A stretch of DNA of 35,922 bases, taken from a virus. The translations under genes and the position numbers were made by a program. This document shows positions 1-35,922 of the stretch, piece after piece (within the stretch, counting starts at the first letter, position 1; each line of letters begins with the position of its first letter). A model generated the notes under the pieces. It did not search any database, was not told the DNA's origin, and saw nothing but the letters and a program-made list of their open reading frames with translations. The stretch spans positions 1 to 35,922 of IMG/VR virus record IMGVR_UViG_3300009034_000126; one strand, written 5' to 3'.

Positions 1-490
1 GATGATGCAGTAACAAAAGGTGGTCAATATATTTATAGAGCTGCTGGAACAGATGTTCCTGTAACAGACGGTGGCACTGGTGCATCAACATTAGCTGATC
101 ATGCCGTTCTTGTAGGATCTGGTACAAGTGCAATTACAACGTTAAGTGTTGGATCGAATGGTCAAGTGTTACTCGGAGCAACTGGCGCAGATCCAGCTTT
201 TGCAACATTGACATCTGCAACTTCAACAATTGTATATACTCCAGGAGCTAGCTCTTTGGATTTGCAAACAGGCTCTATAGTATCCAAGTCGTTCCCAACA
301 GATTCAGGGACTGCAACTCCACAGTTAGGAGTGCTTACTCTTACAGGTGGTACAAACATTAATACATCAGGCTTAGCGGCTGCAGTAACTATCAATCTTG
401 ATAGCTCTCCATCTGTTTCAGGATCATTAACAGCTGGCACTGGAATAAGCGCAACAACTGGAAATATTACTGCAGACGCTGGCGATCTTG
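1..490. repeat. Terminal direct repeat, left copy
   Basis: These 490 bases recur exactly as 35433-35922. The reading frame of the fibre gene continues through the join, because 33780 and the second-copy equivalent of codon 1 are in phase. This indicates either a circular map or a true terminal redundancy. The copy lies inside a repeat-rich fibre gene, so part of the identity might come from assembly of internal repeats, but a 490-base exact match at both contig ends is typical of a closed phage genome. Confidence 0.93.
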
Positions 491-1008
491 TAGCAACACT
501 TGGAGCAGGAAATGTAGCAACTACGCTTACAGCTGGTACTGGAATAACCGCCACAACTGGAAATATAGCAGCTTCCTCTGGAAATGTTTCTGCGTCTGGT
601 ACAGTAACAGCTGGCACAGGAATATCTGCTACAACTGGAAATATATCAACTGCCTCTGGAAATATATCTTCGTCTGGTACAGTTCTAGCTGGCACAGGAA
701 TAACCTGCGCAACTGGAGATATAGCAGCTTCCGCTGGAGCAATAACTGCAAATACATATGTAACTGCTGGGTCTTATATCACAGCAACAACAGATGTAAC
801 AGGAAGAACGCTTTTTGCGAGCGGAGATGAAGGAACTGGACAAAACGGGATGGTTGCAGTTACGAATGTTGTTGATACAAATTTGAGTACAGGCACAGGT
901 ACGGTACTCATGAAAACTCCAATATCTGGAAATTCTGCGGGTTGGCTTAAGTTCTATAATGGAACAACAGTTATATATGTTCCGTTCTGGACGAATATTT
1001 CTCCATAA
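1..1008 (+). CDS. Long tail fibre, C-terminal part (continues from the gene starting at 33780)
   Basis: The frame is open from base 1 to TAA at 1006-1008 and is the continuation of the gene beginning at 33780. Joined over the terminal repeat the protein would be 886 aa. This part starts within the VPVTDGGTGAST repeat block and passes into four copies of a T-A-G-T-G-I-x-A-T-T-G-N-I motif, starting at bases 430, 529, 607 and 685. A distinct end domain from about base 780 finishes in VIYVPFWTNISP. Such Gly/Thr-rich repeats are typical of trimeric beta-structured fibre shafts. A hairpin follows the stop. The fibre call rests on repeat style and on the neighbouring paralogues; the receptor is unknown. 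Confidence 0.85.
   Translation, partial: DDAVTKGGQYIYRAAGTDVPVTDGGTGASTLADHAVLVGSGTSAITTLSVGSNGQVLLGATGADPAFATLTSATSTIVYTPGASSLDLQTGSIVSKSFPTDSGTATPQLGVLTLTGGTNINTSGLAAAVTINLDSSPSVSGSLTAGTGISATTGNITADAGDLVATLGAGNVATTLTAGTGITATTGNIAASSGNVSASGTVTAGTGISATTGNISTASGNISSSGTVLAGTGITCATGDIAASAGAITANTYVTAGSYITATTDVTGRTLFASGDEGTGQNGMVAVTNVVDTNLSTGTGTVLMKTPISGNSAGWLKFYNGTTVIYVPFWTNISP
430..760 (+). repeat. Short in-frame fibre repeats (TAGTGI-ATTGNI)
   Basis: Four copies of a unit beginning with (A)CAGCTGG or CTAGCTGG start at 430, 529, 607 and 685, giving spacings of 33, 26 and 26 codons. All are in frame with the fibre gene. The regular spacing suggests stacked beta-turns of a fibre shaft, and the copies are similar enough to expand or contract by recombination. 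Confidence 0.8.
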
Positions 1009-1020
1009 TAAATAAACAAA

Positions 1021-1047
1021 TTCCCCTTGCTTAAAAAGCGGGGGGAA
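1021..1047 (+). terminator. Hairpin after the long fibre gene
   Basis: TTCCCCTTGC (1021-1030) pairs with GCGGGGGGAA (1038-1047) over 10 bp including two G-T pairs, around a 7-nt A-rich loop. It lies 12 bases after the fibre stop. On the plus strand it is followed by A rather than T residues, so it may be a weak terminator or an mRNA-stabilising hairpin rather than a classical rho-independent site. Confidence 0.5.
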
Positions 1048-1122
1048 AAATATCTTGGATCTCTTCAGTCCAAATGATACGATTGCTCTAGCAATATTTA
1101 CATCTTAATTATAGGAGTTTTT

Positions 1123-1344
1123 ATGAATCAAAAAATGGTAGTTAATATAGAGATTGAAAACGGCGATTATACATTTGTGTTTTCTATGCCTACTGGCGCC
1201 TCTTATGGAGCTGCTTATGACGCAGCGCATGATGTTTTGAATGCTATTTTGGAAATGTCACAACAAGCAGCAGATCAAAAAAAACGAACCGAAGAAGTTC
1301 AAACTGAAGAAGTTCAAACAAAAACACCAGAAGTTGCTTCTTAA
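1123..1344 (+). CDS. Small hypothetical protein in the fibre module (73 aa)
   Basis: ATG at 1123 follows TAGGAG with good spacing. The N-terminal half (residues 1-30) looks like a small beta-rich domain. The second half is an acidic, probably helical tail ending in a tandem EEVQT-EEVQT repeat. No signal peptide or membrane segment is visible, and I do not recognise a family. Its place between the long fibre gene and the 107-aa gene suggests a role in fibre assembly or attachment, but only position supports that. Confidence 0.65.
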   Translation: MNQKMVVNIEIENGDYTFVFSMPTGASYGAAYDAAHDVLNAILEMSQQAADQKKRTEEVQTEEVQTKTPEVAS

Positions 1345-1369
1345 AAAGATTAACAAAAAAGGATAGATA

Positions 1370-1693
1370 ATGGCTCGATTAAAGCATGAAGCAGCCAGAT
1401 CGTTAGCTTCAGGTTCTATTGGTGCTTCATATTCTGCAATAGGAACTGTTTTTACCGATCCTATCCGAATGCTTTACATTGTTAACCTTACAGATGCTGC
1501 GCTTTGGTTTTCATTAGATGAGACTATAGATGGATTTGTTATTGCAGATAATGGCTATCTGATCTTAGATGTTGCAGCTAATGAAGCGACAAATCGCGGC
1601 TTTTTCATTGGGGAAAATCAAACCGTATATGTGAAAAGGTTGGGAGTTCCAACAACCGGAAGTGTATACGTATCTGCTTTTTATGGGGTTTAA
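1370..1693 (+). CDS. Small fibre-module protein, paralogue of the 4452 gene (107 aa)
   Basis: ATG at 1370 follows AAAAGGATAGATA. The protein is clearly paralogous to the product of 4452-4787. Both share RSLA-GSIG-SY, an IGT/A-T-DPIR/KPVR segment, NLTDA-L-FS, a YLI/LDV-ANE/KS block, RGFFIGE, YVKR and TTGSVY at the end. The predominantly beta pattern and the position just upstream of a large fibre gene in both places suggest a small virion protein, such as an adaptor, chaperone or cap for the following fibre. The function is inferred only from the duplicated gene pair (107 aa + 478 aa, and 111 aa + 627 aa). Confidence 0.75.
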   Translation: MARLKHEAARSLASGSIGASYSAIGTVFTDPIRMLYIVNLTDAALWFSLDETIDGFVIADNGYLILDVAANEATNRGFFIGENQTVYVKRLGVPTTGSVYVSAFYGV

Positions 1694-1705
1694 TGGGAGG
1701 ATATA

Positions 1706-3142
1706 ATGTCACAAGCGGGCAAATTTTTTCCAGGTGGCATAAGCATTCCAATTGACACCATAACCGGCGATATTGGAGGTGCAATTCCGCCTGATGGTGG
1801 AGGAAATGTAAACTTAATAGGCTCTGGGGTTGTTTTAGTTACTGGCAATGCTGGCCTTAATACTTTAACGATATCAATTACCGATCCTCTTCCTGTAGCA
1901 AATGGCGGAACTGGTCAAGCAACATTAACTGCAAATGGCGTTTTAGTTGGAGCTGGAGTTAATCCAATTACTTCTCTAGCGGTTGGTACCGATGGTCAAG
2001 TATTGCTTGGTTCAACAGGCGCAGATCCAGTATTTGCAGCACTAACTTCTTCTGGCGGAACAATTACATTTACTCCAGGCCCGGGCTCATTAAATCTTGA
2101 AGCGGGTGCAGCGGTTCCAATTTTATTTCAAACAGATTCTGGCTCTGCGACACCAGCTTTAAATGTTATTACCATTGCAGGCGGCACAAACATTAATACA
2201 TCGGGGGCTGCATCGACAGTAACAGTAAATCTTGATACAGCTGTATCTGGACTAACGTCTCTTGACATGGCAGCGGGGGGTCGTATAGGAACTGCAACAA
2301 GTGCAGGCAATACATTGCTTCTACAAGCTTATGATGTAGATGGAGCTGCCTATACAACATTCGCTACTCTTACTGCAAATAACACGCCTACAATGGATTT
2401 AGATGATTCTGTTACCAAAGCAGGACAATATATCTATAGAGCAGGTGGTACAGATGTGCCAGTAACAGATGGTGGCACTGGTGTATCAACATTAACAGAT
2501 CACGGTGTTTTAGTTGGATCTGGTACAAGTGCAATAACCGCACTTGGAGTTGGAACAGACGGCCAAGTGTTACTTGGTTCTACTGGTGCAGATCCCGTGT
2601 TTGCAACACTTACTTCTTCTGGTGCCACAATTGCGTTTACGCCAGGGGCAGGAACATTAAATCTTGAAACCGGTTCAACAGTTGCTGCTTCTTTTCCTAC
2701 AGATTCAGGAACCGCAACGCCATCTTCAGGAGTTTTAACAATCGCAGGTGGTACTAATATTAGTACATCAGGATCAGGATCTACTGTCACAATTGATTGT
2801 ACAGCTACTCCTGGTATGACATGGGTTGATGTAAGGAATCCTACTCAAGCAATGGCTGTAAATACTGGATATACGACAAATGATCCCTCAACTGTCACAT
2901 ACACGCTTCCTGCAGCGGCGTTACCAGGAGATCGTATTGCAGTAGTAGGTAATTCAGCTAATGGATGGACAATAGCACAGAATGCCGGACAAACAATTCA
3001 TTTTGTAAGTCAAGACACAACAACTGGTGTTGGTGGATCTCTTTCATCAACAAATAGGTATGATTGTGTTGAATTGATATGCACTTTTTTAAACACAGAA
3101 TTTGTAGTGAGACACGCTGTAGGAAATATTACGGTTGTATAG
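1706..3142 (+). CDS. Tail fibre protein with NGGTG repeats (478 aa)
   Basis: The start ATG at 1706 follows GGGAGGATATA. After an N-terminal segment (about residues 1-60, SQAGKFFPGG-ISIPIDTITGDIGGAIP) come two blocks with the VANGGTGQATLTANGVLVG / VTDGGTGVSTLTDHGVLVG motif. A C-terminal domain from about residue 370 starts WVDVRNPTQAMAVNTGY, includes a GWTIAQNAGQTI strand and ends GNITVV. The same N- and C-terminal domains occur in the 627-aa protein at 4797. The central part shares a 189-codon unit with the wrap-around fibre gene at 33780, evidence of gene conversion or duplication among fibres. It probably forms part of a receptor-binding fibre. Confidence 0.85.
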   Translation: MSQAGKFFPGGISIPIDTITGDIGGAIPPDGGGNVNLIGSGVVLVTGNAGLNTLTISITDPLPVANGGTGQATLTANGVLVGAGVNPITSLAVGTDGQVLLGSTGADPVFAALTSSGGTITFTPGPGSLNLEAGAAVPILFQTDSGSATPALNVITIAGGTNINTSGAASTVTVNLDTAVSGLTSLDMAAGGRIGTATSAGNTLLLQAYDVDGAAYTTFATLTANNTPTMDLDDSVTKAGQYIYRAGGTDVPVTDGGTGVSTLTDHGVLVGSGTSAITALGVGTDGQVLLGSTGADPVFATLTSSGATIAFTPGAGTLNLETGSTVAASFPTDSGTATPSSGVLTIAGGTNISTSGSGSTVTIDCTATPGMTWVDVRNPTQAMAVNTGYTTNDPSTVTYTLPAAALPGDRIAVVGNSANGWTIAQNAGQTIHFVSQDTTTGVGGSLSSTNRYDCVELICTFLNTEFVVRHAVGNITVV

Positions 3143-3151
3143 GAAAAATGT

Positions 3152-4066
3152 ATGGCAACCCAAAATGCAATTGATACTGGAAAACCGATAGAAGTCTCAA
3201 AAGGTGGTACGGGATCTTCTTCTCTTACTGCTAACCGAGTTCTTTTGGGAAATGGGACCGGAGCTATTGCGACAACAAATAGCGGCACAACAGGTTATCT
3301 TTTAGTTGGTTCAGGTGCAGCTCCAGCTTTTAGCAGTACAGCTGATAATGATTTTGCTTTTGATGGAGCTGTTGCTGGTGCAACAAGAACAGTAAGATCG
3401 CAAAACAAGAGTAGTGCAGCAAATTCAGATGCCCGGATTCAGATAACTGTCACTGGAGCCACCGGAGGTGATTCATATGTACATTATGAAATTGATGGTG
3501 CCGGTACAAACTGGGCTACTGGCTTGGACAATGGTGATTCTGATAAATTTAAAATATCTTCAGGCGGCACAATTGGAACAACTGATACTTTTGTTGTAAC
3601 AACTACTGGAGAAATTACAAAGCCGCTCCAACCTGCATTTTTAGCATATCTTGGAAGTACAGATTCAGATGTTACTGGTGATGGAACAGCGTATACTTTA
3701 GGGTCCGGAAATGCATTAACTAAAGTGTACGATCAAAATGTCGATTTCAATACGAATGGAACATTTACGGCGCCAGTTACTGGAAGATATTTTTTAACTG
3801 CTGCTTTAAGAGTGAGTGATTTAGCCATAAATCATACTTCTGGAGAGCTATATATTGTAACTTCAAATGGTTCATTTAAGCCTTGTTTGTATAATCCTGC
3901 AAATATGAGAAGTAATGATAATCTTCAAATGATTGGATCGATACAGTGCGATATGGATGCATCAGATACCGCAACAGTGCAGTGCATTATTTATAATGGC
4001 GCAAAGGTTGTTGATGTTACTTGGAATTCCAGAAATACGCATTTTTCGGGTAATTTAATTTGTTAA
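3152..4066 (+). CDS. Fibre protein with C1q-like tip domain (304 aa)
   Basis: ATG at 3152 follows AGGAAAAATGT. The N-terminal part has one GGTGSSSLTANRVLLGNGTG repeat. A middle segment (about residues 85-165) carries GGDSYVHYEI and DTFVVTTTGE. The C-terminal 140 residues read QPAFLAYLG, GNALTKVYDQ, FNTNGTFTAPVTGRYFL and DMDASDTATV, which matches the jelly-roll pattern of C1q/TNF-like tips (F-T-A-P-x-x-G-x-Y). Such domains are common at phage fibre ends and bind receptors. The 219- and 218-aa genes at 6687 and 7354 are essentially this middle and tip without the repeat. A short relic of another copy follows at 4081. Confidence 0.83.
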   Translation: MATQNAIDTGKPIEVSKGGTGSSSLTANRVLLGNGTGAIATTNSGTTGYLLVGSGAAPAFSSTADNDFAFDGAVAGATRTVRSQNKSSAANSDARIQITVTGATGGDSYVHYEIDGAGTNWATGLDNGDSDKFKISSGGTIGTTDTFVVTTTGEITKPLQPAFLAYLGSTDSDVTGDGTAYTLGSGNALTKVYDQNVDFNTNGTFTAPVTGRYFLTAALRVSDLAINHTSGELYIVTSNGSFKPCLYNPANMRSNDNLQMIGSIQCDMDASDTATVQCIIYNGAKVVDVTWNSRNTHFSGNLIC

Positions 4067-4080
4067 GGAGAAATTGTTAG

Positions 4081-4137
4081 GTTGATGTAGTAACTTTCAG
4101 GAAAGATCCGCATTTTTCTGGCCATTTAATATATTGA
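4081..4137 (+). pseudogene. Remnant of a C1q-like fibre gene end
   Basis: Nineteen codons read VDVVTFRKDPHFSGHLIY followed by TGA. They align with the last residues of the preceding gene, VVDVTWNSRNTHFSGNLIC plus stop, and with the ends of the 6687 and 7354 products. There is no start codon or upstream body. After the relic comes GAGGAG, as after an intact gene. The simplest reading is a deleted paralogue whose 3' end alone survives between 3152-4066 and 4147-4443. Confidence 0.75.
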
Positions 4138-4146
4138 GGAGATTGT

Positions 4147-4443
4147 ATGCAAATAAAAGTAGACGATGTAGAGCTTTATACGCTTTCAGAAACTCAAAAG
4201 AAAGTAATTAAAGATGAGATCGATTCGAATATTTTTGATGAAGATATGAAGCGTCGTCTTCAGTGGGTTCTTATACATAAATATGAGCAATGTTATAAGA
4301 GGTTGCGCGAAAAGTGGGAGCCAATTCTTATTGCTGATGGCGCAGAAAGCCTTCCTACTGATCCTGATGCTTTTGCGACTCTTGTATTTGCACATCCAAA
4401 TTATAAAGACAGAGCCTCACGAGAAGTCGAAATACAGCCATAG
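4147..4443 (+). CDS. Conserved-looking small phage protein (98 aa)
   Basis: ATG at 4147 follows TGAGGAGATTGT. The protein is mostly helical and charged: ETQKKVIKDEI, FDEDMKRRLQWVLIHKYEQCYKRLREKWEP, then DPDAFATLVFAHPNYKDRASRE. It is not a fibre repeat protein and has no membrane segment. From memory the central helix block resembles a small uncharacterised protein found in many marine podoviruses, but I cannot name a family. It is cotranscribed with the fibre genes, with an 8-base gap to the next gene, so a chaperone or assembly role is possible but unproven. Confidence 0.75.
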   Translation: MQIKVDDVELYTLSETQKKVIKDEIDSNIFDEDMKRRLQWVLIHKYEQCYKRLREKWEPILIADGAESLPTDPDAFATLVFAHPNYKDRASREVEIQP

Positions 4444-4451
4444 GATGTTTA

Positions 4452-4787
4452 ATGAGTCTTTCTATCCGTCTTATTCCTGAACCTGTGCGGTCATTAGCTT
4501 TTGGCTCTATTGGCGTAGCTTATATGGGTATAGGAACCGCCATTACAAAGCCTGTTCGCATATTTCATCTGCAAAATCTTACTGATGCAAATCTTATGTT
4601 TTCATTTGGTGGGGTTGATGATCATGTTGCAATTCCAGCAGGTGGCTATTTGTTGATTGATGTAACCGCCAACAAATCAAATGAGCGTGGATTTTTTATT
4701 GGTGAAGGTGAACGTATATATGTGAAAAGAATAGGAACGCCAACAACTGGTTCTGTATATTTGTCCACTTTTTATGGCGCAGACTAG
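4452..4787 (+). CDS. Small fibre-module protein, paralogue of the 1370 gene (111 aa)
   Basis: ATG at 4452 follows AGGATGTTTA. It aligns along its whole length with the 107-aa product at 1370-1693: RSLAFGSIGVAYMGIGTAIT, NLTDANLMFSF, GGYLLIDVTANKSNERGFFIGE, YVKRIGTPTTGSVYLSTFYG. It sits 9 bases before a large NGGTG fibre gene, as its paralogue does, so the two-gene unit was duplicated together. It is probably a small beta-rich virion protein acting with the following fibre. No catalytic motif is visible. Confidence 0.75.
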   Translation: MSLSIRLIPEPVRSLAFGSIGVAYMGIGTAITKPVRIFHLQNLTDANLMFSFGGVDDHVAIPAGGYLLIDVTANKSNERGFFIGEGERIYVKRIGTPTTGSVYLSTFYGAD

Positions 4788-4796
4788 AGGTTAATT

Positions 4797-6680
4797 ATGA
4801 GTCAAGCGGGAAGGTATTTTCAGGGAGCTGCACTTCCAATTTCAACGATCACTGGTGATGTTGGTGGCGCTGTTCCTGCTGATGGTGCAGGAAATGTAAA
4901 TTTAATTGGTTCCGGTGTTGTTTTAGTTACTGGCAATCCAGGGCTTAATACACTTATTATATCAATTACAGATCCTCTTCCCGTTGGCAATGGTGGTACG
5001 GGTGTAGCAACATTAACTGCGAATGCGCTTATTGTTGGGGCTGGTGTTAATCCAGTTGTATCTCTTGCTGCAGCAACAGATGGCCAGATTCCGATTGGAA
5101 GTACAGGACTAGATCCTGTAATTGCAAATATTACTTCTGCTAGCGCTACAATTTCAATCACTAATGGAGCAGGATCAATAGATTTAAATGTTGGTGGTAC
5201 TGTTGCAGTTTCATTTGATGGTGATTCTGGGACGGCAACGCCTGCGATTGGTGTTTTAACCGTTTCTGGTGGAAATAATATAACTACATCTGCAGCTGGC
5301 TCAACAATGACGATAAATGTTTCTGGAACGACACAGTATGCACTGCAAGTTGGAGATGCCACTGGAAGTCTAGATTCTCTTTCAGTTGGAGCTTCAAATA
5401 CAGTTCTTCTTGGAAGTACAGGCGCAAATCCCCTATGGAGCACTGCAACATATCTAGCAACTACATCTCAGGGAGATATTCTTTATAGCTCAAGTGATAA
5501 TGTTATCTCTGGGCTTACAAAAGATGCTACAGCAACTCGCTATCTTGCTAATACAGGTGCATCAAATAATCCGGCTTGGGATCAAGTTAATTTGGCGAAT
5601 GGTGTAACTGGAACTCTTACAGTCCCAAACGGAGGGACTGGTGTTGTTTCTCTCACAGATCATGGTCTCATGGTTGGATCTGGAGTTGGAGCAGTAACTT
5701 CTCTTGCTGAAGCGGCTGACGGTCAATTGCCAATCGGAAGCACAGGAAATGATCCTGTTATTTCAACATTAACTGCTGGAAACAATATAAATGTTACAAA
5801 TGCGGCTGGCTCTATAACAATAGATGTTAACGGAACAACTCAGTATGCAGTACAGGTTGGAGATGCTACTGGCAGTTTGGATTCATTGGCTATTGGAACT
5901 GCAACTCAAGTTCTTCAATCAGGAGGAGCTGGCGCCAATCCTGCATGGAGTACCGCGACATATCCGGCAACTACGGCTCAAGGTGATATTCTTTATAGCT
6001 CTAGCGCTAATACAATCGCTGGATTAACTAAAGATGCAACGGCGACACGTTATATTGCCAATACGGGAGCATCTAATAATCCCGCATGGGATCAAATAAA
6101 TTTAGCTAATGGGGTAACTGGCATTCTTACAGTGCCAAATGGTGGAACAGGAGTTGCTACATTAACAGATCATGGTATTTTGCTGGGCTCAGGTGTTGGA
6201 GCGATTACTCCATTGGGTGTGGCAACAAATGGTCAACTTCCGATCGGAAGTACAGGTGCAGATCCTGTACTTGCTACATTAACTGAAGGCGCAAATATCA
6301 CCATAACAAATGGTGCTGGGTCTATAACAATTAATGGCACTGCAGCTGGCGTATCATGGGCTGAAGTTACGAGTGTAACACAGGCTATGGCTGTCGACAC
6401 TGGCTACATAGCTAATAATGTTGCATTAGTGACTTTAACGTTACCCGATACCGCAGCGCTTGGATCTGTAATACGTGTTACTGGTAAAGGTGCTGGTGGC
6501 TGGAAGATAGCCCAAAATGCAGGTGAAACTATTTATTGGGATGAGGCAAGCGCTACTACAACAGGTGTTGGAGGATCTTTAGCATCTACAGATGATTATG
6601 ATTCTGTTGAGCTGGTGTGTATTACGGCAGATACGGATTGGGGAGTTTTGAGCAGTAAGGGCAATATCACAATTGTGTAA
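4797..6680 (+). CDS. Large tail fibre protein with NGGTG repeats (627 aa)
   Basis: ATG at 4797 follows AGAGGTTAATT. The N-terminal segment (SQAGRYFQGAALPISTITGDVGGAVPADG) and C-terminal domain (WAEVTSVTQAMAVDTGY to GNITIV) match the 478-aa fibre at 1706. The centre is longer, with three NGGTGV-TLT/SLT-DHG/ANA motifs. It also carries two copies of a block reading QYA-QVGDATGSLDSL-IG, GDILYSSS-N-I-GLTKDATATRY-ANTGASNNPAWDQ. These internal blocks are about 200 codons apart and point to in-frame duplication. It is a probable receptor-binding fibre; there is no C1q tip in this gene, but C1q-type genes follow immediately. Confidence 0.85.
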   Translation: MSQAGRYFQGAALPISTITGDVGGAVPADGAGNVNLIGSGVVLVTGNPGLNTLIISITDPLPVGNGGTGVATLTANALIVGAGVNPVVSLAAATDGQIPIGSTGLDPVIANITSASATISITNGAGSIDLNVGGTVAVSFDGDSGTATPAIGVLTVSGGNNITTSAAGSTMTINVSGTTQYALQVGDATGSLDSLSVGASNTVLLGSTGANPLWSTATYLATTSQGDILYSSSDNVISGLTKDATATRYLANTGASNNPAWDQVNLANGVTGTLTVPNGGTGVVSLTDHGLMVGSGVGAVTSLAEAADGQLPIGSTGNDPVISTLTAGNNINVTNAAGSITIDVNGTTQYAVQVGDATGSLDSLAIGTATQVLQSGGAGANPAWSTATYPATTAQGDILYSSSANTIAGLTKDATATRYIANTGASNNPAWDQINLANGVTGILTVPNGGTGVATLTDHGILLGSGVGAITPLGVATNGQLPIGSTGADPVLATLTEGANITITNGAGSITINGTAAGVSWAEVTSVTQAMAVDTGYIANNVALVTLTLPDTAALGSVIRVTGKGAGGWKIAQNAGETIYWDEASATTTGVGGSLASTDDYDSVELVCITADTDWGVLSSKGNITIV

Positions 6681-6686
6681 GGCGAT

Positions 6687-7346
6687 ATGGCTAAAAAAAA
6701 TGCAATAAATAACAAATCACAGGAGTTGACGGTAGATCCTGGAGCGTCTGGCGATTCGTTTGTTCAATTTGATATTAATACCACAGGTGAATTTCGCATT
6801 GGTGTTGATGACACGGATGACTCGTTTCGCATCTCACAGGGTTCCGCTTTAGGCACTAATGATACATTTGTCATGACTTCTGCTGGCGAGAGGACAATGC
6901 CTCTACAACCAGCATTTTTGGCCACTCTTAATACTCAAGATACTGATGCTACAGGCGATGGAACAGTGTTTCAGCTTGGAAGTGGAAATGCTTTAACCGA
7001 AGTATTTGATCAGGGTGGAGATTTTAACACCAATGGAACGTTTACCGCGCCAATTACAGGTAGATACTATTTACATTCAGCTCTTCTTATGGATGATGTA
7101 GCTGCAGCATTCACTACAGGAATAATGAGAATCGTAACATCTAATGCTACTTATTATTGTACATATTCTTATCCTGGCCAGGTTGCAGCGGTGAACGATC
7201 AGTTGTCATATTCTGGGGCAGTATTTGCCGATATGGATGCATCCGATACAGCAACTATTGATGTTCAGATTTCTGGTAGTACAAAAACAATAGACTTGCT
7301 TACTAACAATAGAGATACAAGGTTTACAGGATTTTTAGTTTGTTAA
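6687..7346 (+). CDS. C1q-like fibre tip protein (219 aa)
   Basis: ATG at 6687 follows AAGGCGAT. Residues 1-70 contain INNKSQELTVDPGASGDSFVQFDI and GTNDTFVMTSAGE. The rest is a C1q-like jelly roll: QPAFLATL, GNALTEVFDQGGDFNTNG, TFTAPITGRYYL, DMDASDTATIDVQ, ending RDTRFTGFLVC. It is a close paralogue of the next gene (7354) and of the C-terminal two thirds of the 304-aa protein at 3152. It probably supplies a receptor-binding tip, or a minor fibre that assembles on the 627-aa fibre. Confidence 0.8.
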   Translation: MAKKNAINNKSQELTVDPGASGDSFVQFDINTTGEFRIGVDDTDDSFRISQGSALGTNDTFVMTSAGERTMPLQPAFLATLNTQDTDATGDGTVFQLGSGNALTEVFDQGGDFNTNGTFTAPITGRYYLHSALLMDDVAAAFTTGIMRIVTSNATYYCTYSYPGQVAAVNDQLSYSGAVFADMDASDTATIDVQISGSTKTIDLLTNNRDTRFTGFLVC

Positions 7347-7353
7347 GGATTAT

Positions 7354-8010
7354 ATGGCTACTAAAAATACTATAAATAATAAATCACAAGAACTTACAAT
7401 AGATCCTGGCGCATCAGGAGACTCATTCATTCAATTTGATATCAATGGAACTGGTGAGTTTCGTATTGGTGTTGATGATGATGCAGGAGATGCTTTTAAA
7501 ATGTCTCAGGGATCATCACTGGGAACAAATGATACATTTGTTATGACAGCTGATGGTGAGCGAACGATGCCAATTCAGAGTGCATTTTTAGCATATTTAG
7601 GAACCACAGATACTGACGTTACCGGAGATGCAACAGTATTTACTCTCGGTTCAGGAAATGCATTAACTGAGGTCTTTGATCAAGGTGGTGATTTTAATAC
7701 GAATGGTACGTTTACTGCGCCAGTGACTGGCAGGTATTATTTGCAGGCTTCAGTTTTGTTTGGCGATGTTGTTGCTCAGGATCTATCACAGCTGCTATTT
7801 ACAACATCTGTGAATTATTATTCTCATTATACAGAAGCTGGAACTTTAGCGGCCGCCGATGATAAATATTTTCTTTTTGGTGAAGCTTTGGTGAATATGG
7901 ATGCAGCAGATACAGCAATAGTCAGAGTCAATTCATCTGGAAGCACGAAAACTGTGGATGTTTTGTCAAATAATAGAGATACAAAGTTTGCTGGATATTT
8001 AGTTTGCTAG
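7354..8010 (+). CDS. C1q-like fibre tip protein, second copy (218 aa)
   Basis: ATG at 7354 follows AAGGATTAT, 7 bases after the previous stop. It shares the whole architecture of the 6687 product: INNKSQELTIDPGASGDSF, GTNDTFVMTADGER, FLAYLGTTDTDVTGDATVF, TFTAPVTGRYYL, a variable middle and RDTKFAGYLVC. The two copies differ most in the region between the FTAP strand and the DMDA/NMDAADTA strand, where surface loops of C1q-like domains lie. That fits divergence of receptor specificity after tandem duplication. Confidence 0.8.
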   Translation: MATKNTINNKSQELTIDPGASGDSFIQFDINGTGEFRIGVDDDAGDAFKMSQGSSLGTNDTFVMTADGERTMPIQSAFLAYLGTTDTDVTGDATVFTLGSGNALTEVFDQGGDFNTNGTFTAPVTGRYYLQASVLFGDVVAQDLSQLLFTTSVNYYSHYTEAGTLAAADDKYFLFGEALVNMDAADTAIVRVNSSGSTKTVDVLSNNRDTKFAGYLVC

Positions 8011-8018
8011 AGGATCTT

Positions 8019-9344
8019 ATGAACAAAAAAGACACAAGATTATCTGGCATTGATCCGCTGGCATACACTGGTGTCTTTGCAGAGTCTCCACCGAACATTT
8101 TTAGTAATAATCGAGCTCCTACCACTCAAGACAGAAAAAACTTCCGCCTCGGCGATTTTTGGGTTGATAGAGAGACATTGGATGCCTATTTTCTGGCTGC
8201 ATTATCTGGTGGTTCGGCGACTTGGATAAGAATTGGTACGCCAATTACAACTGTCATCACTTTTGATTGTGATACAGGATCTGCCACACAGGTTGATGGT
8301 GAGATAGATATTTTTGGTGGTGATTTAATTGATACATCTGCTTCTGGTAATACTGTTACATTTGCGCTTACAAATGGCACAGATGGACAGTTAATAATAG
8401 GAGGTGGTACGGCGCCGGCGTGGGCTAATTTAACATCTACCGGTGCTACAATAACAATCACGAATGGGCCTAACACGATCAATTTGGAGGCGGTTGGTGG
8501 TGCAACTGTTTTGACTCAGATTGATGGAGATACTGGCTCAGCTACTCCAACTGCAGGAGAAATAATCGTTGCTGGTGGTACGAATATGAATACCTCAGCT
8601 GCAGCCTCTACTCTTTCAGTAAATCTTAATGATGCTGTAACTCTCGCAGGTACTTTGACATTGAGCGCTCTTGGTGCCGGTGTTATGCAGACCAATGGTT
8701 CTGGGCTAGTAACATCAAATAATGGAACGAATGGGCAATTATTAATAGGGGGTGGAAGTGCACCTGCATGGGCTAATCTTACTTCTACTGGTGGTTCTGT
8801 TGCTATTACTAATGGAGCAAACTCAATAAATATTGAAGGAACTGGGGGAGGTGGTATTGGAACTGCTGGATTTTCTGCGACACAGCAAAATGCAACATCA
8901 GTATTTACAGCAACAATGTCAATAAGATATTTAGGAACATTGGGGGCCATGACAGAATTATTTGATACTGGTTCTGATTTTAATCCTGGTGGTCCTGGAA
9001 GGGCTAGATTCACTGCGCCTCAGACTGGAAAATATTTTTTATCTGTTCGTATTCGTTTTCAGTGGCATCGCGCTTCATCAATATACGGTATGTTTATTAC
9101 CCCTATGATATTAACGAGCAATAGAAATTATGGTCCAATTTGGAATGAGGAGGTAGCTGCTGGATTTGGGCCTTCTTATGCGATTCTTAATTCTTCTGAT
9201 TTGTCTACGTATACAGATATGGATGCAGGAGATGTGGCCGATTTTGGATGGAGACTTAATATAGCACTTGCCACTTTAATAACCATCCCAGGAGTTTTAA
9301 CCCTGGACCCAAAGACATGGGTATATGGATATCTTGTGGAATAG
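8019..9344 (+). CDS. Tail fibre with adaptor motif and C1q-like tip (441 aa)
   Basis: The start is ATG 8019, five bases after AGAGG; an in-frame TTG at 8004 has no better signal. Residues 1-75 hold a module shared with the next two genes: LSGIDPLAYTGV, NRAPTTQDRKNFRLGDFWVD, GGSATWIRIG. Two repeats of NGTDGQLIIGGGTAPAWANLTSTGATITITNG type follow. The C-terminal 150 residues are C1q-like (MTELFDTGSDF, ARFTAPQTGKYFL, DMDAGDVADF, TWVYGYLVE). This is a complete short fibre: likely attachment end, shaft and tip. Confidence 0.83.
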   Translation: MNKKDTRLSGIDPLAYTGVFAESPPNIFSNNRAPTTQDRKNFRLGDFWVDRETLDAYFLAALSGGSATWIRIGTPITTVITFDCDTGSATQVDGEIDIFGGDLIDTSASGNTVTFALTNGTDGQLIIGGGTAPAWANLTSTGATITITNGPNTINLEAVGGATVLTQIDGDTGSATPTAGEIIVAGGTNMNTSAAASTLSVNLNDAVTLAGTLTLSALGAGVMQTNGSGLVTSNNGTNGQLLIGGGSAPAWANLTSTGGSVAITNGANSINIEGTGGGGIGTAGFSATQQNATSVFTATMSIRYLGTLGAMTELFDTGSDFNPGGPGRARFTAPQTGKYFLSVRIRFQWHRASSIYGMFITPMILTSNRNYGPIWNEEVAAGFGPSYAILNSSDLSTYTDMDAGDVADFGWRLNIALATLITIPGVLTLDPKTWVYGYLVE

Positions 9345-9357
9345 AGGATGTTATTAG

Positions 9358-10695
9358 ATGAAGCTTAAAAGAGCACGACTTTCAGGAATAAATCCTCTTT
9401 CATACATGGGAGTAGAGCCAATATCTACTGCTGGGTTAGTGCGTTATAATCGAGCCCCAACTACAAGCGATAGAAAAGATTTTGTTATTGGTTCTTTTTG
9501 GCTTGATATTTCTACAAATCATTTATGGTTTTTGGTAGATCTTGCAAGTGGGTCTGCGACATGGAAACGTATTGGAGAATTTACTGATGGTACAAGTTCT
9601 TTTCCAACAGATTCAGGAACAGCCACAGTATCTCTTGGTATTATTAATTTTCTTGGTGGAACTGCGCTTGAAACAAGTGGGTCAGGGAATACTACATATA
9701 CAGATGTAACAAATGGCACGAATGGGCAATTGCTTATTGGTTCTACCGCATCTGGAGCTGCTTGGGCTAATTTAACGAGTACAGGTGGTACTGTTACTAT
9801 TACAGAGGGGGCCAACAGTATCAATCTTGAAGCTGCTGGTTCGGCAGCTGTTCAATCTTTTATTGCTGATGTTGGAACAGCAACGCCTGCAGCTGGGATA
9901 GTTACATTTGCTGGTGGTACTAATATTACGACGGCTGCTGCCGCATCTACTCTTACAGTAAATTTAGATGATAATGTGACGTTATCTGGCACATTAACGC
10001 TTACGCTCTTGGGTGCTGGCGCAATGCAAACGGATGCATCAGGAGAAGTATTTTCTGATAATGGCACGAATGGTCAGCTTCTTATAGGTGGTGGTACAGA
10101 GCCAAATTGGGCAAATATTACCTCTGCTGATGGAACAGTTACTATTACGAATGGTCCAAATACTATTAATTTAGAGGCTCCTGGAGGTGGATCTGGAGAG
10201 GGATCATTTTTGGCATATCAGCCGAGTACAACTGGATTTGTGATAGTAAATCCAACTTGGGAATATTATTTAGGGGAAGATGTTGCTCTTGTAACAGTGT
10301 TTAATGATCTTAGTGCGTTTTATGTTGGAGATGGAGCTGGAACATCGGCTAAATTTACCGCGCCAACAACTGGCAAATATTTATTAGAGGCTAATATTGC
10401 TTATTTTTCAAAGTTTAACCCCCCAGAAACACGTCCTGGGTTGATGGAAGTTTCTATTGTTACAAGTAATCGTACATATCAGCAAACGCAATTAACTCAA
10501 ACTGGGGCTGTTTGGGATAATGGGATTGGAAAAATAGTAGTACTTGCTGATATGGATTCCGGCGATACGGCTGAATATTATATATCTTTAAAGGCCGGCG
10601 GTGGTCTTTTCAAACGATATCAAATATGGGGACGTTATCTTTATGATGGATCATATTATAATTTTACGTGGGTAAGTGGCTACCGAGTTGCATAG
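9358..10695 (+). CDS. Tail fibre with adaptor motif and C1q-like tip (445 aa)
   Basis: ATG at 9358 lies 13 bases after the previous stop, downstream of AGAGGA. The N-terminal module reads LSGINPLSYMGVEP, NRAPTTSDRKDFVIGSFWLD and GSATWKRIGEF. The shaft has two NGTNGQLLIG repeats and the DVGTATPAAGIVTFAGGTNITTAAAAST block. The tip has LVTVFNDLSAF, KFTAPTTGKYLLEANI and DMDSGDTAEYYISL, consistent with a C1q-like fold, and ends YDGSYYNFTWVSGYRVA. It is the middle member of three tandem paralogues (8019, 9358, 10722); the shaft is conserved and the tip is strongly diverged. Confidence 0.83.
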   Translation: MKLKRARLSGINPLSYMGVEPISTAGLVRYNRAPTTSDRKDFVIGSFWLDISTNHLWFLVDLASGSATWKRIGEFTDGTSSFPTDSGTATVSLGIINFLGGTALETSGSGNTTYTDVTNGTNGQLLIGSTASGAAWANLTSTGGTVTITEGANSINLEAAGSAAVQSFIADVGTATPAAGIVTFAGGTNITTAAAASTLTVNLDDNVTLSGTLTLTLLGAGAMQTDASGEVFSDNGTNGQLLIGGGTEPNWANITSADGTVTITNGPNTINLEAPGGGSGEGSFLAYQPSTTGFVIVNPTWEYYLGEDVALVTVFNDLSAFYVGDGAGTSAKFTAPTTGKYLLEANIAYFSKFNPPETRPGLMEVSIVTSNRTYQQTQLTQTGAVWDNGIGKIVVLADMDSGDTAEYYISLKAGGGLFKRYQIWGRYLYDGSYYNFTWVSGYRVA

Positions 10696-10721
10696 AGTTG
10701 TGAGTCTAATTAGGAATTGAG

Positions 10722-12104
10722 ATGGCAATAAGAAGAGAACATGGAAGACGCAAAGCGGATCGATCTCCGCTTGCCTATAAGGGCGTTGATCCTATTTCGC
10801 CATTTCAGTTTTTTGTATACGCGAAAGCGCCAACATCAGATGATTATATAAGTTTTAATGTTGGCGATATTTGGTTTGATGAGTCAGTTGATAACTTATG
10901 GATGTTGGTTCAAAAAACGCAGGATGCTGCAACATGGCGCGAGCTTGGTTTAATTCCATTTTCGGCTACAAAATTTCCAACTGATTCAGGAACAGCTGAG
11001 CAGGTTGGTGGAGAGGTTAATCTTTTTGGATCTGGAGTTATTTCAACCACAGGAAGTGGAAATACGGCCACTGTTGGTATTCCAGGCGGAACAGATGGTC
11101 AGCTGTTGATTGGAGGAGGTTCCGCAGCAGCATGGGCAAATTTGACGTCATCTGGTGGAACTGTATCTATTACTGAAGGTTCCAATAGCATTAACCTTGA
11201 AGCAACTGGAACGGGGGGTGTTACGTTTCTTTCAGCAGATGTTGGAACTGCAGTTCCGGATGGTGCAAATGCCATTACGATAACAGGTGATTCGAATGTA
11301 AATACATCTGCTGCCGCTGCTACTTTGACAATAAATTTAAATAATTCTGTGAGTATTCCGGGGCCGCTTACATTAACGCCATTAAGTGCGGGTGTTATGC
11401 AGACGAATGCTTCTGGAGTAGTGACGTCGAATAATGGTACTGATGGCCAAGTATTGATTGGCGGTGGCACGGCGCCAGCCTGGGCAAATATAACTTCTAC
11501 TGGTGCAACAATAGTCATCACAAATGGCCCAAATAGCATTGATCTAAGTTATGCAGGTGGAAGTGGGGGTTCAGCATTTCTGGCATATCAAGATGGCGAT
11601 GCAAATAATGTGACTGGTGATGGTACAGGCCCCCCAGGAACTGCTACTACTTATACGCTTGGAACCACAACGGCATTTGCGACTGTTTTTGATACTGGTA
11701 GTGATATTTCTGTTGGTGGCGGTGGTTCTCCAGTTACTTTCACGGTCCCAGCTACAGGCAAATACCATTTGATGATTCAGGTATATCATGAATATGATGG
11801 GCTGTATGACACAGGAGGACCAGGAGCTGATCTTTTCTATCCATATGAGATGGAAATTATCACAACAGCAAGAACATTTTCGACCGATCATATGATAGTT
11901 AAAGGAGTATCTGGTGGTGCAGCTCCATTGATTGCTGAAAAAGATACTGCATTTATGAGTATTGTTGCTGATATGACAGCAGGAGATACGGCAACATATA
12001 CAATTCGGATTGATCTTGATACATCTGGGGTAAAAAAAGAGAATATAGTTGGAGGAACATCAGCTATTCTGAAGACATGGATTAGTGGGTTCCAAATAGC
12101 TTAG
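10722..12104 (+). CDS. Tail fibre with adaptor motif and C1q-like tip (460 aa)
   Basis: ATG at 10722 follows AGGAATTGAG. The N-terminal module is RSPLAYKGVDPI, KAPTSDDYISFNVGDIWFDE and DAATWRELG. The shaft repeats are DGQLLIGGGSAAAWANLTSSGG and DGQVLIGGGTAPAWANITSTGA. The tip has AFLAYQDGDANNVTGDGT, ATVFDTGSDISVGGGGSPVTF, VPATGKYHL and DMTAGDTATYTI, ending ILKTWISGFQIA. It is the last gene of the fibre module and is followed 25 bases later by a strong terminator. Like its two upstream paralogues it should be a receptor-binding fibre. Confidence 0.83.
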   Translation: MAIRREHGRRKADRSPLAYKGVDPISPFQFFVYAKAPTSDDYISFNVGDIWFDESVDNLWMLVQKTQDAATWRELGLIPFSATKFPTDSGTAEQVGGEVNLFGSGVISTTGSGNTATVGIPGGTDGQLLIGGGSAAAWANLTSSGGTVSITEGSNSINLEATGTGGVTFLSADVGTAVPDGANAITITGDSNVNTSAAAATLTINLNNSVSIPGPLTLTPLSAGVMQTNASGVVTSNNGTDGQVLIGGGTAPAWANITSTGATIVITNGPNSIDLSYAGGSGGSAFLAYQDGDANNVTGDGTGPPGTATTYTLGTTTAFATVFDTGSDISVGGGGSPVTFTVPATGKYHLMIQVYHEYDGLYDTGGPGADLFYPYEMEIITTARTFSTDHMIVKGVSGGAAPLIAEKDTAFMSIVADMTAGDTATYTIRIDLDTSGVKKENIVGGTSAILKTWISGFQIA

Positions 12105-12128
12105 AAAAAACTTCATTACTACACTTCC

Positions 12129-12162
12129 GGCCGCATCATTCCACCGATGGTGCGGCCTTTTT
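12129..12162 (+). terminator. Rho-independent terminator of the fibre module
   Basis: GGCCGCATCAT (12129-12139) pairs with ATGGTGCGGCC (12147-12157) over 11 bp with one T-G pair around a 7-nt loop, then TTTTT. It lies 25 bases after the last fibre stop and faces the converging minus-strand operon. Confidence 0.88.
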
Positions 12163-12163
12163 A

Positions 12164-12291
12164 TAGGCCTATCGAGGATAGCCTATAAGAGCAGTGTTTT
12201 TCCAAGGGGTGGAGAAATTTTATGTCAATAGTCCCAAGTAAGAGTTGATCAATTCTCTTAATTGGGACCTCTTTTAAAGAAAAGGAGGTCA
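12164..12291. repeat. Cluster of inverted repeats between convergent operons
   Basis: Three more inverted repeats lie here. TAGGCCTATC-GAG-GATAGCCTA is at about 12164-12186. GTCCCAA with TAAGAG on one side and CTCTTA with TTGGGAC on the other centre on TTGATCAA (about 12230-12268). GACCTCTTTT pairs with AAAAGGAGGTC (about 12267-12290). They probably stop transcription arriving from both sides. No gene is convincing here. Confidence 0.55.
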
Positions 12292-12597
12292 TTAATGGTC
12301 AAAGAACGATTTCTTTTTGATGTTAGCCATTTGATACATAAGCGTTGTTTCTTCGATGAATGCTGGATCATAAAACATTTCTTGTAGTGCTGTTTCCAAA
12401 AACTCTGCCATTGGGATCCAGTGTGGTTTTTCTTCGTTTTTGCTGGTTTGTATGTAAAACGAATATGTTTCTTCGTCGCTCATTCCGGTGATCACTTTTG
12501 TGATCGTTGCATAAGGTGCTGATTCATGTTTTGTTGGTGCGCTGTAACGCTCTGTAATCTCTATTGGTCGACGGGCTCTCGACTCTGCTTTTTTCAT
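12292..12597 (-). CDS. Hypothetical protein, last gene of the early operon (101 aa)
   Basis: The chosen start is ATG at 12597, preceded by AAGGGAAAATATA on the minus strand. An alternative in-frame ATG at 12651 overlaps the ERF gene end and has a poorer ribosome site. The protein begins with a basic stretch (KKAESRARRPIEI), then has a YATITKVITG strand, EETYSFYIQTSKNEEKPHWIPMAEFLETAL and an acidic helical end. No family is recognised and no membrane segment is seen. Its place downstream of the ERF annealing protein suggests a DNA-metabolism accessory role, but nothing in its sequence proves it. Confidence 0.65.
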   Translation of the reverse strand: MKKAESRARRPIEITERYSAPTKHESAPYATITKVITGMSDEETYSFYIQTSKNEEKPHWIPMAEFLETALQEMFYDPAFIEETTLMYQMANIKKKSFFDH

Positions 12598-12634
12598 TAT
12601 ATTTTCCCTTGAAGATATGATCTTTAAGAGTGTA

Positions 12635-13396
12635 TTATTTTTTTCCTTCATTTCTTATCTGTTTTATTTCCCGAATGCGTTTGATTGCAATTAAGAATTT
12701 GTTTTTTGGCATGTCAGCAAGGCTTTGCAGGTGCATTTTCTCTAGTATTTCATCTGCAAGGTCAGGGTATTGCTGTAGTTCGTATTCAAGTTCTTCAATT
12801 TGTTCTTTTGTTATTGTTTCTTTTGATTGCTTTTTGGGATTGTATTTATTTGATGGTCCTTTCGCGATTATATCTCGTGATTCAACCATTGCGACTTCAG
12901 CGTCGTCATCGGTAATGTCATCGGTTGGTGCGATACCAAGGATAGCCATTGCAGAGTATCGACGTTGGTAGGTAAGGGTTGAGCCGTATGTTTGCGCATC
13001 GTTTTTTGTTGGCAATATACGCGCCCGTGTTTCTATCCATTCGCCGCTTGAGTGAATGAGTCTGGTATGGAGAACGGTTGGTCCAGTCTCCGTTATTTTC
13101 GTGTATTGTGAGAAGGATATGCCATTCTTTGTGAGTGCTGGCCTGACTGCTTTTAATATCGTATAAAGATCAGCGTATTGTGATTTGTAGTATGGATTTT
13201 CTCTATTATATTCTACTGCTTTATATTCTGCTTGTGCTTTAGCGAACGCTGGCGCAAAGTTCTTCAATGATGAAGATTGATATGGATCTTCCGGTTGTGG
13301 CAATTTCTTAAACAGGTCTTCCACTTTTTTGGACAGTTTTGTTTCAGCAAGCCTAGTGACGGCTTCTACAATTTGAGCGAATTCACTTATTTCCAT
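12635..13396 (-). CDS. erf: ERF-family single-strand DNA annealing protein (253 aa)
   Basis: ATG at 13396 is preceded by AGGAAGG at ideal spacing; an in-frame ATG two codons upstream directly abuts that site. The core matches the ERF superfamily: NPYYKSQYADLYTILKAVRPALTKNGISF (about residues 67-95) and the characteristic GSTLTYQRRYSAMAILGIAPTDDITDDDAE (about 138-167). ERF proteins, first known from phage P22, form rings on single-stranded DNA and promote annealing in phage recombination and genome circularisation or repair. The C-terminal third is basic and helical. It overlaps the upstream gene by 14 bases. No partner exonuclease was found in the window. Confidence 0.93.
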   Translation of the reverse strand: MEISEFAQIVEAVTRLAETKLSKKVEDLFKKLPQPEDPYQSSSLKNFAPAFAKAQAEYKAVEYNRENPYYKSQYADLYTILKAVRPALTKNGISFSQYTKITETGPTVLHTRLIHSSGEWIETRARILPTKNDAQTYGSTLTYQRRYSAMAILGIAPTDDITDDDAEVAMVESRDIIAKGPSNKYNPKKQSKETITKEQIEELEYELQQYPDLADEILEKMHLQSLADMPKNKFLIAIKRIREIKQIRNEGKK

Positions 13397-13655
13397 GGTC
13401 ATCCTTCCTGGTTTCTTTAGTTAATTCTACAAGAGAATCAAAAAGATCACATAGTTCTGGATTTTGAGTTCGTATTAAATATTGCACCGGCCCAAGCTCT
13501 TGGTATATTTCCGCCATCTTTTTCTCTTTTGCGTGCGCTTGTTTAAGTAGCTCTTTAGATTCTTTGCCGAGTGCATTAAACTCTTCCATTTTTTCATCAA
13601 TCTTTTTTTGCATCAAAACAAAGAGTTCTTTAATGTCAATTTTGCTGAGATCCAT
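13383..13655 (-). CDS. Coiled-coil hypothetical protein of the early operon (90 aa)
   Basis: ATG 13655 follows GAGGAAAACAAAC on the minus strand; an in-frame TTG at 13670 would place the ribosome site inside the gene. Residues 10-55 (MQKKIDEKMEEFNALGKESKELLKQAHAKEKKMAEIYQ) form a strong heptad-like helix, probably a coiled coil. The end is acidic. It overlaps the upstream gene by 20 bases and the ERF gene by 14, so it is translated as part of the same operon. No family is recognised. Confidence 0.7.
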   Translation of the reverse strand: MDLSKIDIKELFVLMQKKIDEKMEEFNALGKESKELLKQAHAKEKKMAEIYQELGPVQYLIRTQNPELCDLFDSLVELTKETRKDDHGNK

Positions 13656-14007
13656 GTTTGTTTTCCTCAAAAAATTGATTTATTTTTGCTTTCCAAAGCA
13701 CCGTGTTTTTAGATATAACTTCTTTGTTTTCCTGAAAAAACACTAAATCTTGTACTTCCCCATATTTCAACAAGCGAATACTGGCACCCATGCTCCCCCT
13801 TAGTAGTAATTCTGTAAGTTGTTCAGTTCTTGCAATAAAGAGGTTAACTGTCTGTACGAATTTCTTGCATGCTTCCTTGGAGGTTTCATCTTTAGAATAA
13901 TTCTCTGGCAGCATTTTAAACTTCAAGCAGCATTCGTCGTATATAAATTCGAAAGATTCATCAAAGTCTTTTGGTTTTTTTTTGATTTCGTAACCCATAA
14001 TATTCAT
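13636..14007 (-). CDS. Hypothetical protein of the early operon (123 aa)
   Basis: ATG at 14007 follows AAGGAATTTAC on the minus strand. The sequence is largely helical, with YEIKKKPKDFDESFEFIYDECCLKF, AARTEQ-like helices (FIARTEQLTELLLRG) and VLWKAKINQFFEENK. The vicinal Cys pair (CC, about residues 26-27) is notable in an otherwise cysteine-poor genome. I recognise no domain. It lies 9 bases downstream of the first operon gene and overlaps the next. Confidence 0.68.
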   Translation of the reverse strand: MNIMGYEIKKKPKDFDESFEFIYDECCLKFKMLPENYSKDETSKEACKKFVQTVNLFIARTEQLTELLLRGSMGASIRLLKYGEVQDLVFFQENKEVISKNTVLWKAKINQFFEENKHGSQQN

Positions 14008-14016
14008 GTAAATTCC

Positions 14017-14328
14017 TTATACTTTGGACAACTTCCACATCATCACTGGTTCTTTACGGTATGGTTCCAGGTCCACCCCCGCTAACTCCTTCACCTGAGT
14101 ATAGTCCACCGCCCCTTTGCGGATGATGCATGTAAACAAAAAACCACCACCCTTTGCGTTCTTATAGTTAGACAGCTCCTTAAGTTGATTCTTGAGTTTT
14201 ACTTCTTGTTGATCCAATTCTTGACGAATTTGACACATATTATGTAATTCTCGTGCTATTTTTATCCAGTCTTGCTTGCGAGAAATATGATCTTTATTAG
14301 TTTCTATTGAGAGGGTAAAAATACTCAT
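14017..14328 (-). CDS. Small protein resembling the C-terminal tail of YqaJ-type exonucleases (103 aa)
   Basis: ATG at 14328 follows GAGGATTCAT on the minus strand. Residues 20-55 form a coiled coil (IARELHNMCQIRQELDQQEVKLKNQLKELS). The end reads GGGFLFTCIIRKGAVDYTQVKELAGVDLEPYRKEPVMMWKL. That IRKGAVDY...ELxGVDLExYRKxP...W pattern is what I remember at the C-terminus of phage YqaJ-type exonucleases, or as a stand-alone accessory beside recombination genes. Here the nuclease domain is absent. It is the promoter-proximal gene of the ERF operon, consistent with a recombination role. The family link is from memory and needs a profile search. Confidence 0.72.
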   Translation of the reverse strand: MSIFTLSIETNKDHISRKQDWIKIARELHNMCQIRQELDQQEVKLKNQLKELSNYKNAKGGGFLFTCIIRKGAVDYTQVKELAGVDLEPYRKEPVMMWKLSKV

Positions 14329-14369
14329 ATGAATCCTCGATTTGTACTGAAATTATCACTGCTAATAAC

Positions 14370-14397
14370 AGATTACATCTTTTTGTGGTGGTGTCAA
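14370..14397 (-). promoter_or_regulatory. Predicted promoter of the minus-strand early operon
   Basis: On the minus strand a perfect TTGACA (14392-14397) is followed after 16 bases by TAATCT (14370-14375), about 42 bases upstream of the first start codon. The surrounding GTGT-CA-ACAC (14391-14400) is a small inverted repeat that could be an operator. A plus-strand promoter for the 14457 gene probably lies in the adjacent TATATGATATAGTG (14402-14415), but its -35 is weak. Confidence 0.6.
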
Positions 14398-14456
14398 CAC
14401 GTATATGATATAGTGTAGGTGTGTTGTATTTGTTTACTTATTACAAAGGGTTTTTT

Positions 14457-14762
14457 ATGAGAAAGAGATATTCGTTGATTTTGTTATTTGGTGTGTGTGG
14501 TTGTTTGTATGGGATGAAGTGTTCTCCAGCTGATTTAAAGGATGTTGAAAAGGGGGATCTTCCGCCGGAATCGATGTCGATCAAGAGAGGTAGATCGATC
14601 AAAAAAGATAGGTTGACGAAAGATGTCATGCCGCCCGAGTCGATATATCAGTTGCGGGTACATGATATTGAAGATGATGTGCCACCAGAATCGATGTCAA
14701 AAGAAGAAAATGATGATATTGAAAGCGGTAGCAGGGGGCCGTTATGTCATATGAATTTTTGA
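14457..14762 (+). CDS. Exported protein with three PPES repeats (101 aa)
   Basis: The start ATG 14457 follows AAAGGG at 6 bases; an in-frame upstream start at 14421 has no ribosome site. Residues 1-18 (MRKRYSLILLFGVCGCLY) are a signal peptide. Export as a lipoprotein (VCGC) or cleavage near LYG are both possible. The mature part is acidic and carries three copies of a DLPPESMS / VMPPESIY / DVPPESMS motif roughly 25 residues apart. No known domain. The gene overlaps the next by 19 bases and starts a three-gene set of exported proteins divergent from the early operon. A role at the host envelope is likely from the signal peptide only. Confidence 0.7.
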   Translation: MRKRYSLILLFGVCGCLYGMKCSPADLKDVEKGDLPPESMSIKRGRSIKKDRLTKDVMPPESIYQLRVHDIEDDVPPESMSKEENDDIESGSRGPLCHMNF

Positions 14763-15178
14763 ATGGTAAGAAGCGATTCATTTTTGTTTTGGTATTGCTT
14801 TCAATGTCACACAGATTGAATACAGCGCCTCCGGAAAAGAAGAGTCTTTTTACGCGAGGCATTTTTTTTGTTGTTAATTTCTTTTTTCCGAAAAGAGAAG
14901 AGTTTAAATGCACGACGCTTAAGGAAGAAGCATACAAGACATTCCAAGAGAGTCGTATTGCAACAGGTGCTCAAAACCCGTTTAAGTTGCGAGAATTTAA
15001 GCACTCTCGAGCGGAATCGGCGATAGCGCGGCATGACTCCTTTGATTTGGATGATCTTTTTCAGGCTCCCAAGACATTTAACACTCCAATAAAAGGAAAC
15101 CCTGAACAGATTCTTTCTGATATAAACGACATGAGTGAAGAAGACTTTGAAGCTTACATACAAAAACATCAAGCATGA
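14744..15178 (+). CDS. Exported or membrane-anchored hypothetical protein (144 aa)
   Basis: ATG at 14744 follows AGGGGGCCGTT, overlapping the end of the preceding gene. Residues 8-28 (GKKRFIFVLVLLSMSHRLNTA) look like a signal peptide with a late cleavage site. A second hydrophobic patch (RGIFFVVNFFFPK, about 38-50) could be membrane-associated. The rest is charged, with an acidic C-terminus (ILSDINDMSEEDFEAYIQKH). I recognise no family. Its conserved place between two other exported proteins suggests a small functional set, for example host surface alteration or superinfection exclusion, but that is conjecture. Confidence 0.68.
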   Translation: MSYEFLNGKKRFIFVLVLLSMSHRLNTAPPEKKSLFTRGIFFVVNFFFPKREEFKCTTLKEEAYKTFQESRIATGAQNPFKLREFKHSRAESAIARHDSFDLDDLFQAPKTFNTPIKGNPEQILSDINDMSEEDFEAYIQKHQA

Positions 15179-15186
15179 GGAATACA

Positions 15187-15513
15187 ATGAAGAAGATTAT
15201 CCTGGTAGTTGCTTGTTTATTGGGTCATCAATCGTTGTTTGCTAATACGGTTACGCTTAAAGGATGTGTGGATCATCCAGATCGCATGGCATTGATATGT
15301 GCATATAAGATGCAATGGTTTGTTGAAGATTGTACTACGACGCTCAAGGGATTTTTTTCTCGTTCTGGGACTGTAGTTTCGAAGGCATATACAACAACAA
15401 AAGGCTATGTAGAACAGGCTTTTGAGGTAACATGCAAGGTGGTTGCCTATATACTCGCATCTCCATTTATTGTAGCGAAAGAGATAAAATATTTGATATA
15501 TGGGAAAAGTTAA
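15187..15513 (+). CDS. Exported hypothetical protein (108 aa)
   Basis: The chosen ATG 15187 follows GAGGAATACA; an in-frame ATG at 15175 overlaps the previous stop and has a poorer ribosome site. Residues 1-19 (MKKIILVVACLLGHQSLFA) form a clear type I signal peptide with an LFA-N cleavage site. The mature region has four or five cysteines (GCVDH, LICAY, EDCTTT, VTCKV) that may form disulphides outside the cytoplasm. A hydrophobic segment (VVAYILASPFIVAKEIKYLIYG, about 85-106) could insert in a membrane. The function is unknown. It is the last gene of the exported-protein set. Confidence 0.72.
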   Translation: MKKIILVVACLLGHQSLFANTVTLKGCVDHPDRMALICAYKMQWFVEDCTTTLKGFFSRSGTVVSKAYTTTKGYVEQAFEVTCKVVAYILASPFIVAKEIKYLIYGKS

Positions 15514-15541
15514 GGCACATTAAAAAACATTGAAATAATCA

Positions 15542-15569
15542 TTGAACGAGCGTTCAACTCTAGTACTAA
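15542..15569 (+). promoter_or_regulatory. Operator-like inverted repeat overlapping a predicted promoter
   Basis: TTGAACG-AG-CGTTCAA (15542-15557) is a perfect 7+2+7 inverted repeat. Its left arm supplies a TTGAAC -35 element, and TACTAA (15564-15569) lies 16 bases downstream as a -10. The 15595 gene, which encodes a winged-helix protein, follows directly. A dimeric repressor bound here would block the promoter; candidates in this genome are the 15595 product itself or the ribbon-helix-helix protein at 33461. Confidence 0.6.
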
Positions 15570-15594
15570 ACACTAAAAAAAGAGTATTAAAAAG

Positions 15595-16626
15595 ATGAAA
15601 AAAAGCGGGGGCCGAAGCACCCCAACTTCTTATGATAAAGAAGATCATAAGCCTCTCACTCCTGAAAATCAAGTAAAATATTTAAATCTTCACATCCCTG
15701 TTGAAGATCAAATAAAGTATTTAAACTCCAACAGTATTCATCAGTTCCCACGAGATAATTTTGAATATTTCATAAAATGGTTGAATCCTACTGATTTGAA
15801 GGTATTGGAATATATAGTTCGCAAGTCAGTACATTGTCACTACCAATACCCAAAACAAGAAACTATAGCAAAACAAATAAGGCGATCGCGCGAAGAAACT
15901 AACAAGTCTATGCGTAAGCTCGTTAAATATGGTGTTATCAATGCTATACAGCGCTGTAACCATTCAAATATTTACAAACTTTCAGCATATTTTAGTAATT
16001 CAAAAGTAAGAGAACGATGGAGCAAATACATCTATGCATTTAAATATATTGTCGCTATTGCGTCACTTATCATATCTTCTCAAGCCCTTACTACATACCA
16101 AGAAAAGCAGCATAATAAAGAAAAAGCTAAAGTATTAATAGCAACCCTCACCAAAGAATTAAGATTAAGAGATATATATAATAAATCTTCTAGAAACAAC
16201 GAAGAAATGTCTGTTAATGTCAACACAAACCGAGACTTTTCAACTGGAAAAACAGAAGAGCCCGTAAAAACTACCGGGAGAACTACGCCCGAGGAGCGTC
16301 CAAATGACCTCTCTTATCTCAACGACTTTCTCCAGAAGATGATCCCAGAAGACGAACTAAAAGCTATCAAGGAGAAACAGCTCCGTGGCGAGCCTCTCCT
16401 TCCGTCCCGTCAGTCGGACCCGAGAAAACCAACTACACCATTCACACCCAACAAGAAACCTGCAAAAGGGATGGTGTATGATAGCCCTATAGACAAACCG
16501 CGGATCCTTACCGAATCGGATATCCACTTGCTCAAATATGGATCCAGAAGTACAAAAAAAGAGAGACCATGCAATGACAAAGAAAAACCAAAAAATGCGT
16601 GGAGGATCAAACAGTGCCTGCAGTGA
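15595..16626 (+). CDS. Winged-helix protein with a central membrane segment (343 aa)
   Basis: ATG at 15595 follows a weak AAAGAG site. Residues about 64-130 (NPTDLKVLEYIVRKS, YPKQETIAKQIRRSREETNKSMRKLVKYGVINAIQR, IYKLS) read as a winged helix-turn-helix of the type seen in replication initiators and regulators. Residues 146-166 (YAFKYIVAIASLIISSQAL) are a strong membrane helix, followed by a long polar region with a KEK-rich start and a Pro-rich end. A short duplication (QVKYLN / QIKYLN) lies at 26-44. The protein may be a phage replication initiator or regulator tethered to the membrane. Position before RusA and terminase suits a replication role, but I cannot assign it firmly. Confidence 0.7.
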   Translation: MKKSGGRSTPTSYDKEDHKPLTPENQVKYLNLHIPVEDQIKYLNSNSIHQFPRDNFEYFIKWLNPTDLKVLEYIVRKSVHCHYQYPKQETIAKQIRRSREETNKSMRKLVKYGVINAIQRCNHSNIYKLSAYFSNSKVRERWSKYIYAFKYIVAIASLIISSQALTTYQEKQHNKEKAKVLIATLTKELRLRDIYNKSSRNNEEMSVNVNTNRDFSTGKTEEPVKTTGRTTPEERPNDLSYLNDFLQKMIPEDELKAIKEKQLRGEPLLPSRQSDPRKPTTPFTPNKKPAKGMVYDSPIDKPRILTESDIHLLKYGSRSTKKERPCNDKEKPKNAWRIKQCLQ

Positions 16627-17059
16627 GCCCCATCGAACTGACACTCTTATATACATTCTGCCCGGCAACCCAACGGCCCTTGCTAGACCTCGATTCGGCC
16701 GAAACAAAGTCTTCGATAAACAAAAACTTCTTAAAATCAATCACGGAATCCTACTCAAACACCTCCACAACAACCGACCACTATATGCAGGACCCCTCGA
16801 ACTCAACGCTACCTTTTTCCTCCCAACACCCTCACACCTTTCTGGAAAAAGAAAAACAAAAGCCTACGGAACATACCGATACATCCGACCCGACATCGAT
16901 AACTACATCAAATACATCTGCGACGTCGCAAACCACATCCTATATCACGACGACGCTCTCATTTCTGTTGTACACGCCCAAAAAATATACGATCCTAACC
17001 CAAGAACCGAATTCACCATAACGGAGCTAAATAATGAAAAACCCAAAACCCCCCAATAA
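16574..17059 (+). CDS. rusA: RusA-like Holliday junction resolvase (161 aa)
   Basis: The start at 16574 follows GAGAGACCATGCA; an in-frame ATG at 16538 lacks a ribosome site. The protein carries the RusA pattern: LPGNPTALARPRFGRNKVFD (about 29-48), then RPDIDNYIKYICDVAN (105-120), HDDALISVVHAQKIYDPNPRTEFTI (125-149). The Asp residues of PDIDN, CDV and HDD match the metal-binding acidic set of the family, and K137 matches the conserved Lys. RusA enzymes cut branched DNA symmetrically, resolving recombination or replication intermediates before packaging. It overlaps the upstream gene by 53 bases and the TerS gene by 26. Confidence 0.88.
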   Translation: MTKKNQKMRGGSNSACSEPHRTDTLIYILPGNPTALARPRFGRNKVFDKQKLLKINHGILLKHLHNNRPLYAGPLELNATFFLPTPSHLSGKRKTKAYGTYRYIRPDIDNYIKYICDVANHILYHDDALISVVHAQKIYDPNPRTEFTITELNNEKPKTPQ

Positions 17060-17534
17060 TAACAACCCACCAAAAACCAGTCGTGCTTTCGTATTTCAGG
17101 ACTACCTACAAGCAACACAAATCAGAAAAAGCAAAGAACTTAAAGAACGACTCGAAAAACTAGCCGACAAACTCGTAGAATGGGCCCTAACATGCGACGA
17201 CGCTATAATCCTCCGAGAATTCTATGTGCAAAACGGCTTAAACCCAGAACTCGCAAAGAAAAACAAAAAGTTTAGAAAGGCGCACGAATTCGCCAAATTA
17301 GCAATCGGCGTCCGCAGAGAAAAAGGCACTATGCTAAAACGATTCTCAGAATCAACCCTCAGATCTCTACCCCTTTATAGCCCATCTTGGGACAAAGACG
17401 AAGACTGGAAAGAGCTCGAAGAGTGGCGAAGCAAATTACGTAAAGACGACGACCAAAAAGGCGAAACCGTTATCAAAGTAGAAATGCCTAGCTATCTTGA
17501 GAAAAATGAAAGTAGAGACAAAGATAAAGCTTGA
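17034..17534 (+). CDS. Putative terminase small subunit (166 aa)
   Basis: ATG at 17034 follows CGGAGCTAATA inside the end of the RusA gene. After a Pro/Asn-rich N-terminus, residues 35-110 are helical (ELKERLEKLADKLVEWALTCDDAIILREFYVQNGL, NKKFRKAHEFAKLAIGVRREKGT), resembling the helix-turn-helix core of small terminases that recognise and thread DNA. An acidic C-terminal segment ends in a VIKVEMPSYLE strand. The gene overlaps the large terminase by 29 bases, the usual order of terS and terL. The assignment rests on position plus this pattern; no catalytic motif is expected. Confidence 0.78.
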   Translation: MKNPKPPNNNNPPKTSRAFVFQDYLQATQIRKSKELKERLEKLADKLVEWALTCDDAIILREFYVQNGLNPELAKKNKKFRKAHEFAKLAIGVRREKGTMLKRFSESTLRSLPLYSPSWDKDEDWKELEEWRSKLRKDDDQKGETVIKVEMPSYLEKNESRDKDKA

Positions 17535-18867
17535 CCGTTTTCAGCCTAGACCGTATCAGCTTCCGTTAATGCGTGAGCTGGAAAGAGGAGATAGGAAGCG
17601 TTTCCTTTGTGTCTGGGCGCGCCGTGCTGGCAAAGATGTTTGCGCCTTCAATGCAATACTCCGCGCAGCCCTCAAAAAAGTGGCGGTCTACTACTACATA
17701 TTTCCTACATATTCTCAGGCCAAGAAAGTCATATGGGACTCGATAACGAACACAGGCCATCGTTTTTTGGACTACATACCCTCTGAGCTCATTAAATCTA
17801 AAAACTCGCAGGAAATGAAGATTGTTCTCATAAACGGGAGCCTTATACAGTTAGTTGGTTCCGACAATGTAGATTCTCTTGTTGGAACTAACCCTGCGGG
17901 CGTAGTGTTCTCTGAATATGCCTTACAATCCCCCTTAGCGTATCAGTACCTGCGCCCCATTTTATTAGCCAATCAAGGATGGTCGCTCTTTATATCTACA
18001 CCGCGCGGCAAGAATCATTTCTGGGAGCTTTATAACATTGCGATAAACAACCCTAAAGAGTGGTTTGTATCTAAACTATCCGTCTTAGATACAAACCACA
18101 TCTCAATGCATGAGATCCGAAAAGAAGTCGCAGAAGGACTCATGTCTGAAGATCTCTCACAACAAGAATATTTTGTCTCTTTCCTACTTGGAGTAGAAGG
18201 AAGCTACTATGCAAAAATAATTGATCGTATGCGTGTAAACGGCCAAGTTGACCAAGTTCCATGGGAGCCGTCATTTAAAGTCCATACTGCGTGGGACCTT
18301 GGCGTACGCGACATGACTTCTATCATCTTTTTTCAGATTACAGGTCAAGTGATTCGCGTAATAGATTGCTACGAAAAGAACAAAGAGGGCTTAGAGCATT
18401 ATGTAAATATTCTCAGATCAAAACCATACACATACGGGCGTCATTTTGCCCCGCACGACATCGCAATCAAAGAGTGGGGTTCCGGCCTAACGAGGATAGA
18501 AAAAGCCAAGAGGCTTGGAATACAGTTCATTGTTGTTGATAATATTGCGGTTGTTGATGGTATTGAGGCAGTACGCTCTACGCTTCCAAAAGTATGGATC
18601 GATGAAAAGAAATGCGCTCCCCTTATTAAAGCTCTTGAAAACTATCGCCAAGAATATGACACAAAGAAGCGTGTCTACAAAAAGAAGCCATTACACGATG
18701 TATTTTCCAATTTTGCAGATGCAATGCGCTACCTTGCCCTCTCTCTTCCAAAAACCCGTGATAGCATGACTCCAGACGATCTAGAACGAATCAGAAATGA
18801 GGCTCTATATGGCTCCGAAGGCCAACTTCCTCCCGTTTTCAGGGATGACTATAGAGGTTATAATTAG
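17506..18867 (+). CDS. terL: Terminase large subunit (453 aa)
   Basis: ATG at 17506 follows TTGAGAAAA. The packaging ATPase motif is WARRAGKD (37-44, Walker A variant). A GVVFSE segment (132-137) gives the Walker B strand and catalytic Glu, and FISTPRGKNHFW (162-173) is the coupling motif. The nuclease domain shows AWDLGVRDMTSI (262-273) with its metal-binding Asp, HD at 317-318 and HDVFSNFADAMRYLAL (397-412). The protein docks on the portal, translocates DNA into the prohead and cuts concatemers. It is 453 aa, in the usual range for this family. Downstream a predicted promoter starts the next transcription unit. Confidence 0.95.
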   Translation: MKVETKIKLDRFQPRPYQLPLMRELERGDRKRFLCVWARRAGKDVCAFNAILRAALKKVAVYYYIFPTYSQAKKVIWDSITNTGHRFLDYIPSELIKSKNSQEMKIVLINGSLIQLVGSDNVDSLVGTNPAGVVFSEYALQSPLAYQYLRPILLANQGWSLFISTPRGKNHFWELYNIAINNPKEWFVSKLSVLDTNHISMHEIRKEVAEGLMSEDLSQQEYFVSFLLGVEGSYYAKIIDRMRVNGQVDQVPWEPSFKVHTAWDLGVRDMTSIIFFQITGQVIRVIDCYEKNKEGLEHYVNILRSKPYTYGRHFAPHDIAIKEWGSGLTRIEKAKRLGIQFIVVDNIAVVDGIEAVRSTLPKVWIDEKKCAPLIKALENYRQEYDTKKRVYKKKPLHDVFSNFADAMRYLALSLPKTRDSMTPDDLERIRNEALYGSEGQLPPVFRDDYRGYN

Positions 18868-18872
18868 AGGTG

Positions 18873-18900
18873 TTGACAACAGCTGGCTGCTATGTAAAGA
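18873..18900 (+). promoter_or_regulatory. Predicted promoter before the small membrane-protein cassette
   Basis: A perfect TTGACA (18873-18878) is followed after 16 bases by TAAAGA (18895-18900), 28 bases upstream of the next start codon. It lies directly after the terL stop and would give separate, late control of the probable lysis genes. The -10 is only a partial match. Confidence 0.45.
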
Positions 18901-18927
18901 TTGCCGTAATAATTTGCGAGGGATCAT

Positions 18928-19056
18928 ATGGATTTTGTATCATTTATGGTGACTCTTTCGGCGCCTCTTTTTATTTTATTAGGCGGCCAATTATTTAGAT
19001 TATGGCTCAAGGTTAGCGATTTGGAAATAGAAGTCGAAAAGCTTAAGAGAAGATGA
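18928..19056 (+). CDS. Tiny membrane protein, possible holin (42 aa)
   Basis: ATG 18928 follows GAGGGATCAT. The product MDFVSFMVTLSAPLFILLGG continues with QLFRLWLKVSDLEIEVEKLKRR. Residues 5-25 are one membrane helix; 28-42 form a charged amphipathic helix. The stop overlaps the next start as ATGATGA. It is the first of three overlapping membrane-protein genes between terL and portal, the place where T7-like phages keep holin and Rz-type genes. A single-span holin or regulator fits, but the family is not recognised. Confidence 0.68.
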   Translation: MDFVSFMVTLSAPLFILLGGQLFRLWLKVSDLEIEVEKLKRR

Positions 19057-19283
19057 TGACTCAAACCTTATTGATGAGTTGTTGTATAGCAGGATGTTTT
19101 ATTGGCGCAGCAATGATTGCCTATCATAAACTTCAATGCCAACTGAATGAAGTTGATCAGCATTTTGATAGCCTTTATAGTGAAAACAAACGTCAGAAGA
19201 TAGAAATAATCTCGTTAAAAAGGGAAGTAACCAGATTAAGAAATAAGGTAAATGGTACTAACGGAAAGGATCTTGATGAGTGA
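19053..19283 (+). CDS. Small membrane protein with coiled coil, possible spanin or holin (76 aa)
   Basis: The start overlaps the previous stop; ATG 19053 or 19056 are both possible. Residues 3-24 (TQTLLMSCCIAGCFIGAAMIAY) are a membrane helix with three cysteines. Residues 30-68 (LNEVDQHFDSLYSENKRQKIEIISLKREVTRLRNKV) form a coiled coil. A membrane anchor followed by a periplasmic-type coiled coil is the architecture of an inner-membrane spanin (Rz type), although it is shorter than usual. Location next to the other tiny membrane genes supports a lysis role. No lysozyme or amidase motif is present. Confidence 0.7.
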   Translation: MMTQTLLMSCCIAGCFIGAAMIAYHKLQCQLNEVDQHFDSLYSENKRQKIEIISLKREVTRLRNKVNGTNGKDLDE

Positions 19284-19365
19284 TATACTGACATGGACCT
19301 GTGCTATCGGCGGCGTGCTTCTTGTTGGTGGCCTAATATTTTATCTTGTAAAAAAAATAGCATAG
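19276..19365 (+). CDS. Very small single-span membrane protein (29 aa)
   Basis: ATG 19276 sits five bases after AAGGA, inside the end of the preceding gene. The product is MSDILTWTCAIGGVLLVGGL followed by IFYLVKKIA. A hydrophobic helix (residues 5-25) is followed by a positive KK end, giving a defined topology. Its near-perfect ribosome site and overlap with the upstream gene make it a real gene candidate despite its size. It could be a holin partner or antiholin. A strong hairpin follows 24 bases downstream, closing the cassette. Confidence 0.62.
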   Translation: MSDILTWTCAIGGVLLVGGLIFYLVKKIA

Positions 19366-19389
19366 CAATAGGAACTCCTTTTTTGTGTT

Positions 19390-19435
19390 ATACGCAGGTT
19401 ATAAAAAAGTCGGTCTATTTAACCTGCGTATTTTA
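19390..19435. terminator. Strong hairpin terminator after the membrane-protein cassette
   Basis: ATACGCAGGTT (19390-19400) pairs perfectly with AACCTGCGTAT (19421-19431), an 11-bp stem with a 20-nt loop, followed by TTTATT; a run of T also precedes it. The rest of the gap up to 19529 contains the palindrome CGTTATAACG (19451-19460) and the ribosome site of the portal gene. A promoter for the portal operon is likely in between, but I could not pick a convincing one. Confidence 0.7.
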
Positions 19436-19529
19436 TTATCTTCTTGCTCTCGTTATAACGTGATTTTAGACTGTATCCGAAGTTGCATAGGCAGCTCCTT
19501 GTTTGCTTGAAACTGAAAAGGAACAGTAG

Positions 19530-21590
19530 ATGTCACTTTTTCCGAATATAGGGCCTGAATCGTACAAAGAAAAACATCGCGGAATTCTTAAAAAGATGGA
19601 GGATTTCTACGCTGATAGTATCACTATAAATCAATCTTTTTGGGGAGAAGCAGATACCGATACGAGGTTTGAGGCCGGCGATCAAACGCTGTGGAATGAC
19701 CTTTATGGCAATCTTCCGCCTAACCGACGGAAACAGTTCAATTTCAACCGCATTCGCCGAGTCATAAATATGGTAAGCGGCTACCAACGCCGCAACCGTA
19801 TGTCTACTATTGTCACTCCAGTAGATAACGGGGACGCTCAAACAGCTGATCAATTTACAAAGATCATGATGTGGGTCAATAACAGTGATAATGTACTGGA
19901 AACAATCTCCGAAGCTTTTCACGGCTCACTTGTCACCGGCCTCAATTTATTGCATGTATGGATGGATTACAGATCTGATCCTGTTTCTGGAAATATAAAA
20001 ATTGATAACTGCTCATACAATAGCTTTATTATTGACCCATATTTTAGGAAACCAGATTTATCCGATTGTAATGGCCTTTGGAAGCGCTCCTATCTTACAA
20101 AACGACAAGCAGTTTCATTGCTTCCAGATTATAAAGATGAAGTTTTGAGTGTCGCAAATAAAAGCTCTAAAGACGGCAAATTTCAGTTCATGCCTGAAAA
20201 TTATGAGTATGGAAAAACAAATCTTTTAACATACGACGAATTTTATTACCGCGATTACAGAAAACAGCGAATGTTGATTGATTCGCAAACTGGTGAATCA
20301 ATGGAGTGGAGGGGGCAAAACGAAGACTCGCTAAGAGAATATCTGAGTCTTTATCCGCAGATTACTGTCATTGATCAAGAAGTTCCTACCGTCAAAGTTG
20401 CGATTGTTGTCCAGGGCCGCGTAATGTACGATGGCCCAAATCCATTGGGAATTGATAATTATCCCTTTGTTCCTGTTTTAGGATATTACAACCCACAACT
20501 TCCATATTTTCCGCTTCGTATCCAAGGAATGGTGCGTGGCCTTAGAGACGCACAGTTTCTCTATAACAGACGAAAAGTTATCGAGCTTGATATTCTTGAA
20601 TCACAAATCAATTCCGGAATCAAATACAAAGAAAATGCACTTGTTAATCCAAAAGACGCGTTCCTTTCTGGGCAAGGACGAGGGCTTGCTTTAAAACAAA
20701 CTGCTCAAATGACAGATGTTGAGCAGATGATTCCACCACAAGTTCCTCCATCTATGATTCAACTTTCAGATATCCTTGGTCGAGAAATCCAGGAAATATC
20801 TGGCGTCAATGAAGAATTACTCGGATCGGCTGTTGATGATAAAGCTGGTGTACTTGCCATGCTTCGACAAGGAGCTGGCCTTACTACTTTACAGTCTCTT
20901 TTTGATCAACTTGATCGTTCACAAAAATTGCTTGGAAATATAATAATAAGTCTTGTACAGGCAAACTTTACCCCCGGTAAAGTCTCTCGTATTATAGAGG
21001 AAGATCCTGCGCCGCAATTCTATAACAAGGCATTTGGAAAATATGATGCTGTTATAGAAGAAGGTTTAAACACTTCTACACAAAGACAAATGCAATTTGC
21101 TCAACTACTTAAATTGAGGGAAATTGGCGTTCCAATTCCTGACGATGTATTGCTTAACGCAGTTACTCTTCAAGACAAAGATAATCTCATTAAGGCGGTT
21201 GTTCAAAACCAACAAGCCGCACGTGAAGCACAACAAATGCAGATGCAAGTTGCTATAGAAGAACGGCAAGCTCGGACAGATCTCGCACATTCACGGGCAA
21301 TTGCCGATCGCGGCCTTGGCATAGAGCGAATGAGCCGTGTTCAAGAGAATCAAGCGCTTGCAATAGAGCGAAAAGCTGAGGCTGTGAAAGATCGCTATGC
21401 TGGTATACTAAATCTTGTAAAAGCATTAAGAGAAATTGAAGGCATTGAGCTTGATCAAATTGTCAAAATGATTGAATTGGCCGAAGCTGTAAGGCAGCGT
21501 GAAGCAGAAAATATTAATTCGCAGATAAATCAGACTCAACAAGGTATCATGTCGCATATAAATCAGGACATGATGTCTCCGGGTAGTTAG
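19530..21590 (+). CDS. Portal protein, P22-like (686 aa)
   Basis: ATG 19530 follows AAAAGGAACAGTAG. The N-terminal half resembles podovirus (P22-type) portals: a FWGEADTDTRFEAGDQTLWNDL region, QFNFNRIRRVINMVSGYQRRNR, YNSFIIDPYFRKPDLSDCNGLWKRSYLTKRQA, and a core helix region IQGMVRGLRDAQFLYNRRKVIELDILESQIN. It ends with QEISGVNEELLGSAVDDKAGVLAMLRQGAGLTTLQ. The last 140 residues are Gln/Ala/Glu-rich coiled coil, comparable to the long C-terminal barrel of P22. The dodecameric portal is the DNA entry and exit channel and the terminase dock. It is located just downstream of terL and the lysis cassette. Confidence 0.92.
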   Translation: MSLFPNIGPESYKEKHRGILKKMEDFYADSITINQSFWGEADTDTRFEAGDQTLWNDLYGNLPPNRRKQFNFNRIRRVINMVSGYQRRNRMSTIVTPVDNGDAQTADQFTKIMMWVNNSDNVLETISEAFHGSLVTGLNLLHVWMDYRSDPVSGNIKIDNCSYNSFIIDPYFRKPDLSDCNGLWKRSYLTKRQAVSLLPDYKDEVLSVANKSSKDGKFQFMPENYEYGKTNLLTYDEFYYRDYRKQRMLIDSQTGESMEWRGQNEDSLREYLSLYPQITVIDQEVPTVKVAIVVQGRVMYDGPNPLGIDNYPFVPVLGYYNPQLPYFPLRIQGMVRGLRDAQFLYNRRKVIELDILESQINSGIKYKENALVNPKDAFLSGQGRGLALKQTAQMTDVEQMIPPQVPPSMIQLSDILGREIQEISGVNEELLGSAVDDKAGVLAMLRQGAGLTTLQSLFDQLDRSQKLLGNIIISLVQANFTPGKVSRIIEEDPAPQFYNKAFGKYDAVIEEGLNTSTQRQMQFAQLLKLREIGVPIPDDVLLNAVTLQDKDNLIKAVVQNQQAAREAQQMQMQVAIEERQARTDLAHSRAIADRGLGIERMSRVQENQALAIERKAEAVKDRYAGILNLVKALREIEGIELDQIVKMIELAEAVRQREAENINSQINQTQQGIMSHINQDMMSPGS

Positions 21591-21654
21591 AGGTATTTTA
21601 TTAACCTTGTGGCATCTAAATAGATGGTCCGCAGTTTCTACTAAAGGAGCCGAA

Positions 21655-21903
21655 ATGGCAAAAAGACGTGGATTTTATGAAGGGATGACTGATAGACGTC
21701 GTCTTGAAGATATGGACAGCGCAATGATCGGTAATACAACCGGCTATTTTGCAAACATGCCGCCTAATGAAATCGTCAAATTGTATCCTAGTGCATCTTA
21801 CAATGGCAAAGAACAACTTAACGATGGAATTGTTGGTATTGACAATCAAATGAGAGACGACAACAAAAATAAAAAAACAGATCGTTTCCCAGAGAAGTAT
21901 TAA
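21655..21903 (+). CDS. Small hypothetical protein downstream of portal (82 aa)
   Basis: The start ATG 21655 follows AAAGGAGCCGAA; an upstream in-frame ATG at 21607 has no ribosome site. The sequence MAKRRGFYEGMTDRRRLEDM, MIGNTTGYFANMPPNEIVKLYPSASY, LNDGIVGIDNQM, DRFPEKY is hydrophilic and contains no recognised domain. Small proteins of this look sit between portal and capsid genes in other podovirus-like genomes, from memory. It may be a minor virion or assembly protein. Confidence 0.7.
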   Translation: MAKRRGFYEGMTDRRRLEDMDSAMIGNTTGYFANMPPNEIVKLYPSASYNGKEQLNDGIVGIDNQMRDDNKNKKTDRFPEKY

Positions 21904-21904
21904 T

Positions 21905-22072
21905 ATGCCTATCATGGTTCGCCCAAAAGGTCTCCCCAAAAAGATCGCTTACAACATTTTGGGAGTTCCTTCGAACATGCAGAAAAATAAATCTGTACGG
22001 AAATATAGAAGAACCTCTATAGGGATAAAGGGGGAGCAATCCCCCTCTTTAAGGAGAGAATATGGCCCGTAA
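21905..22072 (+). CDS. Small basic protein (55 aa)
   Basis: ATG 21905 lies immediately after the previous stop (TAATATG), with AGAGAAG eight bases upstream. The product begins MPIMVRPKGLPKKIAYNILG and is strongly basic through KNKSVRKYRRTS. The reading frame crosses the GC-rich hairpin at 22029-22046 and overlaps the next start, so it could be truncated or regulated by that hairpin. It is short, and the coding call rests on composition, spacing and tight packing. A nucleic-acid-binding role is possible from charge alone. Confidence 0.5.
   Translation: MPIMVRPKGLPKKIAYNILGVPSNMQKNKSVRKYRRTSIGIKGEQSPSLRREYGP
22029..22046 (+). promoter_or_regulatory. GC-rich hairpin with GCAA tetraloop upstream of the 22062 ribosome site
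   Basis: AGGGGGA pairs with TCCCCCT around GCAA, a GNRA-type tetraloop, followed by CTTTAAGGAG, which is the ribosome site of the next gene. It could pause or terminate transcription, protect the mRNA, or separate translation of the two genes. A similar arrangement occurs at 26198-26219. Confidence 0.55.
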
Positions 22073-22334
22073 AAAAAAGAAAAAAACTAAAGCACAAAAG
22101 AAAATCTCTACTGTAATGCGGGAGTTTAAAGCTGGAGAGCTTCCAATCGGCAAAAGTAAAAAGAAGGTAAGAAAGCGCAAGCAGGCGATTGCAATTGCAT
22201 TGTCAGAAGCACGCGAAGCAGGCGCAAAAATCCCATTTCCGCCTAAAAAAAGCAAAAAAAAGAAAACTTCTAAAAAGAAAACCTCCAAGAAGAAGATTGT
22301 TAAAAAGAAGACAAAGAGAAAGAAGAAAAAATGA
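22062..22334 (+). CDS. Lysine-rich DUF6496-like protein (90 aa)
   Basis: ATG 22062 follows AAGGAGAGAAT. Residues 15-55 read STVMREFKAGELPIGKSKKKVRKRKQAIAIALSEAREAGAKIP, matching the DUF6496 pattern (VMxEFKxGxL...RKQAIAIALSEARKAG) known from many phages and bacteria. The ends are extremely basic, with a histone H1-like tail of KK(T/K)SKKK repeats. It probably binds DNA, either in the virion or during packaging, but DUF6496 has no proven activity that I know of. The stop overlaps the next start (ATGA). Confidence 0.82.
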   Translation: MARKKKKKTKAQKKISTVMREFKAGELPIGKSKKKVRKRKQAIAIALSEAREAGAKIPFPPKKSKKKKTSKKKTSKKKIVKKKTKRKKKK

Positions 22335-22696
22335 GATGGCGTGCAGTTCTTTTGCACGCTCTTTCTTTTGTTATTGGAATTACTGCTGGTATTGTTTCAT
22401 CTCATATATTTGCGCCACTTGGCGATCTCGAAGCAGAGATGAAAATATGTCGCCATCCAATAGAAATAGAGGGCTGCGAAGGACAATATCTTTTGGTTGC
22501 CAAGTTTATTAATAGGGACGGGGCATTGCTTAGATATTCGTTTATTGTAACTGAAGAAGATGAGCCTGAAGCAATAGATTGGGCAATACGTAAAAGTAAA
22601 GATGCTTTTGATTTGATATCGATAGTACGAATGCACTATTTTGATGAAGCAATTGCTCAAAATGAAAAACTTATAAAAGAATATGAAAGTCAATGA
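22331..22696 (+). CDS. Membrane-anchored hypothetical protein (121 aa)
   Basis: ATG 22331 overlaps the previous stop. Residues 5-30 (AVLLHALSFVIGITAGIVSSHIFAPL) are a membrane helix or uncleaved signal anchor. The remaining domain has a beta pattern (QYLLVAKFIN, LLRYSFIVTEEDEPEAIDWAIRKS) and a helical end. Two cysteines (ICRHP, EGCEG) may pair outside the cytoplasm. No family is recognised. A membrane protein within the head module is unusual; it may act at the host envelope or in lysis rather than in the capsid. Confidence 0.7.
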   Translation: MRWRAVLLHALSFVIGITAGIVSSHIFAPLGDLEAEMKICRHPIEIEGCEGQYLLVAKFINRDGALLRYSFIVTEEDEPEAIDWAIRKSKDAFDLISIVRMHYFDEAIAQNEKLIKEYESQ

Positions 22697-23174
22697 TAAA
22701 AGAGGTAAAAAGACAGTAGGCTCCGCAAGCTACGATCGCCTCATAAAAGATCCCGAAACAAACGATCCTATTGAACTTCAACGCGAAATGCACAAGGATT
22801 ATGAGGCTAATATACAAGAATGTATAACACGCTGCTCTAAAGATTATGTAGGTGATTTCTATATCGTTGTTACGACAAAAAAAGAACGGCTTATGCCAAA
22901 TGTATTACGTAACTACTTTTTTGGAAGAAAATCTTGCCCTACTCCTGAATATGATCAAGCAGTTTATAAATATCATCGGAAAGATGGCAATATAGAGTTT
23001 TTATGGGTACTTCCATCAAAAGATACTTGTGAAATGATGCGCGATAACGCACTTAAAATTGCGCCAGAAGAACGCGCACTTAGGGATTTTGTTCTGGCTT
23101 TTTATGATAGAACATTATTTACTTTATCGAAAAGGCTTAACGGTGAAAAAGAAGATTCTCCGTTTTTGGCATAA
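22683..23174 (+). CDS. Conserved-looking phage protein of unknown function (163 aa)
   Basis: ATG 22683 lies inside the end of the previous gene (14-base overlap), after AAAAGAAT. The core reads GDFYIVVTTKKERLMPNVLRNYFFGRKSCPTPEYDQAVYKYHRKDGNIEFLWVLPSKDTCEMM, a motif-rich block I associate from memory with proteins located between portal and capsid genes in many podoviruses. The C-terminus is helical (ALRDFVLAFYDRTLFTLSKRL). It is probably a structural or morphogenesis protein; no enzymatic residues can be assigned. Confidence 0.75.
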   Translation: MKVNDKRGKKTVGSASYDRLIKDPETNDPIELQREMHKDYEANIQECITRCSKDYVGDFYIVVTTKKERLMPNVLRNYFFGRKSCPTPEYDQAVYKYHRKDGNIEFLWVLPSKDTCEMMRDNALKIAPEERALRDFVLAFYDRTLFTLSKRLNGEKEDSPFLA

Positions 23175-23204
23175 AATTACAGCATTTATAACAAGGAAGT
23201 ACGA

Positions 23205-23942
23205 ATGGATGAAAAACAAGTTCAAGAAGAAACCGAAAACCAAGAAACTACATTGCAAGGACCTAACAGCAACCAAAATGAGTCTCAACCTACGCAAGAT
23301 GTTCAGCAAGAAGCCCAAGAAGAATTAAATTATCGTGCTTTACGTGAACTGAAAGAAAAAGCCGAGCGAGAACGCGATGAACTTCGTATAAAATTAGAAC
23401 AAACACAAAAAATACAACAACAGGAACCCGTGCCTCCTCAACCAACAGAAAACCAAGATTTCTATGTAAATCCAGATGACCTTGTTGAGGGAAAACATTT
23501 AAGCGCTGTAAATAAAAAAGTTAAACAACTTGAAGAACAATTACAGGCATACCAACAACAATCAACGGTCAATACTGTGGAAGCAAGACTAAAGGCTCAG
23601 CATCCTGATTTTGATCAAGTTGTATCAAAAGAAAACATAGAGATATTTAGAACAGCTTATCCAGAACTCGCGGCTGCAATTGGCTCATCTTCTGATATTT
23701 ACAGCAAGGGAATGTCCGCCTATACACTCATAAAAAAATTTGGCATTCATCAAGCACAAGCAAATGCCGGTGCTGTTGATCGAGTAAAACAGAATCTATC
23801 GAAGCCAACATCTTCTGCAAGCATTGGCACACAACAAGGAGATAGCCCGCTATCAAAAGCAAACGCATTTGCCGATGGTCTTACTCCAGAATTGAAACAA
23901 AAGCTTTACCGCGAGATGGTGGAGTCATCTAAAAGAAATTGA
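23205..23942 (+). CDS. Capsid scaffolding protein (245 aa)
   Basis: ATG 23205 follows AAGGAAGTACGA. The N-terminal 80 residues are Gln/Glu/Pro-rich and disordered. A coiled coil (REDKEKAERERDELRIKLEQ-like region, about 46-70, and VNKKVKQLEEQLQAYQQQ, about 100-120) follows. Then comes a helical domain with HPDFDQVVSKENIEIFRTAYPELAAAI and a polar C-terminus. Acidic, helical composition and position directly before the major capsid gene are classic for scaffolding proteins that guide procapsid assembly. A terminator follows, separating it from the capsid gene. Confidence 0.82.
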   Translation: MDEKQVQEETENQETTLQGPNSNQNESQPTQDVQQEAQEELNYRALRELKEKAERERDELRIKLEQTQKIQQQEPVPPQPTENQDFYVNPDDLVEGKHLSAVNKKVKQLEEQLQAYQQQSTVNTVEARLKAQHPDFDQVVSKENIEIFRTAYPELAAAIGSSSDIYSKGMSAYTLIKKFGIHQAQANAGAVDRVKQNLSKPTSSASIGTQQGDSPLSKANAFADGLTPELKQKLYREMVESSKRN

Positions 23943-23961
23943 AAATAGATCCTTTTTTAGG

Positions 23962-24007
23962 TCCCGCAAAGGGCTTTTCTCCTATGTTGTCCTTTTGTGG
24001 GATTTTT
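23962..24007 (+). terminator. Rho-independent terminator between scaffold and capsid genes
   Basis: TCCCGCAAAGGG (23962-23973) pairs with CCTTTTGTGGGA (23991-24002) over 12 bp with two G-T pairs and a 17-nt loop, followed by TTTTT (24003-24007). It ends the portal-scaffold transcript just before the capsid promoter. Confidence 0.82.
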
Positions 24008-24008
24008 C

Positions 24009-24038
24009 TTGATCCAAGTTTAATTTTTCTATTATAGT
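24009..24038 (+). promoter_or_regulatory. Predicted promoter of the major capsid gene
   Basis: TTGATC (24009-24014) and TATAGT (24033-24038) are 18 bases apart. The -10 matches consensus in five of six positions. A start 6-8 bases downstream would place the 5' end of the mRNA just before the first hairpin unit at 24047, so the hairpin array would be the leader of the capsid transcript. Confidence 0.6.
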
Positions 24039-24046
24039 GATCGTGA

Positions 24047-24212
24047 GCGTATCGGGATCTCGCTCGTCCCAGGCGTATGGAGTCTCGCCAGCTCGGGCGT
24101 ATTGGACCTCGCCAGTCCAGGCGTATTGAGTTTCGCCAACTCAAGACGTATGGAGGCCTCGTCAGCCTAGGTTTGTGTGCATTTTTTCTGAATGCGCATA
24201 TACCGTGGTATA
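24047..24212 (+). ncRNA. Tandem hairpin array in the leader of the major capsid gene
   Basis: Five units, each starting with (G)CGTAT, begin at 24047, 24073, 24097, 24121 and 24146. Each holds a hairpin with a 7-nt loop (CTCGCTC, CTCGCCA, CTCGCCA, TTCGCCA, CTCGTCA). Stems differ but always pair: GGGAT/GTCCC, GAGT/GCTC, TGGAC/GTCCA, TTGAGT/ACTCAA, AGGC/GCCT. Linkers contain GGCG, complementary to CGCC in the loops of units 2-4, so pseudoknots are possible. A sixth hairpin (TGTGCATT with AATGCGCA, 24176-24198) and a seventh (TATACC-GT-GGTATA, 24199-24212) follow. Changed but complementary stems with conserved loops indicate selection on RNA or single-stranded DNA structure. The role is unknown; the position suggests control of capsid mRNA stability or translation. 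Confidence 0.72.
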
Positions 24213-24241
24213 CATAAATCAAAACATTTTTAGGATGTGAT

Positions 24242-25189
24242 ATGGCAATCACAACGACTTCGGTGCTCCCTGCGCCGGTGCAGCAAAGCTTTAGCTATAA
24301 GCTGCTATCGGTGCCAGTACCAAACATGATCCATAAAATCCCTGCCATGCTCCAAAGAATGCCACGTAACGGTGGCACAACTTTGCGTATGCGTAGATAC
24401 AATCCTCTTGCAACAGCAATGGTTCCTTTAGGAAATTCTGGAATTACTCCTCCAGCACAAACACTTACAGCTGTTGATATCGATGCAAAAATGGATTTCT
24501 ATGGCACTTATGTGCAATTGAATGAGCAAGTAACATTACAAAACCAAGATCCTGTTCTTAATGAATCTACAAGGCGCCTTGGTGTTTCTCTACGTCAAAC
24601 AGAAGATCAACTCACAAGAGATATGCTCGCAGCAACTGCATCATTTATTAACTGCACTGGTGGTGTAAATGGAGATAATCCAACTGAAATCTCTAGAGCA
24701 GATGTTGATGTTATTGTAAGAACATTGCTTTCAAATGATGCATATACCGTTCTTGATAACATCGAAGGCGAAGATAAATTTGGAACGGCTCCTGTTAGAG
24801 ATGCGTATTTTGGACTTTGTTCAACAGATCTTACGGGAGATCTTGATCTTGTAACTGGCTTCATTCAAAAAAACCAATATCCATCACCAATGAATGCATT
24901 GCGTTCTGAGTGGGGTGCCATTGGAAACTTGAGGTTTCTAATTTCATCGATTGGTTCTGTAACTCCAAATGCTTCTAACCTAGGCGCAGATGTTTATAAC
25001 ATCTTCTGTGTTGGTATGGAGGCATATGCATGTGTAGAACAAGATGGATATAGCGCACAGTTTATTTACCGACCACCAATATATGATAGTCCACTTGCTT
25101 TGAATGCAACTGTTGGTTATAAATTCGCAGAAGTTCCACGTATAACGAACGATCTGTGGGTTGTTAATCTGCGTGCAACTCTTGCTTAA
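24242..25189 (+). CDS. Major capsid protein, N4-gp56 family (315 aa)
   Basis: ATG 24242 follows TAGGATGTGAT. The protein resembles the N4-gp56 family: PAMLQRMPRNGGTTLRMRRYNPLATAMVPLGNSG near residues 37-70, the FYGTYVQLNEQVTLQNQDPVLNESTRRLG block (about 85-115), an acidic helix QTEDQLTRDMLAATASFINC, and late strands YGAEAYACVEQDGYSAQ-like and TVGYKFAEVPRITNDLWVVNLR. This HK97-fold protein forms the icosahedral shell. Its gene has a private promoter, a structured leader and a terminator upstream, consistent with very high late expression. Confidence 0.88.
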   Translation: MAITTTSVLPAPVQQSFSYKLLSVPVPNMIHKIPAMLQRMPRNGGTTLRMRRYNPLATAMVPLGNSGITPPAQTLTAVDIDAKMDFYGTYVQLNEQVTLQNQDPVLNESTRRLGVSLRQTEDQLTRDMLAATASFINCTGGVNGDNPTEISRADVDVIVRTLLSNDAYTVLDNIEGEDKFGTAPVRDAYFGLCSTDLTGDLDLVTGFIQKNQYPSPMNALRSEWGAIGNLRFLISSIGSVTPNASNLGADVYNIFCVGMEAYACVEQDGYSAQFIYRPPIYDSPLALNATVGYKFAEVPRITNDLWVVNLRATLA

Positions 25190-25215
25190 TAAGATGTTAT
25201 CGATAAGGAATAAAT

Positions 25216-26190
25216 ATGGCTGAAACTATAATTCAACAAGGCCGATTTACTTCTGATGGAACTGCAAAAACATTGCAAATTCGATCAGATGTAGATTGGA
25301 TGCGTGTTCTTAACTGGACAATAGCAGCCGCCGATCAAACTACTGCTATTGGCACTGAATATTACTGGCAACGCGGAATGACAGATGACACAGGTATTGT
25401 CTATAAGAAATCAAATGCTGCCAATGCAGCTAATTTGATTGATGATTTGACATCCAGTGGCTTCACATTGGTTGATTCAAGCGTAATGACGCTTGGCGCT
25501 CTTAATAGCACAATTACCAATGTTCAAACCGGTGCACCATCTACTGTTCTACTGACAGACACAACAGGACTTGTAGACGGTGATGTTGTTCGCATAATCA
25601 ATGTTACTGGTGCGCAACAACTTGGTGGTGTTGATTTTGTTGTTGATAACTTGGTTGCAAATACTAGTTTTGATTTGCAATGGACTGCTTCTATTGTTGC
25701 TGGTACAACTGGATATCTTCGAAAAGTAGTTAACTGGAATCCATTGTTCTATCCACGTCGCAGAGTTGTTTTGCAAATCTCGCAAGCAGCTGCTGGTGTG
25801 GTTACATTGAATGTTCCTCATGGCTACACTGCAGGCCAAAAAGTTCGGTTTTTTGTTCCTGACGAATTTGGAATGTCCGAGCTTCATAATCAAACAGCGA
25901 CTATAACGGCAGTAAGTACTGCAAACAACACAATTACCATTGATGTTGACACTAGTGGCTACACTGCATTTGCATGGCCATTAACTGCAGATGTTCCATT
26001 TACACATGCTCAAGTAATACCGCTTGGAGAAGCTGCAGAAGAATCGTATGTAAACTTGCTTGATGATGCTACACTCAATAGCGGTTACATTGGAATGACA
26101 TTGGCTGGAGGCGCAGGAGCCCCTGGCGGTGCAAATACTAATGTAATGTACTGGAGAGCTGGTAAATCAACGCTTGTAGATAACGAGTAA
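25216..26190 (+). CDS. Virion protein with E1-FCCH-like beta domains, possible capsid decoration (324 aa)
   Basis: ATG 25216 follows AAGGAATAAAT, 26 bases after the capsid stop. Residues 1-95 (AETIIQQGRFTSDGTAKTLQIRSDVDWMRVLNWTI) start a beta-rich N-domain. Two segments, about 108-170 (STVLLTDTTGLVDGDVVRIINVTG) and 190-255 (GVVTLNVPHGYTAGQKVRFFVPDE), look like the small beta domain (E1-FCCH style) often found in phage structural proteins. The C-terminus is Gly-rich. Position immediately after the capsid protein suggests head decoration or a head fibre. A strong hairpin follows the stop. Confidence 0.75.
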   Translation: MAETIIQQGRFTSDGTAKTLQIRSDVDWMRVLNWTIAAADQTTAIGTEYYWQRGMTDDTGIVYKKSNAANAANLIDDLTSSGFTLVDSSVMTLGALNSTITNVQTGAPSTVLLTDTTGLVDGDVVRIINVTGAQQLGGVDFVVDNLVANTSFDLQWTASIVAGTTGYLRKVVNWNPLFYPRRRVVLQISQAAAGVVTLNVPHGYTAGQKVRFFVPDEFGMSELHNQTATITAVSTANNTITIDVDTSGYTAFAWPLTADVPFTHAQVIPLGEAAEESYVNLLDDATLNSGYIGMTLAGGAGAPGGANTNVMYWRAGKSTLVDNE

Positions 26191-26197
26191 TTCTAAA

Positions 26198-26219
26198 GGG
26201 GAGGGATAATACCCTCCCC
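26198..26219 (+). terminator. GC-rich hairpin between virion genes
   Basis: GGGGAGGG (26198-26205) pairs perfectly with CCCTCCCC (26212-26219) around ATAATA. It is followed by ATTCAAAAGGAG, the ribosome site of the next gene, rather than a T run. It may be a partial terminator that reduces downstream expression after the very abundant capsid proteins, or an mRNA 3'-end protecting hairpin. Confidence 0.6.
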
Positions 26220-26235
26220 ATTCAAAAGGAGCCAG

Positions 26236-26649
26236 ATGGCAAATCAAAAAACCGATAAAGAAAAATCAAAACCAAGCTTGAGATATCAACGAGATAAAGA
26301 TAGAGAAAAGGTTAAAGGTATTTTTCGTTTTTATGAGGTTCCTGGTGGCTCCATGAGTTTTGTATTCAAGCAATACAAAGAAGACCCAGTAGAGCGATAT
26401 GATCTTGTAGATGGAAAAATATATACATTGCCACTTGGTGTCGCTAAACATTTGAATAAAAATGGCTCATATCCTGTTCATGCCTATACAGTAAAAGAAG
26501 ATGGAAAACCATCACAACATATAGGTAAAAAAGTGCGTAGATTTGGATTCCAAAGTCTTGAGTTTATGGATGTTGAAGATTTATCAACAGTTGATGCTCC
26601 TATTATTGAAGAATGTGTAGAAATACAAAAAGATATTTCAACGCCATAA
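26236..26649 (+). CDS. Phage structural-module protein of unknown function (137 aa)
   Basis: ATG 26236 follows AAAAGGAGCCAG. The N-terminal 25 residues are basic and polar. Then come VKGIFRFYEVPGGSMSFVFKQYKEDPVERYDLVDGKIYTLPLGVAKHLNKNGSYPVHAYTV and GKKVRRFGFQSLEFMD, a compact beta-rich domain that I recall as widely conserved in podovirus-like metagenomic phages beside connector genes. It may be a head-completion or neck protein. The family is recalled, not verified, and no function is known to me. Confidence 0.72.
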   Translation: MANQKTDKEKSKPSLRYQRDKDREKVKGIFRFYEVPGGSMSFVFKQYKEDPVERYDLVDGKIYTLPLGVAKHLNKNGSYPVHAYTVKEDGKPSQHIGKKVRRFGFQSLEFMDVEDLSTVDAPIIEECVEIQKDISTP

Positions 26650-26670
26650 CTCTTTTAAAAAGGATAGTAT

Positions 26671-27639
26671 ATGGCAGACTCTACTCTGGCAGCTATTAGA
26701 ACAAAAGTAAGACGCCTTACAAGAAGCCCATCTGAAGCACAACTGCCTACAACCGATATTGATGAATATATAAACACATTTGTTCTTTATGATATGCCAG
26801 AGCATTTACGGCTTTTTTCTCTTAAAACAACATTTACTTTCTATACAGAGCCAAATATTGATGTATATGACTCGACAATGGCCGCTCCATTACTGAATTT
26901 TAATCAAACATATATAACATTTCACCAACCCGCATATATTGCTGGGTATGAAGCAAATTTCTCACAATCAAGAGACGAATTTTTTAGGACATATCCACTG
27001 TCGAATAGTATTGCATCAGTAGGAACCGGGAACGGAGTTCAAGTTGCATTCACTGGCACACTTTCCTCGATTCCAGTGTTGCGTGGGCATGTGTTGTTTA
27101 GCTCTGTAGATGTAAATGGAGATGGCTTAGCATTATATGATGAACTTGCTGATGGGACGCTTAGCGGAGATGGCGCAGGAACGATAAATTATACAACAGG
27201 TGTATTTTCTCTTTTGTTCTCAACCGCCCCAGCAGATGGACAAGCAATTAATAGCCAAACAGTTCCATATGTTGCAGCACGACCAAAATCTATTCTTTAT
27301 TACAATAATGAATTCACCATACGCCCTGTTCCAGATCAACCTTATAGCATTACTATGGATGCATTTATTCGGCCTACAGAATTGCTTGCTGGAGCTCAAT
27401 CTCCAGACCTGCAGCAATGGTGGCAATATATAGCATACGGAGCTGCAAAAAAGATATTTGAAGATCGTTCTGATTTAGAAAGTGTTGCGTTAATTATGCC
27501 AGAGTTCAAAACACAAGAAACTCTTGTTTTAAGGCGTACTGTTGTCCAACAAACAAAAGAGCGTGTTGCTACTATCTATACCAGCAATACTGCAGGGCAA
27601 TATGGATCTGGATGGTGGTCAAATGAAAATACATTTTAG
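26671..27639 (+). CDS. Putative head-tail connector/adaptor protein (322 aa)
   Basis: ATG 26671 follows AAAAGGATAGTAT. The N-terminal helical part (LAAIRTKVRRLTRSPSEAQLPTTDIDEYINTFVLYDMPEHLRLF) resembles adaptor proteins that bind below the portal. A variable beta insert (about 110-195) follows. The conserved end has YYNNEFTIRPVPDQPYSITMDAFIRPTELL and PDLQQWWQYIAYGAAKKIFEDRSDLESVALI. It lies between head and tail genes, where P22 gp4-like or T7 gp11-like connectors are found. The connector call is moderate because the fold, not a signature, supports it. Confidence 0.72.
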   Translation: MADSTLAAIRTKVRRLTRSPSEAQLPTTDIDEYINTFVLYDMPEHLRLFSLKTTFTFYTEPNIDVYDSTMAAPLLNFNQTYITFHQPAYIAGYEANFSQSRDEFFRTYPLSNSIASVGTGNGVQVAFTGTLSSIPVLRGHVLFSSVDVNGDGLALYDELADGTLSGDGAGTINYTTGVFSLLFSTAPADGQAINSQTVPYVAARPKSILYYNNEFTIRPVPDQPYSITMDAFIRPTELLAGAQSPDLQQWWQYIAYGAAKKIFEDRSDLESVALIMPEFKTQETLVLRRTVVQQTKERVATIYTSNTAGQYGSGWWSNENTF

Positions 27640-27641
27640 GA

Positions 27642-28223
27642 GAGGATAGTTAGTGGCGTACATGGCATATGATAATATATACTTCTCATATGAACTATTA
27701 ACACCAGGAGTTGATATGAGAAAAACTATATCGTTATATGACAGAAATCTTTCTTGTGAAGATATAAAGAAAATCAAAAAGAAGATTTTAGCCGGCATAA
27801 GAAAAACTGATTCCGGATGCTGGCTTTATAAAAATTCTACATATGGAGCTTATAGCAAAATGAGATGGAGCGGAGTTTGGTATTCAGCCCATCGAGCTTC
27901 ATATGAGATTTTTAAAGATAGGATTACCAATGGATTATGGGTATGTCATTCTTGCGATACCCCAAAGTGCGTTAATCCAGAACATCTATTTTTAGGAAGC
28001 GCAAAAGATAATATGCGCGATGCCAGAAAGAAAAAACGCACTCGAGCTGGCGAAGATAATCATTTAAGTCGATTTACTGACGAGCAAATTGAACAAATGC
28101 GCCTTCTTAAAAATGAGGGATTCACATATGACAGGCTGCAAAAAATATTCAATTGCTCTATGGCCCACATATACAATGTGGTTAAAGGTTTAATTCGAAA
28201 TAGGAGATAGAAATTGGCGTACA
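27642..28223 (+). mobile_element. HNH endonuclease insertion flanked by a duplicated start region
   Basis: TGGCGTACA occurs at 27654-27662 and again at 28215-28223, on either side of the HNH gene. Each copy is preceded by AGGAGA and an A/T/G spacer, so both ribosome site and start region of the 28214 gene are represented twice. The first copy gives a GTG start at 27653 with a short N-terminal sequence of its own. This looks like insertion of a homing endonuclease at the start of the downstream fibre gene with duplication or restoration of the initiation site. Confidence 0.55.
27716..28210 (+). CDS. HNH homing endonuclease (164 aa)
   Basis: The chosen start ATG 27716 has CAGGAG five bases upstream; an in-frame GTG at 27653 also has a ribosome site and would add 21 residues. 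The HNH_3-type motif is visible: CWLYKN (35-40), AHRASYEIF (58-66), then VCHSCDTPKCVNPEHLFLG (76-94) with the paired His/Cys, Asn87 and His90, and DNMRDARKKKR. A C-terminal helix-turn-helix (FTDEQIEQMRLL, FTYDRLQKIFNCSMAHIYNVVKG, 120-158) would bind the target. Such enzymes nick intron-less or free-standing homing sites in related phages. It interrupts a tail-gene series and is most probably selfish DNA. Confidence 0.9.
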   Translation: MRKTISLYDRNLSCEDIKKIKKKILAGIRKTDSGCWLYKNSTYGAYSKMRWSGVWYSAHRASYEIFKDRITNGLWVCHSCDTPKCVNPEHLFLGSAKDNMRDARKKKRTRAGEDNHLSRFTDEQIEQMRLLKNEGFTYDRLQKIFNCSMAHIYNVVKGLIRNRR

Positions 28224-28843
28224 ATTCCGCAATACCACAAGCAACAGACAAAATAAAAGATTCACAATCTCAGATTTTGGATAATTTTGCCGGCATCAAA
28301 ACATTAGTAGATGTTAATCACGTAACATTTGATGATCCTGATCAAGGTAAACATAAATTTTTAACATTACCGGTACAAGCAGCATCTCCGCCAGTAGGTG
28401 CATTTGCTGCCGGTGAAACAGGATTTTACTCTTTCTTGTTTCCGACTACTGCAAAGAATGAGATTTATACCAACGTAACTCATCAGGCAACTGTCAGACA
28501 AATTCCCGCAGGAGCGTCATATTTAAGCATTGATTCTGCACCTGGAAATTCATCATCAGGATGGACATATTTGCCTTCTGGAATCCTTCTGAGGTGGGGA
28601 CAAGTAACAGGAAATCAGCTTGTAACAGTTACCTTTTCAACTGGTGTTGGTGTAGCTCCTGCTTTTAATGAGGTATTTTCGATTCAGTTATCACCAATAG
28701 ATCCAACTACTGGAGATGTTGATTTTGCTGTGCGCCTCATAGATTTTAGCAATACACAATTTAGATTTATGGTCACAAAAAGGACTACGTTTGCCGTTGA
28801 AACAACTAATCGAACTGTAGAGTTTCTTGCAATAGGATATTAG
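28214..28843 (+). CDS. Tail protein with gp53-like receptor domain (209 aa)
   Basis: Translation starts at TTG 28214 after TAGGAGATAGAAA; no ATG is better placed. The N-terminal 60 residues (AYNSAIPQATDKIKDSQSQILDNFAGIKTLVDVNHVTFDD) are helical, followed by beta strands. The C-terminal half reads WTYLPSGILLRWGQVTGNQLVTVTFSTGVGVAPAFNEVFSI and ends FEVETTNRTVEFLAIGY-like strands, matching the pattern of gp53-like C-terminal domains of tail fibres (x-LPSG-xxxxWG). It probably builds a short tail fibre or tail needle. Its start is duplicated upstream by the HNH insertion. Confidence 0.75.
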   Translation: MAYNSAIPQATDKIKDSQSQILDNFAGIKTLVDVNHVTFDDPDQGKHKFLTLPVQAASPPVGAFAAGETGFYSFLFPTTAKNEIYTNVTHQATVRQIPAGASYLSIDSAPGNSSSGWTYLPSGILLRWGQVTGNQLVTVTFSTGVGVAPAFNEVFSIQLSPIDPTTGDVDFAVRLIDFSNTQFRFMVTKRTTFAVETTNRTVEFLAIGY

Positions 28844-28844
28844 G

Positions 28845-31022
28845 ATGGCACGGGAGCTTGATCGTTTTCTTATTGCTCCATTTAATACAGGTCTTGAACG
28901 CGATTTAAAGCCTTGGCTTATAATGGACGATGCATTTGTAAGATTAAAAAATGCATATGTCTTCCGTGGGCGCATTAAAAAGCGATTCGGCTCTTATTTA
29001 ATGAGGCCAACCACCCCAGTTGCAACCGGTATCGCACAACTTGCTTCCCGTCTTCGAATTAAAGTAGGAACAACAGATGGAGCAGGGAATATAAGCGGCA
29101 CAGCTCCAGGTGCAACCTTTAAAGTTGGTCAGCTATTTTCTATAGGAAGCGAAATATTTACTGTTTCTGTTACTGGAACTCCAGGAGTGATGCTCACGAC
29201 CGGGTCTGCTACAACACACACCTATAACACAACAACTGGTGCCTATGTAATTAATGGTGCCGCAGCCACAACAGATTGCTATTTTTACCCTGCAGAATCT
29301 GTAATGGGCCTTATTTCATATGAAAGTACCTCTATAAACGAAGAATCAGTTTATGCTTTTGATACACAATTTGCTTATTATTACACCAATAATGGATGGG
29401 ATCGATTAGGAACTGGCATCTGGACTGGCGATGACTCAGAGTTCTTCTGGGGTACAAATTATCGCGGCGCAACTTCAGATGTAACTCTATTATTTGTTAC
29501 GAATTTTAAAACAGCTGACGGAATTCAATATTGGAATGGAACAACGTGGGCCACATTGAATCCTGCTATTAATTCAGGCGGCGATACCATAGAAACCGCA
29601 CGAATCATCATTCCATTTAAAGATCGCCTTTTGCTTTTTAATACGGTTGAAAATATAACAGCTGTAGACACATCTTTTGTAAATCGATGTAGGTTTTGTC
29701 AAAATGGAAGCCCTTTACAGGCAGATGCTTGGAGAGAAGATATTGTTGGAAAAGGTGGTTATATCGACGCGCCAACCAAAGAAGCTATTATTACCGTACA
29801 AAACCTCAAAGATAGATTGATTGTTTTCTTTGAGAGAAGCACCTGGGAATTAGTCTATACAGGCAATCAAGTTCTTCCTTTCGTATGGCAGCAAATAAAT
29901 AGTGAATTAGGGGCAGAATCAACATTTTCAATTGTTCCATTCGATAAAATCACAATTGGGGTTGGAAATGTTGGCATACACGCCTGTAATGGCTTAAATG
30001 TAGAACGAATAGATCAAAAAATTCCAAATGAAGTATTTAATATACATAACGCTAATGACGGTATTCTTCGGGTATATGGCATCCGTGATTATTTTACAGA
30101 AATGGTTTATTGGGCATTCCCATCAGATCAACAAGAAGACAAATTCCCAAGACGAGTGCTTATATATAATTATAAAAACAGCTCATGGGCAGAAAATGAT
30201 GACTCAATAACATGTTTTGGATATTTTCAGCCCTCAAGTGATGTTACATGGCAAAACATGGAAGAAGAATGGCAGGAAGTTGAAGCAGAATGGGGAAGTG
30301 GAGTATTTCAGTCTCAATTCGCTCAAATTATTGCTGGAAACCAAGAAGGATTTATTTTTGTCGTTGCCCCAACTGAAACATCAAGAAATGCTCCAGCACT
30401 GCAAATTACAAATATCTCTGTTTCCGCAAGCATTATTACAATAACTTCAGTAGATCATAATCTTGTTGTTGGGGATTATGTTGTTGTTGAAAATGTCCAA
30501 GGAACAACCGGTTTAAATAATAATATTTATCAAGTACAAACCGTTCCAACTGATGATACCTTTACTATTGTGCAATCAGGAGTAACTGGAACCTATACAG
30601 GAGCAGGCACCATAGCGCGTGTAAGCGTTATAGATATCCTCACAAAGCAATATAATTTTTATAATCGCTATGGAGAAAATCTGATAATGCCGATAGTAGA
30701 TTTTCTTGTTGATAACACCCAAAATGGCCAAATTACAATTGATTATTATGCCTCTTCCTCAAACCTATCATTAAGGCAAGCAGGTGTTGACTCGGGGGCA
30801 ATTTTAGGAACAAGTGTTCTTGAGACATCTCCATATGCCGATATGCCACTTGAAAGCACCCAATCTCAATTTTGGCATTCCATTTATCCTCAAGCTGAAG
30901 GCGAAAGCGTCCAACTACGCCTTTATCTTTCTGATGATCAAATGCTTGATTCTGATATTGCATGGAGTGATTTTGAACTTCACGCAATGCTTTTCCGCCC
31001 AAGAAGAATCCGCCGTATATAA
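28845..31022 (+). CDS. Tail nozzle/hub protein, beta-propeller-like (725 aa)
   Basis: ATG 28845 follows TTAGG directly after the previous gene. The N-terminus (ELDRFLIAPFNTGLERDLKPWLIMDDAFVRLKNAYVFRGRIKKRFGS) and the repeating strands with FKDRLLLFNT, LKDRLIVFFERSTWEL and NYKNSSWAEND fit the large beta-rich nozzle or hub proteins of podoviruses (P22 gp10 / T7 gp12 type). An E1-FCCH-like beta domain is inserted at about residues 518-585 (ALQITNISVSASIITITSVDHNLVVGDYVVVENVQG). The conserved C-terminus (LYLSDDQMLDSDIAWSDFELHAMLFRPRRIRRI) is basic. It is cotranscribed with the 28214 gene. Confidence 0.78.
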   Translation: MARELDRFLIAPFNTGLERDLKPWLIMDDAFVRLKNAYVFRGRIKKRFGSYLMRPTTPVATGIAQLASRLRIKVGTTDGAGNISGTAPGATFKVGQLFSIGSEIFTVSVTGTPGVMLTTGSATTHTYNTTTGAYVINGAAATTDCYFYPAESVMGLISYESTSINEESVYAFDTQFAYYYTNNGWDRLGTGIWTGDDSEFFWGTNYRGATSDVTLLFVTNFKTADGIQYWNGTTWATLNPAINSGGDTIETARIIIPFKDRLLLFNTVENITAVDTSFVNRCRFCQNGSPLQADAWREDIVGKGGYIDAPTKEAIITVQNLKDRLIVFFERSTWELVYTGNQVLPFVWQQINSELGAESTFSIVPFDKITIGVGNVGIHACNGLNVERIDQKIPNEVFNIHNANDGILRVYGIRDYFTEMVYWAFPSDQQEDKFPRRVLIYNYKNSSWAENDDSITCFGYFQPSSDVTWQNMEEEWQEVEAEWGSGVFQSQFAQIIAGNQEGFIFVVAPTETSRNAPALQITNISVSASIITITSVDHNLVVGDYVVVENVQGTTGLNNNIYQVQTVPTDDTFTIVQSGVTGTYTGAGTIARVSVIDILTKQYNFYNRYGENLIMPIVDFLVDNTQNGQITIDYYASSSNLSLRQAGVDSGAILGTSVLETSPYADMPLESTQSQFWHSIYPQAEGESVQLRLYLSDDQMLDSDIAWSDFELHAMLFRPRRIRRI

Positions 31023-31055
31023 AACCGTCTGCAAGATATATAATCTTACAGACGG
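31021..31055 (-). terminator. Hairpin terminator serving the minus-strand gene
   Basis: CCGTCTG plus AAGAT pairs with ATCTT plus CAGACGG (31025-31055; one internal mismatch, ATATA loop). On the minus strand it is followed by TTTT, so it can end transcripts from the 31220-31759 gene. On the plus strand it directly follows the nozzle-gene stop and may also protect that mRNA. Confidence 0.7.
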
Positions 31056-31059
31056 AAAA

Positions 31060-31210
31060 AGGAGGTAGTCAACTACCATAGATTTCAATCTATGGCTTGT
31101 AATTCCAGTTTTCGGGTTGCACTTGGCAACACACGGCTTAAAAGCGACGGACTACAATAGGCCAATTGACTGTGGCCCAGAACGTTCACATATAGCAAGC
31201 GTTCATATGA
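31060..31210 (+). ncRNA. Structured RNA candidate, HEARO/omega-RNA-like
   Basis: The region has dense base-pairing: GTAGTC (31065-31070) with GACTAC (31150-31155); CCATAGATT-TC-AATCTATGG (31076-31095); GTTGC-ACTTG-GCAAC (31116-31130); GGCCA with TGGCC (31160-31177). Single-stranded elements include GTCAACTACC, GGCTTGTAA, GGCTTAAAAGCGACGG and a direct repeat CGTTCACATA / CGTTCATATG near 31183-31209. From memory these resemble the HEARO RNA, the guide-RNA scaffold of IsrB/IscB-type nucleases. No IscB, IsrB or TnpB gene is present, so it would be an orphan. It contains no plausible gene. The family link is unverified. Confidence 0.5.
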
Positions 31211-31219
31211 GAAAATATC

Positions 31220-31759
31220 TTATTGTTTAATATATTCAAGAACGATATATGTTGTTGTATAAGCGGCTTTATTATCTCCAGTCGTGACAACAACATTCGT
31301 ATTATCAGCATACACTTTTACATTTTCAGTTAGCGTTGGAGATGAATATGGCAATGGAATATATACAAGGCCGCTTGTATCTGATGCACATCCGTAAATC
31401 CTCGTAAATGTAAAATTAGCATCCGTCGCAATTCCATGAGCTACAGATTTTGTTGTTGCATTAGGAAGCGCCCCGAAATTTATAACTTTTCTAAATACTT
31501 GCCTATAAGTAGGCGTTTGTGCTGTTGTAGAAGATAAACTTGGATTTGGAAAATAAACTTGTCCATTTACAAACTCTTCTTGTACATAATATCCGGCATC
31601 TCTAATATTTAGCGAGTTTGCTATATCGTTTACTGTTTGATAAAGCCGTATAAATAATTCACGAAATTCAGGACTTTTTACATCAACCGTTTTGATATCA
31701 AAAATATCTGTTGTTGGGATAAATGCGCCTGGTCCAATATCAGACGGATAACTAGACAT
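31220..31759 (-). CDS. Virion-type protein on the opposite strand (179 aa)
   Basis: ATG at 31759 follows AAAAAGGAGCTAC on the minus strand. After an N-terminal helical region (SPEFRELFIRLYQTVNDIANSLNIRDAGYYVQEEFVNGQVYF) comes a beta-rich domain: QVFRKVINFGALPNATTKSVAHGI, FTFTRIYGCASD, YIPLPYSSPTLTENVKVYADNTNVVVTTGDNKAAYTTTYIVLEYIKQ. I recall this C-terminal pattern from phage fibre or virion proteins. It is the only late-type gene on the minus strand and has its own terminator, so it is probably a separately acquired, separately regulated gene. No enzymatic motif is seen. Confidence 0.75.
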   Translation of the reverse strand: MSSYPSDIGPGAFIPTTDIFDIKTVDVKSPEFRELFIRLYQTVNDIANSLNIRDAGYYVQEEFVNGQVYFPNPSLSSTTAQTPTYRQVFRKVINFGALPNATTKSVAHGIATDANFTFTRIYGCASDTSGLVYIPLPYSSPTLTENVKVYADNTNVVVTTGDNKAAYTTTYIVLEYIKQ

Positions 31760-31885
31760 GTAGCTCCTTTTTATATTTAAAGTTCTTTTTCATTTTTTTC
31801 TTATTTAAAAGATATAGTAAGTTAGAAATAACAGATATATTTTTCATATGATTGAATACTGCGCTTGATTAATAAGGAGTAGATA

Positions 31886-32359
31886 ATGCCTATATCTGAA
31901 TTTTTGATGGGGAAACCAGCGACTACAGAGCCTATTTATACGTATACTCCTGAACAACGCGCAGCAATGGGTGAACTCCGTCAAATGGGAATGCGAGGTC
32001 TTCGAAGAGGATTTGATTTTGGGCCGATTGAACAACAAGCACGCACAGCTTTTAGGCAAAGAACTATTCCATCTATAGCAGAACGATTTACAGCAATGGG
32101 AAGAGGGGCGCAAGCTTCTGCGGCCTTTCCGCAACAACTTGGAGCTGCCGGTGCTGGCCTTGAAGAATCTCTTGCAGCCATGAGAGGCCAATATGGGCTA
32201 CAGCAACAATCAATGCTGCAAAATTTATTGGGAATGGGGCTTGGCCAACAATTCCATCCTTTATATAGACCTGAAACTCCAGGGTTTTTACAAACATTAG
32301 GTGGTTATGGATTGCAGTCGGCAGGACAACTTTTGCCGTTATTACTTGGTTTACTTTAA
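31886..32359 (+). CDS. Putative internal virion (ejection) protein, small (157 aa)
   Basis: ATG 31886 follows AAGGAGTAGATA. The sequence is rich in Gly, Ala, Gln and Arg: MPISEFLMGKPATTEP, RQMGMRGLRRGF, IEQQARTAFRQRTIPSIAERFTAMGRGAQASAAFPQQLGAAGAGLEESLAAMRGQYG, and a hydrophobic C-terminus (GLQSAGQLLPLLLGLL). Such proteins, found after tail genes in podoviruses, are thought to be stored in the capsid and ejected to make a channel through the envelope. It is cotranscribed with the next gene. The ejection call is by composition and position. Confidence 0.7.
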   Translation: MPISEFLMGKPATTEPIYTYTPEQRAAMGELRQMGMRGLRRGFDFGPIEQQARTAFRQRTIPSIAERFTAMGRGAQASAAFPQQLGAAGAGLEESLAAMRGQYGLQQQSMLQNLLGMGLGQQFHPLYRPETPGFLQTLGGYGLQSAGQLLPLLLGLL

Positions 32360-32377
32360 TAAAAACAGGGAAAAATA

Positions 32378-33457
32378 ATGGCTATAACAATTTTACCAAG
32401 ACAAGCAGGCCTTGGAGAATTACTTGGAACTGCCTTAGGAACAGGTCTCGGAACAGGCCTTCAAGAGCTCTATCGACAAAGATCTACGGCAAAAGGTTTG
32501 CAGGCATTGGGCCTCTCTCCAGAAGAAGCTACACAAGCATCTTTTTTGCCCCCAAATATATTGCAGGACGTTATAAAAGGATATTCAACGCGAGCTCAAG
32601 ATGTTGGATTAGAAACTGCTCTTGCTGAACTTCGAGGAGAACCTCCTCCAACTATGCCTCAAGTTGGTGTTATGCCACCAGTAGGAGTTCCTCCAACACC
32701 AGAAATGATGCCCCCAACACCACCCGAAATAACTCCAACTGAAGTTGTTCCAGGAGTACCCAGAAGAGCTCCTACAACACTTGCTGAAGCATTAAGAAGA
32801 CCAACATTGAGACCAGAACATCGTATTAAAATTGCTGAAATGCAGGAAAGAAAAAAAGCTGAATTGCGCAAAATATCACGAGAAGAACAAAAAGAAATTA
32901 ACCAAGAAACTCTCCCTGTTTATAAAGAAACAAATAAGGCAGCAAAAGCCGCAACAGAATCTGACATGCGCCTTAGTAGAATGGAAGAATTAAATGAACG
33001 CGGAAGGCTTGGTATCCCTATTTTTAATACATTTTTAAAGACCTTAAAAAAGGGTGTTGCTGGGTATGGTCTTGACCTAACTACTTTAATGACAGCAGAC
33101 GCGCAGGAAATGGAAAAATTGAGCACTGATTTTCTCAAAAATGTTAAAGATATTTTTGGCGCACGTATTTCTCAAATGGAAGTTCAAATGTTCCTTCAAA
33201 CTGTTCCAACTCTTGTACAAAACAAAGAAGGCAGAAGAAGAGTCATCAGAAATCTGCGAATATTTAATGAAGGTGCACGGCTAAGACAGAAAGCGATGAA
33301 TGAAATTATCGCAGAAAATATTGGACGACGACCTAGAAATCTTGAATCTCTTATTGAAAAACGAATAAAACCACAACTTGACTCGCTTGCCCAACAAATG
33401 ACAACAGGGCCCGTTGCAACTGGTGCTGGTTTGGGGAGAGGGCTTCTCTATTATTGA
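32378..33457 (+). CDS. Putative internal virion (ejection) protein (359 aa)
   Basis: ATG 32378 lies 18 bases after the previous stop, downstream of an AGGGAAAAATA site. The N-terminus is a Gly-rich amphipathic segment (GLGELLGTALGTGLGTGLQEL). Residues about 90-130 are Pro-rich. The second half is helical and charged: RIKIAEMQERKKAELRKISREEQKEI, FGARISQMEVQMFLQTVPTLVQNKEGRRRVIRNLRIFNEGARLRQKAMNEII, ending in a Gly-rich tail. The glycine-zipper start and long helices fit a protein that is ejected and crosses membranes. No lytic transglycosylase motif is visible. Confidence 0.7.
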   Translation: MAITILPRQAGLGELLGTALGTGLGTGLQELYRQRSTAKGLQALGLSPEEATQASFLPPNILQDVIKGYSTRAQDVGLETALAELRGEPPPTMPQVGVMPPVGVPPTPEMMPPTPPEITPTEVVPGVPRRAPTTLAEALRRPTLRPEHRIKIAEMQERKKAELRKISREEQKEINQETLPVYKETNKAAKAATESDMRLSRMEELNERGRLGIPIFNTFLKTLKKGVAGYGLDLTTLMTADAQEMEKLSTDFLKNVKDIFGARISQMEVQMFLQTVPTLVQNKEGRRRVIRNLRIFNEGARLRQKAMNEIIAENIGRRPRNLESLIEKRIKPQLDSLAQQMTTGPVATGAGLGRGLLYY

Positions 33458-33460
33458 TGT

Positions 33461-33622
33461 TTATTTCTTTTTATAGTGATTAAGATATTCAATAATCGCT
33501 TGAAAGAATAATTCTGTCATTGTTGTATTATTCTCAAATGCAATTTTCTTAATTTTATCATGCAATGCAGATGGAATATCTACGCTTACTCTTTTTCTTC
33601 CTTTTCTAAGTTCTGATGCCAT
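33461..33622 (-). CDS. Ribbon-helix-helix DNA-binding protein (53 aa)
   Basis: The minus-strand frame from ATG 33622 reads MASELRKGRKRVSVDIPSAL, then HDKIKKIAFENNTTMTELFF and QAIIEYLNHYKKK. A basic arm, a short beta strand (RVSVDIP), and two helices separated by an NNTTMTEL turn are the hallmarks of CopG/Arc-type ribbon-helix-helix repressors. These bind DNA as dimers through the strand. The gene has a near-consensus promoter at 33652-33680; the ribosome site (GAAAGATAGAA) is weak. It lies in the 322-bp gap between the ejection-protein gene and the long fibre gene and could repress fibre or early genes. Confidence 0.78.
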   Translation of the reverse strand: MASELRKGRKRVSVDIPSALHDKIKKIAFENNTTMTELFFQAIIEYLNHYKKK

Positions 33623-33651
33623 TTCTATCTTTCAGTATGTGTTTTCTTTTT

Positions 33652-33680
33652 AATATACAGTCTCCACGTCACGATGTCCA
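33652..33680 (-). promoter_or_regulatory. Near-consensus promoter of the ribbon-helix-helix gene
   Basis: On the minus strand TGGACA (33675-33680) and TATATT (33652-33657) are 17 bases apart, each matching consensus in five of six positions. The spacer holds TCCACGTCAC on the plus strand, with a second TCCAC at 33677-33681, which could be operator half-sites for autoregulation. The rest of the gap up to 33779 is A/T-rich, contains the palindrome ATATTTAAATAT (about 33739-33750) and ends in the AAGGAG site of the fibre gene. Confidence 0.65.
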
Positions 33681-33779
33681 CACGGAAATATGGATTGCTT
33701 GTTGTTCTTGTTTTGTTTATGCGGTTTAATTTTTTTAGATATTTAAATATTTTTACTATTTTTTGCGCAAGGAGAATAT

Positions 33780-35922
33780 ATGGCACGAGCAAGATCGGCC
33801 AGGGGTACCCGACTTAAGGAACATGCCATTTGGACAGGCAATGCTGAAATAGAAATTCCAGTCCCCCCAGTAGATTCAACTCGAAATCCAACTGCACGAG
33901 ATAAGGCGCCAATTGGTACAATGTGGATGAATAAAATAACAAACGCTATGTACCAACTAGCATCTATAACTGGTGGTTCTGCTACGTGGGAATTATATGG
34001 AGGAACATTAACTCTTGATACCTTAGCCGGTGATACTGGAACCGCAAATCCAACGTCTAACACTATTACTATTGCTGGTGGAACAAACATTACTACGGCT
34101 GCAGCATCTTCTACTGTAACTGTTAATCTTGATGCTGCTATTTCTGGGATTACATCACTTGATATTGCAGCAGGCGGAAGAATTGGAACTGCAACTGGTG
34201 CCGGAAATACGCTTCTAATTCAAGCATATGATGTAGATGGAACTGCCTATACTACGTTCGCTACATTGACAGCCAATAATACACCTACAATGGATTTGGA
34301 TGATGCCGTAACAAAGGGCGGACAATACATTTACAGAGCCGCGGGAACAGATGTTCCTGTAACAGACGGTGGAACCGGTGCAAGCACATTGACAGATCAT
34401 GGAGTATTGGTTGGAGCTGGAACAAGCGCTATTACAGCTCTGACAGTTGGAACTGATGGCCAAGTCCTTCTTGGGTCTAGTGCAGCAGATCCAGTATTTG
34501 CAACACTTACTTCTTCTGGTGCCACAATCGCATTTACACCTGGAGCTGGCACATTAAATCTTGAAACCGGTTCAACAGTTGCTGCTTCTTTCACAACAAA
34601 TTCAGGGACTGCAACACCATCTTCAGGGGTGCTTGCTATTGATGGTAGTTCAAACATTAATACATCAGGTTCAGGTTCTACAGTTCTAATAAATTTAGAT
34701 ACTATAATTTCAGGGATTACATCACTTGATATTGTAAATGGCGGAAGAATAGGAACATCAACAGGAGCCGGAAATACTCTTCTTTTGCAGGCTTATGATG
34801 TTGATGGAGCTGCCTATACCACATTCGCTACTCTTACTGCAAACAACACGCCTACAATGGATTTAGATGATGCAGTAACAAAAGGTGGTCAATATATTTA
34901 TAGAGCTGCTGGAACAGATGTTCCTGTAACAGACGGTGGCACTGGGGCATCTACATTAACTGATCATGGTGTTTTAGTTGGAGCTGGAACTTCTGCTATT
35001 ACAGCTCTGACAGTTGGAACTGATGGCCAAGTCCTTCTTGGTTCTAGTGCAGCAGATCCAGTATTTGCAACACTTACTTCTTCTGGTGCCACAATCGCAT
35101 TTACACCTGGAGCTGGCACATTAAATCTTGAAACCGGTTCAACAGTTGCTGCTTCTTTCACAACAAATTCAGGGACTGCAACACCATCTTCAGGGGTGCT
35201 TGCTATTGATGGTGGTTCAAATATTGATACATCAGGTTCAGGTGCTACTGTTACAATAAATTTAGATACTGTAGTTTCAGGGGTGGTATCACTTGATATT
35301 GTACCAGGCGGAAGAATTGGAACATCAACTGGCGCAGGCAATACATTGCTTCTACAAGCTTATGATGTTGATGGGGCTGCCTATACCACATTCGCTACTC
35401 TAACGGCCAACAATACGCCTACAATGGATTTGGATGATGCAGTAACAAAAGGTGGTCAATATATTTATAGAGCTGCTGGAACAGATGTTCCTGTAACAGA
35501 CGGTGGCACTGGTGCATCAACATTAGCTGATCATGCCGTTCTTGTAGGATCTGGTACAAGTGCAATTACAACGTTAAGTGTTGGATCGAATGGTCAAGTG
35601 TTACTCGGAGCAACTGGCGCAGATCCAGCTTTTGCAACATTGACATCTGCAACTTCAACAATTGTATATACTCCAGGAGCTAGCTCTTTGGATTTGCAAA
35701 CAGGCTCTATAGTATCCAAGTCGTTCCCAACAGATTCAGGGACTGCAACTCCACAGTTAGGAGTGCTTACTCTTACAGGTGGTACAAACATTAATACATC
35801 AGGCTTAGCGGCTGCAGTAACTATCAATCTTGATAGCTCTCCATCTGTTTCAGGATCATTAACAGCTGGCACTGGAATAAGCGCAACAACTGGAAATATT
35901 ACTGCAGACGCTGGCGATCTTG
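33780..35922 (+). CDS. Long tail fibre, N-terminal part (continues at base 1; 886 aa in total)
   Basis: ATG 33780 follows AAGGAGAATAT. The frame stays open to the contig end and, through the 490-base terminal repeat, continues at 1 and stops at 1008. Residues 1-80 include NPTARDKAPIGTMWMNKITNAMYQLASITGGSATWELYGG, a version of the adaptor motif in the 8019, 9358 and 10722 fibres. Then come three tandem copies of a 189-residue repeat (period 567 bp) with TSLDIAAGGRIGT, QAYDVDG, TPTMDLDDAVTKGGQYIYRAAGTDVPVTDGGTGASTLTDHGVLVG and LTSSGATIAFTPGAGTLNLETGSTVAASF. It is the largest fibre of the phage and probably the main receptor-binding shaft. Confidence 0.87.
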   Translation, partial: MARARSARGTRLKEHAIWTGNAEIEIPVPPVDSTRNPTARDKAPIGTMWMNKITNAMYQLASITGGSATWELYGGTLTLDTLAGDTGTANPTSNTITIAGGTNITTAAASSTVTVNLDAAISGITSLDIAAGGRIGTATGAGNTLLIQAYDVDGTAYTTFATLTANNTPTMDLDDAVTKGGQYIYRAAGTDVPVTDGGTGASTLTDHGVLVGAGTSAITALTVGTDGQVLLGSSAADPVFATLTSSGATIAFTPGAGTLNLETGSTVAASFTTNSGTATPSSGVLAIDGSSNINTSGSGSTVLINLDTIISGITSLDIVNGGRIGTSTGAGNTLLLQAYDVDGAAYTTFATLTANNTPTMDLDDAVTKGGQYIYRAAGTDVPVTDGGTGASTLTDHGVLVGAGTSAITALTVGTDGQVLLGSSAADPVFATLTSSGATIAFTPGAGTLNLETGSTVAASFTTNSGTATPSSGVLAIDGGSNIDTSGSGATVTINLDTVVSGVVSLDIVPGGRIGTSTGAGNTLLLQAYDVDGAAYTTFATLTANNTPTMDLDDAVTKGGQYIYRAAGTDVPVTDGGTGASTLADHAVLVGSGTSAITTLSVGSNGQVLLGATGADPAFATLTSATSTIVYTPGASSLDLQTGSIVSKSFPTDSGTATPQLGVLTLTGGTNINTSGLAAAVTINLDSSPSVSGSLTAGTGISATTGNITADAGDL
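34151..35851 (+). repeat. Three tandem 567-bp in-frame repeats in the long fibre gene
   Basis: Matching landmarks (TACATCACTTGATATTG and equivalents) start at 34151, 34718 and 35285, an exact 567-bp period (189 codons). Copies 1 and 2 share blocks with no visible difference, for example about 34500-34640 and 35067-35207. Copy 3 is more diverged at its ends. The 1706 fibre gene holds a single related unit (about 2250-2820). Recent duplication or gene conversion is likely, and the copy number could be misassembled. Confidence 0.85.
35433..35922. repeat. Terminal direct repeat, right copy
   Basis: Exact second copy of 1-490; see the left copy. Removing it gives a 35,432-bp unit genome with an unbroken fibre gene across the join. 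Confidence 0.93.

Follow-up and report, generated by a model that had tools for sequence, protein, structure and literature searches.

The capsid gene leader and the units of its array

The window (the whole stretch of DNA analysed here, a 35.9-kb virus record) derives from an uncultured tailed phage and encodes a 315 amino acid major capsid protein (MCP) at positions 24242-25189 of the plus strand (phrog_1357, E 3e-30; Pfam PF25209, E 8e-7). The leader of this gene, approximately 200 nt in length, lies downstream of an intrinsic terminator for the transcript of the preceding scaffold gene (23959-24005, plus strand), consisting of the stem UCCCGCAAAGG/CCUUUUGUGGGA followed by UUUUUC (fold of -20.1 kcal/mol, z -3.6), and of a sigma-70-like promoter retrieved in a consensus scan (24009-24038, plus strand; TTGATC and TATAGT spaced by 18 nt). 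Both elements are located directly upstream of an array of repeated units, as an earlier sequence-only reading had claimed, and appear to set apart a separate capsid transcript. A gap of 6 nt separates the -10 hexamer from the first unit, which is also the most common distance in relatives, hence transcription should start 7 nt after the hexamer, at about position 24045, the first base of that unit; the promoter consensus thereby agrees with the earlier prediction that the array stands at the capsid transcript start. Between the array and the start codon are a simple hairpin, TGTGCATT/AATGCGCA (24176-24198, plus strand), which is present in the minimum free energy (MFE) fold, and a smaller one, TATAC-CGTG-GTATA (24199-24212, plus strand), followed by a Shine-Dalgarno (SD) region, TAGGAT (24231-24236, plus strand).

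The array had been described as a series of hairpins with changing stems, a constant linker (GGCG) and a constant loop (CGCC). Five consecutive units were indeed confirmed at 24045-24168, but they are better described as pseudoknots formed within each unit, given that the linker and loop, taken to be unpaired, are complementary to one another in every unit (GAGCG:CGCTC, GGCG:CGCC three times, and GACG:CGTC) and so constitute the two strands of a second helix. The resulting order, S1a-L1-S2a-L2-S1b-L3-S2b, is that of an H-type pseudoknot, with UAU, CU and A as the respective loops in the window. Written in this order on the plus strand, unit 1, which begins at the predicted +1, is GAGCG/TATC/GGGAT/CT/CGCTC/-/GTCCC (24045-24070; no L3), unit 2 is GGCG/TATG/GAGT/CT/CGCC/A/GCTC (24072-24094), unit 3 is GGCG/TAT/TGGAC/CT/CGCC/A/GTCCA (24096-24119), unit 4 is GGCG/TAT/TGAGT/TT/CGCC/A/ACTCA (24120-24144) and unit 5, the last, is GACG/TATGG/AGGC/CT/CGTC/A/GCCT (24145-24168), the S1 of which (GACG) is the commonest among last units. 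The general formula is S1a-YA-S2a-NU-S1b-A-S2b, of about 24 nt, the units in the window being 23-26 nt.

When both strands of the window were scanned, a single cluster of at least three units was retrieved, at this array, with none in the shuffled window, and five canonical units were found at the array and none elsewhere, relative to an expectation of 0.18 per shuffled genome strand; chance is therefore excluded as the source of the array. Nested folding gave a z-score of -2.87, with pairs formed across units, and was rejected as a description of the design, as the MFE fold joins different units and cannot show crossing helices. Pairing of loops with the linkers of neighbouring units, also part of the earlier description, may still occur, since adjacent S1 helices resemble one another more than expected at random (0.405 vs 0.28), but it is the pairing within units that is conserved. 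The same similarity of neighbours rules out selection for S1 helices that do not cross-pair.

Conservation and covariation in related phages

Relatives were retrieved through an MCP search of IMG/VR, which returned about 600 related stretches, of which the best 80 were kept; the best 80 loci were likewise taken from each IMG/VR scan. Clade 2 was reached via an MCP of 64% identity and clade 3 via an MCP about 40% identical to that of the window. The expectation that the same array would precede the capsid gene in relatives was borne out across three clades, with MCP identities down to ~40%, and the same design was found before the coat gene in well over 100 distinct related viruses, at 2-5 units per array. 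Pseudoknot-like matches per leader averaged 1.97 in clade 1, 2.51 in clade 2 and 0.96 in clade 3, relative to 0.36-0.44 in shuffles.

Complementarity was assessed in 105 non-redundant leaders of clades 1 and 2, with units chosen by sequence anchors such that pairing was not required. All tested pairs of both helices were complementary far above swapped partners, for instance 0.887 vs 0.668 +/- 0.018 at the second pair of S1, and 0.911 vs 0.658 +/- 0.018 at the third pair of S2. Fifty units were aligned without gaps, at fixed loop lengths, under the structure ((((....[[[[..)))).]]]]. In this alignment 87.3% of cells were paired (68.1 +/- 1.2 when shuffled), and pairs changed on both sides were present in both helices. 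The covariation score was 0.540, relative to 0.202 +/- 0.018 in shuffles (reached in none of 500) and at most 0.169 in slid versions of the alignment; shuffle tests can be inflated by relatedness, but the slid controls retain that relatedness, and the two clades use many different stems. The earlier claim of selection for structure thus holds for two crossing helices, both of which covary. Leaders of clade 3 often begin with a flipped subtype, in which CGC...GCG replaces GCG...CGC, and S2 of this subtype was also found to covary (0.754 vs 0.482 +/- 0.026).

Two crossing helices per unit are accordingly a well supported structure as judged from these alignments. We infer that both helices form simultaneously, though two alternating hairpins per unit in place of one pseudoknot would also fit.

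Several leaders carried variations on the basic unit. In leaders L092, L100 and L105, some units hold an extra small hairpin (of the TAGCT..AGCTA type) inside L1, with both pseudoknot helices kept. Clade 3 leaders (L242-L320, e.g. L255 and L271) are more elaborate, in that a longer stem, GATATGATCG...CGATCATCATATC, encloses the last unit. Leader L037 has three near-identical units (GGCTGTATCGCCCCATCGCCAGGGCA) with one compensatory change in S2, from GCCC:GGGC to GTCC:GGAC, which suggests a recent tandem duplication.

Position of the array and candidate roles

In 34 leaders the -10 box ends 4-7 nt upstream of the first unit, with a sharp mode at 6, and a -10 box was located no more than 14 nt before the first unit in 46% of leaders (9.6% expected). 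Scans of 17 near-complete genomes, comprising the window and 16 relatives, retrieved arrays of at least three units only before the MCP gene, with the exception of one cluster in G004 that was chance-like and without the canonical letters, a shuffled genome having also given one cluster. Isolated canonical units elsewhere in the genomes were at about the chance level, and no second arrays were found elsewhere in these 17 genomes. The sequence-only reading had also raised the possibility of transcription solely as part of a gene on the opposite strand. This was rejected, as a 107 amino acid reverse open reading frame was not conserved and the antisense strand was open across the array in 41 of 73 leaders, no more often than the sense strand (42 of 73). 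Action on the sense strand is supported by the promoter, SD and gene context.

A position directly at a late transcript start, where the array would be structured at once on emergence, recalls the putL site of phage HK022, which lies just downstream of PL (PMC9378689), and the nascent array could conceivably bind RNA polymerase and confer resistance to pausing and terminators in the late operon. HK022 putRNA is, however, two simple stem-loops of about 70 nt that serves early genes by acting on RNA polymerase (PMC9378689), in contrast to five pseudoknots over 124 nt here. A single array also stands before one gene only, and the SD link of the last unit described below would not be expected of such an antiterminator, which we regard as improbable.

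Tandem pseudoknot repeats upstream of a gene are a hallmark of type III antitoxin RNAs such as ToxI and CptI (PMC4627078), which raises the possibility of a trans-acting decoy that titrates a host RNase or toxin. The repeats of ToxI and CptI are 36-45 nt and are cut by the neighbouring toxin, whereas the units of the array are 23-26 nt with strongly differing stems and the next gene encodes the MCP. No toxin gene adjoins the array, and no toxin family, ToxN-like or otherwise, was identified among the open reading frames scanned against Pfam and PADLOC. Furthermore, 68 of 73 leaders lack a terminator between the array and the gene; a terminator-like site between the array and the start codon was present in the other five, which do not include the window. 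A decoy of this kind is therefore very improbable, and the stand-alone small RNA envisaged previously is likewise disfavoured. The suggestion of a packaging signal found no support.

The previous statement that no described element has this design was upheld in that the whole window gave no gathering-threshold matches to Rfam 15, which points to a new RNA control element, and literature searches on tandem pseudoknots in phage leaders returned nothing on this element. Tandem pseudoknots are nonetheless known from STAXI (RF01728; PMC2864571), the closest architecture, which has two and usually three of them in the order S1a-S2a-S1b-S2b, the array likewise having at least two units. STAXI units differ from those of the array in sequence and size: they span about 48 nt, a UUCG hairpin replaces L3, and the motifs CCAAUG and CUGAGA are conserved. 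Their setting is also different, namely Enterobacteriales and the vicinity of ssb, topoisomerase, antirestriction and integrase genes, whereas the array precedes the MCP gene on contigs binned with Chlamydiota. With a cutoff of E<=10, the STAXI covariance model (threshold 40.5 bits) matched neither the window region and genome nor any of six relatives. A true STAXI example (L240), located through published primer sequences after none was found in the F plasmid stretch scanned, scored 134 bits as a positive control. As its architecture is known but its placement and unit are new, we class the array as a new RNA family within an already known general kind.

As has been discussed for STAXI, the element might instead act as single-stranded DNA in replication or packaging. 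Counts of G.U against A.C pairs, used as a strand test, do not single out an RNA (23:13, p 0.13, in one count and 24:22 in another), but the strict link to the promoter start and the capsid gene, and to the SD in some members of the family, renders a DNA element the most improbable of the alternatives.

That link to the SD was evident for the last unit only. Its S2b together with the next four bases was complementary to the SD region (z 6.6 relative to swapped controls), whilst the first and penultimate units were not above swapped controls (z 1.1 and 0.6, respectively), and compensatory changes were found among the last-unit/SD pairs (CTTAAG..CTTAAGG, CTTGAAG..TTTCAAG, CTTAGA..TCTAAG and CCTGGA..TTCAGG). 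Folding predicted a pair probability above 0.5 between S2b and the SD in 31 of 72 leaders (~43%). In the window, the SD can pair with the end of unit 5 (CCTAGG:TTTAGG), but weakly, with a pair probability of about 0, and this pairing is not predicted to win; being weak here and predicted in fewer than half of the relatives, a switch-like SD link is a trait of part of the family.

Taken as a whole, the array may be a cis-acting leader of the MCP mRNA, in which 2-5 miniature H-type pseudoknots beginning at +1 would both cap the transcript against decay and tune its translation, a leader function that we infer from sequence and hold at about even probability; the antiterminator and decoy roles are less likely. 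RppH and RNase E require single-stranded 5' ends, and mRNA is stabilised by structure at its 5' end (PMC3997798), such that a first knot placed at +1 could hide the 5' end and block 5'-end-dependent decay of the RppH/RNase E or RNase J type. The following knots would hold the leader compact, and the last knot, directly preceding the ribosome-binding site, is in a position to affect the binding of ribosomes; in many relatives its S2b would be shared with a helix covering part of the SD, and its folding or unfolding, perhaps through a bound phage or host protein, might then set capsid translation. The 5'-terminal stabilising stem-loops of the ompA and papA type similarly have a paired 5' end with predicted protection from 5'-dependent decay, but are simple hairpins rather than repeated pseudoknots. 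Decay protection alone does not account for arrays of 2-5 units or for conserved letters in the loops, as one hairpin would be enough for a 5' end.

The YA of L1, the U before S1b and the A of L3 stay fixed while the stems change, suggesting recognition of every unit by a single partner. This observation also fits an autogenous operator, in which the capsid, scaffold or another phage protein would bind the knots cooperatively and shut off capsid translation. Several units would suit cooperative binding, the array occurs only before the capsid gene and part of the family has the SD link. There is also a precedent in T4 gene 32, where a single leader pseudoknot is used for autoregulation (PMC3014915); like the array, the gene 32 leaders of T4, T2 and RB69 place a pseudoknot ahead of the ribosome-binding site for an abundant phage protein, but they have one knot and an A+U-rich stretch, at a different gene. 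Against such an operator, no protein family follows the presence and absence of the array, and the array-negative G025 encodes an MCP 79-80% identical to that of the window. Autogenous repression by a virion protein is thus somewhat unlikely, though no other alternative is as strong, and it is compatible with a cap role of the leader.

The comparison of array-positive with array-negative genomes identified no partner gene. Three candidates, at 31220-31759, 1370-1693 and 4452-4787, were present in 20/20 array-positive and 0/4 array-negative genomes by BLAST, but were rejected as relatives were found at the HMM level in array-negative genomes. The first of these, a minus-strand gene surrounded by late genes on the plus strand, encodes a 179 amino acid protein that is conserved in 20/20 array-positive genomes and has no Pfam match.

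A more specific form of the cis-acting leader would be a protein-read switch, in which occupancy of the knot chain from +1 sets whether the last knot or the SD takes the shared strand and so meters capsid synthesis, the array then being an RNA family new to science and carried by tailed phages that infect environmental Chlamydiota; in this full form the proposal is doubtful. The array would be a widespread RNA family absent from Rfam, placing a repeated knot in the leaders of a major virion gene in an abundant group of uncultured phages. Its unit, which covaries strongly and occurs in tandem, is among natural pseudoknots a very small one, and the array could be used to study how 5' ends are protected, how capsid dose is controlled and how tandem knots are recognised.

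Distribution, likely hosts and insertions in the capsid gene

Mapped on the MCP tree, the distribution of the array requires three changes, which would fit a single gain and two losses; long branches make the position of clade 3 uncertain. In the array-negative relatives G025, G192, G244 and G151, the MCP gene lies close behind the preceding gene. INPHARED contained no MCP above 27% identity, and the cultured phages with MCPs of <28% had, in the records checked, no array and mostly short gaps between the scaffold and MCP genes.

Of 234 Chlamydiota genomes, 8 contained related MCPs (39-80% identity), in several cases on contigs of 35-41 kb, relative to one close match in 274 genomes of the class of G029, which makes chlamydiae the likely hosts on the sole basis of binning. 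The phage-sized contigs (35-41 kb) in Chlamydiota metagenome-assembled genomes include G025:C102, G119:C388, G151:C19, G171:C2 and G192:C1, suggesting that they are tailed phages of environmental chlamydiae; no paper describing a tailed phage of chlamydiae was found in the literature searched.

The capsid gene of several relatives was broken by intron-like insertions, with up to three per gene, as in G119, where the MCP is in four pieces. These insertions were located at G119:C388:35794-38568, G028:C368:3821-5895 and G171:C2:26406-28294, and upstream of the MCP match in L110, L118, L122, L130 and L080. They gave no Rfam gathering-level match in the five loci scanned, and resemble group I intron ends by sequence. 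In another instance, the terminase of G014 (C1:2233-4398) matched as two segments separated by about 800 nt in a 731 amino acid open frame, the pattern that an intein or in-frame insert would give.

What the first reader, a model, noticed from the sequence alone, without database searches (positions are those of the whole stretch)
31060..31210. Orphan HEARO/omega-RNA-like structured RNA in a phage
A 150-base gene-free region holds a long-range stem, three clear hairpins, and motifs (GTCAACTACC, GGCTTGT, TTAAAAGCGACGG, paired CGTTCA repeats) that resemble, from memory, the HEARO RNA now known as the guide scaffold of IsrB/IscB nucleases. No such nuclease gene is in the genome. An orphan guide scaffold could work in trans with a host or co-infecting nuclease, act as an inhibitor (decoy), or be the remnant of a degraded transposon.
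Basis: partly seen in the sequence, partly recalled or inferred. Interest (0 to 1): 0.78.

Follow-up and report, generated by a model that had tools for sequence, protein, structure and literature searches.

The report
Miniature transposon carrying TnpB guide RNA
A 147-base stretch in a bacteriophage genome is a miniature jumping element, left over from an IS200/IS605-type transposon, that still carries the guide-RNA scaffold of the DNA-cutting enzyme TnpB but not the enzyme; it resembles the IscB/HEARO guide only in one shared end module, which runs in the opposite direction.

Summary
All named motifs are present and the region folds far better than shuffles. It is not HEARO: cmscan finds none even at E<=10, though it finds HEARO in IscB-linked loci. 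The motif pair GTCAACTACC..GGCTTGTAA is shared by two guide-RNA families read in opposite directions: the 5' end of HEARO, and the complement of the 3' end of TnpB right-end RNAs (reRNA/omegaRNA). A TnpB-type covariance model built without the window finds it on the MINUS strand (31179-31068, 68 bits), as strongly as loci with tnpB and far above HEARO loci (24-42 bits). It has the stems and guide-proximal pseudoknot described for ISDra2 TnpB RNA, and overlaps a decayed tnpB tail. A related phage carries an 85%-identical copy elsewhere in its genome; 37 of 37 other relatives' loci lack it. So 31068 to about 31209-31214 is a tnpB-less miniature IS200/IS605 element (PATE type). Neither phage record has tnpB, Y1 tnpA or iscB. 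Compensatory changes between the two copies hint that the fold was kept after tnpB was lost; use in trans by a foreign TnpB is possible but untested.

The parts
31068..31214 (-). The miniature element: homology with the copy in the related phage begins exactly at 31068 and ends at 31214; the true left end lies at about 31209-31214
   Evidence: 85% identity to L200, which sits at another place in a colinear relative
31068..31179 (-). TnpB-type right-end guide RNA scaffold (reRNA/omegaRNA), 3' end at 31068
   Evidence: model R1 built without the window: 68.2 bits, E 1.4e-11
31160..31177 (-). Stem 1 hairpin GGCC-loop-GGCC with GTCAA in its loop
   Evidence: all 5 family pairs have compensatory changes, 95.8% of cells paired
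31166..31170 (-). Pseudoknot strand a (GTCAA on minus), pairs with 31072-31068 (TTGAC, next to the guide)
   Evidence: pairs in 99.2% of cells but does not vary, partly because the search pattern fixed the 3' side; matches the ISDra2 TnpB pseudoknot (passages)
31099..31155 (-). Stem 2 (31149-31155 with 31099-31106) enclosing a variable arm (the stem 3 place)
   Evidence: 3 of 7 pairs with compensatory changes, 93.5% of cells paired
31075..31096 (-). Stem 4 hairpin (31096-31089 with 31082-31075), also the palindrome near the right end
   Evidence: 5 of 8 pairs with compensatory changes
31090..31206 (-). Decayed tnpB 3' coding tail (frame ..WATVNWPIVVRRF*AVCCQVQPENWNYKP*), two internal stops in the window
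   Evidence: same frame is open in L097; the ATVNxPIV-like segment matches, by eye, C-termini of TnpB in L095, L100, L126
31180..31204 (.).
   Evidence: folds in both copies; of 5 pairs, 3 changed on both sides and kept, 1 unchanged, 1 broken in the relative
31052..31067 (-). Would-be 16-nt guide (flank 3' of the reRNA on the minus strand)
   Evidence: inference from ISDra2, where the last ~16 nt of reRNA come from flanking DNA (passages)
31025..31055 (-). Intrinsic terminator of the minus-strand 179-aa gene; not part of the element
   Evidence: 13-pair stem with T tail; L160 has a comparable hairpin at the same place without the RNA (read by eye)

Best explanation
It is a ~147-bp tnpB-less miniature of an IS200/IS605-family element (a PATE): the left end joined by an internal deletion to the last ~100 bases of tnpB plus the right end. 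On the minus strand it encodes the TnpB right-end guide RNA. Shown: the fold and covariation, the TnpB-type model match, the decayed tnpB tail, a second copy at another place in a related phage, absence from 37 other relatives' loci, and no tnpB/tnpA/iscB in either record. Inferred: it moves as single-stranded DNA through its two near-terminal palindromes, using a Y1 TnpA supplied by the host or another element. If transcribed (for instance as the 3' UTR of the 179-aa gene, ending at the terminator 31055-31025) it would give a reRNA whose 3' guide is the flank 31067-31052. With a matching TnpB in the same cell this RNP would be aimed at the empty site, meaning sibling DNA without the insertion, and would favour copying the element back.
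For: R1 model made without window and L097 (20 sequences): window 68.2 bits, E 1.4e-11; 0 of 37 other relatives' loci match; TnpB-linked loci not used in the model score 44-68 bits and the seven Rfam-confirmed HEARO loci 24-42. Covariation over 24 sequences: 94.5% of cells paired vs 74.0% shuffled, 13 of 25 pairs with changes on both sides, score 0.511 vs 0.119. Strand: 55 G-U cells vs 5 A-C cells, so the fold is better on the minus strand (31 vs 5 without one invariant column). Of 51 TnpB-type RNA hits, 32 have tnpB sequence just upstream on the same strand (21 of them >=350 aa aligned, 3 being the query proteins themselves; 2 only 15 aa), 13 have none in >=1.3 kb, 6 are too short to tell. 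Same element at a different locus in a colinear relative. Two tnpB-tail stops in the window. No TnpB, Y1 TnpA or IscB.
Against: Only two copies of this subfamily were found, so mobility rests on two sites. The left end is fixed only to about 5 bases, and the TAM is not identified (TTTCT borders both copies). The pattern that collected the family came from the window, so 19 bases of similarity are by selection (HEARO loci share them too). No autonomous parent with the same tail was found. No expression data. The guide gave one hit in viral contigs, with no sign of an empty site.
Confidence: 0.88

Rival explanations
1. Orphan HEARO (IscB/IsrB guide RNA) on the plus strand, guide at the 5' end.
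For: First ~35 bases share the HEARO 5' module; the seven HEARO hits start at that motif.
Against: No HEARO match at gathering or E<=10 or in the genome search, which found HEARO in 3 of the 5 records given, not in G000 or G001. The rest of the RNA matches the TnpB type. tnpB tail remnant in the minus frame. G-U pattern favours the minus strand.
Confidence: 0.03
2. Dead fossil (a sub-case of the best explanation on the question of present activity): the element landed once, its tnpB was deleted, and nothing acts on it now.
For: Two stops in the tnpB tail; no tnpB or tnpA in the phage; absent from other relatives.
Against: Fold fully kept; between the two copies 7 of 8 changed pairs stay standard, 5 by double changes, against 0.35 double changes expected for random positions (0 of 20000 trials). 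With the changed positions fixed and letters random this weakens to P 0.20 for stem 1 and 0.09 for the left-end hairpin.
Confidence: 0.4
3. A phage RNA of its own function (3' UTR element or regulator of the 179-aa gene) that only looks like a transposon end.
For: It lies in the 3' UTR of the 179-aa gene, just before its terminator.
Against: Absent from 37 of 37 other relatives' loci. The second copy is beside unrelated genes and antisense to them. The family is linked to tnpB.
Confidence: 0.04

Closest known systems
TnpB right-end RNA (reRNA/omegaRNA) of IS200/IS605 elements, e.g. ISDra2 (PMC8612924, PMC10097598; passages seen)
   Same: Overlap with the 3' end of tnpB, stem 1 with pseudoknot loop, stem 2, variable arm, stem 4, 3' end TTGAC next to the flank-derived guide
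   Different: No tnpB in cis; the coding tail has two stops; ~112-nt scaffold; no TAM or activity known
PATEs (palindrome-associated transposable elements) of Haloquadratum (PMC3119063; passages seen)
   Same: Short, no terminal inverted repeats, palindromes near both ends, no target duplication, related to IS605-type ends; there too some elements keep only C-terminal remnants of the transposase genes
   Different: Here in a tailed phage, and the kept remnant carries a complete guide-RNA fold; only two copies found
HEARO / IscB omegaRNA (Rfam RF02033; PMC9755519, passages seen)
   Same: End module GTCAACTACC-hairpin-GGCTTGTAA
   Different: Module read in the opposite direction; remaining structure, associated gene and guide side differ; RF02033 does not match
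TldR with phage-encoded guide RNAs (PMC13418256; search listing and start of abstract only)
   Same: Phage-borne TnpB-type guide logic
   Different: There the phage carries the TnpB-like protein; here none is found

Membership tests
HEARO (RF02033) | Match to the Rfam covariance model above 83 bits | tested here: not met
   positives in 7 of 17 loci scanned
HEARO (RF02033) | IscB/IsrB gene downstream | tested here: not met
   RRXRR in 0 of 2 phage records, positive in the L117 and L146 records
TnpB reRNA | Sequence and fold of the family | tested here: met
   68.2 bits with a model made without it; pair counts
TnpB reRNA | Pseudoknot between the stem-1 loop and the bases next to the guide | tested here: met
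   GTCAA/TTGAC complementary in the window; nearly invariant, so no covariation support
TnpB reRNA | Overlap with the 3' end of tnpB | tested here: met
   as a decayed tail only, two stops
TnpB reRNA | Bound by a TnpB and guides cleavage | not testable with these tools
   needs experiment; no TnpB in cis
IS200/IS605 miniature (PATE) | Too short for a transposase; no terminal inverted repeats; no target duplication | tested here: met
   147 bp; ends and flanks compared by eye
IS200/IS605 miniature (PATE) | Palindromes near both ends | tested here: met
   right: stem 4; left: GAACG/CGTTC, weaker in the relative
IS200/IS605 miniature (PATE) | Found at different places / empty sites | tested here: met
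   0 of 37 other relatives' loci
IS200/IS605 miniature (PATE) | Moved by a Y1 TnpA in trans, insertion 3' of a fixed short target | tested here: inconclusive
   no TnpA in 2 of 2 phage records; TTTCT borders the left end in both copies, two sites only

The most novel reading that the evidence does not exclude
A guide-only selfish element of phages: it has discarded the nuclease, keeps a working TnpB guide scaffold under selection, and borrows TnpB (and TnpA) from the host or a co-infecting element to cut element-free sibling phage genomes at the empty site, spreading like a homing endonuclease that uses someone else's enzyme. The two copies share the same deletion junction, so the compensatory changes in stem 1, which TnpA is not expected to need, would have arisen after tnpB was lost.
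Probability: 0.15. Interest if true: 0.72.

Novelty: new member of a known kind. Interest (0 to 1): 0.4.

Why it matters
It corrects a likely mis-filing: one end module is shared by HEARO and, antisense, by TnpB RNAs, so motif memory alone assigns the wrong nuclease, strand and guide. It also shows that viral contigs carry TnpB guide scaffolds without TnpB (13 of 45 decidable TnpB-type RNA hits had no tnpB upstream). If such RNAs are used in trans, guide and nuclease would be evolving as separate genetic units.

Tried and rejected
Exact 16-mer GGCTTAAAAGCGACGG in viral and genome contigs: 10 and 60 stretches, all in unrelated contexts by eye; chance. This used the one genome-contig scan. BLASTN of the region against phages and plasmids: no match. 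GTAATTCCAGTTTTCGGG: L097 and an unrelated L197. Further subfamily patterns: only L097, plus L106 (a different orphan). Guide 18-mer: one hit in L204, with no TTTCT before it and no similar surroundings by eye; taken as chance. An autonomous parent was sought by the tail peptide in plasmids: none. Coding constraint on the tail: substitutions between the two copies fall at codon positions 11/6/7, so there is no third-position excess. Literature: (open-access library only) listed no report of a tnpB-less reRNA element in a phage; I do not claim there is none.

Counts to read with care: one search reported 88 stretches but delivered 80 loci with 83 matches, all of which I listed. The 51 hits are those I judged TnpB-type; lower-scoring and HEARO-like hits (among them L091, L094, L125, L141 and all seven HEARO loci) were left out, and near-identical contigs (L087/L088/L135 and others) are counted separately. 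Alignment A2 left out duplicates and the long-armed L111, L115, L150.

Full report
OBSERVATION. The 206 nt around them fold better than every one of 200 shuffles on either strand. The stretch lies between two convergent genes: a 725-aa gene ending at 31022 (PHROG virion structural protein) and a 179-aa gene on the minus strand, 31220-31759. A minus-strand terminator lies at 31055-31025. A comparable hairpin is seen by eye at the same place in relative L160, which lacks the RNA, so it belongs to the phage and not to the element.

NOT HEARO. cmscan gives no hit at gathering scores and no HEARO among the three chance hits at E<=10. As positive control, the same library finds HEARO in 7 of 17 loci, 16 of which I chose because they share GTCAACTACC..GGCTTGTAA and one of which is L097 itself. 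Each of those hits starts exactly at that motif. L107, L117 and L146 have an IscB-like ORF downstream on the same strand and L076 a shorter one (by eye); L146's is RRXRR plus HNH in Pfam, and L117's record also has RRXRR.

TNPB TYPE. The gapped motif, scanned over viral contigs, gave 83 matches in 80 delivered loci. Many have, on the opposite strand and ending at the motif, a ~380-aa ORF. Two that I scanned are TnpB (OrfB_IS605 plus Cas12f1-like_TNB; L089 and L126). Read on that strand, the RNA is: stem 1 with GTCAA in its loop, stem 2, a variable arm, stem 4, then GGTAGTTGAC and the flank. This is the architecture reported for the ISDra2 TnpB omegaRNA, in which bases just before the guide pair with bases in the stem-1 loop to form a pseudoknot, and a late stem closes on a UUUA loop (PMC10097598, passages). 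In 24 sequences 94.5% of cells are paired (74.0% when shuffled) and 13 of 25 pairs have changes on both sides; slid versions fall to 24-49%. The 5 pseudoknot pairs hardly vary, and their 3' side was fixed by my search pattern. G-U cells outnumber A-C cells 55 to 5 (31 to 5 without one invariant column), which favours this strand.

INDEPENDENT TEST. Model R1 was built from 20 sequences without the window or L097. It finds the window at 31068-31179 minus with 68.2 bits, E 1.4e-11. TnpB-linked loci outside the model score 44-68 bits, and the seven Rfam-confirmed HEARO loci 24-42 bits. The 19 pattern bases are shared by all of these, so the gap comes from the rest of the RNA. Of 51 TnpB-type hits, 32 have tnpB sequence just upstream on the same strand (two of these only 15 aa), 13 have none within at least 1.3 kb, and 6 are too short to tell.

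A MOBILE MINIATURE. L097, in a 19.3-kb record colinear with window 10.7-24.7 kb at roughly 64-82% DNA identity, holds an 85%-identical copy. It sits between the homologues of window genes 22683-23174 and 23205-23942, where the window has a ~30-base spacer. No match was found in 37 other relatives' loci, nor in the whole records behind 23 of them (in which G000, G001 and the L106 record were the 3 positives of 26). The flanks next to the right end differ between the copies, as expected for flank-derived guides. There are no terminal inverted repeats or target duplications by eye, and palindromes lie near both ends. The minus frame 31206-31090 is a tnpB tail with two stops; the relative's frame is open. 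Neither record has TnpB (PF01385; PF07282 tested in the window record only), Y1 TnpA or RRXRR. The window has a 490-base exact terminal repeat, so it is probably complete; the relative may be a fragment. This meets the published description of PATEs (PMC3119063, passages).

MECHANISM. Inferred: TnpA in trans moves the element. If transcribed, the reRNA would carry the guide 31067-31052 and, with a TnpB in trans, would target the empty site, as proposed for ISDra2 (PMC8612924, passages). The 24 substitutions between the copies include 5 double changes that keep pairs: 2 in stem 1 and 3 in the left-end hairpin. Random placement gives 0.35 on average and never 5 in 20000 trials. With the changed positions held and only the letters randomised, P is 0.20 for stem 1 and 0.09 for the left end, so this is a hint, not proof. 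One left-end pair is broken in the relative. The left-end structure was taken from the window itself, which favours it. Because both copies share one deletion junction, these changes probably arose without tnpB in cis.

VERDICT. A well-supported TnpB-type reRNA in a tnpB-less IS200/IS605 miniature. The kind is known; the phage setting and the intact scaffold make it moderately interesting. Whether it is a fossil or is used in trans is open.

Noticed in passing
L072-L151: The same end module (GTCAACTACC-hairpin-GGCTTGTAA) begins HEARO RNAs in sense and ends TnpB reRNAs in antisense, as if IscB and TnpB guides both grew from the same transposon end but are transcribed in opposite directions.
   Followed up: partly
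L106 (record G025, 93,790 bases): One viral contig holds both an orphan TnpB-type RNA (81171-81271, 74.9 bits) and a HEARO RNA (87425-87655, 108 bits).
   Followed up: no
L130 (record G027, 185,437 bases): Six HEARO RNAs in one viral contig.
   Followed up: no
L113: Four near-identical copies of the motif in one 7.4-kb contig, of neither clear type (R1 32-38 bits).
   Followed up: no
window 27653-28210: Free-standing HNH endonuclease gene between two structural genes; looks like a homing endonuclease.
   Followed up: no
window 1-490 and 35433-35922: Exact 490-base terminal direct repeat; many diverged repeats (67-83%) among the repetitive genes at 0-12 kb and 34-35.8 kb.
   Followed up: no
L200 (reverse complement ~16,560-16,620): In the relative, the gene before the element reads into it and stops inside it, so the insertion seems to have replaced that gene's last codons.
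   Followed up: no
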